64,000 nt of DNA from positions 62,001 through 126,000 of the forward strand of contig NZ_FZNV01000004.1 in the NCBI RefSeq assembly GCF_900188415.1. Reading direction: 5' to 3'. Position 1 is the stretch's first letter; each line of letters opens with the position of its first letter. Source of the DNA: Maribacter sedimenticola. GTDB lineage: Bacteria; Bacteroidota; Bacteroidia; Flavobacteriales; Flavobacteriaceae. The translations under genes and the position numbers were made by a program. Below are positions 1 through 64,000 of this stretch, piece by piece. The notes beneath the pieces are model-generated. The model was not told the origin of the DNA and did no database searches. It saw only the letters and a list, made by a program, of their open reading frames with translations.

Positions 1-2
1 GA

Positions 3-806
3 AAAGTTATAAAGGTTGTTGACCATTTTTCCGGTTTTTTTGCCTTTATCCTTGATGGCCATATGCACCTTTGGTTACCTAAAAAAATAGGCGCTCAAGT
101 AGTAGGTATTTCTATACTGGTCTTTATGGTAATAATCATCTCCGGAATATTCCTGTGGCTTCCCAAAAAACGAAAAAACCTAAAACAGCGATTAACGTTC
201 GATTGGAAACAAACCACCCGATGGAAACGTAAGAACTTTGACTTACATACCGTTATTGGGTTTTATATATGTTCACTGGCCCTACTACTTGCATTTACAG
301 GTACCATAATGTCCTATACATGGTTTCATTATGCAGTATATAAGTCAATTGGCGGACAAAAAGATGTGGAGTTCATTATTCCTGCCAATAAAAGTAACGG
401 CCAAGAATTGGGCAACATATTGCCAATGGATGCACTGGTTACCAAATTAAGGCAAGAATCCCCAGATGCCAAAAGTATAGAACTGCACTATCCTGCTACG
501 GAAAATGAAAGTATTTATGTTGAAATTTCTAATAGTGACGGTTTGTATTATAATGCCGACTATAGATTTTTTGACCAGCACACATTGGAAGAAATTGAAA
601 CTCCAAGCCTGTATGGAAAATATGAAAACGCCAAGGCCGCGGACAAATTACTTAGGATGAACTATGATATACATATAGGTGCCATAGGCGGACTTGCAGG
701 AAAAACAATCGCATTTTTGATAAGCCTGTTAACGGCAACATTACCCGTAACGGGTGCATTCTTATGGTATGGCAGGCATTATAAAAAAAGGTCAACAAAT
801 ACATAA
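3..806 (+). CDS. PepSY-associated membrane protein, 5'-truncated
   Basis: The reading frame is open to the left edge of the window (KVIKVVDHFSGFF before the first Met at 63), so the true start lies upstream and this is the C-terminal part. Visible are a His-rich turn (LDGHMHLWLP), a membrane segment with the PepSY_TM-like ending SGIFLWLPKK, a second segment starting at DLHTVIGFY, a roughly 90-residue periplasmic PepSY-like stretch, and a last membrane helix before a basic tail (GRHYKKR). In Flavobacteriaceae such proteins often sit next to TonB siderophore receptors and are thought to help iron uptake or reduction; the upstream partner is outside the window. Family assignment is good; substrate unknown. 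Confidence 0.8.
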   Translation, partial: KVIKVVDHFSGFFAFILDGHMHLWLPKKIGAQVVGISILVFMVIIISGIFLWLPKKRKNLKQRLTFDWKQTTRWKRKNFDLHTVIGFYICSLALLLAFTGTIMSYTWFHYAVYKSIGGQKDVEFIIPANKSNGQELGNILPMDALVTKLRQESPDAKSIELHYPATENESIYVEISNSDGLYYNADYRFFDQHTLEEIETPSLYGKYENAKAADKLLRMNYDIHIGAIGGLAGKTIAFLISLLTATLPVTGAFLWYGRHYKKRSTNT

Positions 807-942
807 TGGTTTACATCAAATCACTTCATTGTTCCATAAAAAATCCAAACAATGGTAAGATGTAAGTTTATTAACACATTTATCTTTGCAATAAGGTCAT
901 TCAAAGAGTCTTATAGGGGTATTTAATTCGCACTCAAAATCG

Positions 943-950
943 TACTTTTG
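943..950 (+). promoter_or_regulatory. Bacteroidota -7 promoter element for uvrA
   Basis: TACTTTTG matches the Bacteroidota -7 consensus TAnnTTTG and lies 18 bases before the ATG at 969. A clear -33 TTG at the usual 19-21 base distance is not seen. The element overlaps an in-frame TTG (948), which argues that translation begins at ATG 969 and not at that TTG. Confidence 0.5.
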
Positions 951-968
951 CAACTTTGCTATGAATAC

Positions 969-3800
969 ATGATTGAATACGAAGAAAATATAGAGGTCAA
1001 GGGCGCACGTGTGCACAACCTTAAAAATATAGATGTTACCATACCCAGAAATAAGCTTGTAGTCATAACGGGGCTATCTGGCAGTGGAAAATCTTCCCTA
1101 GCTTTTGATACCATTTATGCCGAAGGACAACGACGGTACATAGAAACGTTCTCGGCTTATGCCAGACAATTTTTAGGAGGTCTTGAACGACCGGATGTAG
1201 ATAAGATAGACGGTTTATCGCCGGTTATCGCCATTGAACAAAAAACCACTTCCAAATCTCCAAGATCAACCGTAGGTACTATTACGGAAGTTTATGATTT
1301 CTTACGCTTACTTTTTGCACGTGCCGCAGATGCGCATAGTTATAATACGGGCGAAAAAATGGTAAGTTATAGTGATGAGCAGATCAAGAATCTAATTATT
1401 GCATCCTATGCCGATAAGAAAATCAATATTTTGGCACCTATAATTAAATCCAGAAAAGGACACTATAGGGAACTATTTGAGCAAATTGCCAAACAGGGCT
1501 TTGTAAAAGTAAGGGTAGACGGGGAAATCAAGGACCTGGTCAAAGGCATGAAGGTTGACCGTTACAAAACACATGATATTGAAATAGTAATTGACCGCTT
1601 AAAGGTCGTTGAAAGTGAAGACTTTCATAAACGTCTTTCCGAAACCATCAATACCGCAATGTACAGTGGTAACAATGTATTAATGGTCTTGGAAGAAGGT
1701 ACAGAGGTTCCAAGGTATTTTAGCAGGGACTTAATGTGCCCAACCACCGGCATCTCCTACCCTACACCAGAACCAAATACTTTTTCCTTCAATTCCCCAA
1801 AAGGCATGTGTCCCTACTGCAGTGGTCTTGGACATGTATATGAGGTCAATGAAAAGAAGATTTTTCCCAACAAGAAATTATCCATAAAGGCGGGAGGAAT
1901 TGCTCCACTAGGAGAATTTAAAAAATCATGGGCCTTCAAACAGATAGAAACTATTGCCCAACGGTACAACTTTGAACTGACCGATGCAATTGCGGACATA
2001 CCAAACGAGGCGATTGATGTCCTTTTGAACGGAGGCAAGGAAAGTTTTGAGGTAGATTCCAAAACCTTGGGGGTTAAAAGAACATACAAAATTGATTATG
2101 AAGGAATATCCAACTTCATAAAAAATCAATTTGAAGAAGCAGCATCAACTTCCATTAAACGCTGGGCCAAGGATTATATGGATAAAATAACCTGTCCGTC
2201 CTGCAATGGTTTTAGACTTAAAAAGGAGTCGCTTTATTTTAAATTGGAAGGTAAGAACATAGCGGAGTTGGCCAATTTGGATATAGTGGAGTTATCGGCA
2301 TTCTTTTTAGGGTTGAACCAAAAACTAGAGGGCAACCAACAGAAGATAGCAGAGGAAATTATTAAGGAAATCAATACGCGAATACAGTTTTTATTGGATG
2401 TAGGGTTGGATTATTTATCCTTGAACCGTAGTTCCAAATCGCTTTCCGGTGGTGAGGCACAACGCATTAGGTTGGCTACCCAGATTGGTTCCCAATTAGT
2501 AGGTGTGCTTTATATATTGGATGAACCAAGTATTGGTCTGCACCAAAGGGACAATGAACGTTTGATTAAATCCTTGGAGTCTCTAAGGGATATTGGAAAC
2601 TCAGTAATCGTGGTGGAACATGACCGAGATATGATAGAACGGGCGGACCATGTGATAGACATTGGTCCAAAGGCCGGTAAAAATGGTGGAGAGATTATTT
2701 CACAAGGTACACCAGAGCAGCTTAAACATGTACATACATTGACTGCGGATTATATGACCGGTGTCAAGGAAATAAAGGTCCCTAAAAAAAGAAGGCCAGG
2801 AAATGGCAATGAAATAGTACTGTCCGGCTGCACGGGCAACAATTTAAAAAATATTACGGTCAAGTTTCCATTAGGAAAAATGATAGGCGTAACCGGTGTT
2901 TCCGGAAGTGGTAAATCTACTTTGATCAACGAGACGCTTTACCCGATAATGAACGCCCATTATTTTAATGGCGTAAAAAAACCAATGCCTTACAAGAAAA
3001 TTACCGGACTGGAGCATATAGACAAGGTAATAGATATTAACCAATCGCCGATCGGCAGGACACCAAGATCAAACCCGGCAACATACACGGGAGTTTTTAG
3101 TGAAATAAGGTCCTTATTTGCAAAAACCACAGAAGCCTCCATAAGGGGATATAAACCCGGCAGGTTTAGTTTTAATGTTAAAGGTGGTCGTTGTGAAACC
3201 TGTCAAGGAGGTGGACTTCGGGTAATAGAAATGAATTTTTTACCTGATGTTTACGTAGAGTGTGAAACGTGTAACGGCAAACGTTTTAACAGGGAAACTT
3301 TGGAAATTAGGTATAAAGGTAAATCTATAAGCGATGTACTGGAAATGACGATCAATGAAGCGGTAGATTTTTTTAAACCTATTCCTAAAATATATCGTAA
3401 GTTGAAGACCATACAAGATGTTGGACTAGGTTACATATCTTTGGGACAACAGTCTACCACCTTGTCGGGAGGTGAGGCCCAACGTATAAAATTGGCAACC
3501 GAACTATCTAAGCGAGATACGGGAAACACCTTTTATATATTGGACGAGCCCACCACAGGCCTACATTTTGAGGACATACGTGTATTAATGGATGTGCTGA
3601 ACAAGTTAGCCGATAAAGGAAATACCGTATTGGTCATAGAACACAATATGGATGTAATTAAAATGGTAGATTACATTATTGATATTGGGTATGAAGGAGG
3701 GCGTTCCGGTGGGCAATTGGTTGCAAAAGGAACTCCAGAAGAAGTGGCAAAGAATAAGAAAAGCTATACAGCTACGTTCTTAAAAAGAGAATTGGCATAA
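969..3800 (+). CDS. uvrA: Excinuclease ABC subunit A
   Basis: UvrA is the damage-recognition ATPase of nucleotide excision repair and acts as a dimer with UvrB. The 943-residue product has the full family length and both ABC modules: Walker [10 protein letters not shown] near residue 35, ABC signatures [12 protein letters not shown] and [12 protein letters not shown], Walker B regions [10 protein letters not shown] and [10 protein letters not shown], and a second Walker [10 protein letters not shown]. Zinc-binding Cys pairs are present (CPYC...CPSC, and CETC...CETC in the second module). ATG 969 is preferred over the in-frame TTG at 948 because the latter lies inside the probable promoter. 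The next gene begins 38 bases downstream on the same strand, so co-transcription is possible. No anomalies seen. Confidence 0.97.
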
Positions 3801-3838
3801 GTTCAATTTAAATAAAAGGTAAGAATACATAAATATAT

Positions 3839-4525
3839 ATGAGATCAGAGAAACATCACAAAGGCTGGAATGAAATTAAGACAAATGACTCTTGGGCCAT
3901 TTTTAAGATTATGGGCGAATTTGTCAACGGTTTTGAACGCATGAGTAAAATTGGGCCTTGTGTATCTATATTTGGATCGGCAAGAACCAAGGAAGAAGAC
4001 CCATATTATGAATTGGCGGTATCTATTGCAAAATCAATAGCAGAAGCAGGTTATGGAGTTATAACAGGCGGTGGCCCAGGAATTATGGAGGCTGGTAACA
4101 AAGGCGCCAGCCTTGCGGGTGGCACCTCTGTAGGTCTAAATATAGATTTACCATTTGAACAGCATGACAATCCGTATATAGATGGCGATAAAAGTCTTGA
4201 CTTTGATTATTTCTTCGTTAGAAAAGTAATGTTCGTGAAATATTCACAAGGTTTTGTGGTTATGCCAGGCGGCTTTGGTACGTTAGATGAACTCTTTGAG
4301 GCAATAACCTTAATACAGACCCATAAGATTGGCAAATTTCCAATTATTTTGGTAGGGAGCGATTTTTGGACAGGTTTAATGGATTGGGTAAAGAACACCA
4401 TGCTGAAGGTAGGTAATATTAGTCCAGAGGATTTAAACTTGATAAAAATTGTTGATACTGAAGATGAAGTTGTAGAAATTATCGATTCTTTCTATAAAGG
4501 TCATTCTATGAGTCCTAATTTTTAA
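3839..4525 (+). CDS. LOG-family (TIGR00730) nucleoside monophosphate phosphoribohydrolase-like protein
   Basis: The 228-residue Rossmann-fold protein carries the LOG motif PGGFGTLDE and an upstream GGGPGIMEAGNKGA loop. These belong to the family once called lysine decarboxylase-like and now known to include cytokinin-riboside 5'-monophosphate phosphoribohydrolases and AMP/pyrimidine nucleotide N-glycosidases such as PpnN. The likely reaction is release of a base from a nucleoside monophosphate in the cytosol; the natural substrate cannot be read from the sequence. It lies between uvrA and the next exported protein gene, all on the same strand with short gaps (38 and 8 bases), probably one transcription unit. 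Confidence 0.85.
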   Translation: MRSEKHHKGWNEIKTNDSWAIFKIMGEFVNGFERMSKIGPCVSIFGSARTKEEDPYYELAVSIAKSIAEAGYGVITGGGPGIMEAGNKGASLAGGTSVGLNIDLPFEQHDNPYIDGDKSLDFDYFFVRKVMFVKYSQGFVVMPGGFGTLDELFEAITLIQTHKIGKFPIILVGSDFWTGLMDWVKNTMLKVGNISPEDLNLIKIVDTEDEVVEIIDSFYKGHSMSPNF

Positions 4526-4533
4526 TCCTAGCC

Positions 4534-7383
4534 TTGGCCTCTAAATTCAAATCTTTTTTTTATATCGTTGTTGTCCTTATGCTTATTATGGGCATAAAGG
4601 GTCATGCACAATATGAGACAAGTCTAACGGTAAACTTGAACGAGTATACCAAAGAACTGGAAATCAAACAAGAATTTACCTATTATAACAATTCCAATTA
4701 TAATTTGGGAGTACTCTATTTTAACGATTGGGCCAATGCCTATTCGGATAAAAATACGGGGCTTGCTAAAAGATTTGCTCAGGAATTCAAAAAATCCCTA
4801 CATCTAGCCAAAGCTGACGAAAGAGGAATTACTACTATAGTCAGCGTTGTAGATGATGCCTATAATGGGTTACAATGGGGCCGTACCGAAGGTAAGGATA
4901 TCTTGAAAGTTACCCTGAACAAAATGTTACCGCCTAAGGAAACGACCAAAATTTTTATAACCTATAAAGTTAAATTACCTCCCAATAAATTTACACCTTA
5001 TGGTTATGACCCTAAAGGTGGATATTATTTAAAGGATTGGTATTTGACCCCTGCGGTATATGATGGCAAATGGGCTTTATACTCCAATAAAAATCTTGAG
5101 GACCTCCATACCAATGTCACCAATACGGTAATTGATTTTAAATTTCCCGATAGTCTTTACTTGGCTTCAAATTTTAACGTTACCTCATCTTCTTCCTTTC
5201 CCAATGGACAATTTGCCCAACTACGGGGAAACTTGCAGAGAGGCGGTGAAATTATATTGAAGACCAATGATGAGTTTATCACCCATACCACGCCGTACAT
5301 GACATTTTTGACCAATATCAAGGCTCCAAGATATAGCCCAATTGGTCAAGGTTTGTCTATCAATAAAGTAGCGGATTTTATCTACAACAACCTTGGGGAA
5401 TATCCGCACGAAAAGGTTTTGGTTAGTGAGCTGGATTATAATAAGGACCCTTTGTATGGTCTAAACCAGCTTCCATCGTTCATAAGACCATATGAAGAGC
5501 AATTTCAGTTTGAAATGAAGTTCCTTAAAACTGCCCTGAACAGTATATTAAAGGAAACCATGTTCTTAAATCCAAGAAAGGAGCAATGGTTGAACAGTGC
5601 CATAGCAAATTATCTAATGATTGCCTATGTGGAGCAATACTACCCTGATCAAAAACTGTTGGGTAAATTATCCAGAATTTGGGGTGTTAGAAGTTTTGAG
5701 TTGGCCAAAATGGATTTTAATGATCAATATGCCTTTTTATATAACTTAACTGCACGCAAGAATTTAGATCAAGCTTTACAGACACCAAACGACTCTTTGA
5801 TCAAGTTCAACCAAAAAATTGCGAATAAATATAAGGCAGGACTGGGATTGGCCTATTTGGCAGACTATATAGGAAAGGAAAAGGTAGATGAGAGCATTAA
5901 GACCTTTTATAAGTATTATAAATTAAATACGGTTAAGGTCCTTGATTTTGAATCTATTTTAAAACGTTCCACCACACAGGATATCAATTGGTTTTTTAAG
6001 GATTATGTATCTACGGATAGGAAGATAGATTTCAAAATAAAGAAAGTCAAAAAAACTGAAGATTCCCTTTTGGTGACGATCAAAAACAAGGAAGGTACCA
6101 ATGTTCCTATATCAGTATTTGGCTTAAAGAACGATTCTGTAATATCTGAATATTGGTTCAGTGATATTGCGTTGGAAAAAACGTTTACCATAGCCAACAA
6201 TCAAGAGGATAAATTGGTTCTTAACTATGATCAAAAAATACCGGAATTTAACCAAAGGGATAACTGGAAATCCTTAAAAGGTTTCCTTTCAAGTAACAAA
6301 AAATTGAAATTTACTTTTTTTAAGGATGCTGAAAACCCGTATTTTAATCAGGTTTTTTATGTTCCGGTCTTAAATTTCAACGTGTATGACGGTTGGGTAC
6401 CCGGCATGCGCCTTTACAACAAAACCTTGTTGGAAAGACCATTTGTCTATGATTTTTCCCCCTCCTACTCGTTTAAGGAAAAAGCCTTTGTAGGATATGG
6501 CAAATTCAGTTATAGAAAATACTTGAGCAAGAGTGGTCTCTATGTGGCCAACTACGCCATTGGCGCATCAACATCGCATTTTAATGTAAATTCCAGATAT
6601 ACCTCCATAACACCCTCTTTTAGTTTAGGTTTTAGGCCTGCGGATTTAATTAGTAATAAAAGGGAATTTTTATCTTTTAGGTATGTCAATATCTTAAGGG
6701 ATTTTGACCCTTCATTACAAAATTTGGCCAATGACCCGGACAATCCGGATTATAGTGTCTTCAATGCGCGATATATAAACAGGAACAATGGTATTTTGGA
6801 TTATAATTCCTGGTTCGTGGATTTTCAATTGGCAGGAAACTTTAGCAAACTTTCCTTTGAATACGAGTATCGTAAATTATTTGAGAACAATAGACAGCTC
6901 AACCTTAGGTTCTTTGCAGGTAAATTTCTGAGTAATAGGACACAGACAGATTTTTTTAGTTTTGCCCTGGATAGACCTACGGATTATTTGTTTGACTACG
7001 GCTATTTAGGAAGGTCTGAAGATTCAGGTATTTATAGCCAACAGATTATTATTGCCGAAGGCGGATTCAAATCCTTTTTGGATAAGGAATATCGGTTTTC
7101 AAATAATTGGATGGCCACGGTGAACGGAAGCTTTAACCTTTGGAAATGGATTGAGTTGTATGGGGATGCAGGCTTGGTAAAAAATAATGGGTTTAGTGAA
7201 AAGTTTGTGTATGATTCCGGTGTACGTTTAAACCTGGTTACGGATTATTTTGAACTGTACCTTCCTTTATATTCCAACAACGGTTGGGAAGTCTCCCAGC
7301 CCAATTACGGAGAAAAGATACGGTTCATTATTACCGTTAGTCCCAAAACCCTAACTGGGTTATTTACAAGAAAATGGTTTTAA
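4534..7383 (+). CDS. Exported M1-like pseudo-peptidase with C-terminal outer-membrane barrel-like region
   Basis: The best start is TTG at 4534: the frame closes just upstream (TAA at 4516) and the start is followed directly by a signal peptide (KFKSFFYIVVVLMLIMG, cleavage near GHA/Q). Residues about 20-300 resemble the N-terminal beta domain of M1 aminopeptidases. At the place of the catalytic domain there is no HExxH, and WLNSAIANY (352-360) aligns with the family's WLxEGFAxY with the zinc-ligand Glu replaced by Ser. After about residue 590 the sequence changes to alternating aromatic strands (SFKEKAFVGYGKFSYRKYL, many YGDAGLV-like turns) and ends in FTRKWF, as outer-membrane barrels do. 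I infer a non-catalytic peptidase-like periplasmic domain attached to a barrel; the 949-residue length fits that. Function unknown. Confidence 0.75.
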   Translation: MASKFKSFFYIVVVLMLIMGIKGHAQYETSLTVNLNEYTKELEIKQEFTYYNNSNYNLGVLYFNDWANAYSDKNTGLAKRFAQEFKKSLHLAKADERGITTIVSVVDDAYNGLQWGRTEGKDILKVTLNKMLPPKETTKIFITYKVKLPPNKFTPYGYDPKGGYYLKDWYLTPAVYDGKWALYSNKNLEDLHTNVTNTVIDFKFPDSLYLASNFNVTSSSSFPNGQFAQLRGNLQRGGEIILKTNDEFITHTTPYMTFLTNIKAPRYSPIGQGLSINKVADFIYNNLGEYPHEKVLVSELDYNKDPLYGLNQLPSFIRPYEEQFQFEMKFLKTALNSILKETMFLNPRKEQWLNSAIANYLMIAYVEQYYPDQKLLGKLSRIWGVRSFELAKMDFNDQYAFLYNLTARKNLDQALQTPNDSLIKFNQKIANKYKAGLGLAYLADYIGKEKVDESIKTFYKYYKLNTVKVLDFESILKRSTTQDINWFFKDYVSTDRKIDFKIKKVKKTEDSLLVTIKNKEGTNVPISVFGLKNDSVISEYWFSDIALEKTFTIANNQEDKLVLNYDQKIPEFNQRDNWKSLKGFLSSNKKLKFTFFKDAENPYFNQVFYVPVLNFNVYDGWVPGMRLYNKTLLERPFVYDFSPSYSFKEKAFVGYGKFSYRKYLSKSGLYVANYAIGASTSHFNVNSRYTSITPSFSLGFRPADLISNKREFLSFRYVNILRDFDPSLQNLANDPDNPDYSVFNARYINRNNGILDYNSWFVDFQLAGNFSKLSFEYEYRKLFENNRQLNLRFFAGKFLSNRTQTDFFSFALDRPTDYLFDYGYLGRSEDSGIYSQQIIIAEGGFKSFLDKEYRFSNNWMATVNGSFNLWKWIELYGDAGLVKNNGFSEKFVYDSGVRLNLVTDYFELYLPLYSNNGWEVSQPNYGEKIRFIITVSPKTLTGLFTRKWF

Positions 7384-7480
7384 ACTATCAAATTTTAATT
7401 CAGAACCTTCTTTTTTGTTATTAAATTAAAAATTATACAGATTTCCACCTTTTTTGTTGACAAATATGGAATAAATTAAC

Positions 7481-7497
7481 TAGCAACGACGTTGCTA
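7481..7497. promoter_or_regulatory. 17-bp perfect palindrome over the E1 promoter (candidate operator)
   Basis: TAGCAACG-A-CGTTGCTA has two perfect 8-bp arms around one central base. Its right arm contains the TTG that serves as the -33 element of the promoter below, so a dimeric repressor bound here would block polymerase. There is no T-run after it, so it is not a terminator. The regulator is not identifiable from this window. Confidence 0.5.
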
Positions 7498-7522
7498 TAA
7501 TCTACATGAATTGGTAGTTTTG
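7492..7522 (+). promoter_or_regulatory. Promoter of the fused E1 dehydrogenase gene
   Basis: A -33 TTG (7492-7494) is followed after 20 bases by TAGTTTTG (7515-7522), a full match to the Bacteroidota -7 consensus TAnnTTTG with the expected spacing. The predicted transcript would start near 7528, giving a leader of about 12 bases before ATG 7541. This is the best two-part promoter I found in the window. Confidence 0.65.
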
Positions 7523-7540
7523 TAAAAATCGGTAACACAC

Positions 7541-9952
7541 ATGGACGTTTCATCAAAAACAAGCAATGATATTTCTTTTGACGACTTTAAGGAGCAGATC
7601 ATAAGTGATTATGAAATTGCTTTTTTAAGTAGGACCTGTAGTCTTTTGGGCAGAAAGGAAGTGCTTACCGGCAAAGCCAAATTCGGAATTTTCGGTGATG
7701 GTAAGGAACTGCCCCAATTGGCCATGGCCAGATCCTTCAAAAATGGGGATTTCAGAAGTGGATACTACAGGGACCAAACATTTATGATGGCTTTGGGCCT
7801 ATTGAACCCAAAGCACTTTTTCCATGCGCTTTATGCTACAACGGATATAGAAAAAGAACCAATGAGCGCCGGTAGACAAATGGGCGGTCATTATCTCACC
7901 CATAGTCTTAATGCAGATGGCAGCTGGAAAGACCTTACCAAACAAAAGAATAGTAGTGCAGACATATCGTGTACGGCAGGACAAATGCCCAGATTATTAG
8001 GATTGGCACAGGCATCTAAGGTATATAGAAATTTAGATGGATTGGATAGTGCCAAATTTTCCAACAACGGAAATGAAATAGCTTGGGGTACTATTGGCAA
8101 TGCCAGTACTAGTGAAGGTATGTTCTTTGAAACCATTAATGCGGCCGGGGTGCTACAAGTACCTATGGTCATTAGCATATGGGACGACGAATATGGCATA
8201 TCCGTACCGGCCAAATACCACACCACCAAAGAGGATATTTCAAAAGTCCTTTCAGGTTTTCAACGCACAGATACCGATAAGGGATTTGAGATATTCAAGG
8301 TCAATGGTTGGGATTATACCGCATTAATGCATGCCTATGAAAATGCTGCGGATATTGCACGTCAAGAACATGTACCCGTATTAATCCATGTAAAGGAACT
8401 TACGCAACCACAAGGTCACTCCACCTCTGGTTCCCATGAACGATACAAGGATAACGCCAGATTGGAATGGGAGCGGGACAATGACTGTAACAAACGTTTT
8501 AAGGAATGGATATTGGAGTCTGGCATAGCAACCGTAGAGGAGCTGGAGACTATAGAAAAAAGAATAAAACGAACGGTCAGGGAAGCAAAAAAAGAAGCAT
8601 GGAGCGAGTATCTACAAGGTCTACTCAATGCTAAAAAAAGTTTGATTCACTTAATTGACCAAGCGGCCTCAAAAAGTGCGAACAAGAATTTTTTAAATAA
8701 AATTAAGAATGACCTGATAGCCGTAGAGGAACCTATCAAAAAAGATTTGGCCATTGCCGCCCGTAAGTCATTACGGTATCTATTAGGCGAACAAACTGCT
8801 GAAAAAAATGCGTTGAATACATGGACTACAAAGTTCCTAAATGATGCCCAACACGTTTACAGCGCACATCTTTATAATGAAAATGAAAACAAGGCTTCAA
8901 ATATAAAAGCCATACCGCCTACCTATAAAAATGAAAACGAACAGGTTGATGGCCGTGTCATTTTAAGGGACAATTTTGATAAATTGTTTGAAAAATACCC
9001 AAATACTTTAATTTTTGGTGAAGATACCGGTGCCATTGGTGATGTCAACCAAGGATTGGAAGGCATGCAGGAGAAATATGGCAAAATTAGGGTAGCGGAT
9101 ACAGGAATACGAGAAACTACTATAATTGGCCAAGGTATAGGTATGGCATTAAGAGGCCTAAGGCCCATTGCCGAAATTCAATATCTGGACTATATCTTCT
9201 ACGCGCTCCCAACGTTAACAGATGATTTGGCGTCATTGCTTTACCGTACCGCCGGTAAGCAAAAAGCTCCGTTGATCATTAGGACCAGAGGGCATAGACT
9301 TGAAGGTATTTGGCATTCTGGTTCCGAAATGGGAGGATTGATCCACTTGCTGAGGGGAATTTATATTTTGGCACCAAGGAATATGACCCAAGCGGCAGGG
9401 TTTTACAATACACTACTTAAAAGCGATGAACCTGCTTTGGTAATTGAAAGTTTAAACGGATATCGACTAAAGGAACCTAAACCGAGTAATCTTGGAGAAT
9501 TCTGTACACCTATTGGTAAAGTAGAGACCATTAGGGAAGGTAATGATGTTACTATTGTCTCCTATGGATCAACCTTAAGAATTGTTGAAAAAGCGGCAAA
9601 AGAGCTTCTTGAAGTTGGTATTGATGTGGAAATCATTGACGCGCAGTCCTTACTACCTTTTGATATTGAAAAAGATGTACTTAAAAGTATCAAAAAAACG
9701 AACAGGATATTGGTTGTAGATGAAGATGTACCGGGTGGCTGTTCTGCGTATCTAATGAATGAGATTATAGAAAAGCAAGGGGCTTTTAATTATTTGGACA
9801 GTGCACCCCAAACGCTGAGCGCCATGGCCCACAGACCCGCATACGGTACCGATGGTGATTATTTTTCAAAACCAAATAGGGAAGATATATTTGAAAAGGT
9901 ATATGCTATTATGCACGAGGCAAATCCCAAGGGTTTTCCTAAATTGAGATAA
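7541..9952 (+). CDS. 2-oxoacid (probably branched-chain) dehydrogenase E1, fused alpha and beta subunits
   Basis: This 803-residue thiamine-diphosphate enzyme joins the E1-alpha domain (about 1-400) to E1-beta (about 460-803) in one chain. It should decarboxylate a 2-oxoacid and transfer the acyl group to the lipoyl arm of an E2, which is not in the window. Alpha-domain signs are GRQMGGHYLTHSL and the cofactor loop TIGNASTSEGMFFETINAAG; beta-domain signs are FGEDTGAIGDVNQGLEG, RVADTGIRETTIIGQGIGMA and the C-terminal VSYGSTLRIVEKAA. The Mg/ThDP motif is unusual: the expected acidic residue of GDG/GEG is Asn187 and the expected Asn of the following NN pair is Asp215. Fused E1 proteins of this type are common in Bacteroidota and are annotated as branched-chain or general 2-oxoacid dehydrogenases; I do not separate these from sequence. 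Confidence 0.87.
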   Translation: MDVSSKTSNDISFDDFKEQIISDYEIAFLSRTCSLLGRKEVLTGKAKFGIFGDGKELPQLAMARSFKNGDFRSGYYRDQTFMMALGLLNPKHFFHALYATTDIEKEPMSAGRQMGGHYLTHSLNADGSWKDLTKQKNSSADISCTAGQMPRLLGLAQASKVYRNLDGLDSAKFSNNGNEIAWGTIGNASTSEGMFFETINAAGVLQVPMVISIWDDEYGISVPAKYHTTKEDISKVLSGFQRTDTDKGFEIFKVNGWDYTALMHAYENAADIARQEHVPVLIHVKELTQPQGHSTSGSHERYKDNARLEWERDNDCNKRFKEWILESGIATVEELETIEKRIKRTVREAKKEAWSEYLQGLLNAKKSLIHLIDQAASKSANKNFLNKIKNDLIAVEEPIKKDLAIAARKSLRYLLGEQTAEKNALNTWTTKFLNDAQHVYSAHLYNENENKASNIKAIPPTYKNENEQVDGRVILRDNFDKLFEKYPNTLIFGEDTGAIGDVNQGLEGMQEKYGKIRVADTGIRETTIIGQGIGMALRGLRPIAEIQYLDYIFYALPTLTDDLASLLYRTAGKQKAPLIIRTRGHRLEGIWHSGSEMGGLIHLLRGIYILAPRNMTQAAGFYNTLLKSDEPALVIESLNGYRLKEPKPSNLGEFCTPIGKVETIREGNDVTIVSYGSTLRIVEKAAKELLEVGIDVEIIDAQSLLPFDIEKDVLKSIKKTNRILVVDEDVPGGCSAYLMNEIIEKQGAFNYLDSAPQTLSAMAHRPAYGTDGDYFSKPNREDIFEKVYAIMHEANPKGFPKLR

Positions 9953-9967
9953 GTATTCCTTTAAAAT

Positions 9968-10006
9968 AAAAAGAGCGCCCATCAATACTTGATGGGCGCT
10001 CTTTTT
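9968..10006. terminator. Bidirectional intrinsic terminator between E1 and M16 genes
   Basis: Two 18-bp perfectly complementary arms (9968-9985 and 9989-10006) with a GC-rich core GAGCGCCCATCAA and loop TAC are flanked by A5 and T5. The site lies between two convergent genes and can end transcription from both sides. Confidence 0.93.
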
Positions 10007-10020
10007 AAAAATTACTAAAA

Positions 10021-12801
10021 TCAATTTTTAATATCGGTTTTGGTCGTTTTTACCGCAGGCATTTTTGGGTTACCATCCGCATCAATTTCAATAATAGCAT
10101 CAAAACCAAGGGCATCTAAATTTTCGGCTATTTTTGCCCTATCCCCTACCATGAACCAATTTACTTTTTCAGGGTGTACAACTTTTTTGCTAACATCCCT
10201 TACTTCTGCCAAGGAAAGGTTACGAACATTACTGTCATAGGTTTGATAATAATCGTCCGCTAAATCATACTTTACAATATTGACAATAGATTGGTTTACC
10301 GCACTGTTGGTTTCCCATTGCCCTGGTAAACTTAAAATTTGATTGGTCTTTACTTTGTCCAGTTCCTCCTGGGTTACCGGCCTGGTTGAAATAAATTCTG
10401 ATATTTCCTTTCTAAGTTCAGTAACCGATTCTGCAGACTTGTCCGTTTGCACGGGTGCGTACATAATGAACGGTCTTTCTGCCTTAGCGCCCATTACAAA
10501 TCCACTTGCTCCATAAGCCCAATGTTTATCTTCCCTAAGGTTCATGTTTATTCTAGATGTAAAATCGCCCCCAAGAATACTCACCATTTGTTCCAGTGCA
10601 ATTTGTGATACATCCCCATATTTTTCGGTCAAATGCCCGGCCAGGATTACGGACTGTTCTGATTCTGGTCTATCCATGAGATATAAGGTGTTCTTAGAAT
10701 TTACCTTTGGTGTAGCAAAGTTTATGGTGGGCACATCTGCCTTTTTCCATTTACCCAATGCTTTTTCCAACTTAGATTTTAAATCTTTCATCTCCACATC
10801 TCCCGTAACTACCAATGTTGCGTTGTTAGGCCTGATCCAGGTAGTATAAAATGACTCTATATCACTCTTGGTCAACTTATTAACCGTTTCCACATAACCC
10901 GTTCCCGTATATGGATTACTGTACGGATGACCTTCACCATATAAATATTTGTTCATTACCCTTAATGCCATGGAAATTGGTTGCGATTTTTCTTGGTTTA
11001 TTGTGTTGATTTGTTCCTCTTTAAGTCTTTCAAATTCCTTTTCCGGAAAGGCAGGGTTCAAAATTACATCCGCAAATAAATCTATACTGGCGTTAAGACT
11101 TGGTTTCAACGTATTTAAATAGACATTGGAATTATCCTGACTTGAATAACTATATAAACTTGCGCCCAACAATTGTAGGCGTTCATTAATTTCCAATGAA
11201 TTCAATTCCTTTGTTCCCTCATCCAATAGATTCATGGCCAATTCCGCTGTACCCGGACTGGACAGATAATCGGTCTTATAACCGGCATCGAACATAAGGT
11301 TCATGACTACGGTAGGAACACCGGTCCTTTTTGCCAATACAATGTTTAATCCATTAGACAATTTATCTCTTTGCAATTCTGGAAATACCGAACTTTTTGC
11401 TTCGCCTACCTCTGGCAATTTACTACGATCCACCGTACTTTCAGTAACCGTATATTCTGGAAATGGCTTGCACAATAATACATGTTTACCTTTGGTCAAC
11501 CATTTTTTAGCGGTTGCCTGTACATCTGCCGTTGTGGCCTCTTCCACATATTTCAAGACCGTTTTATAGTATCCTGCGTCACCGAAGTAGGTCTGGTTGG
11601 AGGCAAGAATATCTGACACGCCACCAAAACCACCAATCCGCTCAAGCCCTTTGATAAAATTTGCAAAATAGGATGCTTTTACCCTCTTCAATTCCTTTTC
11701 CGTAGGACCTTCAGCAATGAGTCTGGCCAATTCCTCTTCCATGATTTCCTGAACCCGCTTTTCATCGCCCCCAGGTTTTACATTGGCCCAGGTTACAAAA
11801 TTACTGGCAATTTCACTAGAGGATTGAAAAGACACAACAGAACTTGCTAATTGTTCGTCATATACCAAACGTTTAAAAAGTCTGGAATTTTTACCGCTGG
11901 TCAAAATGGCCGAAATCAAATCAAAATGGATATCCTCTTTATTCCCAAATTCAGGTGTGTTCCAAGTAAGTAATATACGTGCTTCTGGCACCCTGTCTTC
12001 ATAGACTTGATACGAATCGGTAGATTTTACGGGAATATTGACCTCTTGCCTCATAATCGTTGGTCCGGCGGGTATATCCCCAAAATAACTCAACACTTTC
12101 TTATAGACCTCTTGTGGCTCCACATCCCCTGCAATTGCAATAACCGCATTGGCGGCACCATAATAAGCCTTAAACCATTCCTGTACATCTTCTAAGGAAG
12201 CTGCGTTCAAATCCTCCATTTCTCCAATAACGGTCCACGAATAAGGATGACCTTTAGGATATAGCGCTTTGGTCAGCAATTCCCACTGTTTGCCATAAGG
12301 CTGGTTCTCTCCTTGCCGCTTTTCATTTTGGACGACCCCACGTTGTTCGTCCAGTTTTGCTTGGTCAATAGCCCCTAACAAATGCCCCATACGATCAGAT
12401 TCCAAAAACAGCACTTGATCAAGTGCCGATGTAGGTACATTTTGAAAATAGTTTGTGCGATCAGAATTTGTAGTACCGTTCAAGTCCGTACCACCAATAC
12501 GTTCCAATGCTTGAAAATAGTCATCGTTGAAATTTTCACTACCATTGAACATGAGGTGTTCAAATAAATGAGCAAAGCCACTCTTGCCCAGTTTTTCATT
12601 TTTGGACCCTACATGATACCAGACATTAACCGCAGCAATAGGTGCCTTATGGTCTTCATGCACCAAAAGCGTCAATCCATTGGGCAAAACAAAGCGTTCA
12701 TATTTTAGGTCGATTTGGTCTGTTGTGAACTGAAAATCCTGTGCAACGTTCTTACCTGCTATAAAAACCACAAGGGAAATACATAAAATAAATTTTTTCA
12801 T
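10021..12801 (-). CDS. Exported M16-family zinc peptidase (two-domain, pitrilysin/insulinase type)
   Basis: The 926-residue protein begins with a signal peptide (MKKFILCISLVVFIAGKNVA). The first M16 repeat has the inverted zinc motif HLFEH in GFAHLFEHLMFNGS and the downstream acidic ligand region (DEQRGVVQNEKRQ). The second repeat, from about residue 480 (LSNGLNIVLAKR), lacks the zinc motif, as is normal for the inactive half that closes the chamber. It probably degrades peptides in the periplasm or at the cell surface. It is a single gene with its own start ATG at 12801 and the shared terminator at its 3' end. Confidence 0.93.
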   Translation of the reverse strand: MKKFILCISLVVFIAGKNVAQDFQFTTDQIDLKYERFVLPNGLTLLVHEDHKAPIAAVNVWYHVGSKNEKLGKSGFAHLFEHLMFNGSENFNDDYFQALERIGGTDLNGTTNSDRTNYFQNVPTSALDQVLFLESDRMGHLLGAIDQAKLDEQRGVVQNEKRQGENQPYGKQWELLTKALYPKGHPYSWTVIGEMEDLNAASLEDVQEWFKAYYGAANAVIAIAGDVEPQEVYKKVLSYFGDIPAGPTIMRQEVNIPVKSTDSYQVYEDRVPEARILLTWNTPEFGNKEDIHFDLISAILTSGKNSRLFKRLVYDEQLASSVVSFQSSSEIASNFVTWANVKPGGDEKRVQEIMEEELARLIAEGPTEKELKRVKASYFANFIKGLERIGGFGGVSDILASNQTYFGDAGYYKTVLKYVEEATTADVQATAKKWLTKGKHVLLCKPFPEYTVTESTVDRSKLPEVGEAKSSVFPELQRDKLSNGLNIVLAKRTGVPTVVMNLMFDAGYKTDYLSSPGTAELAMNLLDEGTKELNSLEINERLQLLGASLYSYSSQDNSNVYLNTLKPSLNASIDLFADVILNPAFPEKEFERLKEEQINTINQEKSQPISMALRVMNKYLYGEGHPYSNPYTGTGYVETVNKLTKSDIESFYTTWIRPNNATLVVTGDVEMKDLKSKLEKALGKWKKADVPTINFATPKVNSKNTLYLMDRPESEQSVILAGHLTEKYGDVSQIALEQMVSILGGDFTSRINMNLREDKHWAYGASGFVMGAKAERPFIMYAPVQTDKSAESVTELRKEISEFISTRPVTQEELDKVKTNQILSLPGQWETNSAVNQSIVNIVKYDLADDYYQTYDSNVRNLSLAEVRDVSKKVVHPEKVNWFMVGDRAKIAENLDALGFDAIIEIDADGNPKMPAVKTTKTDIKN

Positions 12802-12921
12802 GATGAATGTTTTTTTGATTATCGTAAATATAATAGATTATGTTTGGATAGGACTATGAATATCTTTCATTAAATTTCTAATTATCAAGAGCATACTTCA
12901 AAAAACCTAATCTACTTTTGA

Positions 12922-15207
12922 ATGAACACTAAAGAGATAAGATCTGTATTACGACATGAATATGAAATTAAAGAACCTTCTATTATACCTTTAGAAGGAT
13001 ATGACAGTATAAATTTTAAGATTATTGCCAGTGGCCATGTGTATGTATTAAAGGTATACGAAAACCAATCTCAGAACGTACATTCAATTAATGTGGAAAA
13101 TGAAGTTTTATCATTATTGAATGAACAAGGAATAAAGAGTTCCAAACCTGTACCCACCCTAACTGGCAGTTTATTTTGTTGGACCGATAAATGGATTTAT
13201 AGACTACTCACTTATTTGGACGGAAATTTCTTGGCCGAGTCTCACCACACTAAGGAACTATATAATTCATTTGGCACCATGTTGGCCAAACTTGACAATT
13301 GCTTAGCAACCTATGAACATCCACAAATAAAAGCGAAAGTAACGCAATGGGACCTTAAGCATTTTCAAAAGAATTGGAAATACTTAGAAGAAATTACAAT
13401 AGCCAGACATAGAAGTTTGGTATATTATTATTGTGTGCAGTATAAGGAACATGTTATGCCTTTACAATATGAGTTAAGACAAAGCTGCATACATAACGAT
13501 GCAAACGATTGGAATATATTGGTAAATAACGACCATATCTCCGGTATTATAGATTTTGGGGACATGTGCCATTCATGGCTGATCAATGAGCTGGTCATAG
13601 GTCTTACCTATATATTAATGAACAAAGAACATCCATTGCAAGTTGCCTCAACGGTAATAAAAGCATATCATAAAATTTTACCCTTAGAGGAAAGAGAAAT
13701 TGATATAATATATTATTTAATTGCGGCTAGATTATGCACTAGCGTTCTAAATTCCGCTCATACAAAAAAACAAAAACCTGATTCTGCATACATTACCATA
13801 AGTGAAAAAGCTGCATGGAAGTTGCTGCACAAATGGATTACCATAAACCCTTTATTGGCGAAAAATGTTTTTAGGAATGCATGTGGTTTTGAAAAAAACA
13901 AAACAAAACCTTTACAAACTCAATTAGAAAGGCGAAAGAACAATTTAAGCGATGCTCTTTCTTTGAGCTACACAAAACCAATTCAAATGTATGGCGCTGC
14001 ATTTCAGTATATGTATGATACAGATGGCAATACGTTTCTGGATGCGTACAACAATATCATTCAAGTAGGTCATTGTCACCCAGATGTGGTTAGGGCCGGA
14101 CAACTGGCCATGGGAAAACTAAATACCAATACGCGCTATATCTACGACGAACTATTGTCCTATACGGACAAGCTATTGAACAAATTTCCACCAGAATTGA
14201 ACAAAGTATTTTTGGTCAATTCAGGAAGTGCCGCATCTGATCTTGCCATACGCCTTGCAAAAACACATACCAAAAAGCATAAAACATTGGTATTGGAGCA
14301 CGGGTATCATGGAAATACACAGAATGCTATTGAAATCAGTCACTATAAGTATCATCATAAGGGAGGAAACGGTAGACAGGAAAATGTTTTACAAACAATG
14401 CTTCCCAAACTCTTTAATGTCAAACTAGGAAATGATAAAAAAGCGGCAGCGTATTATATAGCAGATGCCATACAAATCATTAATGAAAATAAAGGTCAAA
14501 TTGCCGCTTTTATTGCTGAACCAATTGTAGGTTGCGGAGGCCAGGTACCATTACCCCAATATTACTTGATGGAAGTATATAAAGGCATTAGACAACAAGG
14601 AGGGGTTTGCATAAGTGATGAAGTACAGGTAGGTTTTGGAAGGTTGGGCAAGTATTTTTGGGGATATCAAATGTATGACGTAATACCGGACATTGTTGTA
14701 TTGGGAAAACCTATTGGCAACGGCCATCCCATGGCTGCCGTAGTGACCACAACTGAAATTGCCCAAAGTTTTGATAATGGTATGGAGTTTTTCAGTTCAT
14801 TTGGCGGTAATCCGGTGTCATGTGCTATTGGCGAGGCGGTATTACATGTCTTGGATAATGAAGATTTGCCGGAAAATGCCCATAAAGTAGGGCAATATCT
14901 TAAAAATGGCCTAAAAAAATTAAAAGTCGAGTTTCCTGAACTGGCGGACATACGTGGGGAAGGGCTATTTTTAGGTGTAGAGCTTTTGGACCACAAAAAC
15001 CTACCGAATACGGTTTTGGCAAAAAAAATTAAAAATGAACTACGGGAAAAACATATTCTTATAAGTACGGACGGGCCGTATGACAATGTATTGAAAATTA
15101 AGCCTCCCCTGTATTTTACTAAGGAAAACGCAAATTTGTTATTGAGTGAATTACGTATTATTTTAGAAAATCAAAAAAAAATCGATACTTTTAAGGTATA
15201 TAATTAA
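12922..15207 (+). CDS. Fused APH-type kinase and class III PLP enzyme (predicted amino-alcohol kinase / phospho-lyase)
   Basis: Residues 1-310 form a choline/aminoglycoside-type phosphotransferase: catalytic loop CIHNDANDWN (H191, D193, N198) and the metal site DFGD (211-214). Residues about 340-755 form a class III aminotransferase fold: NSGSAASDLAIRLA, cofactor Asp in ISDEVQ (D566) and Schiff-base Lys in VLGKPIGNG (K596). In animals the same two activities are separate proteins: hydroxylysine kinase (AGPHD1) and the AGXT2L phospho-lyases that act on phosphoethanolamine or phosphohydroxylysine. Many proteobacterial fusions also carry an M23 peptidase domain between the two; here the linker is only about 30 residues. 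I infer phosphorylation then elimination of phosphate from an amino-alcohol. DoxX follows after 5 bases. A TACTTTTG box ends one base before the ATG, so the mRNA may be leaderless. Confidence 0.85.
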   Translation: MNTKEIRSVLRHEYEIKEPSIIPLEGYDSINFKIIASGHVYVLKVYENQSQNVHSINVENEVLSLLNEQGIKSSKPVPTLTGSLFCWTDKWIYRLLTYLDGNFLAESHHTKELYNSFGTMLAKLDNCLATYEHPQIKAKVTQWDLKHFQKNWKYLEEITIARHRSLVYYYCVQYKEHVMPLQYELRQSCIHNDANDWNILVNNDHISGIIDFGDMCHSWLINELVIGLTYILMNKEHPLQVASTVIKAYHKILPLEEREIDIIYYLIAARLCTSVLNSAHTKKQKPDSAYITISEKAAWKLLHKWITINPLLAKNVFRNACGFEKNKTKPLQTQLERRKNNLSDALSLSYTKPIQMYGAAFQYMYDTDGNTFLDAYNNIIQVGHCHPDVVRAGQLAMGKLNTNTRYIYDELLSYTDKLLNKFPPELNKVFLVNSGSAASDLAIRLAKTHTKKHKTLVLEHGYHGNTQNAIEISHYKYHHKGGNGRQENVLQTMLPKLFNVKLGNDKKAAAYYIADAIQIINENKGQIAAFIAEPIVGCGGQVPLPQYYLMEVYKGIRQQGGVCISDEVQVGFGRLGKYFWGYQMYDVIPDIVVLGKPIGNGHPMAAVVTTTEIAQSFDNGMEFFSSFGGNPVSCAIGEAVLHVLDNEDLPENAHKVGQYLKNGLKKLKVEFPELADIRGEGLFLGVELLDHKNLPNTVLAKKIKNELREKHILISTDGPYDNVLKIKPPLYFTKENANLLLSELRIILENQKKIDTFKVYN

Positions 15208-15212
15208 AACGC

Positions 15213-15590
15213 ATGAAAAACCCCCTATTTAAAGATGTAGGCCTGGCTTTTTTTAGAATAGCCGTATCTGCAATGATGTTGACTCATGGTCTACCAAAAT
15301 TTCAAAAACTTATATCTGGAAACTTTGAATTTGGTGATCCCATAGGTATAGGTGCCGCCCCATCATTATTTTTGGCGGTTATTGGAGAATTTATTTGTCC
15401 TTTACTTATTATTATTGGTTTTAAAACCCGTTTATCCGCGATTCCTGCCGCTATTACAATGGCCGTTGCAGCTTTCATAGCTCACGGTGCAGATCCTTTT
15501 GGCACAAAAGAAAAGGCCTTGTTATACCTTGTGGCCTTTATTACCCTTGTATTGGTTGGCCCTGGAAAATACAGTATTGACAAAAAATAA
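15213..15590 (+). CDS. DoxX-family membrane protein
   Basis: The 125-residue protein has four hydrophobic segments and the DoxX pattern FRIAVSAMMLTHGLPKF near the N-terminus, then GEFICPLLIIIGFKTRL and FIAHGADPF. DoxX proteins are small inner-membrane proteins linked in some bacteria to redox or thiol stress systems; a biochemical role is not fixed. It starts 5 bases after the kinase/PLP fusion, so the two are very likely co-transcribed, which is not a usual pairing. The 3' end meets holA head-on with only two bases between the stop codons and no visible terminator. Confidence 0.85.
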   Translation: MKNPLFKDVGLAFFRIAVSAMMLTHGLPKFQKLISGNFEFGDPIGIGAAPSLFLAVIGEFICPLLIIIGFKTRLSAIPAAITMAVAAFIAHGADPFGTKEKALLYLVAFITLVLVGPGKYSIDKK

Positions 15591-15592
15591 AT

Positions 15593-16594
15593 TTAAACGA
15601 TTTTATAGAGCAATTCCTTTAACAGGTCTGCGTCGTTCATATTAGTGGTGCCCACACCTTTACCCTTTAAATCCATTTCACGTAAATTGGAAATAATGGC
15701 ACTTACCTTTTTCATAGGGTAATTTCTGGCCGCAGTCTGTATCTCACTTACAAAATAAGGATTGATTCCTAAGGTTGAAGCTACATTTTTGGGAGAATGG
15801 TCGCTGAGACCGTGATATTGTAAAAGTTGGGTAAAAAATGAATTCAATAACGTTACCGTCAACACAAATGGGTTATCCTTTGGGTTATGGGCAAAATAAG
15901 TGATGATCTTGGCAGCTTTTACAATATCGCGCTCACCAATGGCTTTTTTTAATTCAAAATTGTTATAATCCTTACTTATACCAATATGTTCCTCTATATG
16001 TTGTGGAGAAATATCGGTCTGTGGCGGTAGGGCCAATTTCAACTTATCCAACTCTTTACTTATTTTGCTTAAATCGGTTCCTAAGTATTCCACCAAAAGA
16101 ACTGCCGCCTTATGGGTAATAGTGAAACCATTGCTTAACAAATTCTTTCTGATCCAATCTGCCACTTTATTCTCATAAAGTTTTTTACTTTCAAAAATGA
16201 CACCGGACTTTTTTACAATCTTATATAATTTTTTACGCTTGTCAAGCTTTTTGTATTTATAGCAAATTACCAATACCGTAGTCTGCTGTGGGTTTTCCGC
16301 ATAATTACATAATTGCTCTATGGTCCTGGAAAGGTGCTGTGCCTCTTTCACGATAACTACTTGTCTTTCTGCCATCATAGGATAACGCTTGGCATTGCCA
16401 ATGATATCATCAATAGAAACATCCCTACCATAGAGTATGGTTTGGTTAAAATCCCTTTCCTCTTCCGCCAAGACCTTATTACCAATGTAATCGGATATTT
16501 TATCTATAAAATAGGGCTCTTCCCCAAATAAAAAATAGATCGGACTTATCTGCCCTTTCTTAATTGCATTGACTATTTGTATTGCTTCATCCAT
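15593..16594 (-). CDS. holA: DNA polymerase III subunit delta
   Basis: The 333-residue protein matches HolA in length and plan: N-terminal region with PIYFLFGEEPYFIDKISDYI, middle AAA+-like lid region, and C-terminal helical collar domain (NSFFTQLLQYHGLSD, FVSEIQTAARNYPMKKV). Delta opens the beta clamp within the clamp-loader complex. The start ATG at 16594 is 26 bases from the divergent start of the HsdR-N gene, a compact divergent promoter region. In many Flavobacteriaceae holA has this same neighbour. Confidence 0.92.
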   Translation of the reverse strand: MDEAIQIVNAIKKGQISPIYFLFGEEPYFIDKISDYIGNKVLAEEERDFNQTILYGRDVSIDDIIGNAKRYPMMAERQVVIVKEAQHLSRTIEQLCNYAENPQQTTVLVICYKYKKLDKRKKLYKIVKKSGVIFESKKLYENKVADWIRKNLLSNGFTITHKAAVLLVEYLGTDLSKISKELDKLKLALPPQTDISPQHIEEHIGISKDYNNFELKKAIGERDIVKAAKIITYFAHNPKDNPFVLTVTLLNSFFTQLLQYHGLSDHSPKNVASTLGINPYFVSEIQTAARNYPMKKVSAIISNLREMDLKGKGVGTTNMNDADLLKELLYKIV

Positions 16595-16620
16595 TCAGAA
16601 AAATTCATCAACTTTGTACC

Positions 16621-17067
16621 ATGCAGCCATTAAATTTTCCCAGCTACACCTTTAGGGTCAAAAATAGCGAAAATAGAACCTTGATCTTTGACGATGTACG
16701 TAAAAAATTTGTGGTGCTTACACCAGAAGAATGGGTAAGGCAACATGTGGTTCAATTTTTAATGCAGGAAAAAAACTATCCGTTAAGCCATATCAACGTA
16801 GAAAAACAGATAAAGATGAACGGTTTGGTCAAAAGATATGACGTCGTTGTTTTCAACCCTACCGGGGAACTGCATTTACTGGTTGAGTGCAAAGCTCCTG
16901 AAGTGAGCATATCCCAAAATACGTTTGACCAAATTGCACAATACAATATACAATTAAACGCTAGCTACTTAATGGTAACGAACGGCATATCCCATTTTTA
17001 CTGCCAAACAGATGCCCAAGCGGAAAAATATGAATTTATGCGGGAGATTCCTGATTTTAGCCGTTAA
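16621..17067 (+). CDS. Stand-alone HsdR N-terminal-like (PD-(D/E)XK) nuclease-domain protein
   Basis: ATG 16621 gives 148 residues (MQPLNFPSYTF); an in-frame ATG at 16582 would run into holA and is less likely. The core resembles the N-terminal nuclease domain of type I restriction HsdR subunits: Asp in KRYDVVVF and the ECK triad in HLLVECKAPEV, followed by a conserved Gln-containing helix (FDQIAQYN). There are no hsdM, hsdS or helicase parts here, so it is not a restriction system. It is conserved as a single gene beside holA in relatives; role unknown, possibly DNA repair or replication linked. Confidence 0.85.
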   Translation: MQPLNFPSYTFRVKNSENRTLIFDDVRKKFVVLTPEEWVRQHVVQFLMQEKNYPLSHINVEKQIKMNGLVKRYDVVVFNPTGELHLLVECKAPEVSISQNTFDQIAQYNIQLNASYLMVTNGISHFYCQTDAQAEKYEFMREIPDFSR

Positions 17068-17079
17068 TTTGCCTTCGTT

Positions 17080-18081
17080 TTGAAAATTGCAATAGTCATA
17101 TTAAACTGGAATGGGGAAGTGCTGCTAGAGCGTTACTTGCCGTCTGTCGTTGAACATTCTGGGGATGCGGTTATTTATGTAGCGGACAATGCATCTACAG
17201 ACGATTCGGTCGCCTATGTACAAGCAAATTTTCCTACCGTACATATTATTCAAAACAAAGAGAACGGAGGGTTCGCCAAAGGATATAATGATGCTCTGGC
17301 ACAAGTGGATGCAGATATTTTTTGTTTATTGAATTCTGATGTAGAAGTTACGCCCTATTGGATCACTCCTATAAAAAAAGCTTTTTTGGAAAGGCCGGAA
17401 ATTGCGATTGTTCAACCCAAAATACTTGATCTTCTAAAAAGGGACTATTTTGAATATGCGGGTGCCGCAGGCGGTTTTATTGATCAGTTGGGATACCCTT
17501 TCTGCAGGGGACGTATATTTCAGACCTTGGAACGTGATCATGGTCAATATGATGATATTAAGGAAATATTTTGGGCCACCGGCGCATGCATGTTCGTAAG
17601 AAGAAAAGTATTTAATGAGCTAAATGGTTTTGATCCAGATTATTTTGCCCACCAAGAAGAAGTTGATTTTTGTTGGCGCGCCAAAAATCATGGGTATAAA
17701 GTTTTTTACATAGGTACCTCTAAGGTGTTTCATCTGGGTGGATCCACCTTAAGCAATATGAACCCTAAAAAAACATACTTAAATTTTAGAAATTCATTGT
17801 TTTCCATTACCAAAAACCTACCCTTAGGAAAAGCATTCATCATTATTTTTTTAAGATTGCTCTTAGATGGCATTGCAGCATTACGTTTTATCTTTCAATT
17901 TCGTTTTAAACATTTTCTGGCCATCTTTAGGGCGCATTTAAGCTTTTATAGGCAATTCAAAAAAATGTATACTAAGCGTGAAAAAACAAAATTTATAAGA
18001 AAATATTACCTTACGACATCTATAGTATGGTCATATTTCGTACATAACATTAGAAATTTTAACATTTTAGTAAAAGATTAA
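17080..18081 (+). CDS. Family 2 glycosyltransferase, rhamnosyltransferase-like
   Basis: The frame starts with TTG at 17080 (MKIAIVILNWNG), 12 bases after the preceding gene; there is no nearby in-frame ATG that would keep the first beta strand. A GT-A domain covers about 1-230: ADNASTDDSV, the metal-binding region LLNSDVEVT, ATGACMFVRR and FAHQEEVDFCWRA. The C-terminal 90 residues include a hydrophobic, basic stretch (AFIIIFLRLLLDGIAALRF) that may attach it to the inner membrane. This pattern is typical of enzymes that add sugars to cell-envelope glycans. Donor and acceptor are unknown. Confidence 0.9.
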   Translation: MKIAIVILNWNGEVLLERYLPSVVEHSGDAVIYVADNASTDDSVAYVQANFPTVHIIQNKENGGFAKGYNDALAQVDADIFCLLNSDVEVTPYWITPIKKAFLERPEIAIVQPKILDLLKRDYFEYAGAAGGFIDQLGYPFCRGRIFQTLERDHGQYDDIKEIFWATGACMFVRRKVFNELNGFDPDYFAHQEEVDFCWRAKNHGYKVFYIGTSKVFHLGGSTLSNMNPKKTYLNFRNSLFSITKNLPLGKAFIIIFLRLLLDGIAALRFIFQFRFKHFLAIFRAHLSFYRQFKKMYTKREKTKFIRKYYLTTSIVWSYFVHNIRNFNILVKD

Positions 18082-18114
18082 CTATGCAGCTTTATAAGTG
18101 AGTTGGTAATTATA

Positions 18115-18122
18115 TAATTTTG
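18115..18122 (+). promoter_or_regulatory. -7 promoter element of the OmpA lipoprotein gene
   Basis: TAATTTTG matches TAnnTTTG and would give an A/T-rich leader of about 50 bases before ATG 18180, typical of strongly expressed Bacteroidota envelope genes. No TTG is seen at the -33 position. Confidence 0.5.
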
Positions 18123-18179
18123 GACTCGCTTAGATGCGAAAATTAAGTAAATAACTAAATATTAATATAGATTAAAATT

Positions 18180-19034
18180 ATGAAGAAAATATTTTTAGGA
18201 TGTCTTGGAGTAACGCTTTTATTATCTTCATGTGTTTCACAGAAGAAATATGCAGATCTTGAAGCAAAACATAAGAACACTCAAGATTTATTGAATTCTG
18301 CAACCGTAAAATTAAATGACTGTTTGGAAGAAAAAGCTACAGCTTCTTCAAGACTTCAAACATTAGAAGATCAAAATGCATTTTTAAAGGCGAACAATCA
18401 AGATTTGATCAATAATATGGGGAACTTGACAACCTTGACTACCAAGGGTGCCGAGAACTTGGAAAAATCTTTGGAAAGTTTACAGGAAAAAGATTTGACC
18501 ATTCGTAAATTAAACGATGCAATTACCCGTAGGGACTCTGTAAACCTTTCTTTGGTACAGAGCTTAAAAGGTGTATTGGGCAATATGGATGACGATGATA
18601 TTGAAATCAGCGTTGAAAAAGGTGTTGTATTCGTATCTATATCAGATAAATTATTGTTTAGCAGTGGTAGTTATAATGTAACTAGCAGAGCTAAGGAAGT
18701 TTTAGGTAAAGTTGCCAAAGTGGTAAACAACAAACCTGATTTTGAATTTATGGTTGAAGGTCATACAGATAATGTTCCTTACAGAGGTAACGGTTCTTTA
18801 TTGGACAACTGGGATTTAAGTGTTAAGCGTGCTACTGCAGTTGTGCGTATCTTACAAAATGATTTCAACGTTGATCCTAAGCGTATGACAGCAGCAGGTA
18901 GGTCAGAGTATGTTCCTGTTTCAGCTACGGAAAAATCTAAGAACAGAAGAACGCGTATTGTTGTTCTTCCAAAAATTGATCAATTCTACAGCATGATCGA
19001 AGAAGGAATGAAAGATCCTGCAATCAATAAATAA
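18180..19034 (+). CDS. OmpA-family peptidoglycan-binding lipoprotein
   Basis: The 284-residue product has a lipoprotein signal (MKKIFLGCLGVTLLLSSC, lipid Cys after LLSS), a coiled-coil stretch (about 25-125) and a C-terminal OmpA domain: GVVFVSISDKLLFSSGS, VEGHTDNVPYRG, the peptidoglycan-contact region NWDLSVKRA and the Arg-rich KSKNRRTRIVV. It should tether the outer membrane to peptidoglycan. It has its own promoter and a strong terminator, thus a single-gene unit. A weaker, degenerate relative lies at 25208-25978. Confidence 0.93.
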   Translation: MKKIFLGCLGVTLLLSSCVSQKKYADLEAKHKNTQDLLNSATVKLNDCLEEKATASSRLQTLEDQNAFLKANNQDLINNMGNLTTLTTKGAENLEKSLESLQEKDLTIRKLNDAITRRDSVNLSLVQSLKGVLGNMDDDDIEISVEKGVVFVSISDKLLFSSGSYNVTSRAKEVLGKVAKVVNNKPDFEFMVEGHTDNVPYRGNGSLLDNWDLSVKRATAVVRILQNDFNVDPKRMTAAGRSEYVPVSATEKSKNRRTRIVVLPKIDQFYSMIEEGMKDPAINK

Positions 19035-19054
19035 TTCTAATTTTAGAATATAGG

Positions 19055-19083
19055 AAAAGCGGTCCAATTGGACCGCTTTTTTT
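19055..19083 (+). terminator. Intrinsic terminator of the OmpA gene
   Basis: A perfect 26-bp palindrome (AAAAGCGGTCCAA and its complement, 19055-19080) is followed by further T. It lies between OmpA and the convergent tsaC and could serve both. Confidence 0.92.
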
Positions 19084-19108
19084 ATGCGCATAATCTTCAA
19101 TAATTCAA

Positions 19109-19729
19109 TTAAAGGATATCCAAGCTACCCTTCCCTTCCCTTATGATTTCCGGCTCTCCTGTAGACAGGTCTATAATGGTAGAACCTATGTTGCCACCAT
19201 AGCCACCATCTATGACGATATCCACTAAATTATCCCACTTTTCAAAAATCAATTCTGGATCGGTAGTATATTCCAATACATCATCGTCATCACGAATAGA
19301 AGTGGATACTATAGGATTACCCAAAGCCTCTACCAAAGTTTTTATAATGGTATTATCGGGCACACGGATACCTACTGTTTTCTTTTTCTTGAATTCTTTG
19401 GGCAAATTATTGTTACCCGGCAAAATAAAGGTATAAGGCCCAGGTAATGCCCTTTTTAGTATTTTGAAGGTTGCAGTGTCTATTTGACGTACATAATCAG
19501 ACAGGTTGCTTAAATCGGTACAGATAAACGACCAATTGGCTTTTGCTAATTTTATACCTTTAATCCGTGCAATTTTTTCCAAAGCGCGGGTATTGGTAAT
19601 ATCACATCCAAGGCCATAAACGGTATCGGTAGGATAAATGACCAAGCCCCCTTTGCGTAATACTTCCACTACCCTTTTAATCTCTTTAGGGTTAGGGTTT
19701 TCCTCGTAAATTTTTATAAACTCAGCCAT
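19109..19729 (-). CDS. tsaC: L-threonylcarbamoyladenylate synthase (Sua5/YrdC/TsaC family)
   Basis: The 206-residue protein has the YrdC signature (LRKGGLVIYPTDTVYGLGCD), KRALPGPYTFILPG and VGIRVPDN. It makes threonylcarbamoyl-AMP from Thr, bicarbonate and ATP for the t6A37 modification of ANN-decoding tRNAs. It is a single-domain (TsaC-like) form, without the C-terminal Sua5 domain. It follows uvrD on the same strand with a 45-base gap. Confidence 0.93.
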   Translation of the reverse strand: MAEFIKIYEENPNPKEIKRVVEVLRKGGLVIYPTDTVYGLGCDITNTRALEKIARIKGIKLAKANWSFICTDLSNLSDYVRQIDTATFKILKRALPGPYTFILPGNNNLPKEFKKKKTVGIRVPDNTIIKTLVEALGNPIVSTSIRDDDDVLEYTTDPELIFEKWDNLVDIVIDGGYGGNIGSTIIDLSTGEPEIIREGKGSLDIL

Positions 19730-19774
19730 TACCTTTTAAATTATAGATAGTTATGTACTATTAAATATACCAAA

Positions 19775-22102
19775 CTATCCCAATACTTCTAATTTGGCAA
19801 AGCGCAATAACAATTTTTTAATATCACCTTTGTCAAATAATATTTCTGCTTTTCTATCATTGCCCACTCCTTCTAACTTTACCACTTTACCACGGCCAAA
19901 TCTACTATGGTTTACCAGGGAACCTACCGCCAAATTGGGATCTATATTATTGGTATTCCCTACTGGAACGGCCAATTGCGGCTTTATTTTTCTCAGTTTT
20001 TTTAGTTGATTTGTATTAGGCTGGCCAATACTTGGTGGTGTGCCCCTAGTGGGTTTCACCTGCCTTAACCTACTCTTGTCCACCTCACCAAATATATCTG
20101 CATTGATGAGGGACTTATAACGGTACCCGCCATCTACAGGAGTTAAATTCTCAACATATTTTTCATCGATTTCCTCCAAAAATCTACTAGGTTCCGCATC
20201 TATCAACTTACCCCAACGATATCTGTTTTGGGTATAGGTAAGATAAGCCTGTTTTTCTGCCCTGGTAAGCGCTACGTAAAATAAGCGTCTTTCTTCTTCC
20301 AATTCGCTTCGTGTACTCATGCTCATCCCGGACGGAAAGAGATCTTCTTCCATACCTACGATATATACGTAAGGAAATTCCAGTCCCTTTGCCAAGTGTA
20401 TGGTCATGAGGGCCACCCTATCATCATCTCCAGTATCATTGTCCAAATCGGTAGCCAAGGCAACATCTTCAAGAAATTCTGTAATACTGCCAGTAGCTTC
20501 ATCTATCTCTTTTTGCCCTTCTACAAAATCCTTGATACCGTTCAACAATTCTTCTATATTCTCCATTTTACCGATCCCCTCTGGTGTACCGTCTTTTTTA
20601 AATTCCAAAAGTATACCGGTTTTCTTAGCTACATGTTCGGCCAAGGTAAAAGCATCTGCAGATTCGCTCATGACTTGAAAACTCTTGACCATAGTTACAA
20701 AATCAGTAAGTTTACGTTTGGTGCCCGCATTTATCTTAAGGTCAATTTTATCAATATTCTCCATCACCTCAAAAATTGAGCGATTGTAATGGTTTGCAGC
20801 GACAACAAGTTTGTCCAACGTTGTACCCCCAATACCCCTAGCAGGAAAATTTATGACCCTTTTTAAGGCCTCTTCATCTTTCTGATTAATGACCAATCTT
20901 AGGTAGGACAACACATCCTTGATTTCCTTTCTTTGATAAAATGACAATCCGCCATAAATACGATAAGGGATATCGCGTTTTCTCAAAGCATCCTCTATGG
21001 CCCTGGATTGTGAATTGGTTCTATATAAAACGGCAAATTCACCATTGGACATTTGCTCTTGCATTCTATGCTCCCATATAGAATTGGCCACAAACCTCCC
21101 CTCTTCTGCATCCGTTGGGCTTCTATGTATTTTTATGGCAGCGCCGTCATCGTTATCCGTCCAAACTACTTTTTCTATTTGATTTTGATTTTTGCCAATA
21201 ATAGAGTTTGCCGCATTTACGATGTTACGTGTAGAACGGTAATTCTGTTCCAAACGGTACATGCCCACATTCTCGTAATCTTTTTGAAAATTTAAAATAT
21301 TACTGATATTGGCCCCTCTAAATGAATAAATACTCTGGGCATCATCGCCCACTACGCAAATATTCTGAAAACGGTCTGCCAAGGCCTTTACGATCAAATA
21401 TTGGGAGTGGTTGGTATCTTGGTACTCATCTACCAGAATGTACCTGAACCGATCTTGATATTTCATAAGAACATCTGGATAGCGTGTCAACAGCTCATTG
21501 GTCCGTAAAAGCAAATCATCAAAATCCATAGCTCCTGCCTTAAAACAGCGATCTACATAATTTTCATAAATATCTCCTGTCCTGGGTTTTTTGGCCATGG
21601 CATCCTGCTCTACCAACTCCGGATTATTACGATAGGCCTTTACTGTTATTAAACTATTCTTGAAAGACGATATCCTGTTTTGAATCTGCTTGTATTTATA
21701 GATGTCCTTGTCAAGCCCCATTTCCTTTATGATCGAAGAAATTAGTCGTTGTGAATCCTGAGTATCATAGATGGTAAAATTTGCAGGGTACCCCAACTTA
21801 TTACCATCTATACGTAACAATTTTGCAAAAACAGAATGAAATGTACCCATCCAAAGGTTTTTTGCTTCACTTGCACCAACTATTGTTGCAATACGCGCTT
21901 TCATTTCACGAGCGGCCTTGTTGGTAAATGTCAATGCCAAAATATTAAAGGAATCTACACCTTGCGCCATTAAGTGTGCAATTCTATAGGTAAGAACACG
22001 TGTTTTTCCGGATCCTGCACCCGCAATTACCATTAAAGGTCCGTCCTTATGTAAAACAGGGGCTTTTTGTGCCTCGTTCAATTCATCTATAAATGAGCTC
22101 AA
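19775..22102 (-). CDS. uvrD: ATP-dependent DNA helicase UvrD/PcrA
   Basis: The 775-residue SF1A helicase carries GAGSGKTR (motif I), VDEYQDTN (II), GDDAQSIYSFRGA (III), EQNYRST (IV), VALMTIHLAKGLEF (V) and VALTRA (VI). The C-terminus ends in a Tudor-like beta domain (VGSLVNHSRFGRGKVVKLEG) as in PcrA, which can bind RNA polymerase. The first codon that fits the family N-terminus is TTG at 22102; no ATG is available before motif I except an internal one. It unwinds DNA in excision and mismatch repair. Confidence 0.95.
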   Translation of the reverse strand: MSSFIDELNEAQKAPVLHKDGPLMVIAGAGSGKTRVLTYRIAHLMAQGVDSFNILALTFTNKAAREMKARIATIVGASEAKNLWMGTFHSVFAKLLRIDGNKLGYPANFTIYDTQDSQRLISSIIKEMGLDKDIYKYKQIQNRISSFKNSLITVKAYRNNPELVEQDAMAKKPRTGDIYENYVDRCFKAGAMDFDDLLLRTNELLTRYPDVLMKYQDRFRYILVDEYQDTNHSQYLIVKALADRFQNICVVGDDAQSIYSFRGANISNILNFQKDYENVGMYRLEQNYRSTRNIVNAANSIIGKNQNQIEKVVWTDNDDGAAIKIHRSPTDAEEGRFVANSIWEHRMQEQMSNGEFAVLYRTNSQSRAIEDALRKRDIPYRIYGGLSFYQRKEIKDVLSYLRLVINQKDEEALKRVINFPARGIGGTTLDKLVVAANHYNRSIFEVMENIDKIDLKINAGTKRKLTDFVTMVKSFQVMSESADAFTLAEHVAKKTGILLEFKKDGTPEGIGKMENIEELLNGIKDFVEGQKEIDEATGSITEFLEDVALATDLDNDTGDDDRVALMTIHLAKGLEFPYVYIVGMEEDLFPSGMSMSTRSELEEERRLFYVALTRAEKQAYLTYTQNRYRWGKLIDAEPSRFLEEIDEKYVENLTPVDGGYRYKSLINADIFGEVDKSRLRQVKPTRGTPPSIGQPNTNQLKKLRKIKPQLAVPVGNTNNIDPNLAVGSLVNHSRFGRGKVVKLEGVGNDRKAEILFDKGDIKKLLLRFAKLEVLG

Positions 22103-22308
22103 ATCTACTTGTATTTAGAGCGTGAATTTAGCCATTATTGGGGGATACTAAAAGTGAACGCATTTAGAATTATAAACAATGGATGGTATTTCTTTTCAAT
22201 TTGAATATATTTAAACTTTTATTACCTATTATCAGGTTAAGGGTCGGTAAAAATGATGTCGACACCCCACATGATGAAGGAACCATCATTAATATTTAAA
22301 TACTGATT

Positions 22309-23619
22309 ATGAGAAAACTAGGATTATTGGCCCTCATACTATTTGGTTATTCTGCCTATGCACAAGGACCAAATTTGGACAAGGACTACAAAGCCATTGA
22401 GGACAAGGTTATAGAATGGAGAAGGGAAATCCATCAAAATCCAGAATTGGGCAACCGGGAATTTAAAACTGCAGAAAAAATTGCAAAGCATTTAAAGGCA
22501 CTGGGCATTGAAGTACAAACTGGTGTTGCCCATACCGGAGTAGTCGGTATTTTAAAGGGAGATTTGCCAGGAAAGGTAGTTGCCTTAAGGGCAGATATAG
22601 ATGCCTTGCCCGTTACGGAAAGGAACGACCTACCTTATAAGTCTAATGTAACCTCTGAATTCATGGGCGAAAAAGTGGGTGTTATGCACGCTTGTGGCCA
22701 TGATACCCATACGGCTATCTTAATGGGCGTAGCGGAGGTTATGTCCAAGAACAAGGATAAGATCAAAGGAACCGTAAAGTTTATTTTCCAACCTGCGGAG
22801 GAAGGTCCGCCGCCAGGTGAGGAAGGTGGTGCACTATTAATGGTAAAGGAAGGTGTTATGGACAATCCTAAAGTAGATGCCATATTTGGTTTGCACATTA
22901 ACTCCCAAACACCCGTAAATACCATTAAATATAAGTCTGGCGGAACAATGGCCGCTGCACAAAGTTTTACGATAAAGGTTATGGGCAAGCAATCTCACGG
23001 CTCCCAGCCATGGTCAGGTGTTGACCCTATTTTGATCAGTGCCAAAATTATTGATGGCTTACAGACCATCATCAGTAGAGAAACCGACCTTACCAATGAA
23101 GCCGCCGTTATTACGGTTGGCAAAATAAAAAGTGGTGTACGCTTTAATATCATACCAGAATCAGCTGAAATGATAGGTACGATCAGAACCTTGGACTATG
23201 ATATGAAAGATAAATTGAACAAACGTATGGTTGAAATGGTTAGCACAATAGCCAAAGCATATGGTGGTGAAGCTACCTGTGAAATAAAAGATGCTACCGA
23301 TATTACTTATAACAACCCTGAATTGGTAGAACAAATGCTTCCTACCATTAAACGCGTTGCGGGAGAACCCAATGTAAGTATACAAAAGGCAGTTACCGGT
23401 GCAGAAGATTTTTCCTATTTTCAGCGAGAGGCTCCAGGGTTTTTCTTTTTTCTTGGAGGAATGACTCCCGGTAATACGAAATCTTACCCACACCATACTC
23501 CAGATTTCTTGATAGATGATAGTGGGTTATTATTAGGCGTACGTACACTGACGGAAATGAGTTTAGATTATTTAAATAGTGACAAAACCCCTCGTTTGGA
23601 CATAAAACCAAAAGGATAA
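22309..23619 (+). CDS. Exported M20-family metallo-amidohydrolase
   Basis: A signal peptide (MRKLGLLALILFGYSAYA) is followed by an M20D-type amidohydrolase of 436 residues. Metal-binding residues sit in MHACGHDTHT, EEGPPPGEEGG and the C-terminal HHTPDF; a dimerisation insert begins near MAAAQSFTIKVMGKQSHGS. Relatives cleave N-acyl amino acids, hippurate or indole-acetyl conjugates; the substrate cannot be told. Three codirectional genes follow with gaps of 2-5 bases, suggesting an operon through 25978. Confidence 0.9.
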   Translation: MRKLGLLALILFGYSAYAQGPNLDKDYKAIEDKVIEWRREIHQNPELGNREFKTAEKIAKHLKALGIEVQTGVAHTGVVGILKGDLPGKVVALRADIDALPVTERNDLPYKSNVTSEFMGEKVGVMHACGHDTHTAILMGVAEVMSKNKDKIKGTVKFIFQPAEEGPPPGEEGGALLMVKEGVMDNPKVDAIFGLHINSQTPVNTIKYKSGGTMAAAQSFTIKVMGKQSHGSQPWSGVDPILISAKIIDGLQTIISRETDLTNEAAVITVGKIKSGVRFNIIPESAEMIGTIRTLDYDMKDKLNKRMVEMVSTIAKAYGGEATCEIKDATDITYNNPELVEQMLPTIKRVAGEPNVSIQKAVTGAEDFSYFQREAPGFFFFLGGMTPGNTKSYPHHTPDFLIDDSGLLLGVRTLTEMSLDYLNSDKTPRLDIKPKG

Positions 23620-23624
23620 TATTG

Positions 23625-25202
23625 ATGCGTAATTTTATAAACTATATTCCAAGTCTACCCTGGTGGACTTGGATTTTTTTGTTTCTTTTCATCGTTGCTA
23701 TTTGGGATATCTTTATTCAAAAGCGACATACCATAAAACATAATTTTCCCATAGTAGGCCATTTAAGATATTGGTTAGAAAGTATTGGTCCGGAAATGCG
23801 CCAGTATTTTGTAGCGAACAACAGGGAAGAACTACCGTTCAACAGAATTGAAAGAGGTTGGATCTATGCCTCTGCAAAAAAGGAGAACAATTATGAAGGT
23901 TTTGGTTCTGACCGCGACCTTTATGCTCATCAACATATTTTTATTAAAAATAGAATGATGGCCTTTTCAGTACCTAATGGTCACCCAAATGCATTAGAGC
24001 CAACTTTTATTCCTTGCGCTAAGGTAATGGGACAATACAACAAACGTAAAAAACCGTTTAGGCCAGCAAGCGTGGTCAATGTATCGGCCATGAGTTTTGG
24101 CTCCCTATCCGCAGCGGCAGTAGAGGCTATGAACAGAGGTGTCAAAAAAGCAGGTGCTTACCACAATACGGGTGAAGGCGGTTTGTCTCCCTATCATAAA
24201 CATGGAGGTGATATTGTATTCCATTTTGGTACCGGTTACTTTGGGGTTAGGACGCCAGATGGTAATTTCTCCATGGAGAAGATGAAAAAGTTGGTTGCGG
24301 ACAATCCTTGCATTAAAGCTATTGAAATTAAGCTGTCCCAAGGGGCAAAGCCCGGAAAAGGCGGTGTATTACCCGGTGCAAAAATTACTCCAGAACTTGC
24401 TGAAATAAGAGGTGTTGAAGTAGGTAAGGATGTGCTCTCCCCTGCTACCCACAAAGCTTTTTCAACCGTAGAAGAACTGTTGGCATTAATAGAGGCCATT
24501 GCAAATGAAACAGGATTACCCGTAGGGATCAAAGGGGCAATAGGAAAATTGGATCAATGGGAAGAACTTGCGGATTTAATGATAAAAACCGGTAAAGGAC
24601 CCGACTTTATTACCGTAGATGGTGGCGAAGGGGGAACGGGTGCCGCACCACCATCATTTGCAGACCATGTTTCCCTACCATGGGTATATGGTTTCTCCAG
24701 TCTTTATAAAGTATTTTTGAATAGAAGCCTGACCGATAGAATTGTATTCATAGGATCGGGTAAACTAGGCTTTCCCGCCAAAGCGGCCATGGCATTTGCC
24801 ATGGGAGTTGACTGCATTAATGTGGCACGTGAGGCAATGATGAGCATTGGCTGTATTCAAGCACAGGTATGTCATACCAACAGATGCCCAACAGGGATCG
24901 CCACACAAAGCAAATGGTTGCAGAAAGGAATAGATGTTCCCCTTAAATCTGACCGATTGGCACAATATTTCAATACGTTCCGAAAAGAATTGTCAGAAAT
25001 AACACATGCGGCAGGCTATGAACATCCTAGCCAATTTACAATGGACGATGTACAGGTAAACGTTGATGACAACGACCTTAATAGAAGTCTGGCGTCTACC
25101 TATGGATATAATAAAGCCAAAGTAGCCTTTACAAGTGTTCAGGAATTAAAAGACTGTTCGTATCTTGGCGGCAAATTTGAAGACAAAATAATAAAAGCAT
25201 AA
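23625..25202 (+). CDS. FMN-binding glutamate synthase-like membrane-anchored protein
   Basis: ATG 23625 is preferred to the adjacent in-frame TTG at 23622. The 525-residue product starts with a membrane helix (WWTWIFLFLFIVAIWDIF), then a complete FMN-binding TIM barrel of the GltB type: NVSAMSFGSLSAAAVEAMNRG, GEGGLSPYHKHGGD, DGGEGGTGAAP and GSGKLGFPAKAA. The [3Fe-4S] cysteines are visible as CIQAQVCHTNRC. There is no glutaminase domain, so it belongs to the stand-alone class of uncertain substrate seen in many bacteria. Confidence 0.88.
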   Translation: MRNFINYIPSLPWWTWIFLFLFIVAIWDIFIQKRHTIKHNFPIVGHLRYWLESIGPEMRQYFVANNREELPFNRIERGWIYASAKKENNYEGFGSDRDLYAHQHIFIKNRMMAFSVPNGHPNALEPTFIPCAKVMGQYNKRKKPFRPASVVNVSAMSFGSLSAAAVEAMNRGVKKAGAYHNTGEGGLSPYHKHGGDIVFHFGTGYFGVRTPDGNFSMEKMKKLVADNPCIKAIEIKLSQGAKPGKGGVLPGAKITPELAEIRGVEVGKDVLSPATHKAFSTVEELLALIEAIANETGLPVGIKGAIGKLDQWEELADLMIKTGKGPDFITVDGGEGGTGAAPPSFADHVSLPWVYGFSSLYKVFLNRSLTDRIVFIGSGKLGFPAKAAMAFAMGVDCINVAREAMMSIGCIQAQVCHTNRCPTGIATQSKWLQKGIDVPLKSDRLAQYFNTFRKELSEITHAAGYEHPSQFTMDDVQVNVDDNDLNRSLASTYGYNKAKVAFTSVQELKDCSYLGGKFEDKIIKA

Positions 25203-25207
25203 TACAG

Positions 25208-25978
25208 ATGATGAAACTATATGTATGTTCACTACTTTTTTTGGTTGGTCTAAGCAACCTACAAGCCCAAAAAAAAAGTGACCTAATAGCACAAAACCAA
25301 GAACTTAAATTTCAGCTAGATTCCATAAAAAGAATTGTGAACACTGCACAGCGCAATGAAAAATTAGGATTGTTAAGGGCAGAGGAAATGCAAGTTCAGG
25401 TAAAGGAACTACAGGATGCGAATGCCACCCTTATGAAAAATCTGAACAGTTTTGCCACCCTTTCCAGTCAAAACTCGGAAAACATTACTAAAACCTTGGC
25501 CACCTTAAAAAGAAAAGAGGAACAGATTAAAGGTATTGTTGACGGCATTGCAAGTAATGACTCTACCGCAATCATGGTACTAACCCATGCAAAACAGACT
25601 TTAGGCGAAAATGCCAATGTAAATGTTGCCAATGGAACAGTTATCATTTCAGAAAAATTGGATTTTTTCTTTGCGGACGGATTGGGAAACAAAGTCTCTA
25701 CGGAAGCCAGTGCCTGGCTAGAAAATATTGCCAATCTCATTAAAGCCAATCCTAAGAGCATGATAACCGTTGCTAGCATGAATATTACAGGAGAATTAGA
25801 CCTTGCCCTACAACAGGCAACATCAGTAGCAAGTATTCTAATAAAGGATTATGGTGTTCAAGGTGATCGTATAAACACAGTTGGTGCGGATGGTAATTTA
25901 CGGGAAGCCATACAGATTAAATTTCAACCGGATTACAAGGCATTTTATGATATGGCAAAGGGAGATGTAAAAAATTAA
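25208..25978 (+). CDS. Exported coiled-coil protein with degenerate OmpA-like C-terminus
   Basis: The 256-residue product starts MMKLYVC (either of two adjacent ATGs, 25208 or 25211) with a cleavable signal ending LQAQ, no lipobox. The coiled coil and C-terminal half follow the plan of the OmpA lipoprotein at 18180: NLNSFATLSSQNSENITKTL aligns with its NMGNLTTLTTKGAENLEKSL. But the peptidoglycan-binding residues have gone: GHTDN is replaced by ASMNITG, the LSVKRA helix by LALQQATS and the RRTRI strand by EAIQIKF. I infer an old paralogue that has lost peptidoglycan binding. It lies 5 bases after the FMN protein gene. Confidence 0.72.
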   Translation: MMKLYVCSLLFLVGLSNLQAQKKSDLIAQNQELKFQLDSIKRIVNTAQRNEKLGLLRAEEMQVQVKELQDANATLMKNLNSFATLSSQNSENITKTLATLKRKEEQIKGIVDGIASNDSTAIMVLTHAKQTLGENANVNVANGTVIISEKLDFFFADGLGNKVSTEASAWLENIANLIKANPKSMITVASMNITGELDLALQQATSVASILIKDYGVQGDRINTVGADGNLREAIQIKFQPDYKAFYDMAKGDVKN

Positions 25979-26063
25979 TCACTTGCATTTCATCGATTAG
26001 CCTTTATACTAATTGAACATATTCACCGTTTAATAGGGGTATTAAATTTAAATAACACTAAAA

Positions 26064-26582
26064 ATGACCTCAGACCAAATATTTCAACTTTTTGCTTATC
26101 TATTGCCTTCAGTAGTAACAGGTGCAATTGCATTTTATTTCTTTAGGATGCATACCAATAACGAGGAAGGCAGAAGGCGTTTTCTGCTTCATAAAGATTC
26201 ACAAAAAGATACGTTACCTGTTAGGCTGCAGGCATATGAAAGAATGGCCCTGTTTTTAGAACGCATTTCCATACCTAACCTAATAGTTCGTGTTGCCCCA
26301 CATTCCAAGGATAAAGCCGCTTATGAAAGTTTATTGATAAAAAGTATAGAAACGGAATTTGATCATAATCTTTCTCAGCAGATCTATATGACAGATGAAT
26401 GTTGGAACATTATAAAGGCCGCTAAAAGTGCCACTATTCAAATGATACGTAAAGCGGCAATGAGCGAAACGGATTCTGCCCATAAATTAAGGGAGGATAT
26501 TTTAAATGAAACTATGGAAAAATCCTCTCCATCTGCAACTGCACTTTCATTCGTTAAAAAGGAAATCAATGATTTATGGTAA
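26064..26582 (+). CDS. Conserved hypothetical protein with N-terminal membrane helix
   Basis: The 172-residue product has one hydrophobic segment near the N-terminus (LFAYLLPSVVTGAIAFYFF) followed by a soluble, charged helical domain (LPVRLQAYERMALFLERI, SLLIKSIETEFDHNLSQQI). I recognise this type from Flavobacteriaceae genomes only as a conserved hypothetical and know no function. It is followed by a hairpin at 26581. Confidence 0.75.
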   Translation: MTSDQIFQLFAYLLPSVVTGAIAFYFFRMHTNNEEGRRRFLLHKDSQKDTLPVRLQAYERMALFLERISIPNLIVRVAPHSKDKAAYESLLIKSIETEFDHNLSQQIYMTDECWNIIKAAKSATIQMIRKAAMSETDSAHKLREDILNETMEKSSPSATALSFVKKEINDLW

Positions 26583-26600
26583 TTGCCCAAAGGGGCAATT
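26581..26600 (+). terminator. Short hairpin, probable terminator
   Basis: AATTGCCC and GGGCAATT pair around the loop AAAG and overlap the stop codon of the preceding gene. The T-tract (GTTCATTTTT) is interrupted, so strength is uncertain. It separates convergent genes. Confidence 0.5.
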
Positions 26601-26621
26601 GTTCATTTTTCCTTAAACCAA

Positions 26622-27536
26622 TTACTCATTGACATTTGGCTCAATGGGGTTGGTTTCCTCATTTTTGTTCTTGGCGTACAAATATCCCCTTTTCCACCAT
26701 AAGGTCATTTTTTGCTTGTCGAAAATTAGGGAATTGGTCGTTAGAATTGTAGGCGTATAATAAAGGTTAATAATGGCATTTTTTTGATTGGCCACCAATT
26801 TTCCAATTCTGATATTTTGGTTTTCTATACGATCAAGGATAAAGCTCATCATCGTCGTTATCAACTCAAACGGATTTCTAGAGGCTACTCGGTTTAAATA
26901 ATTTACCTCTGTATGCAATACCACCACATCTACCTCTGTGGCCCCTCTTTTAATGGCCTCCTCTATAGGGACAATACTACCAAGGCCCCCGTCCGCATAT
27001 TCACATCCATTTTTACGCACCAAACTCATAAAGGGTGTGTAATTGGCCGAAATCCATATCCAATCACAATATTCATCGTATGTGCAATCCTTTATAGACT
27101 TATATTCCACTTGGTTCAAAGAAAGGTTAGATACGGTAATGACCACATCCTTAGGGCCATTTTTTAGGGTTTCAAATTCTTCTACGGTAAGACTTTTTCT
27201 AATGAGTTTTCGTAAGTTCTCACTTTCGCCAAACGTTTTTTTCCCCTTTAAAAAATTTCCCAAAACCTTCCAGTGGTTTATAGAAATTTCTTCATTGCCA
27301 TGTATTTTCTTTATTAAGAAAGGGCAATTATTAAATATACTTTGTTGATTGACATTGGAATATATTTCCTTAATCTTTTCTAATTTTCCTAGTGCTAGAT
27401 GGGATATTAAAAGACTACCGGTAGAAGTACCTACAAATAGGTCATAGGTCTTACCCCCTTCTTGTATTAGGTATTGGGCCACGCCCCCAGCAAAAGCCCC
27501 TTTACTACCACCACCAGAAATTACTAAAGCCCTCAT
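26622..27536 (-). CDS. Patatin-like phospholipase
   Basis: The 304-residue protein shows the patatin set: oxyanion loop SGGGSKGAFAGG at the N-terminus, nucleophile elbow GTSTG (Ser in FVGTSTGS) and catalytic Asp in ADGG near residue 180. No signal peptide is seen, so it may be cytosolic or peripheral. Such proteins hydrolyse acyl ester bonds in phospholipids. It starts one base past the stop of the M1 peptidase gene upstream, so both are probably translated from one mRNA. Confidence 0.88.
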   Translation of the reverse strand: MRALVISGGGSKGAFAGGVAQYLIQEGGKTYDLFVGTSTGSLLISHLALGKLEKIKEIYSNVNQQSIFNNCPFLIKKIHGNEEISINHWKVLGNFLKGKKTFGESENLRKLIRKSLTVEEFETLKNGPKDVVITVSNLSLNQVEYKSIKDCTYDEYCDWIWISANYTPFMSLVRKNGCEYADGGLGSIVPIEEAIKRGATEVDVVVLHTEVNYLNRVASRNPFELITTMMSFILDRIENQNIRIGKLVANQKNAIINLYYTPTILTTNSLIFDKQKMTLWWKRGYLYAKNKNEETNPIEPNVNE

Positions 27537-27537
27537 G

Positions 27538-29616
27538 CTATTTCATTTTTTTCTTAAGGTACTGCAAATCCTTTGTATCCATCCTCATTGATAAAGAATC
27601 TATTCTTTGTCGTTGATCTTCATCCTGTAATTCCTCATCAAGCATTCTTCTTGCAAATGTCCTAAATTGCCAAGAATGATGATTGGTGGCCTTTATTAGA
27701 TTTTCCAAAGCTTTCCCTTCCAAAACTTTTAAATTGGCCAGATACATAAATGCATTCTGCCTAACCTCTGTATTGTAACGGGAAGAAGTATAACTTTTAA
27801 GCTCTTTTAAATAACCGGATTTTTTAACCAAATTATAACTTGGTGTAACCATTGCCAAAGCTAACCAAAGCGTACGTATATTTTTACTTGGCAAACCAAT
27901 TTCATCTTTGAGTATATTTAAATATTTACTCCTTTCCTCAGGAAACTCAACCCATAATTTATAAAAGACAGTTTCTTTAGTCACATAACTATCGTCAGTT
28001 AACATAGATTCGAACAAAGGTTTTAAAGTTTTAAAGATAGGGTCTCGTGAAATGGCCAAATATTGCCTGGGCATTATTTCCTTTGCCTGCAACAATTCAC
28101 TTAAAGTAGCATCACTGATTTTGGAATGAAAATCTAAAATAAACTGTTTTTTTAAATGAACTGAAGTAGAATCGTTCCAGAATGAAGTCATTATGGAATC
28201 TTTATAATAGGTTTCTGTTGTATCAATTGCATCCGCTATAGCTTGATATCTCTGTATTGAGGCACTTTTTTCATATAAATAAGCCATGGCTTTTTCATAC
28301 GGAAAGGCAGTATTAACCAGCCATTCCTCTTTGAAGGAATTTAAATTTTGTCCACTTACAGCCTCCATTTCCTTTAAAAAATCAGTAACGGTAGCGTTAC
28401 TAAAACTATACTTTTTCAAATAGGAAGCTATACCCTGCCTAAAAGCCTGGTCTCCCAACTGTTCCCTTAACATCAACAATGCCCAAGCGCCCTTTTCATA
28501 AAAGGTTAAACTATCTGCATTAGGATCAAGTAATGATTGTCCTTTGCCATCTTCTGACAGATTTTTTAACGAGGCAGCCGTATCATAATACTTCCAATAA
28601 AATTTATCCTCCCCAAAAATGGACCGTTCGGCCAAATAAGCGTAGTAGGTAGCAAAACCTTCCTGAAGCCAATGGTGGTTACCACTTTCTTCCGTAACCA
28701 AATTACCGAACCACTGGTGCGCAAGCTCATGGGCATTGACATTTACATAATTTCTATCTTTAAAGGCCACACTATCGATCAAATAACTATCAGAAAATAA
28801 TGTTGCACCCGTATTTTCCATTCCTGCATATAGAAAATCATGTACAGGAACCTGTTTATAGTTTTGCCAAGGGTAGTCAAATTCTATTTCTTTTTCCAAG
28901 AAATCAAATATCCTTTTAGTATATCTATATGTGGGTTCTACTTTTAATTCCTCTTGAGGGTAATAATAATTCTCTATAGGAATACCGCTCTCTGACCTTA
29001 ATACTTGTTTTTTATACTTACCAATTGCAAAAGCGATCAAATAGCTACTCATTGGTCTCTCCATATCAAAGCTCCATGCCAATTTACCGTCAATGGGAGT
29101 CTTATCTACCAATAAACCATTCGCAATAACTTCGTTGTTTTTAAAATATATTATTTTAAGGTCAACCTCTACCTTCTCGTTCATATCGTCAAAAGAAGGT
29201 AACCAATGACTGGTATATTTTCCCTGTCCCTGTGTCCATATTTGTTCATTACCACTTATGGCATCATTGAATCCTACAAAATATAAGGCTTGTACGGGCT
29301 GAGCTACATAGTCTAGTTCTACATGATGCTCCCCGTTCTTTTTAGGGGCCCTAAATCCAATTTTTTTACCATTATTGAACACTTGCCGCTTACGACCATT
29401 AAGCCTAAATTCAATGACATTGATGTTTACACCATCAATAAATATAGAATCTGTTTCCGAATGTTGAAGAAAAGTATAACGGACCTTTCCTTGTATTTCC
29501 TTAGCTAGCGTATCTGGACTAATGGTTGCGGAAATCCTAACAAAATCCACATTCCTGTTCTGGGCATTACCCAAAGCAAAAGTGAAAATCAAGAAAAGAA
29601 AAACAACAGGTTTCAT
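27538..29616 (-). CDS. Exported M1-family aminopeptidase
   Basis: A signal peptide (MKPVVFLFLIFTFALGNAQ) precedes a canonical M1 peptidase of 692 residues. The exopeptidase motif appears as YAGMENTG (near 264), the zinc site as HELAH (296-300) and the third ligand as Glu319 in WLQEGFATYY. The C-terminal region is helical with HEAT-like repeats. It should release N-terminal residues from periplasmic peptides. It contrasts with the motif-less M1-like protein at 4534. It is divergent from recG with 111 bases between starts. Confidence 0.93.
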   Translation of the reverse strand: MKPVVFLFLIFTFALGNAQNRNVDFVRISATISPDTLAKEIQGKVRYTFLQHSETDSIFIDGVNINVIEFRLNGRKRQVFNNGKKIGFRAPKKNGEHHVELDYVAQPVQALYFVGFNDAISGNEQIWTQGQGKYTSHWLPSFDDMNEKVEVDLKIIYFKNNEVIANGLLVDKTPIDGKLAWSFDMERPMSSYLIAFAIGKYKKQVLRSESGIPIENYYYPQEELKVEPTYRYTKRIFDFLEKEIEFDYPWQNYKQVPVHDFLYAGMENTGATLFSDSYLIDSVAFKDRNYVNVNAHELAHQWFGNLVTEESGNHHWLQEGFATYYAYLAERSIFGEDKFYWKYYDTAASLKNLSEDGKGQSLLDPNADSLTFYEKGAWALLMLREQLGDQAFRQGIASYLKKYSFSNATVTDFLKEMEAVSGQNLNSFKEEWLVNTAFPYEKAMAYLYEKSASIQRYQAIADAIDTTETYYKDSIMTSFWNDSTSVHLKKQFILDFHSKISDATLSELLQAKEIMPRQYLAISRDPIFKTLKPLFESMLTDDSYVTKETVFYKLWVEFPEERSKYLNILKDEIGLPSKNIRTLWLALAMVTPSYNLVKKSGYLKELKSYTSSRYNTEVRQNAFMYLANLKVLEGKALENLIKATNHHSWQFRTFARRMLDEELQDEDQRQRIDSLSMRMDTKDLQYLKKKMK

Positions 29617-29727
29617 AATGTAAATATATTTGGCTTTAGCTATATAAAAAAATGTAATTCAAAAGACCTTTTCAGCAAAAATGCATAGCTACTTGTACTT
29701 AAACGTGTTTAGATCTAAATTCGTGTT

Positions 29728-31833
29728 ATGAACAACAGTTTTCTGCAAACGCCAATAGTATATTTAAAGGGGGTTGGACCCAATAGGGCAGAAATTTTGG
29801 CTTCAGAAATTGGCGTTTCTACATACCAAGACCTTTTAAACCTTTTCCCCAACAGATATATTGATAAGACCCAATATTATAAAATTGGTCAATTACAACG
29901 TAGCAATGCAGATGTACAGATAATTGGCAAAATCGTTCATATAAAAACCGTAGAGCAAAAAAAGGGTTCTAGATTGGTTGCGCGCTTTATAGATGAGACC
30001 GGTGAAATGGAACTGGTTTGGTTTAGGGGACAAAAATGGATTCGCGAAAATCTTAAGTTGAACATACCCTATGTCATCTTTGGTAAATGTAATTGGTATA
30101 ACGGTACTTTTTCTATGGCCCATCCGGAAATGGAGCCTTTAAAGGAACATCAACAAGGTACTAAAGTATATATGCAGCCTGTATATCCTTCCACAGAAAA
30201 ATTAAGCAACAAGGGAATTACAAATAAGGTTGTCAGTAAACTCATGCAGCAACTGTTTATGGAAATTGGTGGTAGATTCTCCGAAAGCCTGTCCAACAAA
30301 CTGTTAGATGAGCTTAAATTATTGCCCAAACCAGAAGCAATGTTCAATATCCATTTTCCTAAAAGTCAAGAGCTTCTGGCCAAGGCACAGTTTAGGCTAA
30401 AATTTGAGGAACTCTTCTATATTCAATTACAGTTGATCGGAAAAAATGTTTCACGTAAAAAGAAAATTAAAGGATTTCCCTTTCATGAAGTCGGTGAATA
30501 TTTTAATGATTTCTACACCAATAAACTACCTTTTGAACTAACCGGAGCACAGAAACGGGTAATTAAGGAAATACGGGCAGACCTTGGCAGTAATGCCCAA
30601 ATGAATAGATTATTACAGGGCGATGTGGGCTCAGGTAAGACTATTGTGGCGGTAATGACCATGCTTTTGGCCATTGATAACGGATTTCAAGCCTGCTTAA
30701 TGGCGCCTACCGAAATTTTGGCCAATCAACATTTTCAAGGAATTTCAGAGTTATTGAAAGGAACCGAAATTACATGTTCCCTACTTACGGGATCGGTTAA
30801 AAAGTCGGCAAGAAAACCTATTCATGAACAACTTGAAAATGGGGAACTGAACATTCTTATAGGTACCCATGCACTCTTGGAAGATAAGGTAAGGTATAAA
30901 AACCTGGGTATGGCCATAATTGACGAACAACATCGTTTTGGCGTTGCCCAACGTTCCAAACTCTGGCATAAAAATGAATTTCCGCCACACATTCTAGTCA
31001 TGACAGCTACACCAATACCAAGAACATTGGCCATGAGTTTATACGGCGATTTGGATATTTCCGTCATTGACGAACTGCCTCCTGGCCGTAAACCTATCAA
31101 GACCGTTCATCGTTATGATGGCAACAGGTTAAAGGTATTCCGCTTTATACGGGATGAAATTGAAAAAGGACGTCAGGTTTATGTGGTATATCCATTAATA
31201 CAAGAATCCGAAGCAATGGATTATAAAGATTTAATGGATGGCTATGAAAGTATTGTGCGCGATTTTCCACAACCAAAATATCAGATAAGCATTGTACACG
31301 GGCAAATGAAACCGGCGGACAAGGATTATGAGATGGAACGTTTTGTAAAAGGTGAGACACAAATTATGGTGGCAACGACCGTTATAGAAGTTGGGGTCAA
31401 CGTACCAAATGCATCTGTTATGATAATTGAGAGCGCAGAACGTTTTGGTCTATCACAGTTACATCAGTTACGAGGTCGTGTAGGGCGAGGTGCCGATCAA
31501 AGTTATTGTATTCTAATGACCGGACATAAGTTATCCAATGATTCCAAAACCCGATTGGAAACAATGGTGGCCACCAATGATGGGTTCGAAATTGCAGAAG
31601 TAGATCTTAAACTCCGTGGTCCGGGTGATATTATGGGCACCCAACAAAGCGGACTGCTAAACCTAAAGATTGCGGATATCGTAAAAGATAATGACATCCT
31701 TAAAACTGCACGTTACTATGCGCTTCAATTATTAAAGGAAGACCCTACGCTAAGTAAACCTGAAAATCTAATTATCAGACATATGTACGCCCAATTGGTA
31801 AAGCATAAAAATATCTGGACATATATCAGTTAG
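29728..31833 (+). CDS. recG: ATP-dependent DNA helicase RecG
   Basis: The 701-residue protein has the N-terminal wedge with OB fold (QIIGKIVHIKTVEQKKGS) and SF2 helicase domains: LLQGDVGSGKT (Walker A), DEQHRFG (DExH), MTATPIPRT, and the C-terminal RGRVGRGADQS and GPGDIMGTQQSG of the TRG region. RecG remodels stalled forks and Holliday junctions. No abnormal features. Confidence 0.96.
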   Translation: MNNSFLQTPIVYLKGVGPNRAEILASEIGVSTYQDLLNLFPNRYIDKTQYYKIGQLQRSNADVQIIGKIVHIKTVEQKKGSRLVARFIDETGEMELVWFRGQKWIRENLKLNIPYVIFGKCNWYNGTFSMAHPEMEPLKEHQQGTKVYMQPVYPSTEKLSNKGITNKVVSKLMQQLFMEIGGRFSESLSNKLLDELKLLPKPEAMFNIHFPKSQELLAKAQFRLKFEELFYIQLQLIGKNVSRKKKIKGFPFHEVGEYFNDFYTNKLPFELTGAQKRVIKEIRADLGSNAQMNRLLQGDVGSGKTIVAVMTMLLAIDNGFQACLMAPTEILANQHFQGISELLKGTEITCSLLTGSVKKSARKPIHEQLENGELNILIGTHALLEDKVRYKNLGMAIIDEQHRFGVAQRSKLWHKNEFPPHILVMTATPIPRTLAMSLYGDLDISVIDELPPGRKPIKTVHRYDGNRLKVFRFIRDEIEKGRQVYVVYPLIQESEAMDYKDLMDGYESIVRDFPQPKYQISIVHGQMKPADKDYEMERFVKGETQIMVATTVIEVGVNVPNASVMIIESAERFGLSQLHQLRGRVGRGADQSYCILMTGHKLSNDSKTRLETMVATNDGFEIAEVDLKLRGPGDIMGTQQSGLLNLKIADIVKDNDILKTARYYALQLLKEDPTLSKPENLIIRHMYAQLVKHKNIWTYIS

Positions 31834-31909
31834 TTTTATTCTTAACACTTTTACCGTTGAACATCGTAATTTAGGATGGTGTTAATTTCCAAAAAACCCT
31901 TGGTTTTAA

Positions 31910-31917
31910 TAGATTTG
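31910..31917 (+). promoter_or_regulatory. -7 promoter element of the leu operon
   Basis: TAGATTTG matches TAnnTTTG 21 bases before the leuC start, predicting a leader of about 15 bases. That leaves no room for a leader peptide or riboswitch. A -33 TTG is not visible at the usual distance. Confidence 0.5.
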
Positions 31918-31938
31918 TGCACTTAGATTATATAGAAT

Positions 31939-33357
31939 ATGAGCGCAACAAAAACATTATTTGACAAAGTGTGGGATTCCCACGTAGTACATAAAATACA
32001 AGATGGTCCAGATGTGCTGTTCATTGACAGACATATGGTACATGAAGTAACCAGCCCGGTTGCTTTTCTAGGCATTAAGAACAGAAACATTCCTGTAATG
32101 CACCCAGAAAAAACGTTTGCAACAGCTGACCATAATACTCCTACGATCAACCAACATCTACCTGTTGCAGATCCACTTTCTGCAAACCAATTAAAAATGC
32201 TGGAGGAAAATGCCAATGAATATGGTATTTCCTATTGGGGATTGGGGCATGCAAAAAATGGTATTGTACACGTTGTAGGACCTGAATATGGTATTACCCA
32301 GCCGGGCGCTACCATAGTTTGTGGAGATTCACACACCTCTACCCATGGTGCTTTTGGAGCAATTGCTTTTGGTATTGGTACATCTGAAGTTGAAATGGTA
32401 TTGGCTACACAGTGTATTATGCAGCCCAAGCCAAAGAGAATGCGTATCAATATCAACGGAAAAATGAGTAAAGGGGTTACACCTAAAGATGTTGCTCTAT
32501 TCATTATCTCTCAACTGACTACTTCTGGTGCAACTGGTTATTTTGTAGAATATGCAGGTGAAATTTTCAGGGAAATGAGTATGGAAGGTCGTATGACCGT
32601 TTGTAACCTAAGTATTGAAATGGGTGCCCGTGGCGGTATGATCGCTCCTGACGAAAAAACGTTTGAATATATAAAAGGTCGTGAGTTTACACCAAAAGGT
32701 GCGGATTGGGACAAGGCAATGGCCTATTGGGAAACTTTGTATACAGATGAGGATGCTATTTTTGATAAGGAATTGACTTTTGACGGCTCATTGATCGAAC
32801 CTATGATTACCTACGGTACCAACCCAGGTATGGGAATGGGTATCTCTAACGATATTCCAATGGCAAGTGCTGTACAAGGTGGTGCTACTACCTACCAAAA
32901 ATCATTGAAATATATGGATTTCAATGAAGGAGACAGCATGATGGGCAAACCAATAGATTTTGTGTTCCTAGGAAGTTGCACCAATGGCCGTATTGAGGAT
33001 TTTAGGGCTTTTGCCTCTATTGTAAAAGGTAGAAAAAAAGCGAGCAACGTAACCGCTTGGCTCGTACCCGGATCGCATAAAGTAGAAACCGCCATTAAGG
33101 AAGAGGGTATATTGGATATTTTGACAGAAGCCGGATTTGAGCTTCGTGAGCCTGGTTGTTCAGCATGTTTGGCTATGAATGATGATAAGGTACCTGCTGG
33201 TAAATTGGCAGTAAGTACATCCAACAGAAATTTTGAAGGAAGACAAGGCCCAGGATCAAGAACATTATTGGCAAGTCCGCTAGTTGCAGCAGCAGCGGCC
33301 GTAACCGGTAAAGTAACAGACCCTAGGGAATTAATGGAAGAAATGGTTGCAGGTTAA
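31939..33357 (+). CDS. leuC: 3-isopropylmalate dehydratase large subunit
   Basis: The 472-residue aconitase-family protein has the [4Fe-4S] cysteines in [10 protein letters not shown] and GCSACLAMN, plus [13 protein letters not shown] and [14 protein letters not shown]. With LeuD it isomerises 2- to 3-isopropylmalate in leucine synthesis. First gene of leuC-leuD-leuA-leuB. Confidence 0.97.
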
Positions 33358-33359
33358 TG

Positions 33360-33410
33360 GTTGTTGGTCAATTGTGGATTTTTAAAATACTAAACCAGCT
33401 CACCAACAAC
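33360..33410 (+). other. Inverted repeat between leuC and leuD
   Basis: GTTGTTGGT (33360-33368) and ACCAACAAC (33402-33410) are perfect 9-bp complements around a 33-base loop in the 83-base gap between leuC and leuD. There is no T-run, so it is not an intrinsic terminator; it may act in mRNA processing or stability. Confidence 0.4.
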
Positions 33411-33440
33411 AAATAACTATCAACGAAAAATTAAAGAAAA

Positions 33441-34037
33441 ATGGCATACGATAAATTCAACATATTAACATCAACAGCAGTCCCCCTACCTATTGAAAAT
33501 GTAGATACGGATCAAATTATACCTGCACGATTTTTAAAGGCAACTGAGCGTGTTGGTTTTGGAGATAATCTTTTCAGGGACTGGAGATATAATCAAGATA
33601 ATACCTTAAAGGAAGATTTTGTCCTTAACCAAGATAAATACAGTGGTAAAATATTGATTGGCGGCAAAAACTTTGGGTCGGGTTCATCTCGTGAACATGC
33701 TGCTTGGGCGGTTTATGATTATGGTTTCAGATGTGTAGTATCTAGTTTCTTTGCAGATATTTTCAGAAACAACTGTTTAAATATTGGAGTTTTACCCGTT
33801 CAGGTAAGCGCAGAGTTTTTACAGAAAATCTTTGACGCCATAGAGGCAGACCCCTCTACCCAATTAGAAATCAATTTGCCAGAACAAAAAATAACATTGT
33901 TGCCAACAGGGGAAAGCGAGTCTTTTGACATCAATGACTACAAGAAGAACAATATGTTAAATGGTTTTGATGATATCGATTACCTTTTAAACATTAAAAA
34001 GGATATTGAGACCTTTGCAGAAAACACCCCGCTATAA
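33441..34037 (+). CDS. leuD: 3-isopropylmalate dehydratase small subunit
   Basis: The 198-residue swivel-domain protein has VDTDQIIPARFLK and GKNFGSGSSREHAAWA, the substrate-binding loop of the family. It is the partner of LeuC. It starts 83 bases after leuC, and leuA follows after 26 bases. Confidence 0.96.
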   Translation: MAYDKFNILTSTAVPLPIENVDTDQIIPARFLKATERVGFGDNLFRDWRYNQDNTLKEDFVLNQDKYSGKILIGGKNFGSGSSREHAAWAVYDYGFRCVVSSFFADIFRNNCLNIGVLPVQVSAEFLQKIFDAIEADPSTQLEINLPEQKITLLPTGESESFDINDYKKNNMLNGFDDIDYLLNIKKDIETFAENTPL

Positions 34038-34063
34038 TCCAATTTTCATAACGGAACACACTA

Positions 34064-35578
34064 ATGAAAAGAAAATTGGAAATCATGGATACCACCCTAA
34101 GGGATGGTGAACAAACCTCGGGCGTTTCCTTTTCTGCATCGGAAAAATTGACCTTGGCAAAACTTCTATTGGAAGAATTAAAGGTTGATCGTATTGAAAT
34201 TGCATCTGCACGTGTATCTGATGGTGAGTTGGAAGCCGTACAGAAAATTACGGAATGGGCTGCCGCTAGTGGATATCTAGAGCGTGTAGAGGTCCTAACC
34301 TTTGTTGATGGTGGCATATCATTGGATTGGATGCAAAAATCTGGCGCAATATCCCAGAATTTGTTGACCAAAGGATCAATGAACCATTTAAAGTATCAAT
34401 TAAAGAAAACACCTGAACAACATTTTGCCGAAATTGAGGAAATCTTCAATCAAGCTACGGAAAGAGGTATTATAAACAATATCTACCTGGAGGATTGGAG
34501 CAACGGCATGCGCAACTCAAAGGAATATGTATTTCAGTTTTTGGATTTTCTATCCACACAAAACGTAAAAAGAATTCTTTTACCGGATACTTTGGGTATA
34601 TTGACACATACTGAAACGTATGCGTTTTTAACGGAAATTGTACAAAAATATCCAGATTTACATTTTGATTTTCATGGCCATAACGATTATGACCTAGGAG
34701 TAGCCAATATTATGGAGGCCGTTAAAGCAGGCTGCCATGGGCTTCACCTTACCGTAAACGGTATGGGAGAACGAGCAGGCAATGCCCCTATGGCAAGTGC
34801 CATTGCCGTAATCAACGATTTTTTACCAGAGGTTACCATCAATGTAAATGAAACCTCATTATATAAAGTGAGTAAATTGGTTTCTGCCTTCACCGGTTTC
34901 ACCATACCTGCCAATAAGCCTATTGTGGGCGATAATGTATTTACGCAAACCGCCGGAATTCATGCAGATGGAGACAGTAAAAAGAATTTATACTTTAGCG
35001 ACCTTATGCCTGAGCGTTTTGGAAGAAAGCGTAAATATGCATTAGGAAAAATGTCCGGTAAGGCAAATATTCAAAAGAATTTACAGGAATTAGGTTTGAC
35101 CTTGAACAATGAAGAGTTGAAAAAGGTTACCGCTAGAATTATTGAATTGGGCGATAAAAAAGAGCGTGTTACCAAAGACGATCTTCCTTTTATCATATCT
35201 GATGTGTTGGATACAGCAGATTATAAGCAAAAAGTATTTATAAAATCATATGTGCTCACCCACGCCAAAGGACTTATGCCCTCCACTACCCTTTCCGTTG
35301 AAATTGACGGAAAAGTTATTGAGGCACATGCCCAAGGTGATGGACAATATGATGCTTTTATGAATGCTCTTAAAAAAGTATACATTGCAAAAAAAATACC
35401 CCTTCCAAAATTAACGGATTACGCAGTAAGAATACCACCTGGAAGTACTTCAGATGCATTATGCGAAACAGTGATCACCTGGGAACTGGACGGGAAGGAA
35501 TTCACCTCTAGAGGATTGGATTCCGACCAAACGGTGAGTGCCATTAAAGCCACCGAAAAAATGTTGAATATAATTTAA
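34064..35578 (+). CDS. leuA: 2-isopropylmalate synthase-type enzyme with C-terminal regulatory domain
   Basis: The 504-residue protein has the TIM-barrel motifs TTLRDGEQTSGVSF and the metal-binding HGHNDYDLG, plus GNAPMASAIAV, followed by the allosteric LeuA_dimer domain (about 390-504). In the leuCDAB context it should condense acetyl-CoA with 2-oxoisovalerate. The (R)-citramalate synthase branch has the same plan and cannot be excluded; the presence of ilvA in this window offers another source of 2-oxobutanoate and so makes LeuA the simpler reading. Confidence 0.85.
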   Translation: MKRKLEIMDTTLRDGEQTSGVSFSASEKLTLAKLLLEELKVDRIEIASARVSDGELEAVQKITEWAAASGYLERVEVLTFVDGGISLDWMQKSGAISQNLLTKGSMNHLKYQLKKTPEQHFAEIEEIFNQATERGIINNIYLEDWSNGMRNSKEYVFQFLDFLSTQNVKRILLPDTLGILTHTETYAFLTEIVQKYPDLHFDFHGHNDYDLGVANIMEAVKAGCHGLHLTVNGMGERAGNAPMASAIAVINDFLPEVTINVNETSLYKVSKLVSAFTGFTIPANKPIVGDNVFTQTAGIHADGDSKKNLYFSDLMPERFGRKRKYALGKMSGKANIQKNLQELGLTLNNEELKKVTARIIELGDKKERVTKDDLPFIISDVLDTADYKQKVFIKSYVLTHAKGLMPSTTLSVEIDGKVIEAHAQGDGQYDAFMNALKKVYIAKKIPLPKLTDYAVRIPPGSTSDALCETVITWELDGKEFTSRGLDSDQTVSAIKATEKMLNII

Positions 35579-35592
35579 TAATAAATAGCTTA

Positions 35593-35644
35593 AACGTAAT
35601 ACGATGACCGTATAACGTGTAGCGCATAGCGAAAAGCGAAAAGC
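35593..35644. repeat. Seven-unit 7-bp periodic repeat between leuA and leuB
   Basis: Read in register from 35593 the sequence breaks into AACGTAA, TACGATG, ACCGTAT, AACGTGT, AGCGCAT, AGCGAAA, AGCGAAA and a final AGC. Each of the seven units has CG at positions 3-4, so CG recurs exactly every 7 bp; the last two units are identical. The element fills most of the 75-base gap before leuB. Confidence 0.6.
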
Positions 35645-35653
35645 AATTAGACC

Positions 35654-36709
35654 ATGAAATTAAATATTGCCTTATTGGCCGGTGATGGTATCGGTCCAGA
35701 AGTTATTGATCAAGCAGTAAAGGTATGTGATGCCATTGCAAAAAAATACGACCATGAAATCAGCTGGAAACCTGCTTTGACAGGAGCTGCAGCTATTGAT
35801 GCCGTAGGTGAACCTTACCCAGATGAGACCCATGAAATTTGCGCCAGTGCAGATGCCGTCTTGTTTGGCGCAATTGGCCATCCACGTTTTGACAATGATC
35901 CATCGGCAAAAGTACGTCCGGAACAAGGATTGTTAAAAATGAGGCAAAAATTAGGGCTGTTTGCCAATGTTAGGCCTACGTTTACATTTCCTTCGTTAAT
36001 AGACAAATCGCCTTTAAAAAGAGATCGTATTGAAGGAACGGATTTAATTATCCTAAGGGAATTGACCGGTGGAATCTATTTTGGGGAACGAGGGCGAAAA
36101 GATGATGGAAATACCGCCTTTGATACCATGACCTATCAACGTTTTGAAATAGAACGTTTGGCTAGGAAAGGTTTTGATATGGCCATGAAACGTTCCAAAA
36201 AATTATGTTGTGTGGACAAGGCCAATGTATTGGAATCCTCTAGACTTTGGAGAGAAACCGTACAAGGTTTGGAAAAAGAATATCCAGAAGTTGAAGTTTC
36301 CTATGAATTTATTGATGCCGTAGCCATGAGATTGATCCAATGGCCAAAAGGATATGATGTAATCATTACCGCAAATCTATTTGGTGATATCCTAACGGAT
36401 GAAGCTTCTGTCATTGCGGGTTCCATGGGTCTTATGCCCTCATCTTCCGTAGGAAGTAAAGTATCTTTATATGAGCCTATACATGGTTCTTACCCTCAAG
36501 CAGCCGGTAAGGATATTGCCAACCCATTGGCAACTGTTCTTTCTGCCGCTATGTTGTTCGAAGATTTAGAACTTGTAACCGAAGCAGAAGAGATCAGGCG
36601 CGTAGTCAATAAATCTTTGGCCGAGGGTTATGTAACAGAAGATCTTGCAGATGGTGGCAAGAGCTATAAGACCAGTGAAGTTGGTGACTGGTTGGCAAGC
36701 AACATTTAA
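35654..36709 (+). CDS. leuB: 3-isopropylmalate dehydrogenase
   Basis: The 351-residue protein has the isocitrate/isopropylmalate dehydrogenase pattern: LLAGDGIGPEV, VLFGAIGHPRFD, LRELTGGIYFGERG, CVDKANVLESSRLWR, metal-site NLFGDILTDEASV and coenzyme loop PIHGSYPQAAGKDIANP. It oxidises 3-isopropylmalate with NAD+. Last gene of the operon, followed by a strong terminator. Confidence 0.97.
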   Translation: MKLNIALLAGDGIGPEVIDQAVKVCDAIAKKYDHEISWKPALTGAAAIDAVGEPYPDETHEICASADAVLFGAIGHPRFDNDPSAKVRPEQGLLKMRQKLGLFANVRPTFTFPSLIDKSPLKRDRIEGTDLIILRELTGGIYFGERGRKDDGNTAFDTMTYQRFEIERLARKGFDMAMKRSKKLCCVDKANVLESSRLWRETVQGLEKEYPEVEVSYEFIDAVAMRLIQWPKGYDVIITANLFGDILTDEASVIAGSMGLMPSSSVGSKVSLYEPIHGSYPQAAGKDIANPLATVLSAAMLFEDLELVTEAEEIRRVVNKSLAEGYVTEDLADGGKSYKTSEVGDWLASNI

Positions 36710-36727
36710 ATTAAATACCCACATAAT

Positions 36728-36764
36728 AAAAAAATCCCTTTGAAAATTTCAAAGGGATTTTTTT
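36728..36764. terminator. Bidirectional terminator after leuB
   Basis: Two 18-bp complementary arms (36728-36745, 36747-36764) with core ATCCCTTTGAAA are flanked by A7 and T7. It sits between leuB and the convergent serine hydrolase gene. Confidence 0.92.
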
Positions 36765-36783
36765 ATTAATAGTAATGAATATC

Positions 36784-38052
36784 TTAAATACTGGAAGCAT
36801 TCTCTATTTTTTGTTCGTAAATACCTTTAACTATAGCGCGTAAATCCGGCACCACGGTTTTGACCAATTTAGACGGTCCATTGATCAATACACAAATACC
36901 CAAATCAGCATCAGGAAAAAGTGCGATTTCATTTCTATAATTATTTACGCTACCACCGTGATGCCAAATGGTTTCTTCGGGAGCATTATCCTTTTCTTTA
37001 ACGGTATGTATTCTCCAACCAAATCCATAAGCAGATTTTACATGTCCAGGCCATTTCTGATAATATTTATGATGTCCTTTTAACTCAATGAAAGGGGTAA
37101 ATGCCGCTTTAATCTGTGCTTTGGTCATTACATTTGGGTTATGTCCCAACAAGAATTGCATCCACTTTGCCATATCCTTGGAATTGGCATTGATTCCACC
37201 AGCTGCTATAGCATTGTAATAATTATCCCTGGGAGTTAAGGTTTTCCATTTTTGTCCTCTTTTAATATGTGGAAAAGCAATATTATTGGTATAGATCAAC
37301 GTTTCATGATCCATGGATATGGCATCCATACCAAGAGGTTCAAAAAATTTATTGGTCAACAACGTTTGTATATCATTACCTGTTGCTTTCAGCATCACTT
37401 CTTGAGCTACAGAGAACATGGCATTCTGGTAACTATACTGCGTACCAGGTACACTAATAGGATCAATGGAACTGAATTTTTTACTAATTGATGACATGGG
37501 CAGACCCGCTTCGACCAAATCTGTGTAACTATGATATGGTGTACCCGTTGTATGGGAAAGCAAATGTGCAATTTTAATTCGTTGTGTATTCTGTTGATTT
37601 CCAAACTTAAAGTCAGGCAGGTATGTGGTTACCCTATCATCTAATTGCAATATACCCTCATTGTTCAAATTCGCTGCAAGAATACCGGTAAAGCCTTTGG
37701 AAATGGAACCTAGCCTAAATAAGGTTTCCCCATCCACTTCTTTGGAATCATCTACCTTTCGTTTTCCAAAACCATCAGAAATGATAATGGAGTCCCCTTT
37801 TACAATACTTACGCCGACCCCAACAATATCCCCTGATCGGATAGCTTCTTCAAAATAATCTTTTAAAGCCTGCTTCAATGCATTTTTTTGAAACATATAA
37901 AGTTCTATTTCACGCTTTTCCGCTAAGGTTTTAACAGATTTATCAATTGGAACAATCACTTCTACATTGCTTGGTTGTACCGATGAAGAGGTCAAAAGCA
38001 TTAGAATAATTACGAAGGTCAAAACGCCTAAAAACAGTTTGGTTTGTTTCAC
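36784..38052 (-). CDS. Exported beta-lactamase-family serine hydrolase
   Basis: An N-terminal signal or anchor (LFLGVLTFVIILMLLTSSS) precedes a class C/DD-peptidase-like domain in 422 residues. The catalytic SxxK is SISK in LGSISKGFTG, the second element is YQN in QYSYQNAMF and the third is HHGG in WHHGGSVNNY. Such proteins include esterases and D-aminopeptidases; beta-lactam resistance should not be assumed. Single gene, 350 bases from the divergent FIST gene. Confidence 0.88.
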   Translation of the reverse strand: MKQTKLFLGVLTFVIILMLLTSSSVQPSNVEVIVPIDKSVKTLAEKREIELYMFQKNALKQALKDYFEEAIRSGDIVGVGVSIVKGDSIIISDGFGKRKVDDSKEVDGETLFRLGSISKGFTGILAANLNNEGILQLDDRVTTYLPDFKFGNQQNTQRIKIAHLLSHTTGTPYHSYTDLVEAGLPMSSISKKFSSIDPISVPGTQYSYQNAMFSVAQEVMLKATGNDIQTLLTNKFFEPLGMDAISMDHETLIYTNNIAFPHIKRGQKWKTLTPRDNYYNAIAAGGINANSKDMAKWMQFLLGHNPNVMTKAQIKAAFTPFIELKGHHKYYQKWPGHVKSAYGFGWRIHTVKEKDNAPEETIWHHGGSVNNYRNEIALFPDADLGICVLINGPSKLVKTVVPDLRAIVKGIYEQKIENASSI

Positions 38053-38400
38053 TATAGTAAAGATTTGGTTTTTTAAGAACGTAAAAATTTACTTTTAAGT
38101 ACCGTTGTAGTTAGCTAATTGAAAATTTTAACAGGTTTTGCCATAACAATACTTCTTATATTTTATTGGTGGCAATAGCATAAACATACATAAACAAATA
38201 GTATTAAGTGTTCCATTTACATTAAAATTTTTATAAGAAAAATTTCTAGATACAATCACAAAACATAATTCAATGCTATGTATTTTAATTAAAACAGCTA
38301 TCCTTAAATCAATATGCTAGAAATTCAAAAAAAAAAGAGTGTTACATATTATTTTTAAAAATGTTACGTTATATAAATTGTAGTCATTTTCTTACAAAAT
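38053..38400. other. AT-rich intergenic region between divergent genes
   Basis: No gene is seen. It must hold the promoters of the serine hydrolase (minus) and the FIST/kinase pair (plus). The only pattern noticed is TGTTAC at 38340 and again at 38362, 22 bp apart, near the FIST start. I found no clear TAnnTTTG box. Confidence 0.4.
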
Positions 38401-39534
38401 ATGAGAATCTTTCAACAACTTATAACATCAAAAGCGCAAATAGAGGCGCTTTCCCTAACATTTGTTCCAGATGTAATCTTCTTATTTGCTTCATTGAAGT
38501 TTGAGGATATAGATAAGGCACTAACCAGTATTCAGCAAAAATATACTCAGGCCATAATCATTGGTGGCACTACTGCAGGAGAAATAATAGATCAGCAAGT
38601 AATAGATGATAGTATTGTATTATCGGCAGTGAAGTTTAATGGTACTAAGGTAAAACTTTATGGCAAAGACCTACCAACGGATGTAAGTCAGTATTTTGAA
38701 GTGGGCAATAAGTTCGTACAGGACATAGACCAAGAAGACTTAAAACATATTTTTCTCATTTCAGATGTGCAGACCTTACATGCCTCTAACCTACTAAAGG
38801 GTATTAATCATAAATTAAAATCGCACATAAGCGTTACCGGAGGATTAGCGGGTAGGGAATCCTATATCGGTTCCAACTATATTATAGATCTGGGCTCATT
38901 AAAACGAAATAGGGTAATTGCCCTTGCCATGTATGGTGACCGTTTACAGGTAAATTACAATGCACAGGGCGGTTGGGACAGTTATGGAGTTGAGTGTCTG
39001 GTCACTAAATCAGAAAAGAACCAAATCCTGGAAATAGACGGCCTACCAGCCCTTGACTTTTACAAATCTGTGGTAGAGCCAAATATTTTATCCGATGTAA
39101 AACAACTTGGTTTTAAACATCCTATAAAAGTTAGGAACAAAGATCATTCCAATCCTGTAATTAGAGCATTATTGGATATTGACGAATCCAATAAAAGTTT
39201 GATAATGGCAGAGGAGATTCCTGCCGGCTCCTATGTGCGTATTATGAAAGCCAATGTTGATCGGCTAATCCTAGGTGCGGAAAATGCAGCAAAAACAATT
39301 GCGCAACAAAATAAACATGAGCATGAATTGGCCATCCTCATAAGTTGCTCCGGCAGAAGAAAGGTCTTGGGCAAATTGGCCAAAGAAGAAGTGGAGGCCG
39401 TTGTTCAGCAATTTCCTTCCACTACAAAATCTATTGGATTTTATTCTTATGGTGAAATATCACCCTTTTTTGAAAAACCAAAAACCTCTTTACATAACTT
39501 GACCATGTGTGTCACTACATTTTCTGAACTATGA
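38401..39534 (+). CDS. FIST-domain sensory protein
   Basis: The 377-residue protein has FIST_N (about 20-205; VTGGLAGRESYIG) and FIST_C (about 210-350; LEIDGLPALDFYKSV) domains with no signal peptide or membrane helix. FIST domains are thought to bind small ligands, possibly amino acids, and often pair with histidine kinases or methyl-accepting proteins. Here the stop codon overlaps the kinase start by four bases (ATGA), so the two are translationally coupled and probably form one sensory unit. Confidence 0.88.
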   Translation: MRIFQQLITSKAQIEALSLTFVPDVIFLFASLKFEDIDKALTSIQQKYTQAIIIGGTTAGEIIDQQVIDDSIVLSAVKFNGTKVKLYGKDLPTDVSQYFEVGNKFVQDIDQEDLKHIFLISDVQTLHASNLLKGINHKLKSHISVTGGLAGRESYIGSNYIIDLGSLKRNRVIALAMYGDRLQVNYNAQGGWDSYGVECLVTKSEKNQILEIDGLPALDFYKSVVEPNILSDVKQLGFKHPIKVRNKDHSNPVIRALLDIDESNKSLIMAEEIPAGSYVRIMKANVDRLILGAENAAKTIAQQNKHEHELAILISCSGRRKVLGKLAKEEVEAVVQQFPSTTKSIGFYSYGEISPFFEKPKTSLHNLTMCVTTFSEL

Positions 39535-41306
39535 AGTACCATAGAAGACTACAAAGACAATTATGTGAACTGAATCTTGACCAAAAGGTTCTTGACAAAA
39601 TAGCACCATTACTTCATATGGTTGATAACAGCTATAAAGTAATGGATGCAGATATGCAGCATGCAGAAACCATTCTTGAAGAAAGTTCAAAAGAATTGTA
39701 TCTAAGAAACTTACAATTAAAAAATAATGTTGAAGAAGTTACCAGTCAGTTGACCAAGGTGGCAAGCAACATTAAGGATGTCATCTTTGAAATTGATCTT
39801 TCCGGACGTTGGTCCTATCTAAATTCCGCTTGGGAAGAGATGACCGGTTTAAGCGTAAAGGAATCTATTGGTAAATCCATCGAGGAATGTTTAAAGAATG
39901 TAGACGGTAAACCATATTCCAATTTGTTGGACCTTCATAATCCAGAAGCAAATACATTTAATAAAACATTGGAATCCCTAGGTAAAAATGGTGATAGAAT
40001 TTGGTTGGAATTCACTATAAAGGGAATTAAATCTGACTCCGGAAAAGTAGAAGGATACATAGGCACCATCGTAAATATTACCAATCTTAAATTAACGGAA
40101 TATGAACTGATCAAGGCTAGGGAGAAAGAAGTAAAGGCCAATAAGGCTAAAAGCGAATTTTTGTCCACCATGTCCCATGAAATCAGGACACCTCTTAATG
40201 CGGTTATTGGTATTGCCCATTTATTGCTCATTGAAAATCCAAAACAAGAACAAATAGAAAATCTGAGTACCCTTAAATATTCTTCTGAACACCTATTAGG
40301 GGTTGTAAACGATATCCTTGATTACGATAAAATTGCCGCAGGTTCCCTAGAACTGGAAAAAGCAAATTTTAGCTTAAAACAAGTATTGAATACGGTACAA
40401 AGTATTTTCACCAATAAGGCGTCCAAAAAAGGAATTTCATTTCAAATTAAAAAAGATTCCCTATTGCAGGATACCATGATCGGTGACAGTACCCGCTTGT
40501 CACAAATACTGACCAATTTGGTAAGCAATGCAATTAAGTTTACGGAATATGGAACCGTTTCTTTAGAAGTTGAAGTACTTAACGAAACGGAGAATAATAC
40601 AAAACTTTTATTTTCTGTGAACGATACGGGTATTGGGATTGAAAGCGATAAAATTGATAAAATCTTTGAATCCTTTGCACAGGCACATGTAAGTACAACT
40701 AGATTATATGGAGGTACAGGTCTGGGCCTAGCCATCTGCCAACGCCTATTACAACTTATGGGCACATCTATTAAGGTAGAGAGCACACCAAATGTGGGCT
40801 CATGTTTTAGTTTTGAATTGGACTTTAGAAAAGGAAATCCTATAGCTTCTATTCTTCAAGAAGAAAACAATTCCGCTTTAGGAACAAATGACTTGGAAGA
40901 TTCTAAAAAACTTCATGGTTATAAGATATTGGTAGTTGAGGACAATAAGATCAATATCTTTCTAATTGAAAAATTCCTAAAAAAATGGGGGGTTGATTAT
41001 GATGTGGCAATAGATGGTAAAGTTGCGGTACAATACGCATTCAAAAAGGAATACGACCTTATTCTTATGGACCTTCAGATGCCCGTAATGAATGGTTATG
41101 ATGCTAGTTTGGCCATTAGGGCTTCGGAAAGTATTCATAATCAGACCATACCAATTTATGCACTATCTGCATCTACAGGAGAAAGTATTAAAAAGGATTT
41201 ACTTAGTCATGGAATGAACGGTCTAATTTGCAAACCCTTTAATCCTAATGAACTATACCATACCATTTCTGAAATCCTGATAGGTAATGTCAAAGAAAAT
41301 ACATAA
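39531..41306 (+). CDS. PAS-containing hybrid histidine kinase with receiver domain
   Basis: The 591-residue cytosolic protein has an N-terminal coiled coil (about 1-75), a PAS domain (about 80-195), HisKA with phospho-His in STMSHEIRTPLNA, HATPase with NLVSNAIKFT, DTGIGI and GGTGLGLAI, and a C-terminal receiver with Asp in ILMDLQMPVMNG and Lys in CKPFNP. It has no membrane segment, so input probably comes through the coupled FIST protein and the PAS domain. There is no output regulator gene next to it; the phosphoryl acceptor beyond the receiver is unknown. Confidence 0.93.
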   Translation: MKYHRRLQRQLCELNLDQKVLDKIAPLLHMVDNSYKVMDADMQHAETILEESSKELYLRNLQLKNNVEEVTSQLTKVASNIKDVIFEIDLSGRWSYLNSAWEEMTGLSVKESIGKSIEECLKNVDGKPYSNLLDLHNPEANTFNKTLESLGKNGDRIWLEFTIKGIKSDSGKVEGYIGTIVNITNLKLTEYELIKAREKEVKANKAKSEFLSTMSHEIRTPLNAVIGIAHLLLIENPKQEQIENLSTLKYSSEHLLGVVNDILDYDKIAAGSLELEKANFSLKQVLNTVQSIFTNKASKKGISFQIKKDSLLQDTMIGDSTRLSQILTNLVSNAIKFTEYGTVSLEVEVLNETENNTKLLFSVNDTGIGIESDKIDKIFESFAQAHVSTTRLYGGTGLGLAICQRLLQLMGTSIKVESTPNVGSCFSFELDFRKGNPIASILQEENNSALGTNDLEDSKKLHGYKILVVEDNKINIFLIEKFLKKWGVDYDVAIDGKVAVQYAFKKEYDLILMDLQMPVMNGYDASLAIRASESIHNQTIPIYALSASTGESIKKDLLSHGMNGLICKPFNPNELYHTISEILIGNVKENT

Positions 41307-41330
41307 AATTTATAAATGATTGGGCATTAA

Positions 41331-41361
41331 AAAAAGGAACTTATATTTTAAGTTCCTTTTT
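41331..41361. terminator. Bidirectional terminator after the hybrid kinase
   Basis: AAAAAGGAACTTA (41331-41343) pairs with TAAGTTCCTTTTT (41349-41361) around a 5-base loop, with flanking A and T runs. It lies between convergent genes. Confidence 0.85.
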
Positions 41362-41381
41362 CTTGTTCGCATTATCTTATA

Positions 41382-42581
41382 TCAACAGCTAATAGCCATT
41401 TTTCTATATTTAATTGCCCTTCTTTTTCTTACTAGTAGAATTGCCACTGCAATCATCACCCCGGAAAAAGCTAGCAAAGCCCCAACTAAACTACTATATA
41501 AAATGCCGTAACCAAATGCCATTGGAAGCCCCGCTAAATAGGCACCAGATGCATTTCCCATATTAAAAGCACTCTGGTTCATAGAAGAACCCAACATTTC
41601 CGACCCTTTAGAAGTATTAATGATCGCCATTTGTATAGGGGTTGCCACGGTAAACGAAATTGCACCTATTACAAAGGTCATTACCATTAACAAATACGGA
41701 TTGGTCGCAATGACCATATTGGCCAATAAAATGGCGCACATCATAGAAAGGCTTATTATAACCGCTCTTAAAGGGGAAAGCAGCTCTGCCATTTTAGCAC
41801 CTAAAAAATTTCCTGCTACCATTCCCAGACCGGCCAACATCATGGCGTACCCTACAAAATGTTCAGGTAATCCGGCCACATTGGTGATAAGGGGAGCAAC
41901 ATAGCTGTACCATGCAAAAAATCCTCCGGTACCAATAGTGGTAAGCGCAATTAAGGCCCAAAGTTCCGTATTTTTCAATCCTTGTGCTACAGTAACCTTT
42001 TCACTTGATTCCTCAACCTCAATTTTGGGCATCCATAAATATATACTGCCCAAAGCTAACAAGCCTACAAAACCAACAAGGTAAAATGATACGCTCCAGC
42101 TAAACTGTTGTCCTAAGTAAGTTCCTATGGGAACACCAATGACATTGGCCACCGTTAAACCTGAAAACATGATGGATATGGCCTGTGCCGCTTTTCCTTT
42201 TTTCGCAAGCTTTGTAGCTACTACTGCTCCTATTCCAAAAAAAGCACCATGGGGAATACCGGACAAAAATCTTAAAAACAGTAGACTTGAATAACCGGAA
42301 GCCAGTCCAGAAAGTGTATTGAATACCGTAAACCAAATCATCAATAAAAACAGCATTTTCTTTGGGCTAAGTTTGGCACCCATACCTGTAAGCAACGGCG
42401 CCCCTACCACTACCCCTAAGGCATAGGCCGCAATAAAGTGACCGGCTTGCGGTATAGTAATACCTAAAGAACCGGAAACCTCCGTCAAAATTCCCATAAT
42501 CACAAATTCGGTAAGTCCTATTCCAAAACCTCCGATGGCCAAAGCGAACAATGCTTTTTTGTTTGATTTTATTGTTTCCAT
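41382..42581 (-). CDS. MFS transporter, DHA1/AraJ-like
   Basis: The 399-residue protein has twelve predicted membrane helices and the major-facilitator pattern after helix 2 and around GIPHGAFFGIGAVVATKLAKKGKAA (only part cited), with the first helix GGFGIGLTEFVIMG typical of the arabinose-efflux/YdhP group of drug or sugar exporters. Substrate unknown. Single gene. Confidence 0.88.
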   Translation of the reverse strand: METIKSNKKALFALAIGGFGIGLTEFVIMGILTEVSGSLGITIPQAGHFIAAYALGVVVGAPLLTGMGAKLSPKKMLFLLMIWFTVFNTLSGLASGYSSLLFLRFLSGIPHGAFFGIGAVVATKLAKKGKAAQAISIMFSGLTVANVIGVPIGTYLGQQFSWSVSFYLVGFVGLLALGSIYLWMPKIEVEESSEKVTVAQGLKNTELWALIALTTIGTGGFFAWYSYVAPLITNVAGLPEHFVGYAMMLAGLGMVAGNFLGAKMAELLSPLRAVIISLSMMCAILLANMVIATNPYLLMVMTFVIGAISFTVATPIQMAIINTSKGSEMLGSSMNQSAFNMGNASGAYLAGLPMAFGYGILYSSLVGALLAFSGVMIAVAILLVRKRRAIKYRKMAISC

Positions 42582-42831
42582 ACTTCTAATTTTAGTTCTT
42601 ACTTCAACATTCTAATTAAAGCTCATAATTAAAAGGACAAAGTTAGAACGCATATGTCGTCAAGAAATCATATTAATTACCACATTTATGTAAATAATTA
42701 CCCTTACCTAAGTATTACATACCTCCCCTAACTACAATTCAGTCCAAAATTTCTACAACTGGGAAAATCATTTTCCAGAAAATATCCATTGCGATACATA
42801 TTTGCGGTATCAATCAAAAAAAACAATCAAC

Positions 42832-44985
42832 ATGAGAACACTATTATTATGTGTACTAACACTAGTCCATATTAGCTTAACCGCACAGACTACGGTATCC
42901 GGAAGAGTGCTGGACCACAACGAAACGCCCATAATGGGTGTAAATATTTATCTCAGTGGCACCTATGATGGTACAGCCACCAATGAAGCGGGCATATTCT
43001 CCTTTAATACCAATGTTACAGGTATGCAGACACTGATCGCTTCGTCCATATCCTATGAGACCTTTTCAAAAACAGCGGATGTAACCACATTTACAAACAT
43101 CACCATTAAATTAAGGGATGATGTAAACACATTGGATGCCGTTACCGTAAATGCCGGAACGTTCAAGGCCGGGGACAATGCAAAGGTTACCGCGTTAAAA
43201 CCATTGGACATAGTAACCACGGCAGGTGCCCTTGGGGATTTTGTGGGGGCATTACAAACATTACCAGGAACCTCTAATGTTGCCGAAGACGGCAGACTCT
43301 TTGTACGAGGTGGTGATGCTGAAGAAACCCAAATTTTTGTAGACGGTATGCGCGTATTTACACCCTACTCCCCTTCTGCAAACAATATTCCTGCAAGGGG
43401 TAGACTTTCCCCTTTTCTTTTTAAGGGGATTACATTTTCCACAGGGGGCTATTCTGCAGAATACGGACAAGCCTTGTCCAGTGTATTACTTTTAAATAGT
43501 ATCAATGAACCGCAAGAGGAAAAAACGGAAATTTCATTGATGACAGTAGGCGTAGGTCTTGGAAATACGCAAAAATGGAAGAAAAGTGCATTAAGCATAA
43601 ATACAAACTACATTAATCTAGCGCCATATCAACATTTATATCCGGACAATAACGAATGGCACAAACCTGTTGAATCTTTTGGCGGGGAAGCTGTTTACCG
43701 GTATAGATTTCAAAACGAGGGACTATTAAAAGTATACGGAGCCTACAGTGCTTCAAATTTTGAATTGACGCAAGCGGATATCAATGAGGTTAACGGTGTT
43801 AGGTTTGGTCTTAAAAACAATAACCTCTACATTAATTCATCATATCAAGACTTTCTGGAAAAAGAGTGGAGCTTTTCTTCTGGGGTAAGCTTTGCCAATG
43901 ATCAAACTGATATAACCTTAAACTCGTCTAATATTACGGATATAGAAAATTCCGCGCATTTAAAAATTGCATTGCAAAAATATTTTTCCAGTAGGTATAA
44001 ATTAAATTTTGGAGCAGAATATTTTATAACGGATTTCAAGGAAAATTATAGAGACAACACCGTAAATACAAGCTATACATTCAACAACAACCTTTTGGCC
44101 AGTTTTGTGGAAACGGATGTTTTTTTCTCTAAAAGATTAGCGACCAAAATTGGATTACGTGCTGAATACTCATCATTATTACAAGAATTTAATTTATCAC
44201 CTAGAGTATCATTAGCTTATAAATCTGGAGAAAATGCACAGTTCTCTTTGGCCTACGGTGAATTTTTCCAGAACCCAAAAAATGGGTATCTCATATACAA
44301 CGCTGATTTTACTGCGGAAAAAACGTCTCATTATATTGCCAACTACCAATATGTAAAAAACAAACAAATATTCAGGGCCGAAGCCTATTATAAAGATTAT
44401 GGCAATTTGGTAAAATATAATACGGAGTTTGCCTTGCCTTCATCTATTTTTAATAACAATGGTAATGGCTTTGCCAAGGGTCTAGATCTCTTTTGGAGGG
44501 ACAATAAAACAATTAAAAACACAGAATATTGGATGTCCTACTCATTTTTGGACACAGAAAGGAACTACCAAAACTACCCCAATACCGCAACTCCAAATTT
44601 TGCCAGCAAACACAATGCATCCCTTGTAGTGAAAAGATGGGTAGAAAAATGGAAAAGTCAGATTGGGTTCAGTTATAATTTTGCATCGGGCCGTACATAT
44701 ACCGACCCCAATAAAGGAGGATTCTTATTGGAGAAGGCAAAGAGCTTTAATTCGTTAAATGTGAATTATGCCTATTTAATTGACCAACAGAAGATACTTT
44801 ACCTATCCGTAAGTAATGTATTGGGCACCAAAAATATTAATGGATATCAATATACCGATCAACCAAATACGAACGGCATTTTTGAAAGAAGAACAATTAC
44901 GCCTGCAGCAGACCGCTTCTTTTTCGTAGGATTCTTCTGGACCATTAGCAAGAATAAAAATGATAATCAACTTGATAATCTGTAA
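42832..44985 (+). CDS. TonB-dependent outer-membrane receptor with CarboxypepD_reg-like domain
   Basis: ATG 42832 begins a clear signal peptide (MRTLLLCVLTLVHISLTAQ); an in-frame TTG at 42802 would add a basic leader and is unlikely. After the signal comes a carboxypeptidase-regulatory-like beta domain (TTVSGRVLDHNETPIMGVNI), a plug (FVGALQTLPGTSNVAEDG, LFVRGGDAEETQIFVDGM) and a barrel to residue 717. No SusD gene follows, so it is not a SusCD pair; the partner is a TPR-like protein. Transported ligand unknown. Confidence 0.92.
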   Translation: MRTLLLCVLTLVHISLTAQTTVSGRVLDHNETPIMGVNIYLSGTYDGTATNEAGIFSFNTNVTGMQTLIASSISYETFSKTADVTTFTNITIKLRDDVNTLDAVTVNAGTFKAGDNAKVTALKPLDIVTTAGALGDFVGALQTLPGTSNVAEDGRLFVRGGDAEETQIFVDGMRVFTPYSPSANNIPARGRLSPFLFKGITFSTGGYSAEYGQALSSVLLLNSINEPQEEKTEISLMTVGVGLGNTQKWKKSALSINTNYINLAPYQHLYPDNNEWHKPVESFGGEAVYRYRFQNEGLLKVYGAYSASNFELTQADINEVNGVRFGLKNNNLYINSSYQDFLEKEWSFSSGVSFANDQTDITLNSSNITDIENSAHLKIALQKYFSSRYKLNFGAEYFITDFKENYRDNTVNTSYTFNNNLLASFVETDVFFSKRLATKIGLRAEYSSLLQEFNLSPRVSLAYKSGENAQFSLAYGEFFQNPKNGYLIYNADFTAEKTSHYIANYQYVKNKQIFRAEAYYKDYGNLVKYNTEFALPSSIFNNNGNGFAKGLDLFWRDNKTIKNTEYWMSYSFLDTERNYQNYPNTATPNFASKHNASLVVKRWVEKWKSQIGFSYNFASGRTYTDPNKGGFLLEKAKSFNSLNVNYAYLIDQQKILYLSVSNVLGTKNINGYQYTDQPNTNGIFERRTITPAADRFFFVGFFWTISKNKNDNQLDNL

Positions 44986-45093
44986 TAATTACAATTCAAT
45001 ACCATTAATCAACAACTGGGTCAACGTTATTATTAAACAGCTTTGAATACCTGGATATTTGAATAACAAAACAATAATTAAACATTAAATATT

Positions 45094-45732
45094 ATGAGAA
45101 CTTTATTAGTAATTAGCGCATTCGTCCTTACTCTTCAATTAACGGCACAAACGCCTTATGAAACAGGGATGAACAATGCCTTTGCCCTTTGGCAGGATCA
45201 AAAGAATACTGAAGCCGTTCAACTCTTTGAACGAATTGCAGCCGCTGAAAGCGACAATTGGTTACCCCCTTACTATGCTGGCCTTATTGAGATAGTCAGT
45301 AGTTTTGGATTAAAGGACGAAGCTTTACTGACCACAAAACTTACAAGGGCCAAAACTTTTTTGGATGCTGCTTCTGAAATATCTGAAAACAATCCTGAAA
45401 TACTCATTTCCTATGCCCTATTAAATACGGCTTACATTGCATTTGATGGCGCAAAATACGGAATGACGCTTTCAGCAGAAAATGCCGCCATTTATGATAA
45501 AGCACAAAAGATAGCTCCAAATAACCCAAGGGTAGTCCTAAGCAAAGCTGAATGGGATATGGGGTCGGCAAGATTCTTCGGAAAATCAATTGCTCCCTTC
45601 TGTGCGGATATTGAACGGGCAATTGGGTTGTTTCAAGAAGAAGAGCAGACCATTAAGTATTATCCATACTCTGGCTTGGACAGAGCAAAGGAAATAAGTG
45701 CCAATTGTAAAAAAGAAACCTCTCCCGAATAG
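45094..45732 (+). CDS. Exported TPR-like protein
   Basis: The 212-residue product has a signal peptide (MRTLLVISAFVLTLQLTAQ) almost copying that of the upstream receptor and then helical repeats with TPR character (ALWQDQKNTEAVQLFERIAA, ANNPRVVLSKAEWDMGSARFF-like spacing). It lies 108 bases after the TonB receptor on the same strand. I infer a periplasmic helper of that receptor; no specific function is known to me. Its last codons form the left arm of the terminator. Confidence 0.78.
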   Translation: MRTLLVISAFVLTLQLTAQTPYETGMNNAFALWQDQKNTEAVQLFERIAAAESDNWLPPYYAGLIEIVSSFGLKDEALLTTKLTRAKTFLDAASEISENNPEILISYALLNTAYIAFDGAKYGMTLSAENAAIYDKAQKIAPNNPRVVLSKAEWDMGSARFFGKSIAPFCADIERAIGLFQEEEQTIKYYPYSGLDRAKEISANCKKETSPE

Positions 45733-45741
45733 GAGAGGTTT
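45716..45741 (+). terminator. Terminator overlapping the 3' end of the TPR gene
   Basis: AAACCTCTCC (45716-45725) pairs with GGAGAGGTTT (45732-45741) followed by T. The left arm and loop are coding sequence and the stop codon ends at 45732. Confidence 0.82.
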
Positions 45742-45762
45742 TTATATTCAATTTTGAAATGG

Positions 45763-47349
45763 CTATAAGATATAGTCCGTACTTACAAAATTAGAAAGCT
45801 TTGCTTCCAATAATTGTTCTACGATTTCCGTATTCAGTTCATTATCCTTAAAGGCCACGAAAGTCCGTATAGAGAATGAACGCAAGGCATCATGAACACT
45901 AAGGGTAGCTTGGGCAGAATCTTTACGGCCCGTAAACGGATAAACATCCGGACCTCTTTGACAAGAACTGTTCAAGTTTACCCTACAAACAAGGTTTACC
46001 AAAGTATCTATCAGTGGAGACAATGCATACACATCTTTTCCAAAAAGACTTACCTGTTGCCCATAATTGCTGGCTGCCATATCGTCCAAAGGTTCTTCAA
46101 TATCCGAAAAAGGTACAATTGGAATAATAGGACCAAACTGCTCCTCCTTATATACGCGCATATCTTTGGTTACCGGATATAAAACGGCTGGCCATATATA
46201 GTTATCATATCGTTTACCACCTTTCTTGTTTAGAATTTTGGCTCCTTTAGATAGCGCGTCATCAATCAATTCCTGTATATAATCTGGTTTTCCGGGTTCT
46301 GGTAGCGGCGTTAATTTTACACCATTCTCCCAAGGGTTTCCAAATTTAAGCTCATCGACTTTTTTGGCAAAGCTATCATTGAACTTTTCACGAATATCCT
46401 CATGCACATAGACCACTTTCAAAGCGGTACAACGTTGACCGTTAAAAGATAGCGTACCGGCCAAACATTCATTTATGGTCAGTTCCAAATCTGCATCAGG
46501 CAATATTATGGCAGGGTTTTTAGCTTCCAGCCCAAGTACCAGTCTCAACCTGTTACTTTTTGGGTGTTGCTCTTGTAGAGCATTTGCAGATTTACTATTA
46601 CCGATCAAAGCCAGCACATCTACCTTTCCGGTTTGCATTATAGGAGCCGCAACGGTTCTACCACGGCCAAATAGTACATTGACCACACCTTTAGGAAAAC
46701 TTGTTTGGAACGCTTCTAGTAGTGGGGTTATTAAAAGTACACCGTGCTTTGCCGGTTTAAAGATGGTTGTATTACCCATGATAATTGCGGGAATAAGCAA
46801 AGCAAAGGTTTCGTTTAACGGATAGTTGTAAGGCCCAAGACAAAGGACTACGCCCAACGGTCCCCTTTTTATATGTGCATAAACCCCGTCATGCTTGGTG
46901 AACTTTGCCGCATCGCGATCAAGTTGTTTATAATCTTCAATAGTATCCTCAATATACTCTACCGTACGATCAAATTCTTTTTGCGAATCCGGTAATGATT
47001 TACCAATTTCCCACATTAACAATTTCACGATCTCATCTCTTTTGGTCTTCATTTTTTCTACGAAAACCTCCATACATTCTATACGATCTTTTACATGCAT
47101 GGTCGGCCAAACCCCCTGTCCCTTATCGTAGGCGCCTAGAGCGCCATTTAATGCATCTAAGGCTTCTGCTTCCTGTAAATCTGGGATACTACCCAATAAA
47201 GTGGGTTTGTATTCCTTAGTTGAGGATATGGTAGAGTAGACTTCCGTTGTTTCACCTTTCCATTCCTTTAGTTCTCCATTGACCAAATAATGTCGTTGAT
47301 CTATTGTTGATGTAATCTGAAATTCTTGTGGAATTTTTATATCGCCCAT
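45763..47349 (-). CDS. gapN: NADP-dependent non-phosphorylating glyceraldehyde-3-phosphate dehydrogenase-type ALDH
   Basis: The 528-residue aldehyde dehydrogenase has the catalytic Cys307 in [10 protein letters not shown], the Asn region [10 protein letters not shown] and the C-terminal [16 protein letters not shown] and [14 protein letters not shown] that mark the GapN-like group. It should oxidise glyceraldehyde-3-phosphate directly to 3-phosphoglycerate and yield NADPH. The usual general-base motif ELGGK reads LGLEAK: Gly273 stands at the normal Glu position and Glu275 is two residues later. It follows ilvA by 86 bases on the same strand; NADPH supply for IlvC is a possible link but only inference. 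Confidence 0.82.
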
Positions 47350-47435
47350 TACTTTTTATTTATCTATGATTGATAATATGTTTTTCTTTTTAGTACCTAT
47401 ATAACGATATAGGAACATGGAAGATTAAATGTAGT

Positions 47436-48701
47436 TTAAACCAAATATTCAAACAAATCTGGTTTATCATTTATATAATCTCCATAAAAATTGTTAGTTT
47501 TCATGCGTTCTATTAAGGGCTTTAGGTCTTTGGGGTCCTTTAGCTCTATCCCAACGACCGCTGGTGCATTTTCCCTGCTTGATTTTTTTGAATATTCAAA
47601 ATGTGTGATATCATCCGTAGGCCCTAAAATATCCACAACAAATTCCTTTAACGCTCCCGGTCGCTGTGGAAATCGGATGATAAAATAATGCTTTAGTTTA
47701 CCATATAACAACGCCCGCTCCTTTATTTCAGCTGTCCTGGTGATATCGTTGTTACTGCCGCCAATGATACAAACTACGTTCTTACCCCTAATTTTGTCCT
47801 TATACTGATCCAATGCCGCAATAGACAAAGCACCGGCAGGCTCTACCACAATGGCATCTCTATTGTAAAGGTCTAAAATGGTCTGGCATACCATACCCTC
47901 ATCAACAGTAATCATATCATCTAAATACCAATTGCAAATAGGATAGGTCAACTGGCCCACTTTTTTCACCGCGGCACCATCTATGAATTTATCTATATCT
48001 TCCAGCGCAATTATTTCTCCTGCCTCAATTGATGCTTTCATGGAAGGCGCTCCTTTTGGTTCAACGCCAATAATTTTGGTATTAGGTGAAAGTTCGCTAA
48101 AAACACTAATTAGCCCAGAAGCCAACCCGCCACCTCCAATACAAACAAACAGATAATCTATTGGTGCTTTGGATTGAGATATCAGTTCCAGACCAACCGT
48201 AGCCTGACCTTCAATAATTTTTGGATCATCAAAAGGATGTACGAATATTTTACCCGTTCGTGCTCCATATTTACTTGCTGCCAACGAGGCATCATCAAAA
48301 GTATCCCCTTCCAAAACAATCTCCACCCACTCACCACCAAATAATTTAGTTTGCTCAACTTTCTGTTTTGGTGTAACCGAAGGCATATATATAGTTCCCT
48401 GTATCTTTAAATGAAAACAGGCAAATGCCACCCCTTGTGCATGATTACCGGCACTTGCACAAATGACACCTTTAGCTCTGTCTTCATTTGATAATGCACT
48501 TATTTTATTGAACGCACCCCTAATTTTATAAGAGCGTACCCGTTGTAGATCCTCACGTTTTAACCTAATTTGACACCCATATTGCTTTGACAGCCTAATA
48601 CTTTCGGTTAAAGGTGTTTCTTCAGCTATCTCTGCGATTACCTTGGCTGCAAGCCTAACATCGTCCAATTTAGGCAGATAGGATGGTTGCGCTGATTTCA
48701 T
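47436..48701 (-). CDS. ilvA: Threonine ammonia-lyase (threonine deaminase)
   Basis: ATG 48701 gives 421 residues (MKSAQPSYLPK); an in-frame GTG at 48743 would add 14 residues unlike the family. The PLP Lys is in RVRSYKIRGAFNK, the phosphate loop is GGGGLASG, and the C-terminal 90 residues form an ACT-like regulatory domain (HYFIIRFPQRPGALKEFV). It makes 2-oxobutanoate for isoleucine. The short single-ACT form and the ilv operon context favour the biosynthetic role. Confidence 0.93.
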   Translation of the reverse strand: MKSAQPSYLPKLDDVRLAAKVIAEIAEETPLTESIRLSKQYGCQIRLKREDLQRVRSYKIRGAFNKISALSNEDRAKGVICASAGNHAQGVAFACFHLKIQGTIYMPSVTPKQKVEQTKLFGGEWVEIVLEGDTFDDASLAASKYGARTGKIFVHPFDDPKIIEGQATVGLELISQSKAPIDYLFVCIGGGGLASGLISVFSELSPNTKIIGVEPKGAPSMKASIEAGEIIALEDIDKFIDGAAVKKVGQLTYPICNWYLDDMITVDEGMVCQTILDLYNRDAIVVEPAGALSIAALDQYKDKIRGKNVVCIIGGSNNDITRTAEIKERALLYGKLKHYFIIRFPQRPGALKEFVVDILGPTDDITHFEYSKKSSRENAPAVVGIELKDPKDLKPLIERMKTNNFYGDYINDKPDLFEYLV

Positions 48702-48858
48702 AAAACAATTAAATAATTTATTTGAACATTTATCTGTGGGCACGAACTAAATTGTCCGCTCAGGAACACTTCCTTAAAGTTAACAAAACTACTTAAGATC
48801 GTAACTCTTGGAATGTACCTAACCGGACAATCTAAATTTTAGTATTCCTATACCAACC

Positions 48859-50334
48859 CTAAACAATAGGCTTCATGGCAGTCATTGATTCACGTAAACG
48901 TGCACCTACAATTTCAACAGGATGCTCACGTAAAGCCTTGTTTACGGCAATTAGTTGTGCATTATCCACATCATTGTCCATACCCTCTGAGAAATTTTTA
49001 CCGATTACGTTGGTTTCTATGCCTTTCATAAAATCGGTCAATAAAGGTTTACAGGCATGATCAAAAAGATAACAACCATATTCTGCAGTATCAGAAATTA
49101 CACGGTTCATTTCAAACAATTTCTTACGTGCAATAGTATTGGCGATCAATGGGGTCTCATGCAAGGATTCGTAGTAGGCAGATTCGGCAATTATACCGGA
49201 TTCTGTCATTGCCTCGAAAGCCAACTCTACACCTGCCCTGACCATGGCCACCATAAGGACACCATTATCATAAAATTCCTGCTCGGTAATTTCTTGATCA
49301 CCTGCAGGTGTTTTTTCAAAAGCTGTTTCTCCAGTGGCAGCTCTCCAAGTCAATAAATTTTTATCATCATTGGCCCAATCCTCCATCATGGTTTTGGAAT
49401 AATGACCGGTCATGATATCGTCCATATGTTTTTGAAATAAAGGTCGCATTATATCCTTTAGTTCCTCTGACAACTCAAAAGCCTTAATTTTGGCCGGGTT
49501 GGTAAGACGGTCCATCATATTGGTGATACCTCCATATTTCATACCTTCCGTGATAGTCTCCCATCCGTATTGTATCAATTTAGAAGCATAACCTGGGTCT
49601 ATACCTTTTTCGATCATTTTATCAAAACATAAAATTGAACCGGTCTGTAACAATCCACAAAGTATGGTTTGTTCTCCCATTAAATCTGATTTCACCTCGG
49701 CAACAAAAGAGGACATTAATACGCCGGCCCTATCACCGCCCGTACCCACTGCATATGCTTTGGCTTGCTCCAAACCTTTTCCTTGAGGATCGTTATTAGG
49801 ATGAACAGCAATTAATGTAGGAACCCCAAAACCTCTTTTATATTCTTCGCGCACCTCAGAACCCGGACATTTTGGTGCCACCATAATTACTGTTATGTCC
49901 TCACGTATCTGCATTCCTTCCTCTACGATATTAAAACCGTGAGAATATGATAATGTGGCTCCTTTTTTCATCAATGGCATAACCGCACCAACAACAGCTG
50001 TGTGCTGCTTGTCCGGAGTAAGATTGATCACTACGTCCGCACTAGGAATCAATTCTTCATAAGTCCCAACGGTAAAACCGTTTTCAGTAGCATTGACATA
50101 GGATTGTCTTTTTTCCTTAATTGCAGCATCTCTAAGCGTATAGGAAATATCAAGTCCGGAGTCTCTCATGTTCAAGCCCTGGTTCAATCCTTGAGCACCG
50201 CAACCTACGATTACAATTTTTTTGCCTTTTAAAGCATTTACACCATCTGCAAACTCAGACGAATCCATGAAGCGGCATTTTCCAAGTTGCGTTAATTTAT
50301 CCCTTAATGATAGCGTATTAAAATAATTGGCCAT
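48859..50334 (-). CDS. ilvC: Ketol-acid reductoisomerase, class II (long form)
   Basis: The 491-residue protein has the NADPH-binding [17 protein letters not shown] and a duplicated C-terminal knotted domain typical of the E. coli/plant-type class II enzyme, not the shorter class I. It also has [29 protein letters not shown] and acidic metal ligands in [11 protein letters not shown]. It reduces and rearranges acetolactate or acetohydroxybutyrate. ilvN is 41 bases upstream. Confidence 0.97.
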
Positions 50335-50375
50335 TTTGTATTTACTTTATTTGATTATTGATAAAATTCTATTAA

Positions 50376-50894
50376 TTAAAATTCTTTTAGAATGGTAGAA
50401 ATTTTCATTTCATCCTTGGTAACGGATATTCTGCCTGAACGTACAAACTGCATTATTCCATAAGGTTTTAGCTGATCGTGCATTTCATCGATTTCATTTC
50501 TTCTTCCGCTTTTGGCGATAACAAAAAAATCTCTTGACACCGTTACTATTTGGGCATTGTTATCCTTAATTATATTCTGTATTTGACGTTCATCGAACAA
50601 AAGACCAGAAGCAATTTTGAACAAGGCGGACTCTTGGTAAATAGTTTCATCATCTGTATGATAATATGCCTTAATTACCTCAATTTGTTTCTCTATCTGC
50701 CCTACGATGTTATGTACCCATTTTTCTGTAGTATGCGCTACGATCGTAAACTTGGAGACATCGTCTATCTCAGATTTGGAGACGTTTAAACTTTCTATAT
50801 TAATATGTCTCTTTAAGAATATTCCTGATATCCTGTTCAGTAATCCAACATTGTTTTCTGAATATACCGATATCGTAAACCATTTATTTTCCAT
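50376..50894 (-). CDS. ilvN: Acetolactate synthase small (regulatory) subunit
   Basis: The 172-residue protein starts with an ACT domain (FTISVYSENNVGLLNRISGI, HINIESLNVSKSE) and continues with the ALS_ss C-terminal domain. It gives valine feedback control to IlvB. In this operon it is separated from ilvB by a methyltransferase gene, which is unusual because the two subunit genes are normally adjacent. Confidence 0.94.
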   Translation of the reverse strand: MENKWFTISVYSENNVGLLNRISGIFLKRHINIESLNVSKSEIDDVSKFTIVAHTTEKWVHNIVGQIEKQIEVIKAYYHTDDETIYQESALFKIASGLLFDERQIQNIIKDNNAQIVTVSRDFFVIAKSGRRNEIDEMHDQLKPYGIMQFVRSGRISVTKDEMKISTILKEF

Positions 50895-50953
50895 AAGCTT
50901 TCATTACCTACTCCTTTTAAAAAAGGATTTTATGGTATCGTTATTATTATATA

Positions 50954-51532
50954 TTATTTTTTTACAGCCATAATCAAGCCTGTAGACCAATTCATTTTTG
51001 TCAATTGTATATCTTTTCTTTGTTCTAGATATGCAATAAGTGCTGTTACATTGTCTGAATGACCTTCTGGCCAATTAGGTTGTTCCATCATATCATCTAT
51101 GATATAAAAACCACCAACGTTCAGCATTTGTAGGACCTCATTGATTTCACTGTATTTACCCGGCCATGCATCAGCGAAAATCAAATCGAACCGATCTTCT
51201 TGATGTTCCTTTATCCAAATTGCGGCATCCTTACATACAAGCTGTACCCTTTTGTCCTTCCCAAAATATTGGGTGGCTATGGAAATCAACTCTTGATCAT
51301 TATCTATTGACAATAAAGTAGCATTAGCGTCCATACCGTCTATCATCCATGAAAGACTTAGACCAATACCTGTACCGATTTCCAAGAATCTACCTCCAGG
51401 TTTTGAAGATATCAAGGTCTTAAGAAAACTACCCACAAAAAGGTCTGACGGCATCGTAAAACCAATTTCCTTAGATTTTTGCTGTATCTCTTCGTGCAAT
51501 TTTGGAATATCCTGTATGTTGGTATCGATCAT
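50954..51532 (-). CDS. Class I SAM-dependent O-methyltransferase-like protein inside the ilv operon
   Basis: The 192-residue protein has SAM motif I FLEIGTGIGLSLSWM, an acidic loop LLSIDNDQELI, DLIFADAWPGKYSE and YIIDDMMEQ, the arrangement of catechol-O-methyltransferase-like enzymes in which the Asp pair binds a metal. It starts 18 bases after the end of ilvB and ends 59 bases before ilvN, all on one strand, so it is probably co-transcribed. Its substrate is unknown; nothing in branched-chain synthesis needs methylation. Confidence 0.85.
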   Translation of the reverse strand: MIDTNIQDIPKLHEEIQQKSKEIGFTMPSDLFVGSFLKTLISSKPGGRFLEIGTGIGLSLSWMIDGMDANATLLSIDNDQELISIATQYFGKDKRVQLVCKDAAIWIKEHQEDRFDLIFADAWPGKYSEINEVLQMLNVGGFYIIDDMMEQPNWPEGHSDNVTALIAYLEQRKDIQLTKMNWSTGLIMAVKK

Positions 51533-51550
51533 GGTTAGGTTTATTACCTA

Positions 51551-53284
51551 TTATTTTAACCTAACCTCAGATACCGAAGCACCGGAAGGTATCATTGGAA
51601 AAACATTATCCTCTTGTTCTACCTTCACTTCCAAAAAGTAAGGTTTGTCAGAAGCTATCATTTCCTGAATGGTCGATTTTAAATCCTTACGTTCAGAGAT
51701 TCGTTTGGCCTCAATACTATAACCTTCCGCTATTTTTACAAAATCTGGATTTACCATTACGGTAGACGCATATCTTCGATCAAAAAACAATTCTTGCCAT
51801 TGACGAACCATGCCCAAATGCTCATTGTTCAAAACAACGATCTTGACCGGTAAATTATGCTGAAAGATCACCCCAAGTTCTTGAATAGTCATTTGGTAAC
51901 CTCCATCACCTATAATTGCGACCACTTCCCTGTCCATTGCACCCATTTTTGCCCCTATGGCTGCGGGCAATGCAAAGCCCATAGTACCCAATCCGCCAGA
52001 AGTAATATTACTTTTGGATTGTGAAAATTTGGCATATCTGCATGCAATCATTTGGTGCTGACCAACGTCTGATACTATGACGGCCTTATTATTGGAAGCC
52101 AGGTTTATTTCTTCGATTACCTCTCCCATGGTCAGTCCTTCCTTCGTTGGGTGGATATCGTTCTTAATAATAGTATCGAACTCTATTTTATATTTCTCCT
52201 TGAACTCGTTATGCCAAGCATCATGCTTGTTTTCGTTCAACAAAGGTAGAAGCAATCCTAAGGTTTCTTTTGAATTTCCTAAAACCGCTACATCTGCATG
52301 AACATTTTTATTGACTTCTGCGGGATCAATTTCAAAATGTATGACCTTGGCCTGTTTTGCATAATCCTCTAGCCTACCCGTTACACGATCGTCAAAACGC
52401 ATACCTATGGCGATCAATACATCACATTCATTGGTCAATAGATTAGGGCCATAATTGCCGTGCATACCAACCATACCCACATTTAAAGGATGTGCGGTAT
52501 CTAACGCAGATGCCCCCATGATGGTCCATGCAGCAGGAATACCCGATTTTTCGACCAATTTTTTCAATTCATCTTCCGCCTGTCCCAAAATAATGCCCTG
52601 TCCCCAAACAATAAAAGGTTTCTTGGCACCATTTATCAATTCTGCAGCAGCCTCAATTGCCTTTGCACTTGGTTTTGGAACCGGTTTATAACTTCTTACA
52701 CCGGTACATTTTTCATAGGAGAAATCCAATTCATCTATTTGTGCATTTTTAGTAATATCTACCAATACCGGACCTGGCCTACCAGATTTTGCCAAATAGA
52801 ACGCCTTTGCCATAACTTCAGGAATTTCAGAAGCCTCGGTAATCTGATAGTTCCATTTAGTAACCGGTGTGGAAATACCGATAATATCCGTTTCCTGAAA
52901 GGCATCTGTTCCCAGTAAGTGTCTGGTAACCTGACCTGTAATGCAGACCATTGGAGTAGAATCTATTTGCGCATCTGCAAGACCCGTGACCAAATTAGTT
53001 GCACCAGGACCAGAAGTAGCAATAGCCACACCAACTTTACCCGAAACACGTGCATACCCTTGGGCCGCATGTGTAGCGCCCTGTTCATGTCTGGTAAGAA
53101 TGTGTGTAAGTTTATCCTGAAATTTATATAGTTCATCATAGACGGGCATAATTGCACCACCGGGGTAACCATACATTGTATCGACACCTTCGGCCAATAA
53201 ACAATGAATTAATGCCTCTGCCCCAGAAATCTTGATAGTTTTCTTGGCAGTTGTACCTTTCTTCTTCTCTTTTACTGTTTCCAT
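51551..53284 (-). CDS. ilvB: Acetolactate synthase large (catalytic) subunit
   Basis: The 577-residue ThDP enzyme has the glutamate region YGYPGGAIMPVYDEL, HEQGATHAAQGYAR, GRPGPVLVDI, and the ThDP motif GDGGYQMTIQELGV...LNN near the C-terminus. It joins two pyruvates, or pyruvate with 2-oxobutanoate. ilvD lies 96 bases upstream. Confidence 0.97.
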   Translation of the reverse strand: METVKEKKKGTTAKKTIKISGAEALIHCLLAEGVDTMYGYPGGAIMPVYDELYKFQDKLTHILTRHEQGATHAAQGYARVSGKVGVAIATSGPGATNLVTGLADAQIDSTPMVCITGQVTRHLLGTDAFQETDIIGISTPVTKWNYQITEASEIPEVMAKAFYLAKSGRPGPVLVDITKNAQIDELDFSYEKCTGVRSYKPVPKPSAKAIEAAAELINGAKKPFIVWGQGIILGQAEDELKKLVEKSGIPAAWTIMGASALDTAHPLNVGMVGMHGNYGPNLLTNECDVLIAIGMRFDDRVTGRLEDYAKQAKVIHFEIDPAEVNKNVHADVAVLGNSKETLGLLLPLLNENKHDAWHNEFKEKYKIEFDTIIKNDIHPTKEGLTMGEVIEEINLASNNKAVIVSDVGQHQMIACRYAKFSQSKSNITSGGLGTMGFALPAAIGAKMGAMDREVVAIIGDGGYQMTIQELGVIFQHNLPVKIVVLNNEHLGMVRQWQELFFDRRYASTVMVNPDFVKIAEGYSIEAKRISERKDLKSTIQEMIASDKPYFLEVKVEQEDNVFPMIPSGASVSEVRLK

Positions 53285-53380
53285 AATTAATGATCAAATT
53301 CAAGCATTGCATTACTGATTACCCTGCCCGACATTATATTGCATCTAGTACTTAATTAAAAGTATACTACTTTTAATTGT

Positions 53381-55057
53381 TTAAAATTCATCTGTAACAC
53401 AACCTTGCGAGGCCGATGATACCATGCGGGCATATTTATATAAACTACCCCTTTTCACTTTCAATTCCGGTTGTTTCCAATTCTTTCTTCTCTCTGCCAA
53501 TTGCGCATCGGTAAGGTTCACGGATATTTCATTCTTTTCCGCATCTATGGTAATGATATCACCATTTTCCAAAAGACCAATTGTTCCTCCATCTTGGGCT
53601 TCAGGCGCAACGTGGCCAACCACAAAACCATGGGTACCACCAGAGAAACGACCATCTGTAATCAAGGCTACATCCTTACCCAGTCCGGCACCCATTATGG
53701 CCGCCGTTGGTTTTAACATTTCTGGCATTCCAGGTCCACCTTTTGGCCCTTCATACCGGATAACCACAACATCTCCTTTCTTGACTTCGCCCCTACCTAT
53801 ACCTGCATTTGCCAAAAACTCGTCATTATATACCTTTGCCGGTCCAGAGAAGTACAGGCCTTCCTTTCCGGTAATTTTGGCAACGGCACCTTCCGTGGCA
53901 AGGTTTCCGTAAAGAATACGCAAATGCCCAGTAGGTTTAATAGGGTTGTTCAACGGTTTAATTACTTGCTGATGCTCCAATAATCCAGGTAGCTCTGTCA
54001 AATTCTCCGCAATGGTCTTACCAGTAACGGTCAAGCAATCTCCATGCAGCATACCGTTTTCTAACATAAATTTCATTACCGCAGGTACCCCGCCCACACG
54101 GTGTACATCTTCCATTAAAAATTTACCGCTAGGCTTTAAATCTGCCAAAAACGGGGTGGTGTCACTTATTTTCTGAAAATCATCAAGCGTAAATTCTACA
54201 TCTGCGGCTTTGGCTATGGCCAAAAAGTGGAGAACGGCATTGGTAGACCCCCCTAAAAGCGTTAGCAAACGCACTGCATTTTCAAGGGATTTACGGGTAA
54301 TGATATCACTTGGTTTAATATCCTTTTCCAACAAGGTCCTCAAGGCCTTACCTGATTGTATGGCATCATTCTGTTTTGCTTTTCCTATTGCCGGATTAGA
54401 AGAGTTATAGGGCATGGCCATACCTAAGGCCTCAATAGCGGATGCCATGGTATTTGCCGTATACATACCACCACAGGCACCTGCTCCGGGACATGCGTTC
54501 TGGATAACTCCCTTGTAATCCTCTTCGTTCATGGTACCAGCAACTTTTTCTCCCCAAGCTTCAAAAGCGGAAACGACATCTAACTTTTTATCCTTAAAAC
54601 AACCAGAAGCTATAGTACCACCATATACCAAAACAGATGGTCTATTTAAACGGATCATGGCCATTAAGGCTCCCGGCATATTTTTATCACAACCTACAAC
54701 GGTAACCAAACCATCATAGTTCATGGCCTGTACTACCGTTTCCATAGAATCAGCAATTATATCCCTAGAAGGTAATGAATAACGCATTCCGTAAGTACCC
54801 ATGGATATACCGTCACTAACACCAATAGTATTAAAAACAAGACCTACCAACCCACTATCATTTACACCGGTCTTTACTTCCTGTGCCAAATCATTTAGGT
54901 GCATATTACAGGGGTTTCCTTCATAACCAGTACTCCCTATACCTATTAACGGCTTTTTTAAATCATCTTCCGTTAGACCTATGGCGTATAGCATTGCTTG
55001 TGCCGCTGGTTGTGTTGGATCTTGGGTTACATTCTTACTGTGCTTGTTCAATTCCAT
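53381..55057 (-). CDS. ilvD: Dihydroxy-acid dehydratase
   Basis: The 558-residue protein has Fe-S cysteines in [10 protein letters not shown] and [16 protein letters not shown], plus [17 protein letters not shown] and the N-terminal [16 protein letters not shown]. It dehydrates dihydroxy-isovalerate and dihydroxy-methylvalerate to the 2-oxoacids. First gene of the minus-strand ilv operon; see the promoter at 55103. Confidence 0.97.
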
Positions 55058-55102
55058 AATGTAATTCTCGTATGCTTATCTTATTAGGTTCAGCTAGTAT
55101 AC

Positions 55103-55110
55103 CAAAGATA
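55103..55110 (-). promoter_or_regulatory. Candidate -7 promoter element of the ilv operon
   Basis: On the minus strand the site reads TATCTTTG, a match to TAnnTTTG, 45 bases before the ilvD ATG. The implied leader is about 40 bases, too short for a T-box. No TTG is seen at the standard -33 distance, so the call rests on one element. Confidence 0.45.
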
Positions 55111-55130
55111 AAAGTTTATAAAAGTTTATA
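55111..55130. repeat. 10-bp direct repeat upstream of ilvD promoter
   Basis: AAAGTTTATA occurs twice in tandem directly upstream (minus-strand sense) of the -7 element. One helical turn of spacing would place both copies on the same face of DNA, so it might bind a regulator; it may also be simple AT-rich sequence. Confidence 0.35.
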
Positions 55131-55265
55131 ATTTTAACAATATTGGACAATATAAATTCATTTCATTTAATTATCACTTAACTAATTGTAATTCAATTAA
55201 TTAAATAGGTAATTTATACCATATTCAATACTTCAAATCAACTAACAATTCCTATGGATTCTATA

Positions 55266-55303
55266 AAAAAACCTGTATCAAATTTATCTGATACAGGTTT
55301 TTT
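55266..55303. terminator. Terminator between the pxp and ilv operons
   Basis: AAAAAACCTGTATCA (55266-55280) pairs with TGATACAGGTTTTTT (55289-55303) around an 8-base loop. Genes on both sides run on the minus strand, so it most likely ends the pxp transcript about 207 bases after pxpC. Confidence 0.85.
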
Positions 55304-55322
55304 CCAATAATGAAAAGCTATA

Positions 55323-55344
55323 TCATTCCTACTTTAAGGAATGA
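55323..55344. other. Short hairpin beside the pxp/ilv terminator
   Basis: TCATTCCT and AGGAATGA form a perfect 8-bp stem with loop ACTTTA. It lies 20 bases upstream of the terminator in minus-strand sense. It lacks a T-run and may be part of a structured 3' end. Confidence 0.4.
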
Positions 55345-55509
55345 CACGGACCACATTATGAAAGATATTAATTGATAGCATACTACAATACTACATAATT
55401 TTATGATAGGATAAAAATCAATATTGGTTTGTATTATAACACTATACCGGATTCTCGTTAAATAACAATTGAAGATATAAAGACTACTACCAAATAATAG
55501 TTTGATTGA

Positions 55510-56349
55510 TTACACCAGTTTAAAATTTATGGGATTACCCACCCTTTTCTGTGCTAAAATACAGATGGCCTTATCCGTTAATTGCAATACCCTAGGATAG
55601 CCCCCAGTGGTTTGTCCATCCTTCATCAAGATAATCAACTTTCCTGCGGGAGTTAATTGTACCGTTCCAGGAAGTGTTGCGGAAGTGAGCATGGATAGGT
55701 TATGGGGAGTTATTGTTTCATGTACCTGATAGGCCATTCTGTTGTTTTCTTGTGCAACGGTAAATGTTTTTGAAAAAAGTTCCTCTAATTGCCTATCCGT
55801 TAAAAGGTCAAATTCCGGTCCTTTACAAACATGAAGGATGGTATCGTCCAGGAAGGAGGCTACTTTAAGCTCGGAAATTTTAGGTTGAAACAATTGTTGG
55901 TATTCATAGGCAACAACATCGCCATCCTTAAATCTATTGCTTTCTGTAATAGGTTTATAGTAAGATCGACTTCCCAATATTTTCTTAGCCGTAAAACCAC
56001 CCTTGACCCCTAGGTAACATCTAAAACCTTTGACCAATTTGCCAAATGAAACAATATCACCGGCTTCTATTTGATAAACCTTATAATTCTGTATGGGCAA
56101 GTTGTTCAATGTCGCTAACATTTTTGCTCCTCCCAGCACTATATACGTTTCTTCCTCAAATACCAACGTTGGACCCGTCATGGTAATTTCCAAGACTGCC
56201 GCAGTACGTTCGTTTTCCAATAAGGAATTTACCTTGAAAACGGACATTTCGTCCATAACTCCGGAAACGGGCACGCCTTTATTTCTATAAAAGAACCTAC
56301 CTTCATCTTGGACCGTAGTATAAAATCCCGCTTTTAAAACTTTAAGCAT
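55510..56349 (-). CDS. pxpC: 5-oxoprolinase subunit C (biotin-dependent carboxylase-like)
   Basis: The 279-residue protein has the KipA/PxpC pattern: YTTVQDEGRFFYRNKGVPVSG at the N-terminus (only part needed), SLLENERTAAVLEITMTGP and the C-terminal GGYPRVLQL. With PxpA and PxpB it forms the prokaryotic ATP-dependent 5-oxoprolinase that opens pyroglutamate to glutamate. It overlaps pxpB by 8 bases. Confidence 0.92.
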   Translation of the reverse strand: MLKVLKAGFYTTVQDEGRFFYRNKGVPVSGVMDEMSVFKVNSLLENERTAAVLEITMTGPTLVFEEETYIVLGGAKMLATLNNLPIQNYKVYQIEAGDIVSFGKLVKGFRCYLGVKGGFTAKKILGSRSYYKPITESNRFKDGDVVAYEYQQLFQPKISELKVASFLDDTILHVCKGPEFDLLTDRQLEELFSKTFTVAQENNRMAYQVHETITPHNLSMLTSATLPGTVQLTPAGKLIILMKDGQTTGGYPRVLQLTDKAICILAQKRVGNPINFKLV

Positions 56350-57079
56350 TCAATTGTATTTTTTCCGGTTGATAAATTCCTACTTCGGCCTCAATCTTAT
56401 GAAGCTTATAGGCCGCTCTTGAAATTTCAAAAAATTCTATTTTATCACCTACATTGACAAAACACGGATTTTCCTTGGATGCATCAAAAATTGGGACGGG
56501 ACAATTTCCTATAATATTCCATCCTCCTGGAGATTCCTGGGGATATATCCCTGCCTGCTTACCTGCAATACCCACTGCACCTTTTTCTACTTTTGCCCTG
56601 GGTGACACTTTTCTGTTGACCTCTAACTTTTCATTTAGTCCTCCTAAATACATAAATCCGGGTAAAAACCCAATACCAAAAACGGTATATTGGGCACCGG
56701 TATGCATTGCTATAATATCTGCTATGGAGATATTCAATTTTGCACCTACTTCTTGTAGGTCCAAACCAAATTCTTGATCATAGCATACCGGCAAACGCCA
56801 AAGAAATTTGCTTGTTTTGTCCTTATGACCCAATTGAGTATAATAATTTTCCAATTCCAAGGTCAACTTGTTATGATCAATTTCATGCTTTCTATTGACC
56901 AACATCAATGAATTATAGGACGGTACCATTTCCCAATCAGGATCGGCAAAACCATTAGATTGCAATATGACCTGATATTGTAATATAATTTCTAGGATTT
57001 GTTCATTGACGGTATGTGGCCATTCTATTAAAATAGCATGTACACCAAACGGTTTAATTTTGATTTTAGGGGAATTCAC
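56342..57079 (-). CDS. pxpB: 5-oxoprolinase subunit B (KipI-like)
   Basis: The 245-residue protein has the cyclophilin-like carboxyltransferase domain with FGIGFLPGFMYLGGL and GIAGKQAGIYPQESPGGWN. In Bacillus the homologue KipI was first known as a kinase inhibitor, but in the present operon 5-oxoproline cleavage is the natural role. It overlaps pxpA by 4 bases, so the subunits are translationally coupled. Confidence 0.92.
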   Translation of the reverse strand: MNSPKIKIKPFGVHAILIEWPHTVNEQILEIILQYQVILQSNGFADPDWEMVPSYNSLMLVNRKHEIDHNKLTLELENYYTQLGHKDKTSKFLWRLPVCYDQEFGLDLQEVGAKLNISIADIIAMHTGAQYTVFGIGFLPGFMYLGGLNEKLEVNRKVSPRAKVEKGAVGIAGKQAGIYPQESPGGWNIIGNCPVPIFDASKENPCFVNVGDKIEFFEISRAAYKLHKIEAEVGIYQPEKIQLNA

Positions 57080-57816
57080 GGTTTGAGTTGTAAATTAAAT
57101 TCTGGTAATTTAGATGTAATATACGTTAAAATATCAGACGCGGCTGGGGTATCTCCATGAAAACAATAGGTATCCGCATGAATGGGGACATTCATGTTTT
57201 CTATAGTTTTTACATGATTTTCTTTTACCATTAATAGTAAATGTTCCCATACATCCTTAGCATTGGTAATTAAGGCATTCTCTTCCTTTCTTGACACCAA
57301 ACTTAAATCTGTATGATAATTTCTATCCGCAAAGGCTTCCCGTTTAATGTTCCAATGAGCGGAAATGGCCAATTCCGCTATTAAACTGCCATAAGGAACA
57401 TATAAATACGTATTCTCCCTATATGGTTCAACAGCGTTCAAGAATACCAATGCCAAATTCCTGTTATTGGCAATATCATTATATAATGCACCATGAGGTT
57501 TAATATGATGCAATGGCATATCTAGCTTATTACAGATGTTCGTAAATACATTTAATTGCTCCCTAATTTGGCGTATTAAGTTGGTATGTGATATCGTCAT
57601 GGATACCCTGCCAAAATTTTCCCTATCCGGATATGAAGGATGGGCACCAATAGCTACCTCATGAATTTTTGCCAATTCTAAACAAATTGCTATACTTTCC
57701 GCAGAACCTGCGTGACCACCACATGCTATATTACATGAACTGATCAAGGGAAACAATTTTTCCTCATTGCCTACCCCTTCTCCAACATCACAATTTATAT
57801 CTATGCTTTTCCCCAT
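57076..57816 (-). CDS. pxpA: 5-oxoprolinase subunit A (LamB/YcsF family)
   Basis: The 246-residue protein starts with the family hallmark IDINCDVGEG and continues with SSCNIACGGHAG, GAHPSYPDRENFGR and HIKPHGALYN, an Asp/His-rich site that fits a metal-dependent hydrolytic step. It begins three bases after the stop of the Nramp-like gene upstream. Confidence 0.93.
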   Translation of the reverse strand: MGKSIDINCDVGEGVGNEEKLFPLISSCNIACGGHAGSAESIAICLELAKIHEVAIGAHPSYPDRENFGRVSMTISHTNLIRQIREQLNVFTNICNKLDMPLHHIKPHGALYNDIANNRNLALVFLNAVEPYRENTYLYVPYGSLIAELAISAHWNIKREAFADRNYHTDLSLVSRKEENALITNAKDVWEHLLLMVKENHVKTIENMNVPIHADTYCFHGDTPAASDILTYITSKLPEFNLQLKP

Positions 57817-57819
57817 GTA

Positions 57820-59013
57820 TTACAACAGACCTATAACGCTTAATATACTTTTAACCCCTAAAATTATGGACAATATGATGATAAAGATTCCAATACAATT
57901 TTGTACCAGATTATTTTTATAGCTACCCATTACCCCAGCCCTATTGACAACCCAAAGTAAGAAAACTGCTATTATAGGCAACAACAATCCATTGGTTATT
58001 TGGGCAAACTTAATTACCTGTATGGGTTTAATTCCAAACGACAAAAAGAATACACCAAGAATTAAGATGATCATCCAAACCAATCTAAATCTGGTGTCGT
58101 TTAATTTCGCCTTCCATCCAAAGCAACTATTTGCAACATATGCTGCCGCCAATGGCGCTGTGATTGCAGATGTAATTCCGGCCGCAAATAGACCAATACC
58201 CATAAAATAAAGTGCCGCAGAACCGTACAACGGTTCCAAGGCCTTGGCCATATCCATAACACTGTTGACTTCTGTAGTGGTTATGGCAGTAGCAGAAATC
58301 ATGATACTAATGGACACCAAGCCACCAAGAAAAATAGAAATCAGCGTATCTCGCTTGGCAAGATTCAAATCGCTTTTCAACTTCCACTTTTCACTTACCA
58401 ATGCAGCATGTAAAAAAAGGTTATAGGGTACTACGGTTGTTCCTACCAGTGCTATGATAGTGAGAATTCCCTTTTCCGGAATTGATGGTATAAACAAACC
58501 TTTTAACAATTGTGCAATATTGGGACCTGTGAGTAGCGCAGTTGCCAAGAAAGACAAACTCATGATCAATACCAAGAAGATAAATACCTTTTCCAAGGTC
58601 TTATAACTCCCAAAATACAATAGAATAAAAGCGAGGCCACCTAAAATATAAGGATACCAATTACTGTATGACATACCAAACAGTGCTTGCATACCTAACG
58701 TAGCACCACCGATATTTCCTGCTTCATATGAGGCATTGCCAATAATAATTGCGCATAGAATTAAACCTATGACACTATTACGAACCCAAGTCGTATGCAG
58801 TTCTTGCTTAATAACATCTGCCAAACCTTTTTGGGTAACAATACCCAGCCTGGCCGACATTTCCTGTAAGACATAAGTTGCAAATATGGATAACACCATG
58901 GCCCACAACAAACTAAATCCAAAGTCTACACCCGCCAAGGTACATGCGGTAACGGTACCGGGACCAATGAAAGCGGCCGCAACAAGAACACCAGGTCCTA
59001 ATTTCTTAAACAT
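57820..59013 (-). CDS. Nramp-fold transporter without canonical metal ligands (YcsG-like)
   Basis: The 397-residue protein has about eleven membrane helices and the Nramp plan, but the metal site is changed. Helix 1 reads GPGT (residues 17-20) instead of DPGN, and helix 6 reads VVPYN (194-198) instead of VMPHN, so the Asp, Asn, Met and His of divalent-metal Nramps are all absent. In B. subtilis the homologue ycsG also neighbours ycsF (pxpA) and the kip genes. Being first gene of the pxp operon, it may import 5-oxoproline or another organic molecule; this is inference. Existing names that call such proteins divalent-metal transporters should be doubted here. Confidence 0.85.
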   Translation of the reverse strand: MFKKLGPGVLVAAAFIGPGTVTACTLAGVDFGFSLLWAMVLSIFATYVLQEMSARLGIVTQKGLADVIKQELHTTWVRNSVIGLILCAIIIGNASYEAGNIGGATLGMQALFGMSYSNWYPYILGGLAFILLYFGSYKTLEKVFIFLVLIMSLSFLATALLTGPNIAQLLKGLFIPSIPEKGILTIIALVGTTVVPYNLFLHAALVSEKWKLKSDLNLAKRDTLISIFLGGLVSISIMISATAITTTEVNSVMDMAKALEPLYGSAALYFMGIGLFAAGITSAITAPLAAAYVANSCFGWKAKLNDTRFRLVWMIILILGVFFLSFGIKPIQVIKFAQITNGLLLPIIAVFLLWVVNRAGVMGSYKNNLVQNCIGIFIIILSIILGVKSILSVIGLL

Positions 59014-59108
59014 ATGAATAATTATGGGTTGTGTAAATATAATTTTAAAAATATAAAATCGCTCACCTCTTTCAATTTCTATTTCACCACAATTTTAACA
59101 TTTTAAAA

Positions 59109-59146
59109 TGCAGTTAATCTAAAAATTTGCAGTTCGTCTAAAAGTT
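59109..59146. repeat. Tandem 19-bp repeat in the divergent region upstream of the pxp operon
   Basis: TGCAGTTAATCTAAAAATT (59109-59127) is followed directly by TGCAGTTCGTCTAAAAGTT (59128-59146), 16 of 19 positions the same. It lies about 95 bases upstream of the Nramp-like gene and 82 bases upstream of the divergent gene at 59228. Direct repeats of this length are used by AraC-type regulators, so this is a candidate operator for either gene. Confidence 0.55.
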
Positions 59147-59227
59147 GGGAGTCATTCATCGAAACAATATACTATTCTTAAAATATCACGGTTATACATA
59201 TCCCAAAACTTAAAACTTAACCTATTA

Positions 59228-59674
59228 ATGACTTGTTTAGAATGTAAGAAAGAACTTGGTTATATAGATCATAAAAATGCAATGGATACTGTGGGTGTTG
59301 AACTATGCTCAAAACACTACAAGCGTATAGAACTATTAATCAAACAACATGATACCCCACTAGAGGCCGTACAATTGTATTACGCCTTAAAAGAGGCAGG
59401 AGTAAATTCTATGTTAGAATGGTGGGACGGTAAAAAATCTATAGATATCGCCATATCACGTGTAAAGTTAAATATAGAAATAGATTCCAAATATGATAAG
59501 CTTACGGAACATGAAGCGATCAATAATTTAGAAGAGGCCATGCATTCTTTTAGAAATGGTTTTACGACCATAAGGATTCCGCATATTGTAGTAAGATATT
59601 ATTTAAACGAAACCGTAAACAATATTATAGGAATCATGGAAGGCCTAAAGGCCAATATCAAGGTAATCAACTAA
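59228..59674 (+). CDS. Zinc-ribbon and PD-(D/E)XK-like fold protein of unknown function
   Basis: The 148-residue protein begins with C3-x2-C6 and C27-x2-H30, a probable zinc knuckle. Residues about 60-120 look like the core of DUF559/Vsr-type nucleases: a beta strand with Asp (SIDIAIS, D73), then LNIEID (E84, D86), a helix with EHEAINNLEEAM and the strand TTIRIPHIVV. The third catalytic residue is not the usual Lys directly after Glu, so activity is uncertain. A GldL-like gene follows after 10 bases. I do not recognise an exact family. Confidence 0.7.
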   Translation: MTCLECKKELGYIDHKNAMDTVGVELCSKHYKRIELLIKQHDTPLEAVQLYYALKEAGVNSMLEWWDGKKSIDIAISRVKLNIEIDSKYDKLTEHEAINNLEEAMHSFRNGFTTIRIPHIVVRYYLNETVNNIIGIMEGLKANIKVIN

Positions 59675-59684
59675 TACAACGACC

Positions 59685-60251
59685 ATGGAGAATTCCAAAA
59701 AAGTATATAAAAACCAGATAAGGGCAGCATTGGCAACCTTACTAATAGGTTTTCTAATGCGGGTATTGCATTGGCCCTATGCAGCAGGAATTATCTTTAC
59801 ATCTTTTGCCGCTATACTAATCTTGTATGCGGTAAGGTTTTACAAAAAGGAGGAAAAAAAACCTGTAGACCTGATAAAAATGGCTATGGTCCTGTTTTGG
59901 ACCACCAATGGACTCCTAACGATCTTAAAATTTCCATATACCCTAATATTCCAAATTGGCACTGCCTTGACCTTTATAGCCTGGTTTGCCATGGAAGGCA
60001 CGTCTTATTTTATGGACAAAAACCGAAGCATTAAAAACAGCCTTGCAGAAATCATTTGGAATTTTGTAATGGTAGTAGGTGTTCTGACCATTATCTTGGG
60101 CGGACTTATGCACTTATTAAGCTGGGATTATAGTATACCTACATTAACGGTTGGCCTTACCATTGTTACCAGTTATATCCTAAAAGATATATTTACATCT
60201 TCCAAACCACATAAGGAAGATGACATCAATAACGAAGGTTTATATTTTTAA
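59685..60251 (+). CDS. GldL-like small integral membrane protein
   Basis: The 188-residue protein has about six hydrophobic segments. Two contain the pattern seen in the gliding/type IX motor protein GldL, an LHWP-type turn within a helix: LMRVLHWPYAAGI and GLMHLLSWDYSIP. GldL itself is longer with a cytoplasmic tail and lies next to gldK/M/N; none of these is here, so this is a relative and not the motor subunit. The C-terminus (SKPHKEDDINNEGLYF) is acidic. Function unknown. Confidence 0.7.
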   Translation: MENSKKVYKNQIRAALATLLIGFLMRVLHWPYAAGIIFTSFAAILILYAVRFYKKEEKKPVDLIKMAMVLFWTTNGLLTILKFPYTLIFQIGTALTFIAWFAMEGTSYFMDKNRSIKNSLAEIIWNFVMVVGVLTIILGGLMHLLSWDYSIPTLTVGLTIVTSYILKDIFTSSKPHKEDDINNEGLYF

Positions 60252-60339
60252 TAAAACGTTAGCCCAACCATCCTTCCCTATCTAAACTTCTGCTCTGGAT
60301 GGTATTTAATTTATAACTCAATATTTTTATTCAAATATT

Positions 60340-61758
60340 TTAATTTATTACAAACGAATCAGAGAGGTTTATTTTATTTATAAGTTTATCTATTGATTCG
60401 TGATTATATTTAAATTTTTGAAAGAATGCTTGAACACTTAAAATTATGTTTTTATTTAAACTTTGGTATTTATTTAGACTAACATTTAACTTTGGTTCGC
60501 CTGTATCTTCCATGTAAGATAATATTCCCAGTGTATCCTTGTTTGTTTTTAAGAAATTATCATACAAACACAACATATTCGACATTAGATAGGATTGATA
60601 TCTATTACCACTTCTAGAACTGCCTAATGGTATTATTTCCTCAATTTTAACTACTAATTGCTGTAGTGATAGAGAACCTCTTGATAGATTTTGATAAAAC
60701 ACTATGTGGTTTATTTTACAATGAATTAAAAACAGCAAGCTAACAGGAAATATATTCTCATGTTGTTCAAATGTATTTAGTACAATAGCTGTATGACCAT
60801 AGATTTTTTCTATTTGCCTTAATATTACATGATTATTTGAAAAAATTATTTTTGAAATGGCTTTAAAAGTATCTTCCTCCCCTTTAAAATCATTATTATT
60901 CTTACGAACAGGTAGGTTGAAAAAATGACTAAATCCGAAATATTTAAATAAATAATCACAGAATGCATTTTTATCAGGTTCAGGAATTGAATATTCTACA
61001 TCTATGAATCTTCTTAAATATTCTTCAGAATTTATACTTTCGCTACCATAAAAACCTTTAACAGCATTTTCCAACTGTTCTTTATCAATTGATAATACAA
61101 ACACAATACCCTTTACACTGAACAAATGTTTTATTTGTTCCAAAACTTCAACTGAATAATTAGGTCTACATCTATCCAATTCATCAATTATAAATATGAC
61201 AGGCTTATTAGAATCAATAGTAGCTACATATTGTTCTAGAATATTTCTAAATTCTGTTATGCCTTTTTTTTTGTTATTATATTCTTTTAAACTATCCTCA
61301 AGCTCTTTTACAGAATATTTACCAATACCATTTAACAAATCGGCTGTAGATTCTCCTAACCTTTTTTCTACAGTATGTTTAATTATTTCTGGAACGGCTT
61401 GCTTTATAAGTGGAAGTGCCTTTGAAAGTACAGTTTTAAATAACTCTTCTCCTTTTCCTACTATTTCCTTTAATTCTGCTAAAAGTGCGATTATAACATC
61501 TTCTTGAAAATCATTTTCCCAAGCATTAAAATATAGAGTAGTGAAATTTTCGTTCATCAATTGTTGTTGCCACATTTTGACAAATGTAGTCTTACCACTT
61601 CCCCATCGATTGTTAATAGCTAAAACAAAACCATCATTATAAGTACCAACTATTGAAGTTAGTATTTTTGCATATTTATCTCGACCAAGCTTACAATTAA
61701 GAAATGGTTTAGAATCTTTTCCCTGCGGGATATAAAGCTCTTCATGTCTAATTACCAT
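60340..61758 (-). CDS. KAP-family P-loop NTPase
   Basis: The 472-residue protein has Walker A NRWGSGKTTFV (GSGKTT at 53-58), the KAP helper region YFNAWENDFQED (about 77-88), Walker B VIFIIDELDRCRP (about 187-199) and the sensor-like stretch FVLSIDKEQLENAVKGFYG and YLRRFIDVEY. Some KAP NTPases carry membrane helices between Walker A and B; this one does not, so it is probably soluble. KAP proteins include PifA, which excludes phage T7 from F-plasmid cells, and eukaryotic membrane-scaffold proteins. The gene stands in a more AT-rich, loosely packed region with no housekeeping neighbours, which suggests acquisition by transfer. Anti-phage function is only a possibility. Confidence 0.85.
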   Translation of the reverse strand: MVIRHEELYIPQGKDSKPFLNCKLGRDKYAKILTSIVGTYNDGFVLAINNRWGSGKTTFVKMWQQQLMNENFTTLYFNAWENDFQEDVIIALLAELKEIVGKGEELFKTVLSKALPLIKQAVPEIIKHTVEKRLGESTADLLNGIGKYSVKELEDSLKEYNNKKKGITEFRNILEQYVATIDSNKPVIFIIDELDRCRPNYSVEVLEQIKHLFSVKGIVFVLSIDKEQLENAVKGFYGSESINSEEYLRRFIDVEYSIPEPDKNAFCDYLFKYFGFSHFFNLPVRKNNNDFKGEEDTFKAISKIIFSNNHVILRQIEKIYGHTAIVLNTFEQHENIFPVSLLFLIHCKINHIVFYQNLSRGSLSLQQLVVKIEEIIPLGSSRSGNRYQSYLMSNMLCLYDNFLKTNKDTLGILSYMEDTGEPKLNVSLNKYQSLNKNIILSVQAFFQKFKYNHESIDKLINKINLSDSFVIN

Positions 61759-62013
61759 AACAAAAATATAGTATAATTAATTTTAAACTCTTACTTGTAA
61801 TTATATTAATATAGATTAACTTGTTCATGATAAAATATAAAAACTAGATTTTTACTTAAAAGCAAATAATTATATTTAGTATCGCTAATACCTCTTAATA
61901 ATAAATGATCTTAAAATAAAAGTGCTCAAGTTCATAAATTTATTATTCAAAAAAATAGATAAAATATGCAATCCTTTCGTTTTAAATAACATATTAAAAT
62001 CCTAGAATACTCA
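61759..62013. other. AT-rich spacer, nothing recognised
   Basis: This stretch upstream of the KAP gene is almost entirely A and T with scattered stop codons in all frames. It probably contains the KAP promoter on the minus strand, but I can point to no convincing box. Confidence 0.4.
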
Positions 62014-62403
62014 TTACTTTAATTTAGATTTAAGTTCTTCTAGTTTCTTTTCCTTTAAAATTATAAGTTCAAACACGTCATCATTTGCAATTTTCAAATG
62101 TTCAACCCTTTTCCTTGCGGTAAAAACTCTTTTTTCGGCTCCTTTTAATTTTGTTGAATATAAGTCAATAAGTGCTGCAATGGAAGGTGTTCGCATTCTT
62201 TCTTTTTCTAATTCTTTCTTATTAAATTCTACCTCCCATTGTTGATTTTTTAAATTATTGACAGCATTATTATAATTTAAAATTGCATCATGAGAATGTA
62301 ATTCTAATAATTCAACTTTTAAAAGTGCAATTTCTTCTTCTATTTTTTCTTTTGATTCGCAGGATATTAAGATTAAAAGAAATATTAATACGGCTTTTTT
62401 CAT
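62014..62403 (-). CDS. Small coiled-coil lipoprotein
   Basis: The 129-residue product has a lipoprotein signal (MKKAVLIFLLILISC, lipid Cys at 15) and is then wholly charged and helical with heptad character (EEEIALLKVELLELHS, ILKEKKLEELKSKLK). No domain is recognised. Its position between the KAP gene and a membrane protein with a coiled coil may point to a shared envelope role; there is no spacing evidence for an operon. Confidence 0.7.
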   Translation of the reverse strand: MKKAVLIFLLILISCESKEKIEEEIALLKVELLELHSHDAILNYNNAVNNLKNQQWEVEFNKKELEKERMRTPSIAALIDLYSTKLKGAEKRVFTARKRVEHLKIANDDVFELIILKEKKLEELKSKLK

Positions 62404-62641
62404 TTTAGTGAATTTAATTGAATCTAAAACTACAAAAATACCTTTCCATTAAATTACCACAAGCACCATATAGCCCATTTAAAACAATTTAAATTTAAAG
62501 CAGTTAATCCATGTTGTTAGCCACTTTAAAAATCTACTAACATTTTATGATGGAAAGAAATATAGGTAAGTCTAATTAAATATAGAAAATAACTCATTTG
62601 GAAGGAAAACTTTAAATTCGTTATTATAGGACTGGATTAGA

Positions 62642-63205
62642 TTAAAATATAGAATCCTCGTAAACCGCTATCAATAAATCTGATTTCAATAATTGTTCTT
62701 TTAATTTATTATTTTCCTTTTTAAAATCAGATTTCAAACTATCGATTTTGTTATTGATAGAATTTATCTCTTCTTGAGTAATATCCGATTTTTTTGTTAA
62801 TATAGAGTAACTTGAAAATAATAAACTCATGGAAGATATTACAATTGGTACCCACCAATAAAGAGTTTTTTTATTAGAAGCCTTTTTTACTTTCCTTTCC
62901 ATGTGCAAATCCTTTTCATTTTGTTCATATAAACTTGTAAATCCACCAATTTTTAAAAAGGATTTTGTTAAATCAGTCTTATAATATATTATTCCTGAAT
63001 CGTTTTGATCATATTGTATGCCTTGTCTAATTTTAAAATATTTATGGTGGTGTGTAAATATATTTTGGGCAACATCTCTAAATTTGTCTATGTCGTTCAT
63101 AGGATTACCAAGAGCCTTGTACACATTTTCTGCCTTGGAATTATTATGATTCATTACATATGTTAATATTCTATCTTTTAATTGTGCTATTCCTAATTCG
63201 TCCAT
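62642..63205 (-). CDS. Membrane protein with possible winged-helix N-terminus and C-terminal coiled coil
   Basis: The 187-residue protein has three parts. Residues 1-95 look like a winged helix (IAQLKDRILTYVMNHNNSKA, EKVYKALG-like turn, then short strands YFKIRQGIQYD and GIIYYKTD). A single membrane helix follows (TLYWWVPIVISSMSLLFSSYSI) and then a coiled coil (about 140-180) with no further domain. The layout suggests a cytosolic nucleic-acid- or protein-binding head and an extracytoplasmic coiled coil. I do not recognise a family. Confidence 0.65.
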   Translation of the reverse strand: MDELGIAQLKDRILTYVMNHNNSKAENVYKALGNPMNDIDKFRDVAQNIFTHHHKYFKIRQGIQYDQNDSGIIYYKTDLTKSFLKIGGFTSLYEQNEKDLHMERKVKKASNKKTLYWWVPIVISSMSLLFSSYSILTKKSDITQEEINSINNKIDSLKSDFKKENNKLKEQLLKSDLLIAVYEDSIF

Positions 63206-63578
63206 TCTTAATGTTTTTTAATAATAACTTTCGTAATATTTATCAGAAAAATAGTAGATTTTAAAATGCTTTTTTACCTAAAATTTTATTAGTTATAAAA
63301 TTTACCTAATTAAAAAGAATGAAGTATAACTAATATAATAGTTATTCTTACTATTATATTTTTTTTTAAACTACCAGGCCAATATTGTTTTTATAAATTT
63401 CGTTCCATCAATCTTTTTTTAGAACAAAATCGCATTTATATAAGCTCATTGAATATTTAAATAATTTCAATTCTTTGATAATAATATTAAGCTATCAAAT
63501 AAAAAATCATTGAATATTAATTACAAATTATTAAAAATAGTTTTTGCTTATAACAATTTAGTGTATATCGATTTAATA
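63206..63578. other. AT-rich intergenic stretch, nothing recognised
   Basis: No coding frame, hairpin terminator or promoter could be supported. The base composition is much lower in G+C than the housekeeping part of the window, as in the rest of the 60-64 kb segment. Confidence 0.4.
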
Positions 63579-63940
63579 CTACAACATATCCAAGTAAGAA
63601 AAGAGATGAAAAATTAAAAGTATAATTACGGAACTAAAATCACATTTGGAATACTTTATATTACTTGAAACTCTGTTTCCTATCCAATATGTTGCTATTG
63701 AAAAAATTGAAACCAATGTTATTGCTCCAATTAGAATAATACCGTCTGAAACAAGTTTAGACATAATAAAAAAAACCTTTTGTAGGATATCCCAATAGAT
63801 AAAAGAGAAAAGACTTGACAAATACCCCCGCATAAAGTCGAAACTATGACAAAGAGAGCTAAATGCTCTATAACAAATTTTAGATATCTTAAGGAAAGGC
63901 TCTCTAACTTTTTAGAGGGTTCTTCTACCTTACTTTCCAT
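63579..63940 (-). pseudogene. Small membrane protein gene split by a probable frameshift
   Basis: Two minus-strand frames overlap. The upstream frame (from ATG 63940) reads MESKVEEPSKKLESLSLRYL then a membrane helix ending IVSTLCGG. The downstream frame reads GYLSSLFSFIYWDILQKVFF and continues with two more hydrophobic segments to the stop at 63579. They meet at a run of five G (minus strand) near 63830; one extra G would join them into one protein of about 120 residues. Either a real inactivating indel, phase variation at the G-run, or a sequencing error would explain it. The alternative is that the first frame alone (69 residues) is the gene. Confidence 0.5.
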
Positions 63941-64000
63941 AACTTAAAATAACAAAAAATAGGCTTAACTCGTAAGAAGCCAAGTAAATACTGCTCCTAT

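Follow-up and report, generated by a model that had tools for sequence, protein, structure and literature searches.

What does a protein of the Nramp metal-transporter family carry when its gene stands at the head of a 5-oxoprolinase operon? The question is raised by a locus of Maribacter sedimenticola (contig NZ_FZNV01000004.1, positions 62,001 to 126,000; this whole stretch of 64,000 nucleotides is called the window here), in which an open reading frame (ORF) running from 59013 to 57820 on the minus strand (397 amino acids, ATG to stop) matches the Nramp profile PF01566 in a Pfam search (308.8 bits, cut-off 29.8). The NCBI model NF037982, which the window protein also matches (104.3 bits, cut-off 50), would label it "Nramp family divalent metal transporter," a name also given to many homologous genes.

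As read from the ORFs, the carrier gene heads a tight four-gene operon with pxpA, pxpB, and pxpC, whose Pfam family names are, in operon order, Nramp, LamB_YcsF, CT_C_D, and CT_A_B (Table 1). The preliminary description had placed the carrier three bases from pxpA and in the lead of pxpABC, and this is borne out by the ORF coordinates and the Pfam identities: a gap of 3 bases (57817-57819) separates it from the pxpA start at 57816, and the overlaps are 4 bases between pxpA and pxpB and 8 bases between pxpB and pxpC. Past pxpC, judging by its sequence, the inverted repeat is likely a terminator. The next large gene upstream of the operon, past two small hypothetical genes, encodes a KAP-family P-loop NTPase (PF07693, 140 bits; window 60340-61758, minus strand).

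Table 1. Features of the carrier gene and its operon, in window positions
Feature	Position	Strand	Evidence
Nramp-related carrier, PF01566 "orphan/G-motif" type, first operon gene	57820..59013	-	ORF, Pfam, AF2 model
TM1 unwound segment G17-P18-G19-T20, where metal Nramps have DPGN	58954..58965	-	MntH alignment, clade tally
TM3 Y96-E97-x-x-N100; canonical E134 = N100, D131 = E97	58714..58728	-	Alignment, tally
TM6 unwound segment T192-T-V-V195-P196-Y197-N198, where metal Nramps have A-x-x-M-P-H	58420..58440	-	Alignment, tally
Q338 = DraNramp Q378, single accessory metal ligand kept	58000..58002	-	phmmer alignment to chain 8e5s, tally
pxpA, 5-oxoprolinase subunit A (LamB/YcsF)	57076..57816	-	PF03746, 255.6 bits
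pxpB, 5-oxoprolinase subunit B, GTG start	56342..57079	-	PF02682, 222 bits; TIGR00370 over cut-off
pxpC, 5-oxoprolinase subunit C	55510..56349	-	PF02626, 225 bits
Perfect inverted repeat AACCTGTATCA/TGATACAGGTT, A-run on one side, T-run on the other	55270..55299	.	Sequence reading

The AF2 model of the window protein (46 sequences; mean pLDDT 87, pTM 0.88) is of the LeuT type with TM1 and TM6 broken, and with the profile score above the curated cut-off it places the protein in PF01566 and the LeuT fold. Its best PDB fold match is EleNRMT (7qia; TM 0.91), followed by DraNramp (TM 0.87 to 0.89), with APC amino-acid carriers and Mhp1, a hydantoin carrier, among the lower-scoring matches. The comparison of the predicted fold shows that the fold of the metal family is retained, and no more; we deduce no substrate from it.

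In DraNramp, Mn2+ is bound by the side chains of D56, N59, and M230 and the backbone carbonyls of A53 and A227, as well as by Q378 in the occluded state; metal transport is abolished by D56A/N and severely reduced by N59A (PMC6398981). In equivalent alignment columns, the window protein has FIGPGTVT in TM1 where E. coli MntH has YIDPGNFA, and VGTTVVPYNLFLHA in TM6 where MntH has LGATIMPHVIYLHS, with G17, T20, V195, and Y197 replacing the canonical Slc11/Nramp ligands of DPGN and MPH. Among the 144 members of the window clade gathered in this analysis (DraNramp numbering), D56 is replaced by G and N59 by T or S in 143 members each (one gap in each case), and A227 to T, M230 to V, H232 to Y, and E134 to N are found in all 144. 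The canonical proton path (E134, H232, D131) is likewise absent, its positions being occupied by N100, Y197, and E97, of which E97 is the sole acid kept and is Q in some clade members. The preliminary description had all metal-binding residues missing; the changes from DPGN to GPGT and from MPH to VPY and the loss of D, N, and M stand across the 144 homologues, but "all" was slightly overstated, since the equivalent of the accessory ligand Q378 (Q338) is kept in 144 of 144.

These residues bear on the reading that the protein is a divalent-metal importer (Mn2+ or Mg2+) with noncanonical ligands, supplying a cofactor to the oxoprolinase. Such a role would be in line with the proposal of B. subtilis YcsG as the Mn2+ importer MntG, where overexpression raises cell Mn and a triple mutant was unobtainable (PMC10448178), with the report of A. 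baumannii MumT as a Mn importer that raises cellular Mn (PMC5050338), with the movement of Mg2+ and Mn2+ by EleNRMT, the nearest solved fold, without the full canonical motif, and with the retained Q378 equivalent. However, NRMT-type proteins keep the TM1 aspartate (5 of 5), whereas the window clade has G there and never D, the D56, N59, and M230 positions are without any metal-binding side chain, and no metal-responsive RNA, riboswitch, or other Rfam element was found near the operon at the gathering threshold (55 to 60 kb). As the gene linkage described below moreover tracks the ring substrate and not a single enzyme fold, we consider metal import very unlikely. It would also be conceivable that 5-oxoproline crosses the membrane chelated to a divalent metal, much as citrate does in CitM-type metal-citrate carriers; the Mn and 5-oxoproline phenotypes, both published for the YcsG group, would then no longer conflict, and Q338 is kept. 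Yet Q338 is the sole metal side-chain ligand left, and 5-oxoproline is a weak chelator, which makes carriage as a chelate scarcely credible.

With respect to gene linkage, pxpA adjoins the carrier on the same strand in 77 of the best 80 relatives in named genomes, all of Flavobacteriaceae type. The spacing is mostly a gap of 0 to 1 base or an overlap of 1 to 4 bases, and in one of the three relatives without an adjacent pxpA (L076), pxpABC lies about 4 kb downstream. Adjacency at this frequency indicates that the linkage between carrier and pxp genes is not due to chance. The genome-contig scan gave Flavobacteriaceae-type relatives only, and the breadth described here comes from a phylum-wide whole-genome search and from plasmids; viral-contig scans for either pxp-linked clade returned zero relatives. 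Across this wider set, we observe that the window clade partners three kinds of 5-oxoproline-type ring-opening enzyme in many bacteria and some archaea. Besides PxpABC, a single-chain OPLAH-type oxoprolinase of about 1,270 amino acids, with Hydantoinase_A and Hydantoinase_B domains, adjoins the carrier in several Bacteroidota (L129, L131, L132, L171/G282), and split HyuA/HyuB adjoin it in others (L138-L141). At haloarchaeal loci, where the clade members are 45 to 47% identical to the window protein, the carrier is directly followed by HyuA and HyuB (L035, L036, L165, L180-L183), and an Asp/Glu-racemase-family gene is often present as well. Oxoprolinase-type neighbors are absent at haloarchaeal L166 and at proteobacterial L162 and L163. 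The split HyuA/HyuB pairs find their best NCBIfam matches in caprolactamase subunits, with scores well short of the cut-off.

The cargo could therefore be some other cyclic amide or amino acid, such as hydantoin, a 2-pyrrolidone-type lactam, or a proline-like compound, with 5-oxoproline not the main substrate, given that hydantoins and caprolactam are also substrates of HyuA/HyuB-type enzymes, that the racemase-family gene adjoining in several haloarchaea fits hydantoin too, and that the carrier family may hold subclades with different partners (the VTYN carriers, which are not oxoprolinase adjacent). However, the partner in those 77 close relatives is PxpABC, an enzyme dedicated to 5-oxoproline, and the compound common to PxpABC and OPLAH is 5-oxoproline, so that we regard another main substrate as unlikely; hydantoin-like substrates are nevertheless possible for the window clade.

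In one subclade (L124, L125, L127, L130), whose TM6 has the motif TYN or AYN, the carrier gene follows two genes, which in L124 encode the alpha and beta subunits of a 2-oxoacid:ferredoxin oxidoreductase and in the other three loci are of matching size and in the same layout. An oxoprolinase is not adjacent to the VTYN subclade carriers, yet one is present in every such genome.

Co-occurrence was scored in 296 Bacteroidota genomes, the same set being used for the carrier, PxpA, and Hydantoinase_B searches. The carrier clade is present in 63 of these genomes, which span 12 family codes, and all 63 encode PxpA (41) or Hydantoinase_B (22), compared with 38 of the 233 genomes without the carrier. 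When only PxpA-less genomes are considered, Hydantoinase_B is found in 22 of 22 with the carrier versus 22 of 217 without it, and only 1 of the 296 genomes has both enzymes. The corresponding Fisher P values (about 1e-38 for either enzyme and about 1e-19 for PxpA-less genomes) overstate the certainty because the genomes are related. The exchange of partners can also be seen within a single genus code (g70), where G282 and G089 have carriers that are 75% identical and share a divergent upstream gene (65%), whereas downstream of the carrier the two differ, with pxpABC in G089 and, in G282, a single-chain oxoprolinase (OPLAH) in convergent orientation; G282 gave zero PxpA matches. A substrate importer would be expected to show this pattern, in which the carrier stays while an unrelated enzyme catalyzing the same reaction takes the place of the original one.

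Because the metal ligands are lost and the carrier is linked to three kinds of ring-opening enzyme, import of 5-oxoproline is the most likely function, and we conclude that what the window carrier takes up is probably 5-oxoproline or a closely similar cyclic amide, and not metal. The preliminary description had proposed a 5-oxoproline importer or another organic-substrate carrier on the Nramp fold, and this proposal gains support from the loss of D, N, and M, the pxp linkage, the unrelated oxoprolinase partners, the complete co-occurrence, the within-genus enzyme swap, and the distant PxpT literature, from which we infer the substrate; in the literature searched, we found no transport measurement for the window clade. 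The protein would be a secondary carrier with the LeuT fold, from the Nramp-related part of PF01566 that lacks the metal ligands, and would bring 5-oxo-L-proline (pyroglutamate), or a five-membered cyclic amide much like it, through the inner membrane, after which the cotranscribed PxpABC would open the ring with ATP to yield glutamate. In APC amino-acid carriers, a GSG-type TM1 break forms the organic-substrate pocket, and in the window protein a pocket may be formed by the glycine-rich TM1 break (GPGT), the TM6 break (TTVVPYN), and Y96/N100, with H+ or Na+ as the putative coupling ion. If 5-oxoproline is indeed moved, a large set of metal-transporter annotations would be wrong, several kinds of 5-oxoprolinase would gain a clear uptake partner, and a basal, uncharacterized branch of the Nramp family would gain a testable substrate.

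Other PF01566 genes depart from the metal-transporter pattern as well. The three PF01566 proteins above cut-off in genome G000 all lack DPGN/MPH, and a canonical Nramp manganese importer therefore seems to be absent there. A second Nramp-related gene of this genome (G000:C10:417962-419233, L196:8963-10234), with IGTGSVT in TM1 and a TM6 without the M or H ligand, sits between two alginate-lyase (PF08787) genes, and of the 15 related loci examined, 7 have one or more PF08787 lyase genes no more than about 3 kb away; this second carrier may move alginate-derived uronate and not metal.

Compared with canonical Nramp/MntH proteins (DraNramp, EcoMntH, BfraNramp), the window protein has the same overall fold (TM 0.86 to 0.89) but is only 22 to 29% identical and is without DPGN and MPH. 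EleNRMT is its best PDB match by sequence and fold, at an identity of about 28%, but NRMT-type proteins keep the TM1 Asp and have DNDAGG in TM1 and TIAPW in TM6 where the window clade has GPGT and VPYN; the window protein thus lacks the NRMT motif, and the NRMT-type sequences L145, L146, and L148-L150 form a clade of their own in the tree (100/100).

The systems closest in gene context are PxpT of C. glutamicum, YcsG (MntG) of B. subtilis, and PxpG of C. difficile, all of them PF01566 carriers encoded within pxpABC operons. YcsG and PxpT have been implicated in 5-oxoproline carriage by genetics. Growth of C. glutamicum on 5-oxoproline depends on pxpT, and the gene complements in trans, although the authors leave metal transport possible (PMC13274462). 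In a preprint of 2026, MntG is assigned to "G-motif 3," and the Nramp-related groups other than the NRMT-like one are described as "entirely uncharacterized" (PMC12873925). In the structure alignment, the YcsG model 9a52_A is 21% identical to the window model, which together with the "G-motif 3" label led us to drop YcsG and PxpT as orthologs of the window protein; the preliminary description was right about the linkage in B. subtilis ycsG/ycsF, but YcsG does not seem to be an ortholog. Going by 9a52_A and MumT-like proteins, identity to the tested relatives is about 21 to 26% (a MumT-like query gave no match among PDB sequences), so that results on YcsG and PxpT transfer to the window protein by remote homology only.

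MumT of A. baumannii has likewise lost D, N, and M, and its operon holds a PxpA homologue and PxpB/C-like domains, but it is 25% identical to the window protein, and its operon adds a PF07286 D-glutamate cyclase and a biotin carboxylase. In the mum operon (L158:5707-11908), it is MumU that matches PF07286, and MumH carries fused PxpC- and PxpB-type domains. This combination of a PxpA homologue, a PF07286 protein, fused PxpB/C domains, and a biotin carboxylase suggests that the mum operon is an oxoproline-type pathway too, and given the ligand-less MumT and the MumU and MumH domains, its reading as "urea metabolism and Mn import" is worth reconsidering. MumT-like carriers with PxpA are common on plasmids (L159, Klebsiella; L160, Levilactobacillus; L178, Deinococcus), often with a PF07286-type gene and a biotin carboxylase, and 93 Klebsiella plasmid records have such carrier loci. 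MumT-like and window-clade proteins group together in the careful tree (93/86), a grouping that is not firmly supported, and the MumT branch is very long. We dropped an independent origin of the two groups on account of this joining, and an oxoprolinase-linked function may have come down to both from a common ancestor. Given the long branches of the tree, its counts of partner types are used qualitatively only.

The "orphan" outgroup of Slc11 in PF01566 is marked, in the list given by Cellier, by substitutions to Y and N in h3 and to T, V, and Y in h6 (PMC10606218), and it is described as lacking what Mn and proton transport require (PMC9606685). The window protein has all of these residues (Y96, N100, T192, V195, Y197), as do nearly all members of its clade, and the literature read gives the outgroup no substrate; the data therefore suggest 5-oxoproline or a close cyclic amide as the substrate of this Nramp-related group that roots the metal-transporter family. 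It might even be, although we put this forward tentatively and with some doubt, that the orphan root group as a whole consists of 5-oxoproline carriers, in bacteria and haloarchaea, with the metal site a later invention and the Mn effects of MntG and MumT indirect. Unrelated types of ring-opening enzyme would then be interchangeable partners, and the Nramp metal site would have arisen inside an organic-solute lineage. The window clade offers a clean route through the contradictory reports on YcsG/MntG, PxpT, and MumT, and it differs from the orphan outgroup as described so far in that here the gene context suggests a substrate.
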